Below are positions 1-32,815 of a DNA stretch of 32,815 nucleotides, piece by piece; within the stretch, counting starts at the first letter, position 1; every line of letters starts with the position of its first letter. A program made the position numbers and the translations under genes. The notes under the pieces are model-generated. The model saw only the letters and a program-made list of their open reading frames with translations. It was not told the origin of the DNA and searched no databases. Origin of the DNA: Kiloniellaceae bacterium (GTDB taxonomy: Bacteria > Pseudomonadota > Alphaproteobacteria > Kiloniellales > J153); the NCBI GenBank assembly GCA_021776055.1, contig JAJFGP010000025.1, forward strand, positions 1 through 32,815, in the 5' to 3' direction.

Positions 1-167
1 TCGCGTAAGATTTGCTCGGCCTTTAAATCGGCGGAGGAAACGAAGTCGGCCGGACCTTTGCGCGAAACCTGTAGGTTCTCCACCTCGCCGAAGTCGCGCT
101 TCAGGCGGCGGGCCGCCGTGTCGGCGGCGCGGGTCATTACATTGATTATCGCCGAGCGTACGGCCAT
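1..167 (-). CDS. suhB: Inositol-1-monophosphatase family protein, 5' part only
   Basis: Partial gene that runs off the left edge of the window; only the first 55 codons are present. The N-terminus reads MAVRSAIINVMTRAAD, then a stretch with RDFGEVENLQVSRKGPADFV, which I recognise as the N-terminal signature of bacterial SuhB-type inositol monophosphatases (Mg-dependent hydrolysis of inositol-1-phosphate, also active on related sugar phosphates). The metal-binding motifs of the family would lie beyond the edge and cannot be checked. The ATG lies 14 bp after the efp stop codon on the same strand, so it is probably the last or next gene of the tkt-fba-gap-efp unit. No strong Shine-Dalgarno is visible, which suggests readthrough or coupling from efp. 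Confidence 0.85.
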   Translation of the reverse strand, partial: MAVRSAIINVMTRAADTAARRLKRDFGEVENLQVSRKGPADFVSSADLKAEQILR

Positions 168-181
168 TGGGGATAACGACT

Positions 182-751
182 TTAGTCTTTGGCCCGCTCG
201 ACGTAAGACCCGTCGGCGGTGTTGATCACAATCCGTGTGCCGGACTCGATGTGCGGCGGGACCGATGTACGCACGCCGTTTTCGAGCAACGCCGGCTTAT
301 AGGACGACGAGGCCGTCTGTCCTTTTACCACCGGATCGGCCTCCGTGATGGTCATGACCACCGTATCGGGCAGTATTACGCTGATCGGCGATCCCTCGTA
401 AGACTCGATGGTGACGTCCATGCCCTCTTGCAGGAACACGGCGGGCTCGCCCAACAGGTCTTTATGCACGGTGATCTGGTCGTAGCTTTCCTTGTCCATG
501 AAGGTGAGCATGTCGCCGGCCTCGGCATAGAGAAACTGGTGGTCGCGTTGATCGAGGCGCACGCGCTCCACATCCTCGCTGGAGCGGAAACGCTCATTCA
601 GCTTGGTGCCGTCGCGGACCTCCTTGAGCTCCACCTGCAGATAGGCACCACCCTTGCCGGGCTGCGTGTGCTGAATGCGCACTGCGCGCCAGAGGCGGTC
701 TTTATGCTCGATAATATTGCCGGGGCGGATGGCGTTGCCCTTGATTCTCAT
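182..751 (-). CDS. efp: Elongation factor P
   Basis: EF-P binds between the P and E sites of the ribosome and relieves stalling at consecutive prolines. The 189-residue product has the usual family length and three-domain layout: an N-terminal KOW-like domain (about 1-65), an OB domain (about 66-128) and a C-terminal OB domain (about 130-189). The loop at residues 31-36 is PGKGGA, so the lysine that is post-translationally modified in many bacteria is present (K33 here). The C-terminal part ([23 protein letters not shown]) is typical. It lies between a conserved unknown gene and suhB in a minus-strand run. It is relevant to this window because TolA at 13.2 kb contains PPPP and PPP runs that should need EF-P. 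The modification enzyme is not in the window. Confidence 0.97.
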
Positions 752-833
752 TGGCTAAACTGGTCCGGGGTTAGAATGGGGTCGGAAAGGCGCGCGGAAG
801 CTAACAGCTTGGCCCCGATGAGGCAATCAGGAG

Positions 834-1241
834 CTATTTTCGCGCCAGCCAGCGGTGGCAGGCCGCCACCGGATCGTCCACATCCAGCAAATCCAGGGCC
901 CTCAGGCGGCCGCGCATCACTTCGGCGCCCTGCCGGCGAGCGATGGCGGTTAGCTTGGCGGCGGCCGATGCGCGCCCGGTGAATCGGACCCGCACGATCC
1001 CCTGGCGCAGGGCGGCAAGGACCTGACCCGGCGAAGCGCCGCAATCGAGAATAGCCGAGACTTGAGTGTCCGAGTGTTCGGCGGCGGCTAGCGATATCAC
1101 CTCGGCGAACCACAATGGCCCGACGGTGGCCGCAGCCCCCGGTGCCGAGGCCAGCGTGACGGCTACGCCCAGAGACGCCGCCGCGGCGACCGCGGCGCGG
1201 GCGTGCTCAAGCGAGTGGACAATGATCGTGCGCTCGGCCAT
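834..1241 (-). CDS. Conserved hypothetical protein in the glycolytic gene cluster
   Basis: A 135-residue, alanine-rich protein starting MAERTIIVHSLEHARAAVAA. I cannot assign a function. From memory, similar small proteins sit next to fba, gap or thiE in other Rhodospirillales, so I treat it as a real conserved gene; this is recollection, not a search. No signal peptide or membrane segment is evident; alternating hydrophobic stretches (for example about 58-66 and 75-86) suggest a small alpha/beta fold. The gene lies 31 bp downstream of gap and about 80 bp upstream of efp, all on the minus strand, consistent with co-transcription. The ATG at 1241 is the only sensible in-frame start; no strong ribosome-binding site precedes it. 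Confidence 0.7.
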   Translation of the reverse strand: MAERTIIVHSLEHARAAVAAAASLGVAVTLASAPGAAATVGPLWFAEVISLAAAEHSDTQVSAILDCGASPGQVLAALRQGIVRVRFTGRASAAAKLTAIARRQGAEVMRGRLRALDLLDVDDPVAACHRWLARK

Positions 1242-1272
1242 TCGCCCATGATAGCCGAAGCAGGCGGTGCCG

Positions 1273-2283
1273 CTAGAGCAGCTTGCCCATGGCGACGGCC
1301 GTGTCGCTCATGCGGTTGGAGAAGCCCCATTCGTTGTCGTACCAGGAGAGAACGCGCACGAAGGTGCCGTCCAGTACCTGGGTCTCGGTCAGATCGAAGG
1401 TGGAGCTGGCCTGGTTGTGGTTGAAATCGGAGGAGACTAGGGGTTCGTCATTGGTCTCCAGGATGCCTTTTAGGCGGTTGCCGTTGGCGGCGCGGACCAT
1501 GGCTTTGTTGATGGCCTCGACCGTGGTCTTCTTTTTGGTCACGATGGCTAGGTCGATAAGGCTGACGTTCGCTGTCGGCACGCGAATCGAGGTGCCGTCC
1601 AGTTTGCCTTTCAGCTTCGGCATGACCAGACCGACGGCGCGGGCGGCACCCGTCGATGTCGGAATCATGGAGAGCGACGCGGCCCGGGCTCGGCGCAAAT
1701 CCTTGTGCAAGGTATCCACGGTCCGCTGATCGCCAGTGAAGGAATGGATCGTGGTCATGAAGCCGTGCTTGATGCCCACCGCTTGGTCGAGCACGTAGGC
1801 AACCGGCACCAGGCAGTTGGTGGTGCAGGATGCATTCGAGACGACAGTGTGGCTTTTGCGCAGCTTGTCGTCGTTGACCCCATAGACCACCGTCAGGTCC
1901 GCATTGGTGCAGGGTGCCGAGACCAGCACCTTTTTGGCGCCGCCGGCTAGATGTTTCGCTGCGGCCTCTTTCGTGGCGAACAGGCCGGTGCATTCCAGCA
2001 CAACGTCTACGCCCAGCGTGCCCCAAGGCAGCTTGGCCGGGTCCCGTTCGGCCATCACCTTGATCGCCTTGCCGTTGACCTTGATGGCGTTCTTGGTCGC
2101 CTCGATCTTGCCGGGGAAGCGCCCATGTACCGAATCGTGCTTCAGCAGGTGCGCGTTGTCGGCGGCCGAGCCCAGGTCGTTGATCGCCACAAAGATGATG
2201 TCCTTGCGTCCCGACTCCAGCGCCGCCCGCAAAACCAACCGTCCGATTCGGCCGAAGCCGTTGATCCCAACCCTGACCGCCAT
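1273..2283 (-). CDS. gap: Type I glyceraldehyde-3-phosphate dehydrogenase
   Basis: Oxidises and phosphorylates glyceraldehyde-3-phosphate to 1,3-bisphosphoglycerate using NAD(P), a cytoplasmic step of glycolysis, gluconeogenesis or the Calvin cycle. The 336-residue product has the Rossmann motif NGFGRIGR (residues 8-15), the catalytic cysteine in ASCTTNC (C153), the substrate-binding segment TGAARAVG and the C-terminal WYDNEWG signature. The sequence AIND at 33-36 resembles NAD-preferring enzymes, but cofactor preference was not tested. A clear ribosome-binding site AAGGAGA lies 6 bp before the ATG. It is 39 bp downstream of fba. In most alphaproteobacteria I know, gap is followed by pgk; here no pgk is present and fba precedes gap. 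Confidence 0.98.
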
Positions 2284-2322
2284 CGATGTCTCCTTAGTTT
2301 CCGATCTAGCCTGCGCGTGCGC

Positions 2323-3324
2323 TCAGGCGTATTTACCGAGCGTTGCCGCGCTGTTGGCCTTGGCTCGCTCCAGGAAGGCCGCCTGGCCCGCTTTTACATT
2401 GCCTGTCTTGCCGCCCCAGGCCTTTAGCGGCGCCGCCTGTAGGGCACGGCCATAGGAGAAGCTAAGTTTCCAGGGCCGTGTCTCCGACAGCTTGTTCATG
2501 GCATTGAGGTGCAACGTCGCCACCTCGTCGTTTTGCCCGCCGGAGAGGAAGACGATGCCCGGCACCGCCGCCGGCACGGTGCGCCGCAGGCAGCGCACGG
2601 TGCGCCACGCGACCTCGTTCACATCCGCTTGCTTGGGGCAATCCGCACCTGAAATCACCATGTTGGGCTTGAGCAAGATGCCTTCAAGCAACACGTCCTG
2701 GGCCGCTAGTTCGGCGAAGACCGACTGCAAAACCTCCTCGGTCACCTCGTCGCAGGCGTCAATGTCGTGATCGCCGTCCATCAGCACTTCCGGCTCGACG
2801 ATGGGCACCAGGCCGGCTTCCTGGCAGAGTGAGGCATACCGCGCTAGGGCATGGGCGTTGGCCAAGACACAGGCCGGGCTGGGGATGGTATCGCCGATGC
2901 GGTAGACCGCGCGCCATTTGGTGAAGCGAGCGCCCAGCTTGGCGTATTCCTTCAGGCGGTCGCGTAGGCCGTCCAAACCCTCGGTGACCGTCTCGTCCGG
3001 ATGCCCGGCCAGCGGTTTGGCGCCGGCGTCCACCTTGATGCCGGGAATGATGCCGGCGTCGCGTAGGATACGCACCAGCGGCGTCCCGTCGGCCGCGTTC
3101 TGCCGGATCGTCTCGTCGAACAGGATAACGCCGCTGACGTGCTTGGCACCGCCGGGCGTCGTAAAGAGCATCGTCCGGTAGTCGCGCCGGTTTTCCTCGG
3201 TCGACGGAATATCGATGCTATCGAAGCGCTTCTTGATGGTGGGCGCGCTTTCGTCCGCCGCCAGGATGCCTTTGCCATCGACGACCAAAGCCTGGGCCGT
3301 CTTGGCTAATTCTGCTCCGCTCAT
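2323..3324 (-). CDS. fba: Class I fructose-bisphosphate aldolase
   Basis: Reversible aldol cleavage of fructose-1,6-bisphosphate through a Schiff base, without metal. The Schiff-base lysine lies in GILLKPNMV (K219 counting from MSGAEL) and the second active-site lysine in FTKWRAV (K136); the N-terminal GKGILAADES is diagnostic of the eukaryotic-type class I family. Length is 333 residues from the ATG at 3324. An in-frame ATG at 3366 would add 14 residues (MLHPIPTATRERTA); I prefer 3324 because homologues start near there and GGGAACG precedes it. It lies between tkt and gap on the minus strand. Many alphaproteobacteria carry a class II metal-dependent enzyme at this locus, so the class I enzyme is a lineage marker or a replacement. 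Confidence 0.95.
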   Translation of the reverse strand: MSGAELAKTAQALVVDGKGILAADESAPTIKKRFDSIDIPSTEENRRDYRTMLFTTPGGAKHVSGVILFDETIRQNAADGTPLVRILRDAGIIPGIKVDAGAKPLAGHPDETVTEGLDGLRDRLKEYAKLGARFTKWRAVYRIGDTIPSPACVLANAHALARYASLCQEAGLVPIVEPEVLMDGDHDIDACDEVTEEVLQSVFAELAAQDVLLEGILLKPNMVISGADCPKQADVNEVAWRTVRCLRRTVPAAVPGIVFLSGGQNDEVATLHLNAMNKLSETRPWKLSFSYGRALQAAPLKAWGGKTGNVKAGQAAFLERAKANSAATLGKYA

Positions 3325-3385
3325 CGCCGTTCGTTCCCGTGTTGCAGTTGGAATAGGGTGCAGCATCGTTTATGCGGAAAGACCA

Positions 3386-5428
3386 TCACAGCCTGGCCTT
3401 GACCGCATCAACCACCGCCTGGGGTGTGATCTTGAAGTGTTCGTACAGGCGCTCGGCCGGGGCCGAGGCGCCAAAGCCGTTCATCCCCACAAAGGCCCCG
3501 TCCGGTCCTATCCAGGTGTCCCAGCCAAAGGCGCCCGCGGCCTCGATGCCGACGCGCAAGGGTCCGAGACCGAGCACTTCGTCCCGGTAATGCGCCGGCT
3601 GCGCCTGAAAGAGCTGCCAGCAGGGCAGGGAGACGACAACCGCCGCGATGCCGTCCGCGGCAAGTAGGGTCTGGGCCGCGATGGCGATGGCAACTTCGGA
3701 GCCGGAGGCTATGAGCGTAACCTGGCGGGGATTGTCGGCGGCTCTCATGATGTAACCGCCGTAGGCGCTCAGGTTTTCTCCGCTCTCTTGCCGAATGTTC
3801 GGGGTCGCCTGCCGGGTGAGGGCGAGGACCGAGGGCCGGTCGCGGGTGGTAATGGCCACTTCCCAGCACTCCGCCGTCTCCACGGTATCGGCGGGGCGGA
3901 AGAGATTCAGATTCGGAATCGCCCGTAGGGCGGCCAGATGCTCCACCGGCTGATGGGTCGGCCCATCCTCGCCCAGGCCAATGGAATCGTGCGTCATGAC
4001 ATAGACGACCCGCTGGTGCATCAACGCCGCGAGGCGGATGGACGGCCGGCAATAATCGGTGAAGACCAGAAACGTGCCACCGTAGGGGATGACACCACCA
4101 TGCAGGGCGAGGCCGTTCATGGCCGCCGCCATGGCATGCTCGCGCACCCCGTAATAAACGTAGGAGCCGGCGAACTCGCCCGGACCGACGGCGCGCTGGC
4201 CTGCTACCAGGGTGTTGTTCGAGCCGGTCAGATCGGCGGAGCCGCCGAGCAACTCGGGCAGGTGCGGCACCAGGGCTTCGAGCGCCCGCTGCGAGGCGAC
4301 TCGGGTGGCGATCTTTGGCGACTCGGAAATTGCCGTTCGTTTCAGTTCCGCTAAACCCTCGGTCCAGCCCTTTGGCAGCTCGCCGGCGATGCGGCGTTGG
4401 AATTCGGCGCGCGTCTTGCCGTCGCTGTCCGATAGATTTTTCTCCCAGGCAGTCGCCGCCGTAGCACCACGGCTTCCGGCGCGGCGCCAGGCGCCAAGGA
4501 TATTGTCCGGTACGACAAACGGGGCGTGCGGCCAGCCGAGCTTTTCGCGCGCGCCGGCCACCTCGTCGGCGCCAAGCGCCGCGCCATGCGCCTTGGACGT
4601 GCCCGCCTTGGTCGGCGCGCCGAGGCCGATGATCGTCTTGCAGGCGATCAGGGACGGTTGCGTGGCATTCCGCGCCGCCGTGATCGCCGCCGCGATGGCC
4701 TCCGGATCGTGTCCGTCGACAGCCTGGACATGCCAGCCGTAAGCAGTGAAGCGCGCCTGTTGGTCGTCCGAGACGGTCAACGTCGTCGGTCCATCGATGG
4801 AAATGCCGTTGTCGTCGAAAAGGACGATCAGCTTGCCCAGACCCAGATGCCCGGCCAGGGACGCCGCCTCGTGACTGATTCCCTCCATCAGGCAGCCATC
4901 GCCGGCAATCGCATAGGTATAGTGATCGACCAGCTTGTTGCCGAAGTGCGCCGCGAGCAGTCGCTCTGCCAGAGCCATGCCGACGGCATTACCCAAGCCC
5001 TGACCGAGGGGGCCGGTTGTCGTTTCGATCCCCGTCGCTTGCCCGTATTCGGGATGGCCCGCCGTGCGGCTGCCGAGCTGACGGAGATTGCGCAGCTCGT
5101 CGAGGGTCATGTCGGCATAGCCCGTCAGATAGAGCAGGCTGTAGAGCAGCATGGAACCGTGTCCGGCCGAGAGCACGAAGCGATCCCGGTCGGGCCACTC
5201 GGGCCGCGCCGGGTCGAACTTGAGAAAACGGGTGAAAAGGACCGTTGCCACATCCGCCATGCCCATGGGCATGCCCGGATGGCCGTTTTTTGCGGCTTCG
5301 ATCGCATCCATGGTCAGCGCCCGGATGGCGTCAGCCATTTCCTTGGGAGACGCGCCGTCAGACGGGCCGCTGCCTGACTTCCCGGAATTCGCGGGGGTAT
5401 TCGCGGGTATCGACGACGCTGCGTCCAT
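3386..5428 (-). CDS. tkt: Transketolase
   Basis: Thiamine-diphosphate enzyme that moves two-carbon ketol units between sugar phosphates in the pentose phosphate or Calvin pathway. Conserved motifs: [12 protein letters not shown] near the N-terminus, the TPP/Mg motif beginning GDGCLMEG and ending in DDNGISIDG, the pyrimidine domain with [19 protein letters not shown], and a C-terminal transketolase domain. The reading frame is open upstream to an ATG at 5515. Homologues begin roughly 15-20 residues before the ANAIRAL-like segment, so I chose the ATG at 5428 (680 residues); 5479 (preceded by GGGAG) and 5338 remain possible. It heads the minus-strand tkt-fba-gap-efp run and is divergent from the DUF4164-zapA unit. 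Confidence 0.93.
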
Positions 5429-5610
5429 CGTAGGTGTCCACTCGGATGTGGGAGACGGTTTTGGCGGCGCGATTCCCATGGGCTCCCGCCAAGCTCGCGC
5501 GCAACATGCCGCCACACGCCCTAATCGTCAACCGCCCAGTCGCACCTCTACAATAGGGCCTCAGTTGAACGCGGCATCCTGTCGAAATCGCGAATCGCCG
5601 GTGGCGGCGG

Positions 5611-5640
5611 TTGACCGTTTCACTTGGCCGTGCGTATCCT
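5611..5640 (+). promoter_or_regulatory. Candidate sigma70-type promoter for the DUF4164-zapA unit
   Basis: A TTGACC hexamer (5611-5616) and TATCCT (5635-5640) are separated by 18 bp and lie about 60 bp upstream of the DUF4164 ATG, in the divergent region opposite tkt. The match is good at -35 and 4/6 at -10. This is a by-eye match only. Confidence 0.4.
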
Positions 5641-5701
5641 TGGCGAGCGTCGGCGCGTGCCCGCACATGAGTTATCGCGACTAAATCGAACCGAGAGAGC
5701 C

Positions 5702-5944
5702 ATGGCGCAATTGAACCAGGCTGCAGAACGACTGCAAGAAGCCCTCGATCGTCTTGAGCGGGCCGTGGATGCGCGTGTGGGCAACGGCGCCGCCAGTGGC
5801 GCCGATAACGATGACAGCGCCGAGTTGCGCAGCGCCCTGGCGGCGGCGCAGAAACAAAACACAGCGTTGCAAAAGGCGGCATCGACTGTCGCGACACGCC
5901 TGGATTCGACCATCGCCCGGTTCAAGTCGGTGTTGGAGGCATAG
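5702..5944 (+). CDS. DUF4164-type coiled-coil protein upstream of zapA
   Basis: An 80-residue, strongly charged protein starting MAQLNQAAERLQEALDRLE, predicted as an almost continuous helix with heptad-like hydrophobic spacing (residues 2-28 and 40-80) and a short glycine/alanine-rich break in the middle. I recognise it as the DUF4164 family that precedes zapA in alphaproteobacteria. Its role is not established; its size, coiled-coil nature and neighbour suggest a division-ring accessory factor comparable to ZapB, which is inference. I chose the ATG at 5702 (preceded by GAGAG) rather than an upstream in-frame ATG at 5624 that would overlap the promoter candidate. It ends 5 bp before zapA, so the two are co-transcribed. 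Confidence 0.75.
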   Translation: MAQLNQAAERLQEALDRLERAVDARVGNGAASGADNDDSAELRSALAAAQKQNTALQKAASTVATRLDSTIARFKSVLEA

Positions 5945-5949
5945 ATCTC

Positions 5950-6342
5950 GTGGCCCAGATCACTCTGAAAATCAATGACCGCAGCTATGAAATGACCTGC
6001 GACGACGGGCAGGAAGAGCATTTGAGCAAGCTGGCGGAGCACGTGGACGAGCGGATGCGGCAGCTTGCCGGCTCGGTCGGACAGGTGGGCGAGGCACGCC
6101 TTCTGATTATGGCCAGTCTGCTGATCACCGACGAGCTGTATGATGCCTATCGCCAGATTCACGTGCTCGATGCCAGTGGTGACGGGGCGGGCGACGGGAC
6201 GGGCGATGGGGCTGACGGCGAGGCGGACGATGCGGACGATAGTGAGTTGGAAGCCGAGGTCGCCGCTGCCCTAGAGAGCAGCGCCGAGCGCATCGAGGCC
6301 ATGGCCGCCCGGTTAGCCGTTGTCGAGAATCGCGGCGCTTAG
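5950..6342 (+). CDS. zapA: Cell division protein ZapA
   Basis: ZapA binds and bundles FtsZ filaments at midcell. The first 80 residues carry the family pattern (MAQITLKINDRSYEM, then a segment with AEHVDERMRQLA and ARLLIMASLLITDELYDAY). The start is GTG at 5950, preceded by GGAGG at 5935-5939. The family's helical C-terminus is interrupted by a low-complexity acidic stretch (about residues 77-100) encoded by roughly five degenerate 12-bp tandem units at 6181-6240, giving DGAGDGTGDGAD-like sequence. Total length 130 residues, on the long side. It is upstream of the 6S RNA gene and fcl, the classic zapA-ssrS-ygfA arrangement. Confidence 0.9.
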   Translation: MAQITLKINDRSYEMTCDDGQEEHLSKLAEHVDERMRQLAGSVGQVGEARLLIMASLLITDELYDAYRQIHVLDASGDGAGDGTGDGADGEADDADDSELEAEVAAALESSAERIEAMAARLAVVENRGA

Positions 6343-6424
6343 GTGCGTTTTCGCCGGAAGAGAGCCGCACCGTCACCAACTTCGCTATAGACAAGTTGTT
6401 AAATCATCACGATCTACTGTCCAT

Positions 6425-6588
6425 TCGGGCGGTGCTACGAGGTGCGTCAGGTCGTCTAGTCCCTGGGGCCAATAACTACCTCAAGGGAGCTGTCCCTGCC
6501 GGAGCCGTGGTTCCGGTATATGGCGCCCACCTGCACTGCAGGCCACAGAGGAAAGACAAAGGCCAACGGCCATCGTGGCACCGCTCGA
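6425..6588 (+). ncRNA. ssrS: 6S RNA
   Basis: 6S RNA binds the sigma70 RNA polymerase holoenzyme and mimics an open promoter, down-regulating transcription in slow growth. It lies between zapA and fcl, the conserved location in Proteobacteria. The ends pair into a long closing stem: 6425-6440 pairs with 6573-6588 over about 16 bp with two G-U pairs. The interior contains AAGGGAGCTGTCCCT (6483-6497), an AGGGA/TCCCT hairpin that I recognise from alphaproteobacterial 6S RNAs, and the CCTG/CAGG hairpin near 6530-6542. The total, about 164 nt, is the usual size. The exact transcript ends are inferred from the pairing. The RNA ends about 38 nt before the fcl start codon, so processing from a common transcript is likely. 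Confidence 0.87.
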
Positions 6589-6625
6589 TTACTTCGCCCT
6601 GTCGCTCGGCGTACGGGGCGGAGCG

Positions 6626-7204
6626 ATGAACCAGCAAGCCAAAGCCGACCTACGCCCGGTCGCCGAACGGCGCCGGAGCGCCGTTGCCGAGGCCGCCGGT
6701 GTGGCGCAGGCCGCGGCCGACCGGTTTCTTGCTGCCGTGACCGTTCCGGCGGGAGCGGCGGTTTCCGCTTACTGGCCCATGCGCAGCGAACTGGACCCAC
6801 GCCCCATTCTGATAGCGTTAAACGCGCGCGATCATCCGTTGTGCTTGCCGGTGGTGGCGGGCAAAGCGCAGCCGCTGGTCTTTCGCGCTTGGCACCCTGG
6901 TGATGTATTGGTGGCGGGTGGCTATGGCACTCAGGTGCCGGATGCGGGACAAGAGATCGTCATGCCGCACCTGTTGCTGGTGCCGCTGCTGGCCTTCGAC
7001 CGGGCGGGATACCGGCTGGGGTATGGTGGCGGCTTCTACGACCGCACCTTGGCTGCCCTGCGCGCGGTGGGCTCGGTGGTAGCTGTCGGTCTGGCTTTTT
7101 CCGCTCAGGAAATAGATGCGGTGCCGCACGATGCAACGGACGCGCGCCTCGATTGGATTGTTACCGAGGCCGAGGCGATAGAAGTTAGGATGAGGCGGCG
7201 ATGA
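6626..7204 (+). CDS. fau: 5-formyltetrahydrofolate cyclo-ligase
   Basis: ATP-dependent conversion of 5-formyl-THF to 5,10-methenyl-THF, salvaging a folate that inhibits one-carbon enzymes. The 192-residue protein has the family signature LLVPLLAFDRAGYRLGYGG, followed by GFYDRTL (about residues 118-145), and an N-terminal basic helix with RPVAERRR. The ATG at 6626 is preceded by GGGGCGGAG. An earlier in-frame ATG at 6575 lies inside the 6S RNA closing stem and is rejected. The stop overlaps the next ATG in ATGA (7201-7204), implying translational coupling with the phosphoesterase gene. Confidence 0.94.
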   Translation: MNQQAKADLRPVAERRRSAVAEAAGVAQAAADRFLAAVTVPAGAAVSAYWPMRSELDPRPILIALNARDHPLCLPVVAGKAQPLVFRAWHPGDVLVAGGYGTQVPDAGQEIVMPHLLLVPLLAFDRAGYRLGYGGGFYDRTLAALRAVGSVVAVGLAFSAQEIDAVPHDATDARLDWIVTEAEAIEVRMRRR

Positions 7205-8013
7205 GGATTCTCTTTTGTGGCGATATTGTCGGCCGGGCCGGTCGCGACGCCATCACCACGCACCTGCCGGGCCTGCGCCGGACCCTTGCGGCGGACGTGG
7301 TCATCGCCAATGGCGAGAACGCCGCGGGCGGATTCGGCATTACTGCCAAGATCAGCGAGGAGATCCTTGCCGCCGGCGTGGATGTGATTACCGGTGGTAA
7401 TCATAGCTGGGACCAGCGCGAGGCCTTTGCCCTGGCCGAGAGAGAGCCGCGCCTGCTGCGGCCGCAGAACTTTCCGGCCGGCACACCGGGCCGTGGCGCC
7501 GCCATCTACGAAGCCGGGCAGGGGCGGCGCATTCTGGTGCTCAACGTCATGGGCCGGCTGTTCATGGACCCGCTGGACGATCCTTTCGCCTGTGTCGAGG
7601 GCGAACTGGCCAATCACCGGTTGGGGGCCTCGGTTCAGGCCATCGTTCTGGACCTGCATGCCGAGGCGACCAGTGAGAAGATGGCCATGGGCCACGTGGT
7701 CGACGGCCGGGTATCGCTGTGCGTCGGTACCCACACCCACGTGCCGACGGCGGATACCATGATCCTACCGGGCGGCACCGCCTATCAAAGCGATGCCGGT
7801 ATGTGTGGCGACTATGATTCGGTGATTGGCATGGACAAGAAGGTGCCGATTGCCCGTTTCACGCGGAAACTGCCGACCGATCGCATGTCGGCCGCGACGG
7901 GCGAGGGGACGCTGTGTGCTATTTTTGTGGAAACCGACGATGCCAGCGGACTGGCGCGCCGGGTCGAGCCCGTCCGAATCGGTGGACGTCTGAGCCCGGC
8001 AATGCCCGGCTGA
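7201..8013 (+). CDS. YmdB-family (TIGR00282) metallophosphoesterase
   Basis: Homologue of Bacillus YmdB, a dimetal phosphodiesterase active on 2',3'-cyclic nucleotides in characterised members. Metal-ligand motifs are intact: FCGDIVG (D8), NGENAAGG (E39), GGNHSWD (N67, H68), an LDLHAEATSEK segment and GTHTHVPTAD. Length 270 residues is normal. It overlaps fau by four bases. It ends 5 bp before the convergent stop of the small minus-strand gene, so no separate terminator fits between them. The in vivo substrate in alphaproteobacteria is unknown. No signal peptide, so cytoplasmic. Confidence 0.92.
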   Translation: MRILFCGDIVGRAGRDAITTHLPGLRRTLAADVVIANGENAAGGFGITAKISEEILAAGVDVITGGNHSWDQREAFALAEREPRLLRPQNFPAGTPGRGAAIYEAGQGRRILVLNVMGRLFMDPLDDPFACVEGELANHRLGASVQAIVLDLHAEATSEKMAMGHVVDGRVSLCVGTHTHVPTADTMILPGGTAYQSDAGMCGDYDSVIGMDKKVPIARFTRKLPTDRMSAATGEGTLCAIFVETDDASGLARRVEPVRIGGRLSPAMPG

Positions 8014-8018
8014 CGGGC

Positions 8019-8276
8019 CTATTTGTTGGTCAGGGAGAGGAAACGGCTCACTTCGTCCTGCAGGGTCGCCGTTTGCTGTAGCACCGCTTCGGCGGCCTGG
8101 CGGGCCTCCGACTCACCGTTGGCGGCGAGTATGATATCCAGGGCGCTAACCGCGCCGCGCTCGGCAAAGCCTTGCACCAGCTCGGCGGCACCCTCAAGAC
8201 AACGGCTGATTTCCTCCTCGTCGGCGACATCCGATTGCGGAACGGCTAGCGCCGGGACATTACTGGGCAGGGACAT
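8019..8276 (-). CDS. Small hypothetical protein, helical
   Basis: An 85-residue acidic protein with no family I recognise. The N-terminal 20 residues look disordered; the rest is predicted helical, with ALDIILAANGESEARQAAEA followed by a C-terminus ending LQDEVSRFLSLTNK. That ending resembles the last helix of methyl-accepting chemotaxis proteins (an L..EV..FL pattern), but the match is too short to claim relationship. A GAGAGG element lies about 8 bp upstream of the ATG, supporting translation. It is convergent with the phosphoesterase gene and divergent from yebC across a 309-bp gap. Confidence 0.6.
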   Translation of the reverse strand: MSLPSNVPALAVPQSDVADEEEISRCLEGAAELVQGFAERGAVSALDIILAANGESEARQAAEAVLQQTATLQDEVSRFLSLTNK

Positions 8277-8585
8277 GATTTTGGCCTCTCAGGCGACATC
8301 GGCACCCCGTCATCCGACTTTGCGGTTCACGGCGGCCTGCATCTTGCGGTTGCGCGCCTTAAAAGAGCGTAAACTCCCGGAACCGATGGGGGCGCCGGAG
8401 AGGGCTTTAGATGACCACGAAATCCTGCTAGAAGACGCCGCAATATCGCCATATTGGGCGACTATCAGTGGCATGCGCGGCGATCGGTGCGCCGACAAAC
8501 AGTGCGTACCATACCACAAAATGTGGTAGACAGATCACAACTCACTAGCATCATCTAGGCTAGCAACAATTGGGGCCGACTGGTC
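8277..8585. other. 309-bp non-coding region with two short palindromes, upstream of yebC
   Basis: I see no gene or tRNA here. Two perfect inverted repeats stand out: CAATAT-CGCC-ATATTG at 8441-8456 and TACCACA-AAA-TGTGGTA at 8512-8528. The second lies about 60 bp before the yebC ATG and could be an operator or a small RNA hairpin. The segment around 8430-8580 is more AT-rich than the flanks, as expected for a promoter region. No convincing -35/-10 pair was found. Confidence 0.5.
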
Positions 8586-9335
8586 ATGGCAGGCCATTCG
8601 CAATTCAAGAACATCATGTACCGCAAGGGCGCGCAGGACAAAAAGCGCGCCAAGGTGTTCGGTAAGCTGATTCGCGAGATCATGGTGGCGGCCCGCACGG
8701 GCCTGCCGGATCCGGCCAGCAACCCGCGCCTGCGGGCCGCTCTGGCCTCGGCCCGGGCGGCCAATATGCCCAAGGACAACATCGACCGCGCCATCAAGCG
8801 GGCCGTCGGCGGCGACGATGCGACCCAGTACGAGGAAATCCGCTACGAAGGCTATGGCCCCGGCGGCGTGGCGGTGATCGCGGAGGCCCTGACCGATAAC
8901 CGCAAGCGTACGGCATCCGAGGTGCGCGCGGCATTCAATAAATTCGGCGGCACCCTGGGCGAGACCAACAGTGTCTCCTTCATGTTCGACCACGTTGGTC
9001 TGATCCGCCTCGACCACGGTGTCGGTGATGCCGAAGCGGTTTTCGAGGCGGCGGTCGAGGCCGGCGCCAACAATGTTGAGAGCGGCGGCGATGGGCACGA
9101 GGTGACCTGCGCGCCCGACGATTTCAGCACGGTGCGCGATGCCCTGGCGGAGCGCTTTGGCGACCCGCAAGAGGCGCGCCTGGCCTGGCAGCCGCAGACC
9201 ACTATCGAGGTGGACGAGGAGCAGGCCGAGACCTTGCTCAAGTTGCTCGATGCCCTCGACGACAACGACGATGTCCAACAGGTCTCGGCGAACTTTGAGA
9301 TTGCGGAAGAGACGATGACTCGATTGACCGCGTAA
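8586..9335 (+). CDS. yebC: YebC/PmpR-family protein (TACO1 family)
   Basis: Member of a widely conserved family first described as DNA-binding regulators; recent work links some members to translation through polyproline stretches. The 249-residue protein begins [18 protein letters not shown] and contains the family segments [14 protein letters not shown] and [20 protein letters not shown], then the C-terminal domain. It is directly upstream of ruvC with a 46-bp gap, the common alphaproteobacterial order. The start is the only in-frame ATG next to the conserved N-terminus; the preceding GGGG is a weak ribosome-binding site. Confidence 0.95.
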
Positions 9336-9381
9336 GGCCCCTTCGGGCCGTGGCGGTGATTTGCGGGAAGCATGGGGGAAC

Positions 9382-9912
9382 ATGCGCGTAATTGGATTGG
9401 ATCCTGGCCTGCGCCGAACCGGCTGGGGGATCATAGAGGCCGACGGGAACCGCTTGCGCCATGTGGGCAATGGCGCGGTGACCTCGGATTCGGCGTGTGA
9501 TCTGGCAACGCGCCTGATGCAGTTGCACCACGGCATCGACCGGGTGCTCACCGATTTTCGCCCGGATGAGGCGGCGGTCGAGGTGACGTTGGCTAACCGC
9601 AATCCGTCGTCGACTCTAAAATTGGGTATGGCCCGTGGTATCGCTCTTTTGACCCCGGCGCTCGTGGCGTTGCCGGTTGCGGAGTATCTGCCGATGGTGG
9701 TCAAGAAGTCGGTGGTTGGCACCGGCCATGCGGCCAAGACACAGGTGGCCATGATGGTCGCGCGCCTGTTGCCCGGTTGCGCCGTGTCCTCGGCCGATGC
9801 CGCCGATGCTTTGGCGGTGGCCATCTGCCACGCTCACACCGCGGCCAGCGGCCGTCTGTGGGCGGTCGGCGATGTGGCCGCGCGCCGGGCGGTGGCGGGA
9901 GGCGCGCCATGA
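9382..9912 (+). CDS. ruvC: Crossover junction endodeoxyribonuclease RuvC
   Basis: Cuts Holliday junctions during recombination and repair, acting as a dimer with RuvAB. All four acidic active-site residues are visible: D7 in IGLDPGL, E67 in AAVEVTLAN, and D139 and D142 in SADAADALA. Length 176 residues. I chose the ATG at 9382, preceded by GGGGGAA, over a TTG at 9361 that would add seven residues before the conserved MRVIGLDPGL start. Its stop overlaps the ruvA start in ATGA. Confidence 0.97.
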   Translation: MRVIGLDPGLRRTGWGIIEADGNRLRHVGNGAVTSDSACDLATRLMQLHHGIDRVLTDFRPDEAAVEVTLANRNPSSTLKLGMARGIALLTPALVALPVAEYLPMVVKKSVVGTGHAAKTQVAMMVARLLPGCAVSSADAADALAVAICHAHTAASGRLWAVGDVAARRAVAGGAP

Positions 9913-10511
9913 TCGGTAAGCTGACCGGTGCGGTCGATTCCGTTGGCGACGAGTGGGCCATCGTCGACGTAAGCGGGGTCGGCTATGTGGTCTTCTGTTC
10001 GCGGCGAACCCTGACCGGCCTGCCGTCGCCGGGCGAGACGGTGCGCCTGCTGATCGAAACCCATGTGCGCGAGGACCACATTCATCTCTATGGGTTTGCC
10101 GACTCGGCGGAGCGAACCTGGTTCCGCCTGCTGTGCACCGTGCAAGGCGTGGGCGCGCGCATGGCGCTGGCGATCCTGTCGGTCCTGCCATCGGCGGAGT
10201 TGGCGCAGGCCATCGCGGCGCAAGACAAGACCGCTTTGCTGCGGGCCAACGGGGTTGGCGCCAAGCTGGCCACGCGGGTCATTACCGAGTTGAAGGAGAA
10301 GGCCGGCAAGATTGCCTTCGCGCCGGTTCCCGGCGAAGCCGGGCGTGGCGGCCTCGATGGCATACCCGAGGACGCGGTATCGGCCCTGGTCAATCTGGGC
10401 TACCGGCAGTCCGAAGCCTTTGGTGCGGTCGCCCATGCATCCCGAACCTTGGGCACCGGCGCGCCGATTGAGGCGGTGATCAAGGCCGGCCTGAAGGAGC
10501 TGTCGGCATGA
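9909..10511 (+). CDS. ruvA: Holliday junction branch-migration subunit RuvA
   Basis: Tetrameric junction-recognition protein that loads RuvB. The 200-residue product has the N-terminal OB fold ([13 protein letters not shown]; about 1-62), helix-hairpin-helix motifs (about 71-130; [14 protein letters not shown] and [17 protein letters not shown]) and the small C-terminal domain (about 150-200; a [13 protein letters not shown] segment) that contacts RuvB. GGGAGG at 9897-9902 inside ruvC serves as ribosome-binding site. It overlaps ruvC and ruvB by four bases at each end. Confidence 0.97.
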
Positions 10512-11566
10512 GCGAGGCACGGGTCGTTGCTCCTGAGTTTGAGACGCCGGACGCGGCCGAGCAGTCGCTGCGCCCGGTTACGCTCGACGAGTTCATCGGG
10601 CAAAAACGCCTGCGCGAAAACTTGCGGGTGTTCGTGGATGCCGCGCGCAGCCGCGGCGATGCGCTGGACCACGTGCTCTTCCACGGGCCGCCTGGATTGG
10701 GCAAGACGACCCTGGCGCAGATCGTTGCCCGCGAGATGGGCGTTGGGTTCCGTGCCACGTCCGGCCCGGTTATCGCCCGCGCTGGCGACTTGGCGGCGAT
10801 CCTGACCAACCTGCAGCCGCGTGATGTGCTGTTCATCGACGAAATCCACCGCCTCTCGCCCGCCGTCGAGGAGATCCTTTATCCGGCCATGGAGGATTTT
10901 CAGCTCGATCTGATTATCGGCGAGGGGCCGGCCGCCCGTTCGGTGCGCATCGATCTGCCGGTCTTCACCTTGATCGGCGCCACCACTCGTTCGGGCCTGA
11001 TCACGACGCCCTTGCGCGAGCGCTTCGGCATTCCCTTGCGCCTATTGTTCTACGACACCGACGAATTGAAACAGATCGTCGCGCGTGGCGCCCGAGTGCT
11101 GGACTTGGTGCTGACCGACGATGGGGCGCGGGAGATTGCCCGCCGCGCGCGGGGGACGCCACGAGTTGCCGGCCGTCTGCTGCGGCGGGTGCGCGATTTT
11201 GCCGCCGTGGCCAAGGTGGCCGCCGTGGATACCGCCGCCGCCGATGCCGCCCTGCGCCGGCTGGAGGTTGACGAGCGTGGGTTGGATGCCATGGACCGCC
11301 GCTACCTGACCATCATCGTCGAGAATTATGACGGTGGGCCGGTGGGCGCCGATACCCTGGCTGCGGCCCTATCGGAACAGCGCGACGTGATCGAAGAGGT
11401 AATCGAGCCCTTCCTCATCCAGGAAGGGCTGCTGCAGCGGACGCCGCGCGGTCGGGTGCTTACCCGCTCCGGCTATGCCTATCTGGGCCGCGAGGCACCG
11501 CGCAACCTGGCGCAGCTCGAACTTCTAGCGGCCAATGGCGAAGTTGATGGCGAGGCTGACGCGTGA
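10508..11566 (+). CDS. ruvB: Holliday junction branch-migration ATPase RuvB
   Basis: Hexameric AAA+ motor that drives branch migration with RuvA. The 352-residue product shows Walker A GPPGLGKT (residues 60-67), Walker B LFIDEI (108-113), the sensor 1 segment IGATTRSG, the arginine-finger region TPLRERFG, and a C-terminal winged helix (about 260-335; [16 protein letters not shown]). AAGGAG at 10494-10499 lies 8 bp before the ATG. The stop codon overlaps the GTG start of ybgC in GTGA, so the ruvCAB and tol genes form one continuous, coupled cluster. Confidence 0.98.
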
Positions 11567-12009
11567 GCGGGGCCTCTGGACAGATCGACGGCGCCACGCA
11601 CAACTTGCCGATTCGCATCTACTACGAGGATACGGATGTTGGCGGCATCGTCTATTACGCGAACTATCTGAAGTTCGCCGAACGGGCGCGCACCGAGATG
11701 CTGCGCCTGATCGGTGTTAACCAGTCCGAAATGGCGGACCGCTATGGCTTGGTCTTTGCCGTTCGCGCTTGCGCCGTGGAATTTCTTCGGCCGGCGCGTC
11801 TCGACGATCTGATCGAGGTGCGCTCGCGCCTGGTCAAGCTCGCCGCCGCGACGGTTTCCGCCGTGCAAGCGGTCTGGCGCGGCTCGGAAGAACTGGCTCG
11901 GCTCGATATACGTGTCGCTTGCGTGCGCCAGAACGGTCGGCCGGCCCGCATCCCGGCTGCCGTGCGGCAAGCTCTCGAACCCTACGTACAACCGTCAAGG
12001 CAAGGCTAA
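11563..12009 (+). CDS. ybgC: Tol-Pal-associated acyl-CoA thioesterase YbgC
   Basis: Hot-dog fold thioesterase encoded with the tol genes; characterised members hydrolyse acyl-CoA or act on acyl-ACP and may link to phospholipid metabolism. The motif [19 protein letters not shown] (residues 20-38) contains the catalytic aspartate and the helix-start signature. Length 148 residues. The start is GTG at 11563, overlapping the ruvB stop in GTGA. It ends 3 bp before the tolQ ATG. No membrane segments; cytoplasmic. Confidence 0.94.
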
Positions 12010-12012
12010 TTC

Positions 12013-12738
12013 ATGGAAAACGCAACGGTCGACTCTCTCGCGCTCGAGGGTTCCGTCAACTACGATTTGACCATCTGGGGCCTGTTCTTTCAGGCCGATA
12101 TCGTGGTCAAGCTGGTCCTCATCGTCCTGCTGCTCGCCTCGTTTTGGACCTGGGCGATCATCTTCGAGAAGGCGTTGCGGATGCGCCGCCTGCGCGGCTA
12201 CGCGCACGATTTCGAGGAGGCGTTTTGGTCGGGCGGTTCGCTGGATGATCTCTTTGATCGCATCGACCGCAATCCGCGCGATCCCATGTCGTCGCTGTTT
12301 GTTTCGGCGATGCGCGAATGGCGCCGGTCCGCGGCGCGCGGTGGGATCGGTAAACCGGAAGGCAAGGTCAATCTGCAACAGCGTATCGAACGGGTGATGA
12401 GTATAACCTTGGGGCGGGAAATGGAACGCCTCGAGCGGCATATGGTCTTCCTCGCCTCGGTCGGATCGTCGGCGCCCTTCGTCGGTCTGTTCGGTACTGT
12501 CTGGGGCATCATGAATGCGTTCACCTCGATTGCCGCGTCCGAGAATACCAGCCTGGCGGTGGTTGCCCCCGGCATCGCCGAGGCTTTGTTTGCCACGGCG
12601 CTGGGGCTGGTGGCGGCGATCCCGGCGGTGATCGGTTTCAATAAACTCTCTAACGACCTGGGCCGCTACGCCGGTCGTTTGGAGGCATTCTCCGGCGAGT
12701 TTGGATCGATCCTCTCGCGCCAGCTCGACGAGGCCTGA
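12013..12738 (+). CDS. tolQ: Tol-Pal proton channel subunit TolQ
   Basis: Inner-membrane MotA/ExbB-family protein that with TolR uses the proton gradient to drive TolA during outer-membrane constriction. The 241-residue protein has three predicted membrane segments: about 30-50 (KLVLIVLLLASFWTWAIIF), about 145-168 (a stretch with SSAPFVGLFGTVWGIM) and about 182-205 (containing ALGLVAAIPAVIGF), with a large cytoplasmic loop between the first two. AAGG lies 7 bp before the ATG. tolR follows after 4 bp. Confidence 0.97.
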   Translation: MENATVDSLALEGSVNYDLTIWGLFFQADIVVKLVLIVLLLASFWTWAIIFEKALRMRRLRGYAHDFEEAFWSGGSLDDLFDRIDRNPRDPMSSLFVSAMREWRRSAARGGIGKPEGKVNLQQRIERVMSITLGREMERLERHMVFLASVGSSAPFVGLFGTVWGIMNAFTSIAASENTSLAVVAPGIAEALFATALGLVAAIPAVIGFNKLSNDLGRYAGRLEAFSGEFGSILSRQLDEA

Positions 12739-12742
12739 ACGG

Positions 12743-13210
12743 ATGGCGGGCTCCCTATACAGCGGCGGACACCGGCGCGGTGGCTATCAGCCGATGAGCG
12801 AAATCAACGTGACACCGTTCGTCGACGTCATGCTGGTGCTGCTCATCGTCTTCATGGTCACGGCGCCGCTCCTGACCGTCGGCGTGCCGGTGGATCTGCC
12901 TAAGACTGTGGCGAAATCGATCGCCGAGTCGGAGGAGCCGCTGGTCATCTCGGTCAATCTTGAGGGCACGATCTTTATCCAGGAAACCACGGTCGAGCTG
13001 GAAAACCTGGTGCCGCGGCTGCAGGCGATCACCGAGAACAAGGTGGATACGCGTATCTATGTGCGCGGCGACAAGGGCGTCAGTTACGGCCGTGTCTTGG
13101 AGGTCATGGGCAATATCAACGTGGCCGGGTTTACGCGCGTGGCCTTGATTGCCGAGTTGCCGAAAGGCCATAGCCGCAAGGCGCGCGAATCCAGTAGTAA
13201 GACCAACTAG
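12743..13210 (+). CDS. tolR: Tol-Pal proton channel subunit TolR
   Basis: ExbD-family partner of TolQ. The 155-residue product starts MAGSLYSGGHRRGG, has one membrane helix (about 24-46) with the essential protonatable aspartate in INVTPFVDVMLVLL (D28), and a periplasmic domain (about 60-145) containing IYVRGDKGVSYGRVLEVMG. The ATG at 12743 is preceded by GAGG; an in-frame ATG at 12701 lies inside tolQ and is rejected. Confidence 0.96.
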   Translation: MAGSLYSGGHRRGGYQPMSEINVTPFVDVMLVLLIVFMVTAPLLTVGVPVDLPKTVAKSIAESEEPLVISVNLEGTIFIQETTVELENLVPRLQAITENKVDTRIYVRGDKGVSYGRVLEVMGNINVAGFTRVALIAELPKGHSRKARESSSKTN

Positions 13211-13228
13211 GACGAATTCGGCTTCGCA

Positions 13229-14092
13229 ATGCGCAATGCCGCCCTCCTTTCAACTTTCTTCCACGGCATTATTCTGGCTGTGCTGATCTTCGGCTTGCCA
13301 TGGTTTGTCGAGCCGCCGACATCGACGGTCATGCCCGTGCAAGTCGTCACGCCTGAGGACCTGGAGAAATCCAAGCCGGAACCCAAGCCCCTGCCGAAGC
13401 CCGAGACGACCGCCGAAAAAGTTGCGCCAAAGCCGCCACCGCCGGTCGAACAGGCCAAGGTGGAACCGGAGCCACCGAAACCGGAGCTCGAGCCGGAACC
13501 CGAAGTGGAGCCGGAACCCGAACCACCGGCACCCGAAGCGAAGCCGGAGCCCGAAGTGGCACCCGAGCCGGAGTTGAAGGTGGCGGTTCTAAAACCGCCA
13601 AAGCCGCGCAAGCGGCCGGAGATCAAGAAGGCGCCGCCGAAAGAGAAGAAACCGCCGCCGGATCAACTCGCCTCGATCCTGCGCAATGTCGAGCGCTTGA
13701 AGCAGCAGCCGGAACCGCCGCAGCAGGAAAAACCCGAGGCTGAAAAGCCGGGACCGGTCAGCCGCGAAGTTAGCGTCTTCGAGCAGAACGATATGGTCCG
13801 CGCCATTCAGCAGCAATTGTTCAGTTGCTGGCGACTTGATCCCGGGGCGGTATCCGCCGAGGACATGGTGGTTGAGATCCGAGTCGCCCTAAATCCGGAT
13901 GGCTCGTTGCAGCGGGCGGACGTCGTCGATGTTGCACGATTGGCACGAGACGGTTATTTCCGCAGTGCCGCCGAGAATGCGAGACGAGCTATCTATAAGT
14001 GCAGCCCCTTTGTTGGTTTGCCACCGAACAAGTACCAGGTATGGCGTGAACTGACGTTGCGCTTCAATCCGCGAGAGATGTTTGGGACATGA
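13229..14092 (+). CDS. tolA: Envelope-spanning protein TolA
   Basis: Connects TolQR in the inner membrane to Pal and TolB. The 287-residue protein has an N-terminal membrane anchor (about 6-28), a long Pro/Glu/Lys-rich linker (about 45-180) with repeated PEPE and PKPE units, and a C-terminal domain (about 190-287) containing two cysteines (FSCWRLDP and YKCSPF) that match the TolA C-terminal fold. The linker includes PPPP (KPPPPVEQ) and PPP (EKKPPPDQ), sequences known to stall ribosomes without EF-P. No strong ribosome-binding site precedes the ATG at 13229. Overlaps tolB by four bases (ATGA). Confidence 0.92.
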
Positions 14093-15453
14093 TGAAAGCC
14101 AAAATGAAAAACCTGTCTGCTTCCGCCCTTTTGATCTTCGCCGTGTTGGCGACCGCGGTGTTGGGCGCCACGGCGTTGGGCGTTAATCCGGCGCGGGCCG
14201 AGCTCGTTGTCGATATCACGCGCGGCTTCGTTGAACCGTTACCGGTGGCGGTAACCGATTTCTTTGGCGAGACACCCGATGACACGCGTGTCGGCGCTGA
14301 CGTTGCCGGCGTCATCTCGGGTAATCTGGAGCGCAGCGGGCTGTTCCGGCCGATCGATCGCGGTGCCTTCATTCAAGACCCGGCGACTTTGCGGGCCGGC
14401 CCGCGCTTTGCCGACTGGCGCCTGATCAATACCCAGGCGCTTATCAGTGGCTCCGTGCAACTCCAAGGCGATGGCCGGTTGCGTGTCGAATTTCGCCTGT
14501 GGGATGTCTTCGCCGAGACACAGATGACCGGGCTCGCCTATTTCACGACACCATCGAACTGGCGCCGGGTGGCGCATATCATCTCGGACGCGATTTACAA
14601 GCGTCTGACCGGTGAGGAGGGGTATTTCGATACCCGTATCGTCTACATCGCCGAAAGCGGGGCGCAGAATAGGCGGATAAAGCGCCTCGCGATCATGGAT
14701 CAGGACGGCGAGAATCACCGGTTTCTCACCGATGGCGGCTCCCTGGTGCTCACCCCGCGTTTCTCGCCGACAACGCAGGAGATCACGTATCTGTCATATG
14801 TCGGCAAGGTGCCGCGGGTTTATTTGTTCAATTTGACCACCGGGCAACAGGAAGTTCTCGGAGATTTCCCAGGTATGACATTTGCGCCACGGTTCTCGCC
14901 GGACGGCAATAAGGTGGTCATGAGTCAGGCCCGTCAGGGCAACACGGAAATCTATACGATGGATCTGCGTACCCGGAAGATTGTGCGGCTTACCAACCAT
15001 CCGGCAATCGATACCTCGCCGTCCTATTCGCCGGATAGCAAAGAGGTCGTCTTCAACTCCGATCGCGGTGGGACGCAGCAGCTTTATGTCATGTCGGCTG
15101 ACGGCGGCAATGTGCGCCGAATTACTTTTAGTCCAGGACGTTACGCCACGCCGGTATGGTCGCCGCGCGGCGATTTGATCGCCTTCACGCGCATTCATGC
15201 GGGCGAATTTTTCATCGGTGTGATGCGGCCCGACGGAAGCGGTGAGCGCATGCTTACCAAAGGGTTTCTGGTAGAGGGGCCGACGTGGGCACCAAACGGT
15301 CGCGTCTTGTCGTTTTATCGCCAGTCGCGTGCGGACAGTCGCGGCAAGTTTACCTCAAATTTACACACGATTGATCTTACTGGGTTCAACGAGCGCGAGC
15401 TCGGAACACCCATTGACGGCTCCGATCCGGCTTGGTCCCCCTTGATTCCGTAG
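14089..15453 (+). CDS. tolB: Periplasmic beta-propeller protein TolB
   Basis: Binds Pal and outer-membrane lipoprotein partners in the Tol-Pal cycle. The 454-residue precursor has a signal peptide with a hydrophobic core (about 10-31) and a likely cleavage site ARA/EL after residue 37. An N-terminal alpha/beta domain (about 40-165) is followed by a six-bladed propeller whose blades show the repeated [15 protein letters not shown] and [10 protein letters not shown] pattern. Starts in ATGA overlap with tolA; GAGAG lies upstream. A 149-bp gap separates it from pal. Confidence 0.96.
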
Positions 15454-15602
15454 GGGGGCACCGGTATATTTTGCGCGGATTCGCCGACAGGAAGTTAGCG
15501 CGCCTAACATTTACGATTTCTTGTAGGGTGACCTCCATACATACCAATCTAAGGTCTATCCTATATTCACCCGAATCCGGGGACTTCTCGAGAGGGCATC
15601 AA

Positions 15603-16109
15603 ATGCGATTTAAGTTCCTCACTTTTGTTGCGGCTGCATTTCTGCTGGCCGCATGCGGTACTGCGTCTGAAGAGTCCGGGGGGGCGTCTGGCGGTGGCTC
15701 GACGACCGGCGCTTCAACGACTGCAGGTGTCACTTCGATTCCTGGCCCCACCCCCGGCACACAAGAGCACTTGGTCGCGAACGTTGGCGATCGGGTCTTC
15801 TTTGATTTCGACGCGAGCGATCTGAGAGCTGACGCGCGGGCGTCGGTCGAGTCGCTTGCTGTTTGGCTCAACAACTATCCGGCCGTGACCCTGGCGATCG
15901 AGGGACATGCCGACGAGCGTGGCACGCGCGAGTACAACCTCGCTCTTGGTGACCGCCGCGCGAACTCGGTGCGCGATTACCTGGCGGCCCTGGGTGTTAG
16001 CGCGAATCGGCTGTCGACGATCAGCTACGGCAAGGAGCGCCCGGCGGTCCTTGGTTCGAACGACGAGTCCTGGGCGCAGAATCGCCGTGGAGTTTTCGTC
16101 GTCAACTAA
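15603..16109 (+). CDS. pal: Peptidoglycan-associated lipoprotein Pal
   Basis: Outer-membrane lipoprotein that anchors the membrane to peptidoglycan. The 168-residue precursor has a lipoprotein signal ending in LLAAC (lipidated cysteine C18), a Ser/Gly/Thr-rich linker (about 20-55), and an OmpA-like domain (about 60-168) with DRVFFDFDASDLR, IEGHADERGTREYNLALG and the C-terminal QNRRGVFVV. The ATG at 15603 is preceded by GAGAGGG; an in-frame GTG at 15432 inside the end of tolB would hide the lipobox and is rejected. The 149-bp upstream gap is AT-richer and could hold a separate promoter, though I found no clear one. Confidence 0.96.
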   Translation: MRFKFLTFVAAAFLLAACGTASEESGGASGGGSTTGASTTAGVTSIPGPTPGTQEHLVANVGDRVFFDFDASDLRADARASVESLAVWLNNYPAVTLAIEGHADERGTREYNLALGDRRANSVRDYLAALGVSANRLSTISYGKERPAVLGSNDESWAQNRRGVFVVN

Positions 16110-16139
16110 ACGCGGCGGTGGTTAGTCAAAAGACCGGAA

Positions 16140-16170
16140 CCTGGCTCGCGGCGATGCGCTGCGGGCCAGG
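16140..16170 (+). terminator. Stem-loop downstream of pal
   Basis: CCTGGC (16140-16145) pairs with GCCAGG (16165-16170) and the interior is self-complementary in part. It begins 31 bp after the pal stop. There is no T-run, so it may be an RNA-stabilising or Rho-dependent element rather than a classic terminator. The rest of the 275-bp gap to cpoB shows no gene that I can support. Confidence 0.3.
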
Positions 16171-16384
16171 TAAGGTCGTGTCTGCGGCTGGCTCGTGCCA
16201 GCTGGATGGGGGCGTTTGGCCGGCGAGTTCTGTTGGGCGAAGGGTCGGGCGGGGGCATAGTACCGAGAGAGGGCCTTGTCACTGCCTCGGCGGTGCCACA
16301 ATTCCGCCAAGAAACTTCGGCATTACAGTCGAGCAAGCTACCGACAGCGCTGCTCCGGGGCCGCGCGACAACCAAAGGTGAACG

Positions 16385-17470
16385 ATGTCTGCGCCGACTC
16401 GCCGTTCTTCTGACCGAACCTCTTCTGGCCGAATCGGGGCGATTCTAGGGATCGTCGTTCTGCCCGCGGTGCTCCTGCTGGCCACGATGCCGCCGGCAAT
16501 GGCGCAAGATTCACAACTGCAGGGCCTGGTCGACCGAATCGACCGGCTGCAACGAGAACTGGTGACGTTACAGCGGCAGGTTTACCGCGGGGAGACGCCG
16601 CCGGAGCCGGTGGAACTGCCAGCCGACTCTGGTGGCGGCGGGAACACAGCGCTGGCCCGGATCGAGCTGCGCCTCTCGCAATTTGAAAGCCAGTTACGCT
16701 CCCTAACCGGTCAGGCTGAGGAGGCGGCCTTTCGCTACAACCAGATCAGCGAGCGGCTCGATCGCCTTACTGCCGACCTTGAAGTGCGACTGCAGCGCAT
16801 TGAGCAGGCAACGCCGGGCTTGGCCCAAGCCCCTGGAACCTTGGGTGCTTCTGGATCTCTGAACGCACCTGGAACCCAGACGGCGACGGGAGGCACAGCG
16901 GGTTTGACACCGCCGGCCGCGGGTACCGGTACGCCCCTCCAAGCGCCAGGTGCGACGGCCACATCCGGCGTGATCGGCACCGTCGATCCGGCACAGGTAC
17001 AGGCCCTGCGCGCGCAGCAAGCTGCCGGCGCCCAAACATCGGCGCCAGCCGCTGGAACTCAGCAGGCCGCCGTGCCCGCCACCGGCACGCCGAAGGAAAT
17101 GTATGATCAGGCGTTCAGTTTGCTGAGTCAGGCCAACTATGGCGAAGCGGAAGTGGCGCTGCGGACCTTTGTCGACCAGCACCCGACGGACCCGTTGGCT
17201 GGCAATGCCAAGTATTGGCTGGGCGAGACCTATTACGTGCGGGGCAATTTCCAGCAGGCGGCGGTCACCTTCGCCGAGGCGTACCAGGAATATCCGGATA
17301 ATTCCAAGGCGCCTGACAACCTGCTCAAGCTGGGTCTGTCCTTGGGGTCCCTAGGCAATAAGACGGATGCTTGCGGCACGCTCTCGGAGTTGCTGAAGCG
17401 ATACAAAGACGCCGCGGTGACCCTGGTGCAACGCGCAAAGCAGGAGCAACAGCGCCTCGGCTGCTCGTGA
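16385..17470 (+). CDS. cpoB: Tol-Pal system protein CpoB (YbgF)
   Basis: Periplasmic partner of TolA that couples constriction to peptidoglycan synthesis in characterised bacteria. The 361-residue precursor has a signal peptide with cleavage near AMA/QD (residue 40), an N-terminal coiled coil (about 42-145; heptad-like LVDRIDRLQRELVTLQRQV), a long Gly/Ala/Thr/Pro-rich linker (about 148-240) and C-terminal TPR repeats (about 242-355; YDQAFSLLSQANYGEAEVAL). AAAGGTGA precedes the ATG. The linker is longer than in enteric homologues. tilS starts 10 bp downstream. Confidence 0.93.
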   Translation: MSAPTRRSSDRTSSGRIGAILGIVVLPAVLLLATMPPAMAQDSQLQGLVDRIDRLQRELVTLQRQVYRGETPPEPVELPADSGGGGNTALARIELRLSQFESQLRSLTGQAEEAAFRYNQISERLDRLTADLEVRLQRIEQATPGLAQAPGTLGASGSLNAPGTQTATGGTAGLTPPAAGTGTPLQAPGATATSGVIGTVDPAQVQALRAQQAAGAQTSAPAAGTQQAAVPATGTPKEMYDQAFSLLSQANYGEAEVALRTFVDQHPTDPLAGNAKYWLGETYYVRGNFQQAAVTFAEAYQEYPDNSKAPDNLLKLGLSLGSLGNKTDACGTLSELLKRYKDAAVTLVQRAKQEQQRLGCS

Positions 17471-17480
17471 GCAGGGGGCT

Positions 17481-18821
17481 ATGAGCCGGTTGGCAACCGA
17501 TCGCGCGGGCGCTGTAACCGCGGCTGAGTTTGCCGCGCTCATGCGCATCTTCGAACCCTTCGAACCGAAACCACACCTGGTGGCTGCCGTCTCCGGCGGT
17601 GCCGACAGCATGGCGTTGGCCGTGCTGCTGCGCCGGTGGGCGCAGGCGCGTGGCGGCGCGGTGACAGCGCTGAGCGTCGATCACGGCTTGCGCCGGGCAT
17701 CGGCCGCCGAAGCGGCACAGGTTGGCCGGACCCTGCGTCCGCTCGGCCTCACGCACCAGGTTCTGCGCTGGCGCGGCGACAAGCCGACCGCCAATGTGCA
17801 GGCGGCGGCGCGGCGTGCCCGCTATGCCCTGCTCGGCGACTGGTGTGCCCGCCGTGGTGTCCTGCACCTGGTGTTGGGTCATCAACTGGAGGATCAGGCG
17901 GAAACCTTCTTGCTGCGCCTTGGCCGGGGCAGTGGTCTGGACGGCTTGGCGGCCATGGCGGCGGTCACCGAGACACCAACGCTGCGCTTGCTGCGCCCGA
18001 TGCTCGGTCTGCCGCGCGCCCGGCTGGAGGCGACGCTGCGCCGTCGCGGCTTGCCCTGGATCGAGGATCCGAGCAACCAGGACCCCGCCCATGCGCGGGT
18101 GCGAATGCGTGGGCTTATGCCGACCCTGGCGGCTGAGGGGCTGAGTCCGGGCCGTCTGGCCGTCACGGCCGCACGGCTGGGTCGGGCCCGCGCGGCGCTG
18201 GAGCAATCTACGGCGAGGCTCCTGGCGCAGGCGGCCGTGGTCCATCCGGCGGGCTTCGTTTGGCTGGACCCGGCGCCCATGGCCGTTGCCGCCCCAGAGG
18301 TGGGCCTACGTGCCCTAGCCCGCGTCGCCATGCTGGCGGGGGGGCTGGAGTACCCGCCGCGCCTGGAGCGCCTGGAGCGGCTCTATGAGCGTGTTGTAGC
18401 CGGGTTGAGTAGTGGCATGACCCTGGGCGGATGCCGCTTCATGCCAATCTCGGGACGCATTCTAGTCGTGCGTGAACCCGCCAGGATTGGCGAGAATTCG
18501 GTTCGGGCGGGTGAGGCTCTGCACTGGGATCATCGCTTTGCCCTGCGGGTGCACCAGAGCGCCCGGGCGCGCCGTGGCGGCCTTACCGTGGGGGCCCTTG
18601 GGACCGCCGGTTGGGCGGAAGTGCGAGCTGCCGAGCCGGCGCTTGGCAACGCTATTCCGGCCCCGGCAAGACATGGATTACCGGCCTTGCGCGATGGCCT
18701 GGGGGTGATTTCGGTCCCGCAATTGGGCTACGAGCGGTCGAAAAAGAAGAGATTAACCATGATGACCGGCAGTTTTTTGCCAAGAATTTCTTTAACTGCC
18801 GGGTCCTTTACAGTTGCTTAG
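17481..18821 (+). CDS. tilS: tRNA(Ile)-lysidine synthetase
   Basis: Adds lysine to C34 of the tRNA-Ile with CAU anticodon using ATP, so that it reads AUA. The PP-loop SGGADS is at residues 38-43, followed by the family motifs VDHGLR and [19 protein letters not shown], and [12 protein letters not shown]. Length 446 residues matches alphaproteobacterial enzymes with a C-terminal substrate-binding domain. AGGGGG lies immediately upstream of the ATG at 17481. It precedes ftsH, the usual neighbour. The last about 20 residues are encoded by distinctly AT-richer DNA. Confidence 0.93.
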
Positions 18822-18925
18822 TCGAGAACGCACATTATCTTAATAGGCAAGAGGCTCAAGAAAGTGGGCTTGATTTGCGTCTGGCCGACGGGTGGCCAAG
18901 ACGCGCTGAGGAAGGGGACCGGGAC

Positions 18926-20854
<1,929 letters not shown>

Positions 20855-20876
20855 CGAAAACGCTGGCAAACGAAAC

Positions 20877-21165
20877 CTAGAGCATAGTCCGACCAGATTG
20901 AATCGTCTGCGCCGGAGCCATTTGTGGCGCGGGCAGGAGCGGGGCGCCCAGTGTTTCTCAAGGCTTGGGCGTAGCGGGACTACGGGCAAGCCTCGCGACG
21001 CAGCCGCGCCGCAAAGGGCCCCGGCCCTTCGGGTTGTGCCCTGGCGGGCGCCCGCTGTGTTGCGTCGCTTGGCCGATGTCCCGCATCGGCCTGCGCGGCG
21101 CGCCTGGCGGATCGCCGCCCCAGGGCGCAACGCAGGCGGTTCAATCTGGTCGGTCTATGCTCTAG
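20877..21165. repeat. MITE-like element with 35-bp terminal inverted repeats
   Basis: A 289-bp non-coding element between ftsH and folP. Its ends, 20877-20911 and 21131-21165, are inverted repeats matching at 32 of 35 positions; each starts CTAGAGCATAG. The outermost CTAG is a palindrome and could be a target-site duplication. The interior holds nested hairpins: AGGCTTG...CAAGCCT at 20961-20993 with an inner CGTAG/CTACG stem, and GGCCGATG-TCCCG-CATCGGCC at 21071-21091. No transposase is encoded; short open frames inside (for example 20965-21165 on plus) are by-products of the repeat. It probably spread by a transposase acting in trans, which is inference. Confidence 0.8.
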
Positions 21166-21172
21166 TATCGCG

Positions 21173-21202
21173 AAGCCCCGTGCGTGCACGGGGCTTTCGT
21201 GT
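21173..21202 (+). terminator. Perfect stem-loop after the MITE, before folP
   Basis: AAGCCCCGTGC-GT-GCACGGGGCTT is a perfect 11-bp stem at 21173-21196, followed by TCGTGT. It resembles a Rho-independent terminator with a weak T-tract and would end ftsH transcripts. Only 37 bp remain before the folP ATG, too little for a full promoter, so partial readthrough or a promoter inside the repeat element is likely. Confidence 0.5.
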
Positions 21203-21233
21203 ATCCGCCCGTCACTAATCAAAGCGATATCCC

Positions 21234-22289
21234 ATGACCGCCAGTCTCACGCTTCGTCCGCTGGTTCAGGTTGGCGCGGTGACGACCGCCGATGATTTGC
21301 CGCTTGCCGGTGGGCCGTTGCGATTTCACCAATGCGAAGCTGTCGTTCGCGAGGGGATCCGCGAACGCGCCAGGGCTGTCGTCGGTGCGGTGCAGGCCGT
21401 AGCCTGGGCCGAGGAATTCGGACTCGCGTCCGACGCCAAGGACCTGTTGCACCGGCTGAGCACCCCGCGGCCTCCCTTTGCCAGCCTGGACTTAGGCCAG
21501 CCGCAGGTCATGGGCGTCATCAACGTCACCCCCGACAGCTTCTCCGACGGCGGGGACCGCTTTGACCCGGCGCGGGCCATTGCCGATGGATTGGCCATGC
21601 ACGAGGCGGGGGCATCGATCCTCGACGTCGGTGGCGAATCGACACGCCCCGGCGCGGCGCCCGTACCACCGAAGGAGGAATTGCATCGTGTCGTTCCCGT
21701 GGTCGAGGGGCTGGCCAAGGCCGGCGCCCTGGTCTCCATCGACAGCCGGCGCGCGGCGGTCATGGCCGCGGCCCTGGATGTGGGCGCCCGGATCATCAAC
21801 GACGTGACGGCGTTGGCCGGTGACCCCGAGAGCCTGGCCCTGGCCGCTCGGCGCGAGGCGCCGGTTATCCTCATGCACATGCAGGGCGAGCCGCGGACCA
21901 TGCAGCGCGAGCCGCACTATGACGATGCGCCCCTGGATGTGTACGACGTCCTGGCGGTACGGGTGGCCGCCTGCGAGGCGGCGGGCATTCCACGCGCACG
22001 AATCGCTATCGATCCCGGCATCGGCTTTGGCAAGACGGTGGTTCACAACCTGCGTATCCTCGATCAACTCGCGGTCTTCCACGGCCTGGGATGTGCGGTG
22101 GTCCTCGGCGTTAGCCGCAAAAGCTTCATTGGCCGGCTGACCGGCGCGCAGGCGGCAAAGGCCCGGCTGCCCGGGTCGCTGGCCGGGGCGCTGGCGGGGG
22201 TAGCACGCGGTGCCCAGGTCATCCGCGCCCACGACGTGGCGGAGACTCGGCAAGCCATGACAATCTGGACGGCGATCGCGGAGGGGTAG
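21234..22289 (+). CDS. folP: Dihydropteroate synthase
   Basis: Condenses 6-hydroxymethyl-dihydropterin diphosphate with p-aminobenzoate in folate synthesis; the target of sulfonamides. The TIM-barrel signatures are MGVINVTPDSFSDGG (residues 93-107), LDVGGESTRPGA, SIDS, a IINDVTAL loop, IDPGIGFGKT and GVSRKSFIG. An N-terminal extension of about 85 residues (LPLAGGPLRFHQCEAV) precedes the barrel; from memory this is common in alphaproteobacterial FolP. No strong ribosome-binding site is seen. It follows the ftsH-MITE-hairpin region and precedes glmM, an ordinary gene order. Confidence 0.95.
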   Translation: MTASLTLRPLVQVGAVTTADDLPLAGGPLRFHQCEAVVREGIRERARAVVGAVQAVAWAEEFGLASDAKDLLHRLSTPRPPFASLDLGQPQVMGVINVTPDSFSDGGDRFDPARAIADGLAMHEAGASILDVGGESTRPGAAPVPPKEELHRVVPVVEGLAKAGALVSIDSRRAAVMAAALDVGARIINDVTALAGDPESLALAARREAPVILMHMQGEPRTMQREPHYDDAPLDVYDVLAVRVAACEAAGIPRARIAIDPGIGFGKTVVHNLRILDQLAVFHGLGCAVVLGVSRKSFIGRLTGAQAAKARLPGSLAGALAGVARGAQVIRAHDVAETRQAMTIWTAIAEG

Positions 22290-22332
22290 ACCCAATCGTT
22301 TCTCAATTGGTCATGCCGGAAGCCGATTTGTC

Positions 22333-22349
22333 CCAAATCCATGATTTGG
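22333..22349. other. Palindrome in the folP-glmM gap
   Basis: CCAAATC-CAT-GATTTGG is a perfect 7-bp inverted repeat about 45 bp after the folP stop. It could be a weak terminator or an operator for glmM; there is no T-run. A TATAAG hexamer at 22400-22405 could be a -10 for glmM, without a convincing -35. The gap is 164 bp. Confidence 0.3.
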
Positions 22350-22453
22350 CCGAGTCCGAGCACGTTGACGAGGCCCGTGTTTGCCACGGCCGGTTCTGCT
22401 ATAAGGCGGAATTCCGAATTTCTTAACCTCTCACGGCGTTGAGTCGGGGGACC

Positions 22454-23800
22454 ATGCGCAAACTTTTCGGCACAGACGGCATACGGGGCACGGCGAACCG
22501 CGAGCCGATTACCGCGGAGACCGCCCTGGCGGTCGCCAAGGCGGCGGGGGCGCAATTCCAACGCGGCGATCATCGCCACCTGGTGGTTATCGGCAAGGAC
22601 ACGCGGTTGTCCGGCTATATGCTGGAGCCGGCGTTGACCGCCGGATTCATTTCCGTGGGCATGGACGTGGTGCTACTCGGGCCGCTGCCGACACCGGCGG
22701 TGGCCATGCTGACGCGCTCGCTGCGCGCTGATCTTGGGGTGATGATCTCGGCCTCGCACAACGCATACCAAGATAACGGCATCAAGCTATTCGGACCGGA
22801 CGGCTATAAGCTGTCCGACGATATGGAACGGGCCATCGAGACGCGCATCGACAACGGCGGCGCCGACGGCCTAGCCGCGCCCGATCATTTGGGCCAGGCC
22901 GAGCGCCTGGACGATGCGGCCGGCCGGTACATTGAGTTCGTCAAGAACACCTTCCCCAAGGGTCTGCGCCTGGATGGCCTCAAGATCGCCGTGGATTGTG
23001 CCAACGGGGCGGCCTATCGCGTGGCGCCGAAGGTGCTCTACGAGTTGGGTGCCGAGGTCGTGCCCATCGCCGTTACGCCGGACGGCTTCAACATCAATGA
23101 GGATTGCGGTGCGGTGACGCCGGAGGCCATGCAGCAGGCCGTGGTGACGCACGGTGCCGATCTAGGTTTGGCCCTGGACGGCGATGCGGATCGGGTTGCG
23201 TTGGCCGACGAGAACGGGCGGTTGGTGGATGGCGATCAGGTCATGGCTTTGGTTGCCCGCTCCTGGCATGAGGCCGGTCGGCTTACCGGCGGCGGTGTCG
23301 TCGGGACGGTAATGTCGAACTTGGGACTACAGCACTTTCTCGACGGCATCGGTCTGTCATTGGAGCGCACGCCGGTCGGCGACCGCTATGTGGTCGAGCG
23401 CATGCGCGACGGTGGCTTCAATGTGGGCGGCGAGCAGTCCGGCCATGTGGTACTCAATGACTACACGACGACTGGCGACGGGTTGATCGCTGCTCTACAG
23501 GTCCTGGCCGTCCTGGTGCAAAGCGGCGGGCGGGCCAGCGCCGTGACACGGCTGTTCGAACCGTTGCCGCAAATTCTCAAGAATATTCGTTTCAATGGCG
23601 GTGCGCCCCTGGAGGATGCCCGGGTGCGCAAAGCCATCGCTCAGGCGGAGACCGCGCTGGGCACCAGCGGCCGGTTGCTGGTTCGCAAGTCCGGGACCGA
23701 GCCGCTGATCCGAGTCATGGGCGAGGGCGAGGATGCCCACCAGGTCGGTGCCGCGGTGGATAGCGTCATCGGCACTATCGCCGACGTCGCCGGTCGCTAG
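22454..23800 (+). CDS. glmM: Phosphoglucosamine mutase
   Basis: Converts glucosamine-6-phosphate to glucosamine-1-phosphate for UDP-GlcNAc, feeding peptidoglycan and lipopolysaccharide synthesis. The 448-residue product starts [15 protein letters not shown], has the phosphoserine loop [15 protein letters not shown] (S101), the metal-binding loop [12 protein letters not shown], the sugar-binding GGEQSGH segment and the phosphate-binding [13 protein letters not shown] near the C-terminus. GGGGGA lies just before the ATG at 22454; a TTG at 22439 is an unnecessary alternative. It is followed by thiD after 13 bp. Confidence 0.97.
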
Positions 23801-23813
23801 GCCGGAGCCGAAA

Positions 23814-24632
23814 GTGCCCGCGCCCGCCCGCGTGCTCATCGTCGCCGGGTCTGATTCCGGCGGGGGCGCCGGTATTCAAGCTGACATCAAGTCGGTGACC
23901 GCCCTGGGTGGTTATGCCGCCACCGCGATCACTGCATTGACGGCGCAGAACACGCGCGGTGTCTTCGGTGTCGTTGGCGTGGACCCCGCCTTTATCCAGC
24001 AGCAGATGCGGATCGTTTTGGAAGATATCGGCGCGGATGCGGTGAAGACCGGGATGCTGCATTCCGCCGCCGTGATCGAGGCCGTGTGCGAGGTGCTCGA
24101 CTCCCTCGATCCGGCCATTCCCATCGTTGTCGATCCGGTCATGGTCGCACAAAGCGGCGATGCTTTGCTCGATCCCGGGGCGACCGAAAGCTTGGCTAAG
24201 CGGTTGTTGCCGCGCGCCACGTTGCTTACCCCCAATACGCCGGAGGCTGAACGCCTGTGTGGTGAGACCATCGGCGATTTGGACGGCATGGTGCGCGCTG
24301 CCAAACGGTTGCTCGATATGGGGCCGGACGCGGTACTGGTGAAGGGCGGGCATCTGAGCGGCGCGACGGTCGTGGACGTGCTTGCCACCGGCGATACGGT
24401 CGAGACCTTCGAAAGTCCGCGCATTGATACGCCGCATACCCACGGCACCGGCTGCACCCTAGCCTCGGCCATCGCCACAGGATTGGGGCAGGGGCTTGAT
24501 CTACACACCGCCGTGGTGCGCGCCCGCGCCTACCTATACGAGGCCATTCGTACCGCGCCGGGTTTGGGGCGTGGGCACGGGCCGGTCAATCACGGACACA
24601 CGGTGTCGCCGTTTCGCGGGTCAGATCGCTAG
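23814..24632 (+). CDS. thiD: Hydroxymethylpyrimidine/phosphomethylpyrimidine kinase
   Basis: Phosphorylates HMP and HMP-P in thiamine synthesis. The 272-residue product shows the ribokinase-like N-terminus LIVAGSDSGGGAGIQADIK, the segment GYAATAITALTAQNT, VVDPVMVAQSG, LTPNTPEAERL, VKGGH and the catalytic anion hole THGTGCTLASAIA. The start is GTG at 23814, preceded by GGAG at 23804-23807 and following the glmM stop by 13 bp; the ATG at 23733 lies inside glmM and is rejected. It is the last gene before the atypical AT-rich region. Confidence 0.94.
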   Translation: MPAPARVLIVAGSDSGGGAGIQADIKSVTALGGYAATAITALTAQNTRGVFGVVGVDPAFIQQQMRIVLEDIGADAVKTGMLHSAAVIEAVCEVLDSLDPAIPIVVDPVMVAQSGDALLDPGATESLAKRLLPRATLLTPNTPEAERLCGETIGDLDGMVRAAKRLLDMGPDAVLVKGGHLSGATVVDVLATGDTVETFESPRIDTPHTHGTGCTLASAIATGLGQGLDLHTAVVRARAYLYEAIRTAPGLGRGHGPVNHGHTVSPFRGSDR

Positions 24633-24641
24633 CATTTAGTA

Positions 24642-24694
24642 CCCTCTCCCCCGCGTGGGAGAGGGTGGTGCGCGAGAGCGCGCCGGGTGAGGGG
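24642..24694. repeat. REP-like hairpin element, copy 1
   Basis: CCCTCTCCC (24642-24650) pairs perfectly with GGGAGAGGG (24657-24665), and is followed by GGTGCGCGAGAGCGCGCCGG and GTGAGGGGG. On the opposite strand it reads CCCCCTCACC...CCCTCTCCC, a layout I recognise as a common intergenic hairpin repeat of proteobacterial genomes. It starts 9 bp after the thiD stop and may act as its terminator. A related copy in the opposite orientation lies at 25471-25503. Confidence 0.65.
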
Positions 24695-24772
24695 GCTCAA
24701 GAAAAAGGCCTGAGTCTATTTGGGGCAACTATCCCCTGGACGAAGTTCCGCATGCGAGTTGGAGTCAAAGGT

Positions 24773-25399
24773 ATGTGGAAACATCGGGTGCTCAAAATAA
24801 GGCGCTATGTGCGCCTGTGGTGGCGCGCGGCTCTGCGCGACACTTTTGCCCCAATTTTCGATAAGGGGAAATTTCTTCACCTTCTCTCGCTTCCCATTTT
24901 TTTGCTCCTTACCTCCCTCGTGGCGGGCGAAGATGCATTGGAAATTGAGCTTTGGAATATAGGGACGACCGGAACGGCAGTTTTTTTGACCGTCCCAATA
25001 TGGTTTGCGTTGAATATGATTCTTGCTCTGTTCCGGGTCGGGAAAGAAGAGAGTGAGAGGGGACAATGGTTCGATCGCAGATTTGTCTATCATTTGCCAC
25101 AGCTTGTTTTTACGACCCTAATTGAGCCAAGTGACAACGGAAAATTTGTCGGATTTACAATTGATGATGCTGAACCCAACGCCCTTGTGAAGTTTAAGAT
25201 TCGGTACGATGGCGGAATCTCCAAAGCGCAAATGGTGTCTTCTCCAAAATCGTTCCTGTTGGAATGGGATTTTATACGTCGTGATACGCAATACGGTGCG
25301 CGGATAGACAAGGATCGAGCTGCGACAATAATTTTCTATTGTCCGGAAAACTCCGACCCAACAATTGTTTCGGTTTCAATGCTGTATTGGGAGATATGA
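24773..25399 (+). CDS. Orphan AT-rich membrane protein, unknown function
   Basis: A 208-residue protein I do not recognise. It has a basic N-terminus (MWKHRVLKIRRYVRLWWR), two predicted membrane helices (about 35-49 and 63-81, the second ALNMILALF-containing) and a soluble C-terminal half (about 95-208) with alternating beta-like segments (FVGFTIDD, LVKFKIRYDGG, AATIIFYCPE). The ATG at 24773 has GGAG 8 bp upstream; in-frame starts at 24752 and 24665 are possible, but 24665 lies in the repeat. A hand count over 24841-25200 gives about 45% GC against about 67% in the neighbouring thiD, so it is probably acquired. It lies between two inverted REP-like hairpins. Confidence 0.65.
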   Translation: MWKHRVLKIRRYVRLWWRAALRDTFAPIFDKGKFLHLLSLPIFLLLTSLVAGEDALEIELWNIGTTGTAVFLTVPIWFALNMILALFRVGKEESERGQWFDRRFVYHLPQLVFTTLIEPSDNGKFVGFTIDDAEPNALVKFKIRYDGGISKAQMVSSPKSFLLEWDFIRRDTQYGARIDKDRAATIIFYCPENSDPTIVSVSMLYWEI

Positions 25400-25470
25400 C
25401 CGATGGCGCGCGCCGGGTGGGACAACCCAAGAGCAAGACGCAAGCCGTATGACGCACGGACTCGCTTCCC

Positions 25471-25503
25471 CCCACCCTAGCCCTCCCCCACAAGGGGGAG
25501 GGG
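25471..25503. repeat. REP-like hairpin element, copy 2 (inverted)
   Basis: CCCTCCCCC (25481-25489) pairs perfectly with GGGGGAGGG (25494-25502) around an ACAA loop, preceded by CCCACCCTAG. It is the same kind of element as at 24642-24694 but in opposite orientation. It lies about 20 bp beyond the stop of the minus-strand MocR gene and on the plus strand is followed by AAATTTT, so it could terminate the plus-strand orphan gene and slow transcripts of mocR. Confidence 0.6.
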
Positions 25504-25522
25504 AAATTTTCGAATCAAGTCG

Positions 25523-26917
25523 CTAAACGATCGATCCGAAGGCCTGTAGGGGCCGGTCCTCCAGCATCTCGGCGAGAATCCCCAACGCCTTGTCCAGCAC
25601 GGGGCGGCTTAGCAGCGGACCGAAGCAGGCACGGATGGCATGCGAGGGTGCGCGGCGGCCGACCGAGAATGCTTCGGCCGGGGTTACGCCCAAGCCGCGC
25701 CGCTTGGCCTCGGCGGTGAAATCCGTGGAGCGCCACGGCTCGGGCAGATGCAGCCATATATGCAAGGCGCCGGGGGCGCAGTTCATGTCCCAGCGGTCGA
25801 GGGCCTTCAACGTTCGCTCCCGCCGCCAAGCCGCTTCGCGGCGTAGATCATGAAGTATCCGCTCGGCCGAGCCGTCGCGAATCCAGCGACAGGCGATTTC
25901 AACCGCGATAGGCGGCGCAATCCAGCAGGTGGTGCGGATAGCACTAGCCACGCGGTCCACGGCGATAGCGGGAACGGCGGCAAATCCGACCCGCAATCCT
26001 GGCGCCGTCGTCTTCGATAATCCCGTGACGTAGTAGACCAAATCCGGGGCCAGCGCGCACAGCGGCGGGGGTGCCTCCGGCGCCAGGCGGCGGAAGATGT
26101 CGTCCTCCAGAACAGGTAAATTGTGGCGGCGGGCGATGTCGACGATAGCCTGTCGCCGCTCCGCCGGCATGGTCACCGTGGTTGGGTTCTGTAGGGTCGG
26201 GATGCAGTAGAGCGCGCGGTAGCTACCGCGCCGGCAGGCGGCCTCCAGGGCCTCCGGCTGCAGACCATGTTCGTCAAGGGGCAGGGGATCGAGGTGCAGG
26301 CCCAACAGCCGGGCCGCCAATTGGATGCCCGGATAGGTCACGTCTTCGGTCAGAATACGATCGCCCGGCCGGGTCAGCGAGGCCAGCACAACGATCACGC
26401 CATGTTGCGCCCCGGCCGTGACCAGGACGCGCTCTGGGGTTGTTGGGACGCCGCAGCGCGCCAACCACTCGGCGCCTGTGGCGCGGTGCTCCGCCAACCC
26501 GCCATTTGGATGGTATCGCAGGAGTCCCGCCATTGCCGGGTCGGCAGCCATCTCTTGCAAGGTAGGGCCTATGGCGGCCGCTTCGCTGCCGGCGGCCGGG
26601 AAATTCAAGGTCATATCGATGAAGGTGTCTTCGATCGCCGCTGGTCCGGCCATGGCCAAGGTGACCGCCGGAACCACGGTGCGCACATAGGTGCCGCGGC
26701 CAACTTCGCCGCTGACCAGGCCGCGCCGCCCGGCCTCGGCATAGGCGCGGCTGACCGTGCCCACGGTAACGCCCAGGCGCCAGGCCAGGTCGCGGTGCGT
26801 CGGCAAGCGTTCACCGGCCATCAGAGAGCCCGCGGCGATGTCCGCGGACAGGGCGTCGGCGATGGCGACATAGCGGGGGCCGGATTGGCTCGCGAGGTCG
26901 GGTTGCCAAGTTGTCAT
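25523..26917 (-). CDS. MocR-family regulator (GntR-type HTH fused to aminotransferase-like domain)
   Basis: A 464-residue PLP-dependent-type transcription factor. The N-terminal winged helix-turn-helix (about 12-80) contains LPTHRDLAWRLGVTVGTVSR and the GLVSGEVGRGTYV wing; the rest is a fold-type I aminotransferase domain (about 105-460) with the PLP-lysine segment VTGLSKTTAPGLRVGFA. Such proteins (GabR, PdxR, TauR) sense an amino compound or vitamer through PLP chemistry; the effector here is unknown. I chose the ATG at 26917 because the TTG at 26953 would add 12 poorly supported residues. No Shine-Dalgarno precedes the ATG. It is divergent from the DUF1127-permease unit and probably regulates it and itself. 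Confidence 0.9.
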   Translation of the reverse strand: MTTWQPDLASQSGPRYVAIADALSADIAAGSLMAGERLPTHRDLAWRLGVTVGTVSRAYAEAGRRGLVSGEVGRGTYVRTVVPAVTLAMAGPAAIEDTFIDMTLNFPAAGSEAAAIGPTLQEMAADPAMAGLLRYHPNGGLAEHRATGAEWLARCGVPTTPERVLVTAGAQHGVIVVLASLTRPGDRILTEDVTYPGIQLAARLLGLHLDPLPLDEHGLQPEALEAACRRGSYRALYCIPTLQNPTTVTMPAERRQAIVDIARRHNLPVLEDDIFRRLAPEAPPPLCALAPDLVYYVTGLSKTTAPGLRVGFAAVPAIAVDRVASAIRTTCWIAPPIAVEIACRWIRDGSAERILHDLRREAAWRRERTLKALDRWDMNCAPGALHIWLHLPEPWRSTDFTAEAKRRGLGVTPAEAFSVGRRAPSHAIRACFGPLLSRPVLDKALGILAEMLEDRPLQAFGSIV

Positions 26918-27011
26918 GGTGACAATAATCGCATTGACCCCTAATAAAGGCAAGAGATAGATTTAGAAGGGTGACAATATAGGGGGCCATTTGGCCTATG
27001 CGAGGAATTAA
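26918..27011. promoter_or_regulatory. Divergent promoter with two 10-bp direct repeats
   Basis: GGTGACAATA occurs at 26918-26927 and again at 26970-26979, exactly 52 bp apart (about five helical turns), in the gap between mocR and the DUF1127 gene. MocR regulators commonly bind paired direct repeats on one DNA face, so these are candidate operators. Between them TTGACC (26934-26939) and TAGATT (26958-26963), 18 bp apart, form a plausible rightward promoter; the second repeat would then overlap the start point. On the minus strand TTGCCT and GATTAT could drive mocR with a start only a few bases from its ATG. GGCCA-TT-TGGCC at 26985-26996 lies in the rightward leader. Confidence 0.6.
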
Positions 27012-27236
27012 ATGCATACAATTAGATCAAAGCTTCTGCTGACGTTGGGCGGGACCCTGTTTGTTGGCAGCCTGGAGTCGGTCGCGAAAGGCACCGTCGA
27101 CCTTCTGTTCATCTGGCAGGAGCGAGCGACCCAACGTTACGCGCTGGCGTCTCTGGACCAGCGAATGCTTGCCGACATCGGCCTCACGCGCGCCGACGCT
27201 TGGCGCGAGGCAGCCAAACCGTTCTGGCGCGCCTGA
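27012..27236 (+). CDS. DUF1127 domain small protein
   Basis: A 74-residue protein whose C-terminal half (about 35-74; LFIWQERATQRYALASLD and RMLADIGLTRADA) matches the DUF1127 or YjiS-like domain abundant in alphaproteobacteria. The family is small and basic; some members have been linked to RNA binding and to phosphate or carbon metabolism, but no general mechanism is known. The N-terminal 30 residues are mildly hydrophobic. AGGA lies 6-8 bp before the ATG. It is the first gene of the rightward unit and 13 bp upstream of the permease. Confidence 0.85.
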   Translation: MHTIRSKLLLTLGGTLFVGSLESVAKGTVDLLFIWQERATQRYALASLDQRMLADIGLTRADAWREAAKPFWRA

Positions 27237-27249
27237 GACCGGGTACCCG

Positions 27250-28731
27250 ATGGCCACCTCGATGATCGCGCTTTTGGCCGCCGCGCCGATACTGACGTCC
27301 GTTGCCTTGCTGTTGGTGCTGCGGCAATCGGCCTTGCGGGCCGGTGCGGCCGGCCTGGTGGTGGCCCTGGTGGTTGCTTCGATGGCACCGGCCTTTCGTC
27401 TGCCGGCCGACGATCTGAGCCAGGCGGTGATCGGCGGGGCACTGACGACGGTCTCGGTCGCCTACGTGTTGCTTGGCGGCATGCTGCTTTATGCGGTTCT
27501 GCGCGAGGGGCAAGCACTGGATGCCATCGCGGCTGCGGCAGCGCGGGCCGTTCCCGACCCGGGGCGGCGGGCCTTGTTGATGGTGCTCGGCCTCTCGGTC
27601 TTCCTTGAGTCGGCGACCGGCTTTGGTATTGGCATCGTCGTCGCGGCGCCGCTGTTCGCGGCCTTGGGCTACAAGCCTCGGCAGGCGGCGCTTCTGGCGC
27701 TTACCGGACAATGCGCGGTGACCTGGGGGGCATTGGGGATCGGAACCACGTTGGGTGCCGATCTAACCGGCATCGCTGCGCCGCGCATGGGTGTGCTGGC
27801 GGCGCTGCTGAGCGTGCCCCTGATGCTGCTTTGCGGCGGCACGGCCCTGTGGCTGACCGGCGGGCCGGTGGCTCTCTGGAGGCGCTTGCCGGAACTCCTG
27901 GCCTATGCGGCTATTTTGGCGGCCAGCTTGGCCGGTGGCAGCCACCTGCTGGGGATTGAGGTGGCCGGCATGATCGGCGGGTTGGCCGTTATCGCTGCCG
28001 GCTTGCTGGTCAATCGTCTGGTGTCCCGGGCCGCGTCAGAACAGGACCATCCAAGGGCGGTCGCGCGGGCGCTAAGTCCGCTGGCAATTCTGCTCGCTTT
28101 GCTTTTGCTGACACGCATCATCACGCCTCTAGCTGAATGGCTGGGGGAGGCGGCGGTGTTGAATCACCCCGCCGCCGGGTTCCGCTTACCGGTTCTCTAT
28201 CATCCTGGCTTCTGGTTAGTTCTAACAGCGGCCGCGGCGATTCCGATCCTTGGCCTGACCGCCGATCGATCGTTGGCGGCGATTGGCGGTGCGCTTCGAC
28301 AATGGCTGGTTGCGACTCTGGCGGTTGCCGGTTTTCTGTGTTTTTCGCAGGTCATGTCGGCCGCCGGTATGACGGCGGCCTTGGCGACGGCGGTCGCCGA
28401 TGGCGCTGGCGGACTTTACGTCGTGCTGCTGCCCGCTGTTGGCGGTTTGGGGGGCTTCCTGACGGCCAGCAATGCTGGATCGAACGCCATGTTCGCGCAA
28501 TTCCAAAGCGCCGTCGGCGCGCGCCTGGGGTTGCCTGCGGATCTTGTCGCGGCAGCGCAGAACGCCGCGGGGGCCAATGCAACCCTGGCCTCGCCCGGAC
28601 GGGTGGTGCTGGCCGCGGCGGTGACGGGGCAAGTCGGCAAGGAAGCCGAATTATTGCGCCCGGCTTTGGCATTGGCGATGGCGGGCTTGGTGGGCTTGAC
28701 CGCAATCCTGTGGGTCTGGGCCGGTAGCTAA
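27250..28731 (+). CDS. L-lactate permease (LctP/LldP) family transporter
   Basis: A 493-residue polytopic inner-membrane protein with about 12 or more hydrophobic segments. Motifs ESATGFGIGIVVAAPLFAALGY (shown here in part: FLESATGFGIGI), TGQCAVTWGALGIGT and the C-terminal GGFLTASNAGSNAMFAQFQ are typical of the lactate permease family, which imports lactate, glycolate or related 2-hydroxy acids with protons. The actual substrate is unknown; the MocR regulator and PhzF neighbour hint at a less ordinary hydroxy or amino acid. The ATG at 27250 was chosen because upstream starts lie in the DUF1127 gene in another frame. phzF follows after 16 bp. Confidence 0.85.
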   Translation: MATSMIALLAAAPILTSVALLLVLRQSALRAGAAGLVVALVVASMAPAFRLPADDLSQAVIGGALTTVSVAYVLLGGMLLYAVLREGQALDAIAAAAARAVPDPGRRALLMVLGLSVFLESATGFGIGIVVAAPLFAALGYKPRQAALLALTGQCAVTWGALGIGTTLGADLTGIAAPRMGVLAALLSVPLMLLCGGTALWLTGGPVALWRRLPELLAYAAILAASLAGGSHLLGIEVAGMIGGLAVIAAGLLVNRLVSRAASEQDHPRAVARALSPLAILLALLLLTRIITPLAEWLGEAAVLNHPAAGFRLPVLYHPGFWLVLTAAAAIPILGLTADRSLAAIGGALRQWLVATLAVAGFLCFSQVMSAAGMTAALATAVADGAGGLYVVLLPAVGGLGGFLTASNAGSNAMFAQFQSAVGARLGLPADLVAAAQNAAGANATLASPGRVVLAAAVTGQVGKEAELLRPALALAMAGLVGLTAILWVWAGS

Positions 28732-28747
28732 AGAGGAGAATTTAGAC

Positions 28748-29527
28748 ATGGAAATCCCGATTTATCAGGTCGATGCGTTCGCATCGGAGGTGTTTGCCGG
28801 TAATCCGGCGGCGGTCTGCCCGTTGGAGGCGTGGCTGCCGGACGATGTCATGCAGGCGATTGCCGCCGAGAACAATTTGGCGGAAACCGCTTTCTTCGTG
28901 CGCCGGGGCGACGAGTTCGACCTGCGCTGGTTCACCCCGACAGTCGAGGCGGAGATGTGCGGTCATGCCACCCTGGGCAGCGCCTATGTGATCATCAATT
29001 ACCTGGAGCCGGAGCGGCGCGAAGCCCGCTTCCACACGCGCAGTGGCCAATTGGTCGTCACCCGCGATGGCGAAAACTATTGTCTCGACCTGCCGGCCCA
29101 ACCGCCGGAGCGTGTGGACGCTAGCGCGGACGTGACGGCGGCCTTGGGTGCCGAGCCCGTCGAGCTGTGGCGGTCTATGTACATGATGGCGGTCTTTTCG
29201 GACCAGGCACAGATCGCTAACATATCACCCGACTTCGCCAAGGTGGCGGCGCTCGAAAAAGGAGAGATCATTGTGACCGCGCCGGGAAATACGGGCGATT
29301 TTGTCTCCCGCTTTTTTGCCCCAGCCGCCGGCATTCCGGAGGACCCGGTGACCGGTTCGGCGCATACCATCTTGGCACCGTATTGGGTGCAGCGCTTGGG
29401 CAAGACACACATGGCGGCACGGCAAATCTCGCGCCGGGGCGGCGAACTGGCGGTCGAATTGCGCGGCGACCGCGTGCTGCTCACCGGCCGGGTGGCGCCC
29501 TATCTGGAAGGCCGCATCCGTGTCTAG
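28748..29527 (+). CDS. PhzF-family isomerase/epimerase-like protein
   Basis: A 259-residue protein with the diaminopimelate-epimerase-like fold. It starts MEIPIYQVDAFASEVFAGNP and has the family's catalytic glutamate in NNLAETAFF (E46), the EAEMCGHATLGSA segment and the C-terminal PEDPVTGSAHTILAPYW signature. In PhzF itself this glutamate moves a proton in phenazine synthesis; most family members, including this one, have no known substrate. No other phenazine genes are present, so the name should not be read as phenazine production. AGGAG lies 9 bp before the ATG. Its end overlaps the next gene by 8 bp. Confidence 0.9.
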   Translation: MEIPIYQVDAFASEVFAGNPAAVCPLEAWLPDDVMQAIAAENNLAETAFFVRRGDEFDLRWFTPTVEAEMCGHATLGSAYVIINYLEPERREARFHTRSGQLVVTRDGENYCLDLPAQPPERVDASADVTAALGAEPVELWRSMYMMAVFSDQAQIANISPDFAKVAALEKGEIIVTAPGNTGDFVSRFFAPAAGIPEDPVTGSAHTILAPYWVQRLGKTHMAARQISRRGGELAVELRGDRVLLTGRVAPYLEGRIRV

Positions 29528-30023
29528 GCATCGCATCGTGCTGGCCCGCGCCGACGAAGAGCATGACATGGAGATCGTGCGCACATTATTTCGTGAATAT
29601 GCGGAGTGGCTGCAGGTCGATTTTTGCCTCCAGGATTTCGACACGGAGTTGGCTGGCCTGCCGGGTAAATACGCGGCGCCGGGCGGTGGCCTGTGGCTGG
29701 CCCGTGTCGATGGCAAGGTGGCCGGTACTATCGCCTTCCGACCATTGGAGGATGGCGTCTGCGAGATGAAACGGCTTTGGGTCCGCGACGAGTTCCGGGG
29801 TCTTGGCCTAGGCCGGCGTTTGGCCGAGACGTGCGTCGCGGTGGCTCGCGACGCCGGCTACAAAGCCATGTGTCTCGATACCCTGGGCCACATGACGGCG
29901 GCGCGGGCGCTATACGAGAGCCTGGGGTTCGGCGAGATCCCGGCCACCTACGAAAATCCGGTGGACGACGTGCGTTATATGCGTTGCGAATTTGCAGGCG
30001 TTGCGGGTTTGCCCACCGGTTGA
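29520..30023 (+). CDS. GNAT-family N-acetyltransferase
   Basis: A 167-residue acetyl-CoA-dependent acyltransferase. The GNAT motif A is MKRLWVRDEFRGLGLGRRLAE (in part: EFRGLGLGRRL, R/Q-x-x-G-x-G/A type), followed by a helix and the motif B segment ARALYESLGFGEI. The start is GTG at 29520, overlapping phzF by 8 bp, so the two are translated together. The acceptor substrate is unknown; an amine or amino acid handled by the same operon is a reasonable inference only. Confidence 0.87.
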   Translation: MSRHRIVLARADEEHDMEIVRTLFREYAEWLQVDFCLQDFDTELAGLPGKYAAPGGGLWLARVDGKVAGTIAFRPLEDGVCEMKRLWVRDEFRGLGLGRRLAETCVAVARDAGYKAMCLDTLGHMTAARALYESLGFGEIPATYENPVDDVRYMRCEFAGVAGLPTG

Positions 30024-30074
30024 TCCTCGCGGCATACTCGCCCCCAACGATAGCGAATGGGAAAGAGGGGCGGG

Positions 30075-30527
30075 ATGAGCGACCGATATTTCGATGACTT
30101 TCAGGTTGGCGACCGATTTGCCAGCCGGGGCATAACGGTAAGCGAGAGCCAGATTCTCGACTTTGCCCTGCTCTACGATCCGCAGCCGTTTCATATCGAC
30201 AAGGAAGCCGCCGCCGACACCCCCTTTGCCGGCTTGATTGCCAGCGGTTTCCACACGCTGTCACTGGCCTTCCGAGCCTTCTACGACGCCGATGTGATCA
30301 AGCAGTGTTCCCTCGGCTCCCCTGGGTTTGATGAGCTACGCTGGCTAAAGCCAGTGCGCCCCGGCGATACCCTGAAGGTCGAGGGCGCGGTTAAGAGCAC
30401 GCGCGCCTCGAAGTCCCAACCCGACCGGGGCATTCTGCACATGGATTACGAGGTCAAAATCCAAACCGGCGACGTCGTCATGACCTTCACCGCCATTCAC
30501 CTCCTGCGGCGGCGGGCGGCGGAATAG
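30075..30527 (+). CDS. MaoC-family (hot-dog) dehydratase
   Basis: A 150-residue single hot-dog protein. The hydratase motif is ALLYDPQPFHIDKEAA with the Asp/His pair D35 and H40, followed by a TPFAGLIASGFHTLSLAFRA segment. Family members hydrate enoyl-CoA or related thioesters. AGAGGGG lies a few bases before the ATG at 30075; an in-frame ATG at 30057 is less likely because this Shine-Dalgarno sits between them. It is 51 bp after the GNAT gene and is probably the last gene of the MocR-linked unit. The specific substrate is unknown. Confidence 0.87.
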   Translation: MSDRYFDDFQVGDRFASRGITVSESQILDFALLYDPQPFHIDKEAAADTPFAGLIASGFHTLSLAFRAFYDADVIKQCSLGSPGFDELRWLKPVRPGDTLKVEGAVKSTRASKSQPDRGILHMDYEVKIQTGDVVMTFTAIHLLRRRAAE

Positions 30528-30743
30528 GTCATGGACTCGTTGACCGGTATTACGGACAGGGATGTCCGCGCACGGGTCTACATCGGTCAAGCGTCACGAC
30601 CCCGGCGAACGACCGGGTTTAATGCGGCTCGGACATCGCGCCGAGAAGATGGCCGCTTTCGCAAATCTTCTTGCGCCTGAATGCGGGAGCTGGTCTAGCT
30701 AGAAGGGCATGTAATCGCCCAGATTCAGACACAGGAGATCTGT

Positions 30744-31118
30744 ATGTCCCGATCGCGGATCGTTCTGATGCTGGTTGTAGGAACCGCGGCAATCGGCATT
30801 TGGTTATGGCTCTCCCCGCCACGTTGGTGGCTTAATTACATGAAGCCGGTCGATCTCACAGATTCGGTTAGTGCAGGTCAGTCTGTCATCGCGAAATACG
30901 CGTGTCGGAAATGCCATTTGATTGGCGGAGAGGGACGAGCGAAAGGTCCTAATCTGGGCGGCGTTACGGACCGTCTAGATCCGGTCTCGTTGCGACTATG
31001 GTTGCAGGACCCTCGCTCCATCAAGCCGAGCACTCCAATGCCGAATTTTCAACTCTCCGATCCCGAAATTGAAGCGATTTTGTCTTATTTGTACGAGTTG
31101 GATAGCACGAGCGATTAA
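30744..31118 (+). CDS. Small membrane-anchored monohaem cytochrome c
   Basis: A 124-residue protein with an N-terminal membrane helix (about 6-23), retained as an anchor or signal, and a class I cytochrome c domain. The haem-binding motif is CRKCH (C54-H58), with the likely axial methionine in STPMPNFQLSD (M99). It would face the periplasm and carry electrons. AGGAGA precedes the ATG. No oxidoreductase partner is nearby. Sampled lines give about 50-57% GC, lower than the neighbours, which hints at transfer. A 216-bp gap with no gene that I can support precedes it. Confidence 0.85.
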   Translation: MSRSRIVLMLVVGTAAIGIWLWLSPPRWWLNYMKPVDLTDSVSAGQSVIAKYACRKCHLIGGEGRAKGPNLGGVTDRLDPVSLRLWLQDPRSIKPSTPMPNFQLSDPEIEAILSYLYELDSTSD

Positions 31119-31292
31119 TATTCGCTGCCTTTGGTGCTGAGCCTGCAACAAGGGTTTCTGCACAGTTCATCGCTGAAAGTTCAAGAATTCCACCACACAA
31201 CTAATACCGAGGATCGATGATAAAGCCCCATAGAGATCGCGGTGGCGGCCCGTCGGGCAGGAGGTAGGCACTCGGCCCTGTTTCCGGCTGGT
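31119..31292. other. Non-coding gap between cytochrome c and the rpsD promoter
   Basis: The 332 bp between the cytochrome stop and rpsD hold the rpsD promoter and leader (from 31293). In this first 174 bp I see no gene, tRNA or strong hairpin. The open frames here lack family features or ribosome-binding sites. Confidence 0.5.
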
Positions 31293-31320
31293 TTGACATC
31301 CGGTCCGCTATTCGTATAGT
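31293..31320 (+). promoter_or_regulatory. Strong sigma70-type promoter for rpsD
   Basis: TTGACA (31293-31298) and TATAGT (31315-31320) are separated by 16 bp, the best -35/-10 match in the window. Transcription would start near 31327, giving a leader of about 124 nt before rpsD. This fits a highly expressed ribosomal gene. Confidence 0.75.
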
Positions 31321-31326
31321 CCGCCC

Positions 31327-31450
31327 CACATTCCCGGGAATGCGGGTTGAGGGCACGTCCCCCAACCCCGCCTGCTGGCCGCCAGAGTATCCCTGGGAGC
31401 CGGATGGGACTACCGGGACAAAAGCGTCAAGCAAAAGGAGACGCGCGACA
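31327..31450 (+). promoter_or_regulatory. Structured 5' leader of rpsD
   Basis: The predicted leader contains a GC-rich hairpin: GCGGGTTG...GGG at about 31341-31352 pairs with CCC..CAACCCCGC at about 31357-31370, after the palindrome ATTCCCGGGAAT (31330-31341). Ribosomal protein S4 regulates its own synthesis in other bacteria through mRNA structure, so an autoregulatory site is possible, but I cannot match a known S4 leader. AAGGAG at 31435-31440 is the ribosome-binding site. Confidence 0.4.
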
Positions 31451-32065
31451 ATGTCGAAGCGTGAGCAGTCCAAGTACAAGATCAACCGCCGCCTCGGGGT
31501 CAATCTCTGGGGCCGGCCGAAAAGCCCGGTCAACAAGCGCGAATACCCCCCGGGGCAGCATGGCCAGCGGCGCCGCAAGCCGACCGATTTCGGCATTCAG
31601 CTGCAGGCCAAGCAGAAGCTGAAGGGCTACTACGGCAGCATTGGCGAGCGGCAGTTCCGGCGCTATTACCAGGAAGCCTCACGCCGCCGCGGCGATAGCG
31701 GCGAGAACCTGATTGCCTTGCTGGAGCGGCGCCTGGACGCGGTGGTCTACCGGGCCAAGTTTGTGCCGACCGTCTTCGCCGCCCGACAGTTCGTGAACCA
31801 CGGCCACATCATGGTCAACGGCAAGCGGGTCAACATCCCGTCCTATCAGGTCAAGGATGGCGACGAGATTCAGATTCGCGCGAAAAGCCGCGAGATGGCC
31901 TTGGTGCTGGAGGGTGTCGAATCGCCGGAGCGCGATGTGCCCGATTACATCCAGGTCGATCACAAGGATATGAAGGCCCGCTACCTGCGCGCGCCGAAGC
32001 ACGAGGATGTGCCCTATCCGGTGAAGATGGAACCGAACCTGGTCATCGAGTTCTACTCGCGCTAA
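31451..32065 (+). CDS. rpsD: 30S ribosomal protein S4
   Basis: Primary 16S rRNA-binding protein that nucleates 30S assembly. The 204-residue product starts [20 protein letters not shown] and contains the S4 RNA-binding fold (about 94-150) with [29 protein letters not shown] (in part) and [17 protein letters not shown]. The C-terminal [11 protein letters not shown] is typical. Upstream in-frame starts (31340) lie in the leader and lack a Shine-Dalgarno. It is a stand-alone transcription unit here, not in the alpha operon, as is common in alphaproteobacteria. Confidence 0.98.
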
Positions 32066-32071
32066 ACACAA

Positions 32072-32150
32072 ATCGTCATGCTCGTGCTTGACACGAGCAT
32101 CCATTGCGACGCTGCACCATGGGTTGCCGGGTCAAGCCCGGCAACGACAT
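32072..32150. repeat. Two-hairpin intergenic repeat downstream of rpsD
   Basis: Two perfect 9-bp hairpins: ATGCTCGTG-CTTGA-CACGAGCAT (32078-32100) and GTTGCCGGG-TCAAG-CCCGGCAAC (32123-32145), flanked by CGTC and CGAC. The two loops CTTGA and TCAAG are themselves complementary. I recognise this design from a repeat family common in alphaproteobacterial intergenic regions. It may also end rpsD transcription. Confidence 0.7.
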
Positions 32151-32191
32151 CAAATGCAAAAAAATCCTGTAAGTGCGCGGCGCTCTATAGC

Positions 32192-32530
32192 TTACGCCGC
32201 CGGCTGCGCCTGAATGCCTTTTTCTTGCAACAAAGTCTGAAGCTCGCCGGTCTGGAACATCTCCCGGACGATGTCGCAGCCGCCGACAAACTCGCCTTTT
32301 ACGTAGAGCTGCGGGACGGTCGGCCAATTGCTGAAGTCCTTGACGCCCTGGCGCAGACCGGGGTCTTGCAAGACGTCGATACCATTGAACTTTACGCCAA
32401 GGTGCGAGAGTACCTGGACCACCGCCGCGGAAAAACCGCACTGCGGGAACACCGGCGTGCCCTTCATGAAAAGGACGACATCGTTGCTCTGGACCTCTTG
32501 GCGGATGCGTTCCGTAACGTGACTATCCAT
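32192..32530 (-). CDS. grxD: Monothiol glutaredoxin, Grx4/GrxD family
   Basis: Carries and delivers [2Fe-2S] clusters, usually with BolA proteins. The 112-residue protein has the CGFS active site (C31), the preceding VVLFMKGTPVFPQ segment, and conserved NWPTVPQLYVKGEFVGGCDI. Its start is 33 bp after the bolA stop on the minus strand, so bolA and grxD form one operon, in line with the known complex. The C-terminal extension is a short Gln/Ala-rich tail. Confidence 0.97.
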   Translation of the reverse strand: MDSHVTERIRQEVQSNDVVLFMKGTPVFPQCGFSAAVVQVLSHLGVKFNGIDVLQDPGLRQGVKDFSNWPTVPQLYVKGEFVGGCDIVREMFQTGELQTLLQEKGIQAQPAA

Positions 32531-32563
32531 GTTCTAGTTCCTTGGGTTTCGTATTCAATAAGC

Positions 32564-32803
32564 TCACGCGTCGGGCGGCAATGACGTTTGCAGCGCCAGG
32601 GCATGCAATTCGTTGCCCATGCGCCCGCGCAGCGCCTCGTAGACCATCTGGTGCTGCTGCACCCGAGTTTTACCCGCGAAGGCCGTGGAGACAACATAGG
32701 CCGCATAGTGGTCGCCGTCACCGCGCAAATCCTCGATATTGACCTGGGCGTCCGGTATGGCTGCCTTGATCAAGCTCTCAATTTCCGCCGGACTCATGGC
32801 CAT
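32564..32803 (-). CDS. BolA family protein
   Basis: A 79-residue BolA/IbaG-like protein that partners monothiol glutaredoxins in iron-sulfur handling. It contains the family segments DGDHYAAYVVSTAFAGKTRV and QQHQMVYEALRGRMGNELHALAL, including the FxGxxxxxxHxxV-type helix. The ATG at 32803 is used; an ATG at 32797 would shorten it by two residues. The upstream region is cut by the right edge of the window. Confidence 0.93.
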   Translation of the reverse strand: MAMSPAEIESLIKAAIPDAQVNIEDLRGDGDHYAAYVVSTAFAGKTRVQQHQMVYEALRGRMGNELHALALQTSLPPDA

Positions 32804-32815
32804 CGCGCCAAACCC

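Follow-up and report, generated by a model that had tools for sequence, protein, structure and literature searches.

A folded core found in small elements with the ends of quite different transposons suggests that such parasites can change helper

Between ftsH and folP of a Kiloniellaceae bacterium lies a MITE with IS630-type ends, and the folded core that it carries, two long hairpins whose heads are inverted, is not tied to one end type, for it also occurs between ends that belong to other transposase groups. A MITE with ends of the IS630 type is in itself nothing unusual; the occurrence of one folded core in small elements with the ends of quite different transposons suggests that such parasites can change helper. 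The element was studied in a stretch of 32,815 nucleotides (contig JAJFGP010000025.1 of assembly GCA_021776055.1, positions 1 to 32,815; hereafter the window). The best explanation of the whole, to which we assign a probability of roughly 0.7, combines a MITE mobilized in trans by an IS630-family transposase, a core that is independent of its ends, and copying between the arms that enables a switch of transposase. The usual picture of a MITE is that of a shortened insertion sequence, tied to the transposase of that one sequence; if the ends are exchangeable while the core persists, the survival of such elements beyond their helper transposases would be explained, and one could test directly what arm-to-arm copying does in palindromes.

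The inverted repeat of the original prediction is confirmed, with 35-nt arms at 20877-20911 and 21131-21165 that are complementary at 32 of 35 positions (91%), CTAG at both outer ends, and no transposase in the interior. The extent then proposed, 289 bp (20877-21165), holds for the arms and has to be redrawn at the boundary: with one target TA per side, the element spans 20878-21164 (287 bp; 283 bp without the TAs), as supported by the inverted repeat, the copies in its own genome, and the empty orthologous site in a genome of the same genus (G001). It therefore has the short size and matched terminal inverted repeats (TIRs) by which MITEs are defined. The left TIR (20880-20911, plus strand), which starts with GAGC, and the right TIR (21131-21162, minus strand) were located by inverted-repeat search. 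The left head hairpin (20922-21014, plus strand; 39.2 bits with head model R1) is damaged by an 18-nt insertion at about 20948-20965 (plus strand, limits set by eye in the copy alignment), which is common to copy C113; two aligned copies, C101 and C113, carry it. The right head hairpin is inverted (21044-21118, minus strand; 58.1 bits with R1). Both inner hairpins noted earlier are present; the first (20961-20993, AGGCTTG...CAAGCCT) is partly made by the 18-nt insertion, and the second (21071-21091, GGCCGATG/CATCGGCC) is the tip of the larger 75-nt right head. A mini-hairpin, CCC-TTC-GGG (21026-21034, plus strand), was read from the sequence between the two long hairpins, and the same place pairs in other copies. 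Folded as DNA, the element reaches -112.9 kcal/mol, compared with a mean of -71.9 for 200 shuffled versions (sd 3.9; z -10.5), none of which was as low.

The element is neither single-copy nor conserved at its site. BLAST of the element against its own genome returned five near-full copies and further partial matches, and a TIR pattern has 22 matches there; in the order, 14 of 61 genomes carry a TIR pattern (reversed control, 0 in both cases). The G001 spacer between ftsH and folP lacks the element and can be aligned through the joined site. When the flanks of eight further own-genome sites were joined, six were spanned by a single match in this one same-genus genome, on which the empty-site test is based: gapless at the joined TA for C50, C126 (at 24.6 kb), and C1, with one gap nearby for C97, and gapped for C29 and C7. 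The C113 site has a G001 match on its right flank only, and the C161 site has no match in G001. The multiple copies, the absence from the same G001 spacer, and TIRs like those of IS630-family elements firmly establish the window element as a MITE, as first proposed. A plasmid search found no copies of it; for a related element, there was one partial match, from Thalassospira. Three 63-bp copies in the same genome (C29, C7, and C1; loci L164, L165, and L167) consist of the arms and a similar short loop, occupy sites without an element in G001, and look like a mobile ends-only form. Solitary right arms without a matching left arm also occur (C25:3765-3792 and C126:17217-17244) and are possible relics of decayed copies.

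CTAG had been proposed as a 4-bp target duplication, which the copies do not support and which we reject. Sites without C...G flanks (C97 and C126 at 24.6 kb) keep TA next to both ends, and the G001 sites align across a single joined TA; because the sites lacking C...G still have TA at both ends, the direct repeat is best read as TA, with CTAG as the preferred target. On this evidence and on the TA at both ends of the copies, the duplicated target would be 20878-20879 on the left and 21163-21164 on the right. Among 34 paired copies, TA is present at 32 left and 31 right ends; these copies were chosen by the TAGAGC consensus with mismatches, many of them through the pattern CTAGAGC, so that their flank counts lean to C. 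In nine paired own-genome copies found without that C, C precedes in 6/9 and G follows in 7/9. At the window site, the G001 sequence has no clean CTAG, and the ancestral target is not readable there. For IS630, duplication of TA and a preference for CTAG are published behaviour (PMC2170065, which lists Tenzen and Ohtsubo 1991, a work whose title is to the same effect).

The ends of the element match those of IS630-family elements of the order, whereas the middle of the TIR differs; the left TIR has in common with them only the outermost bases and a later GAA. At least 29 DDE_3 matches occur in the order, and among the 29 loci examined for TA-initial inverted repeats, 7 are IS630-family elements whose two ends, separated by 1047 to 1093 bp, both carry CTAGAGC. 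One CTAGAGC element (G052, contig C10), first reached from the TIR side, contains two frames that NCBIfam assigns to IS630 transposase, the score of one piece exceeding the cut-off and that of the other falling short of it. In the 1095-bp element L080, the IS630 transposase is split over two frames, as if frameshifted or broken. The own assembly of 183 contigs gives no DDE_3 (IS630-type) match over the cut-off, possibly through a collapsed or missing repeat; several contigs of G054 end inside such elements. MITEs with IS630/Tc1-mariner ends resemble the window element in small size, lack of a transposase, matched TIRs, TA duplication, and favoured CTAG (for the behaviour of IS630, PMC2170065); the window element differs in an interior that is unlike the IS630 elements examined and common to MITEs with other ends. 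From these ends and targets, we infer that a CTAG located between ftsH and a terminator-like hairpin received the MITE at its TA, and that an IS630-family (Tc1/mariner-type) transposase acting in trans would have cut at the GAGC ends.

Folding of the 34 paired copies separated them by size into an ends-only class (about 48-63 bp), an intermediate class (about 127-216 bp), and a class of about 265-295 bp. Elements of the largest class have two long hairpins, often with a mini-hairpin between them, and each long hairpin ends in a head; the core comprises two long hairpins with inverted 75-nt heads, mostly 101-107 bp apart. In an alignment of 44 heads from elements less than 85% identical to one another, 20 of 26 pairs changed on both sides (compensatory), and 89% of the cells pair, compared with 28 to 41% in slid versions. 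The innermost helix says little here, being largely fixed by the search pattern, and the AGG/ACG internal loop lies outside that pattern. A covariance model of the head has 36 matches in the own genome, which by our own count form 13 inverted pairs, 11 spaced at 101-104 bp and 2 at 122 bp, the latter (the window element and C113) because of the 18-nt insertion. With strict filters and the own genome included, heads were matched in 17 of 190 genomes sampled from the class and in 18 of 299 sampled from the phylum, 13 of them outside the class, where heads are 104-107 bp apart in the three loci with both scored (L458, L463, and L464). A head pattern scan of named genomes gave at least 80 loci, all titled Alphaproteobacteria, one of its groups, or unranked Proteobacteria; the 89 non-redundant matches of a corrected regular expression include many by chance and are excluded from our claims. 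The head model provides a way to find such elements for annotation whatever their ends. No Rfam covariance model matched at gathering score, only below it, and a known structured RNA was rejected accordingly. Integron attC sites have conserved GTTRRRY/RYYYAAC boxes; this identity was rejected too, as the bases before AGGC vary in the head alignment and the boxes are not conserved.

The core may function as a recognized single-strand structure, or it may be a palindrome kept by arm copying alone. In the former case, the core would be a folded signal of RNA or single-stranded DNA recognized by a protein of the host or the element, as REPIN hairpins are thought to be recognized by RAYTs; the ends would be only the vehicle, selection on the signal rather than arm copying would keep the stems paired, and the two inverted heads would provide either strand with one usable head towards its 5' side. 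We consider this possible rather than probable. The conserved internal loops and covarying stems agree with it, and in the head stems, both arms show more G.T than A.C on the head-sense strand (70 vs 18 cells; 33 vs 5 of the 44 sequences), while the outer stems are balanced (11 vs 11), which is what heads acting as folded single strands would lead one to expect. The G.T excess, however, keeps its direction and loses its significance in thinned sets of 13 (7 vs 3) or 12 sequences, no Rfam family was found at gathering, and 78 elements showed no preference for gene context or orientation (5 undetermined; gene directions from a simple codon-score caller, not from annotation). A position-dependent host role was rejected on the same 78 elements. 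RNA-level structure over the whole element was also rejected, with G.T and A.C nearly balanced (44 vs 58) in a 30-element alignment, a result that narrows the question to the heads.

The nearest printed parallel that we found is the REPIN, as described in PMC3116915: like the core, REPINs are intergenic, consist of two inverted hairpin units with compensatory changes, and are predicted to fold as single-stranded DNA or RNA, whereas the core element moves with TA-flanked TIRs and its heads measure about 75 nt and have internal loops. No constant counterpart of the GTAG foot of REP units was seen by eye in the head alignment. Other palindromic repeats of Alphaproteobacteria are the RIME and ABC elements of rhizobia and the Rickettsia palindromic elements. 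Bacterial MITEs with long folded interiors likewise include MITEPye1 of Paracoccus yeei (PMC11578231), which differs in its IS1182-type ends, and QMITE2 of Coxiella (PMC10969869); one core under different ends is not described in the passages on these two elements. Nor did titles and abstracts in the literature covered, with most subscription journals outside that coverage, describe a shared core under different ends.

The ends around the core are of several kinds. In a survey of 20 own-genome loci (5 without a detected end pair, two of these at contig ends), core elements begin with TAGAGC, TACCAA, or TAGTGTCCTG, and 41-46 nt separate a head from an end; an IS630-family element in G001 (L116) has TAGTGTCCTG ends as well. 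Among 80 listed loci of the head pattern, 28 have no end pair, and TA is followed by GAGC in 27, CCAA in 6, GCCC in 4, and other letters in 15, a group that includes some inner pairs in place of true ends. A 1.66-kb element on a Stutzerimonas plasmid, with an annotated IS1380 transposase that NCBIfam confirms, has ends of the TAGCCCGCATTTCTCAC type. Further genomes yielded elements with TAGCACCC, TAGGGTCCG, and other ends (19 loci examined, no pair in L402 and L411, and the head position merely assumed for some), and no insertion sequence was tied to TAGGGTCCG or GTGTCCTGCCC ends in plasmids. For TACCAA ends, no clear pair at insertion-sequence distance was seen by eye among the matches listed from 59 genomes, and a partner transposase was not found. 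This MITE type is very abundant in a 3.2-Mb relative (G002), as judged from 64 forward and 63 reverse matches of the TACCAA end pattern and none in the reversed control. Taken together, one core of nearly constant geometry is flanked by ends from no fewer than two named transposase families (IS630 and IS1380) and from several unnamed types.

An ordinary internal-deletion derivative of one IS630 element, with an interior due to common descent and ends that differ by slow TIR divergence, is an unlikely source of this pattern. It would account for the IS630-type ends, the TA target, and the grouping of most cores by end type, whereas IS1380 ends belong to another transposase family, and none of the 31 IS-related sources searched contains the heads. 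We rejected this origin on the latter result, and for the same reason, we speak of IS630-type ends and not of an element that is IS630-derived throughout. The phylogeny of the core also argues against it. A quick maximum-likelihood tree was computed from 90 cores after trimming 34 nt from either end, and end classes were assigned from the first 14 bases by a rule of our own. The five classes need at least 11 changes on this tree, compared with a least possible number of 4, and starred branches alone force at least three changes for TACCAA and four for TAGAGC; the number of changes is rough, given that some rows are long and that the inner branches are open in about half of the cases. The end labels are strongly clustered (11 changes vs a shuffled mean of 30), indicating that switches are rare events.

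How an end could be exchanged is suggested by the arms. In the own genome, the mean number of differences over 18 positions is 0.56 between the two arms of one copy and 5.56 between arms of different copies (none of 20000 permutations was as low); seven private variants are found in both arms and one in one arm only (the window copy), and a truncated 49-bp copy adds three single-arm differences. The same test shows no variation in G001 and the same direction, weakly, in G007, in G045 with G049, and in G054, whereas in G008 the arms of one copy differ more than those of different copies; these sequence comparisons support arm copying in the own genome only. Such copying across the palindrome, with one arm as the template for the other, would keep both arms of an element alike; a new end gained on one side would be copied to the other, through which the core could switch transposase. 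Arm copying and end switching would together be the most economical account of the spread of the core. A more tentative reading, to which we give less than even odds, is that the two-headed core is itself a long-lived selfish unit: it would outlive any one transposase by switching its ends through palindrome copying, and transposases of the IS630 type, the IS1380 type, and others would have carried it through Alphaproteobacteria and further classes of Pseudomonadota.

The genes flanking the element were identified correctly in the original prediction, as judged from Pfam: ftsH (18611-20854, plus strand; Peptidase_M41/FtsH_ext) is given as the longest frame, and its true start may be later, and folP (21234-22289, plus strand; Pterin_bind) encodes a pterin-binding enzyme. 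The gene order is tilS-like, ftsH, element, folP, and glmM-like. A terminator-like inverted repeat, recognized by sequence at 21173-21196 (plus strand) between the element and folP, has a short T run, was not flagged by a consensus terminator scan, and is also present in G001. Since the element lies between the ftsH stop codon and this hairpin common to G001, the suggested change in ftsH-folP coupling is not supported, and a strong effect of the element on folP is not expected from the sequence. That the inverted repeat is instead immobile and serves the host in regulation at the end of ftsH, for instance as a 3' structure of the mRNA, is very improbable: its strong folding and its start 23 nt past the ftsH stop codon would fit, whereas G001 has no such element in the corresponding spacer, none appears in the readable short ftsH-folP spacers, and copies lie at unrelated sites. 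In G047 (L203), a TAGAGC...GCTCTA repeat of about 33 bp is situated right at the ftsH stop codon.

Follow-up and report, generated by a model that had tools for sequence, protein, structure and literature searches.

The short repeats in the promoter region between a MocR-type regulator gene and a divergent DUF1127 gene are very probably binding boxes of that regulator, and we predict, with a probability of about 0.8, that the site they mark is the operator of this EnuR/EhuR-like MocR protein. The deeply conserved and fixed element is an inverted repeat on the start codon of mocR, and the more distant boxes shift between lineages by whole helical turns. This provides a concrete and testable predicted operator for a large, uncharacterised MocR branch that is paired with DUF1127 small proteins. 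For regulon prediction, it also means that a search for direct repeats at a fixed spacing would miss most orthologues.

The locus lies in a window of 32,815 nucleotides, which is the whole stretch of DNA that was analysed. The regulator, P0001 (25523 to 26917, reverse strand), carries a GntR wHTH domain (PF00392, 50.1 bits) and a class I aminotransferase domain (PF00155, 100.9 bits), both over the cut-off, which places it in the MocR subfamily of GntR regulators, and its putative PLP lysine, K302, sits in SKTTAPG, the expected motif. On the forward strand, a COG5457/YjiS-type DUF1127 protein of 74 amino acids (27012 to 27236; PF06568, 36 bits) is followed by an LctP-like permease (27250 to 28731; PF02652, 1.8e-51, under the cut-off of the lctP model), a PhzF-family isomerase (28748 to 29527; PF02567) and a GNAT acetyltransferase (29520 to 30023; PF00583). 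The permease is likely to be co-transcribed with DUF1127, and PhzF is likely to belong to the same operon. Downstream of the permease, the GNAT gene overlaps the end of phzF by 8 bp, an arrangement that matches the co-occurrence of PhzF and RimI in other MocR regulons.

The initial annotation had described two identical 10-bp repeats spaced by 52 bp in a 94-bp gap, and these observations are exact. GGTGACAATA is found at 26918 to 26927 and at 26970 to 26979, with a start-to-start distance of 52 bp, and 94 bp separate the mocR ATG (26915 to 26917) from the DUF1127 ATG at 27012. The G+C content of the gap is 43%, compared to 63% in the window. GGTGACAATA occurs five times in the 3.72-Mb genome, two of these being the copies in the gap, and sites with up to two mismatches are mildly enriched in the window (20 seen versus 12.8 expected). 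When the whole window was scanned, 47 of 3,273 overlapping 94-bp segments contained an exact 10-bp direct repeat.

What had been overlooked is that the copy at 26918 has an inverted partner. On the mocR strand, this proximal box reads TATTGTCACC, stands directly 5' of the ATG and runs into ATGACAACTTGG, thereby forming the 5' arm of the inverted repeat TTGTCA-CCA-TGACAA. The predicted main operator, at 26911 to 26925, has the sequence TTGTCATGGTGACAA (TTGTCA-TGG-TGACAA) and encloses the start codon; in its slightly longer form on the mocR strand (26911 to 26926), ATTGTCACC at positions -9 to -1 is followed by ATGACAA, so that the site straddles the start codon. The site is the genome's sole perfect TTGTCAnnnTGACAA, and the reversed control pattern had zero genome matches. 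Only two sites elsewhere in the genome match TTGTCAnnnTGACAA with one mismatch (G000:C78:2932-2946 and G000:C173:12189-12203; L157 and L158), and these are possible extra targets.

We compared upstream regions drawn from whole-genome relatives and named genomes, among which 80 had the start-codon box where it was predicted. At less than 60% identity, 54 of these are non-redundant, and they span about 30 families or lineages. The nearest named relative, a Kiloniellaceae MAG with 88% identity, contributes no promoter because its contig starts inside mocR. To be among the 54, a sequence had to have (A/T)CA after an ATG-like codon at the predicted start; neither the ATTGT arm, nor the third-base pattern beyond that arm, nor the upstream boxes entered the selection. 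ATTGT at -9 together with ACAA at +4 is present in 41 of the 54. The fixed 52-bp direct repeat, which had been proposed as the unit and as a pair to be sought in orthologous promoters, was rejected as a conserved element, with ATTGT at -61 in just 7 of the 54 and absent there in L009 to L012. Only the source lineage has the exact pair at 52 bp; what the orthologues did retain is the proximal box and, in 36 of 54, at least one in-phase upstream ATTGT.

The gene facing mocR varies. In promoters that lack DUF1127, or in which it is not the leading gene, the divergent position is occupied by PhzF, an EamA transporter, a PLP decarboxylase or a class III aminotransferase. In one genus (L023, L024, L026, L029 and L031), the place of DUF1127 opposite this operator is taken by a PLP-dependent decarboxylase, and the second box is at -53. 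Close relatives with 44 to 50% identity were also found on MAG contigs assigned to Acidobacteriota, Vicinamibacteria and Planctomycetota (L043, L046, L047 and L048), which reflects either horizontal transfer or a binning error; L043 carries the full start-codon site, and L046 and L048 carry the right arm only.

The two copies were said to touch the mocR start codon and the rightward start point, and both do lie at transcription starts predicted from the sequence. A promoter scan gave a rightward -35 element, TTGACC (26934 to 26939, forward strand), and a -10 element, TAGATT (26958 to 26963, forward strand), with an 18-bp spacer and a start expected near 26970, the -10 element being a consensus match only. 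Besides the start-codon box, the most conserved element is GTCAA at -21 of mocR, which is the TTGAC of the predicted rightward -35. For mocR itself, the candidate -35 element is TTGCCT (26948 to 26953, reverse strand; T43/T34/G29/C27 of 54 in columns -36 to -33), although it is poor in several family members. The candidate -10 element, GATTAT/ATTATT (26924 to 26930, reverse strand), overlaps the proximal box and is A/T rich at -12/-11 and conserved at -9 to -7. Together with a weaker TTG(C/A) at -36, the A/T-rich positions point to a mocR promoter with a -10 that extends into this box. The mocR message is probably leaderless, which fits the finding that a Shine-Dalgarno-like 4-mer precedes only 4 of 54 mocR starts, compared to 17 of 25 ATGnnnACAA starts on the divergent strand. 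As consensus matches, the two predicted promoters overlap, with each -35 inside the spacer of the other, and RNA polymerase should therefore occupy only one of them at a time.

Since the predicted mocR -10/+1 region lies under the proximal site and the predicted rightward +1 under the distal box, the simplest reading is that MocR represses transcription in both directions, which we consider slightly more probable than not. The regulator would recognise ATTGT(C/A)-type boxes, with its main site, ATTGTCACC followed by ATGACAA, over its own start codon and, facing the same side of the helix, further single boxes: the second GGTGACAATA, 52 bp away, and a weaker one 96 bp away on the DUF1127 start codon. 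Bound MocR, possibly as a dimer that bridges the phased boxes, would shut off both its own gene and the DUF1127-permease-PhzF-GNAT unit, and this repression may be lifted when an amine metabolite reacts with the PLP carried by K302.

Activation of the divergent operon is known from many MocR proteins, and the proximal site lies just upstream of the rightward -35, a possible activator position. MocR could repress itself at the start-codon site and activate the DUF1127-permease unit from just 5' of its -35, like GabR, TauR and PdxR. The inverted repeat does end about 8 bp upstream of the conserved TTGAC, and there is precedent: PdxR switches pdxST on while repressing its own gene, pdxR, and TauR also works as an activator (PMC5320631). 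However, the distal box at the predicted rightward +1 and the box that many relatives have on the DUF1127 start codon are both at positions that suit repression, and EnuR, the closest characterised relative, is a repressor. We therefore regard activation of the rightward unit as rather unlikely, albeit the strongest competitor of dual repression.

The distal box (26970 to 26979, reverse strand) again reads TATTGTCACC on the mocR strand, five turns from the proximal box and at the predicted rightward +1, but it has no inverted partner and is a single half-site. We are less sure of its role than of that of the start-codon site because ATTGT, which L008 and L013 also carry at -61, is missing there in L009 to L012, which belong to the same family. 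A weak third box, ATGCATACAAT (27012 to 27022, forward strand), covers the DUF1127 start codon, with ATTGT on the mocR strand at -105, and lies 96 bp, or about nine turns, from the proximal box. ATTGT is found at -103 to -106 in 20 of the 54 relatives, and the DUF1127 genes of the set start with ATGnnnACAAT at about -95, codon 2 being variable.

Across the 54 non-redundant promoters, upstream boxes are strongly enriched, both as ATTGT (81 seen versus 14.0 in shuffles, sd 3.5) and as ACAAT (43 versus 9.2, sd 2.8). Measured from the conserved box, the distal ATTGT boxes are 2 to 9 helical turns away and occur in both orientations, with distances that cluster at 20-21, 31-33, 40-44, 52-55, 62-64, 74-75, 84-87 and 94-97 bp and best periods of 10.8 bp for forward and 10.6 bp for reverse boxes. 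With one sequence per family and both start-codon boxes excluded, the resultant R at 10.5 bp was 0.735 (lowest draw, 0.68), whereas 2,000 draws of the null gave a mean of 0.17 and a maximum of 0.54; the period was not fitted, but the word ATTGT was picked after the alignments had been viewed. Among control words, TTGTA and TGTAT were also phased because they overlap and form part of the ATTGT box, and GTATT and ATTTG were unphased. The idea that the repeats share one face of the helix thus turned out to describe a real, selected trait of this promoter class, of which the 52-bp spacing in the source genome is one instance.

These data bear on whether the start-codon inverted repeat functions alone, with the second exact copy being a chance match in an A+T-rich promoter. 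An exact 10-bp direct repeat did arise somewhere in 0.4% of dinucleotide shuffles of the 100-bp region, and the distal copy is not kept at -61 in L009 to L012. Against coincidence, upstream ATTGT is about sixfold enriched and phased across independent lineages, the distal copy is in phase, and L008 and L013 have ATTGT at the same place. A chance origin of the second copy is accordingly improbable, and clearly more so than activation of the rightward unit.

The preferred reading of phased MocR boxes could be extended to the whole gap. With a fixed face and fixed start-codon sites, and with intermediate boxes drifting by whole turns, MocR dimers may bridge or wrap the entire intergenic region. 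Tentatively, the boxes would then form a helically phased array of about nine turns, from the mocR start codon to the DUF1127 start codon, which, once bound, would act as one switch controlling two overlapping promoters that exclude each other. The phasing is compatible with, and no more than suggestive of, bridging through a loop or a dimer.

The conservation around the start codon acts at the DNA level. Codon 2 of mocR is ACA in 53 of 54 relatives, whereas ACA makes up 7.5% of the Thr codons in the rest of these genes, although the identity of codon 2 was partly selected for, as the choice of the 54 required (A/T)CA after the start. Among relatives outside the 54, the palindrome is retained despite a shifted start in L130, L134 and L149, and it also occurs without an internal ATG in L061, L069 and L134, the Marinobacterium-type L061 and L069 reading ATTGTCACCCTGACAA, which places the constraint on the DNA and not on translation. 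It is therefore very unlikely that ATTGTCACCATGACAA is kept as a signal for translation or for a leaderless start, or because it encodes the N terminus (M-T-x-W): the ATG does lie inside ATTGTCACCATGACAA in most relatives and MTxW is conserved in the protein, but the palindrome is conserved 5' of the ATG as well, outlasts the ATG in the ways just described, and the same ATTGT core recurs upstream in phase. The MocR-paired DUF1127 proteins (from the window, L008, L014, L022, L034, L116 and others) share only an M-x-T-(I/M) N terminus and the C-terminal DUF1127 motif, and the N-terminal conservation looks like a constraint on operator DNA and not on protein.

Several features of this promoter are familiar from other MocR systems, in which boxes are spaced by one or several helical turns, regulons often include COG5457 (DUF1127), and a motif of two direct boxes plus one inverted box, as for GabR of Proteobacteria, is the commonest class with 32% of regulons (Suvorova and Rodionov 2016; PMC5320631). 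The inverted repeat at 26911 to 26926 and the boxes at 52 and 96 bp, with a family-wide period of about 10.5 bp, give the two to four boxes, direct and/or inverted, at whole-turn spacing of a MocR-type operator, and the two direct boxes and one inverted box are shared with the commonest class. The difference is that the distal box is five turns off here and drifts from 2 to 9 turns between lineages, whereas characterised examples are reported to have two or three (PMC5320631). Escherichia coli also has divergent MocR and DUF1127 genes, yjiR and yjiS, but YjiR and P0001 share only 25% identity, no ATTGTCACC/TGACAA operator is present between yjiR and yjiS, and we rejected this pair as a model operator. 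PdxQ regulons share gene content, with transporters, PhzF (COG384) and RimI-type acetyltransferases, but contain PLP-metabolic genes, none of which was seen at the source locus. Our literature search found no publication naming both DUF1127 and MocR.

The closest parallel is with EnuR, EhuR and EutR. P0001 scores 479.6 bits against the NCBIfam EhuR model, where the cut-off is 480, and two relatives score above it (L008, 508.2 bits; L014, 494.0 bits). In the source genome, which is 99.8% complete, eutD and eutE were not found above cut-off (best 134.7 against 613 bits and 75 against 402.7 bits, respectively), and an ectoine function was rejected; the EnuR-like sequence and motif thus come without evidence of an ectoine role. 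EnuR is a repressor that is released by inducers reacting with PLP, and the EnuR/EutR operator, ATTGTnnnnnnACAAT, overlaps sigma-70 promoter core elements (PMC8739950). The ATTGT...ACAAT inverted-repeat arms, the overlap with promoter core elements (predicted here) and the frequent presence of COG5457 in the regulon are shared, and ATTGTnnnnnnACAAT differs from the DUF1127-start site by two mismatches; the lysine is number 302 in both P0001 and EnuR, a likeness of number alone. In contrast to those systems, the spacer here is 7 bp (ATTGT-CACCATG-ACAA) where 6 has been published, the operator coincides with the start codon of the regulator gene itself, and the targets are DUF1127, an LctP-like permease, PhzF and GNAT. 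Whole-turn box spacing, the class of two direct boxes plus one inverted box and the presence of COG5457 in MocR regulons are already published; to the literature that we examined, the promoters described here add the location of the operator on the start codon and the whole-turn drift of the distal boxes.
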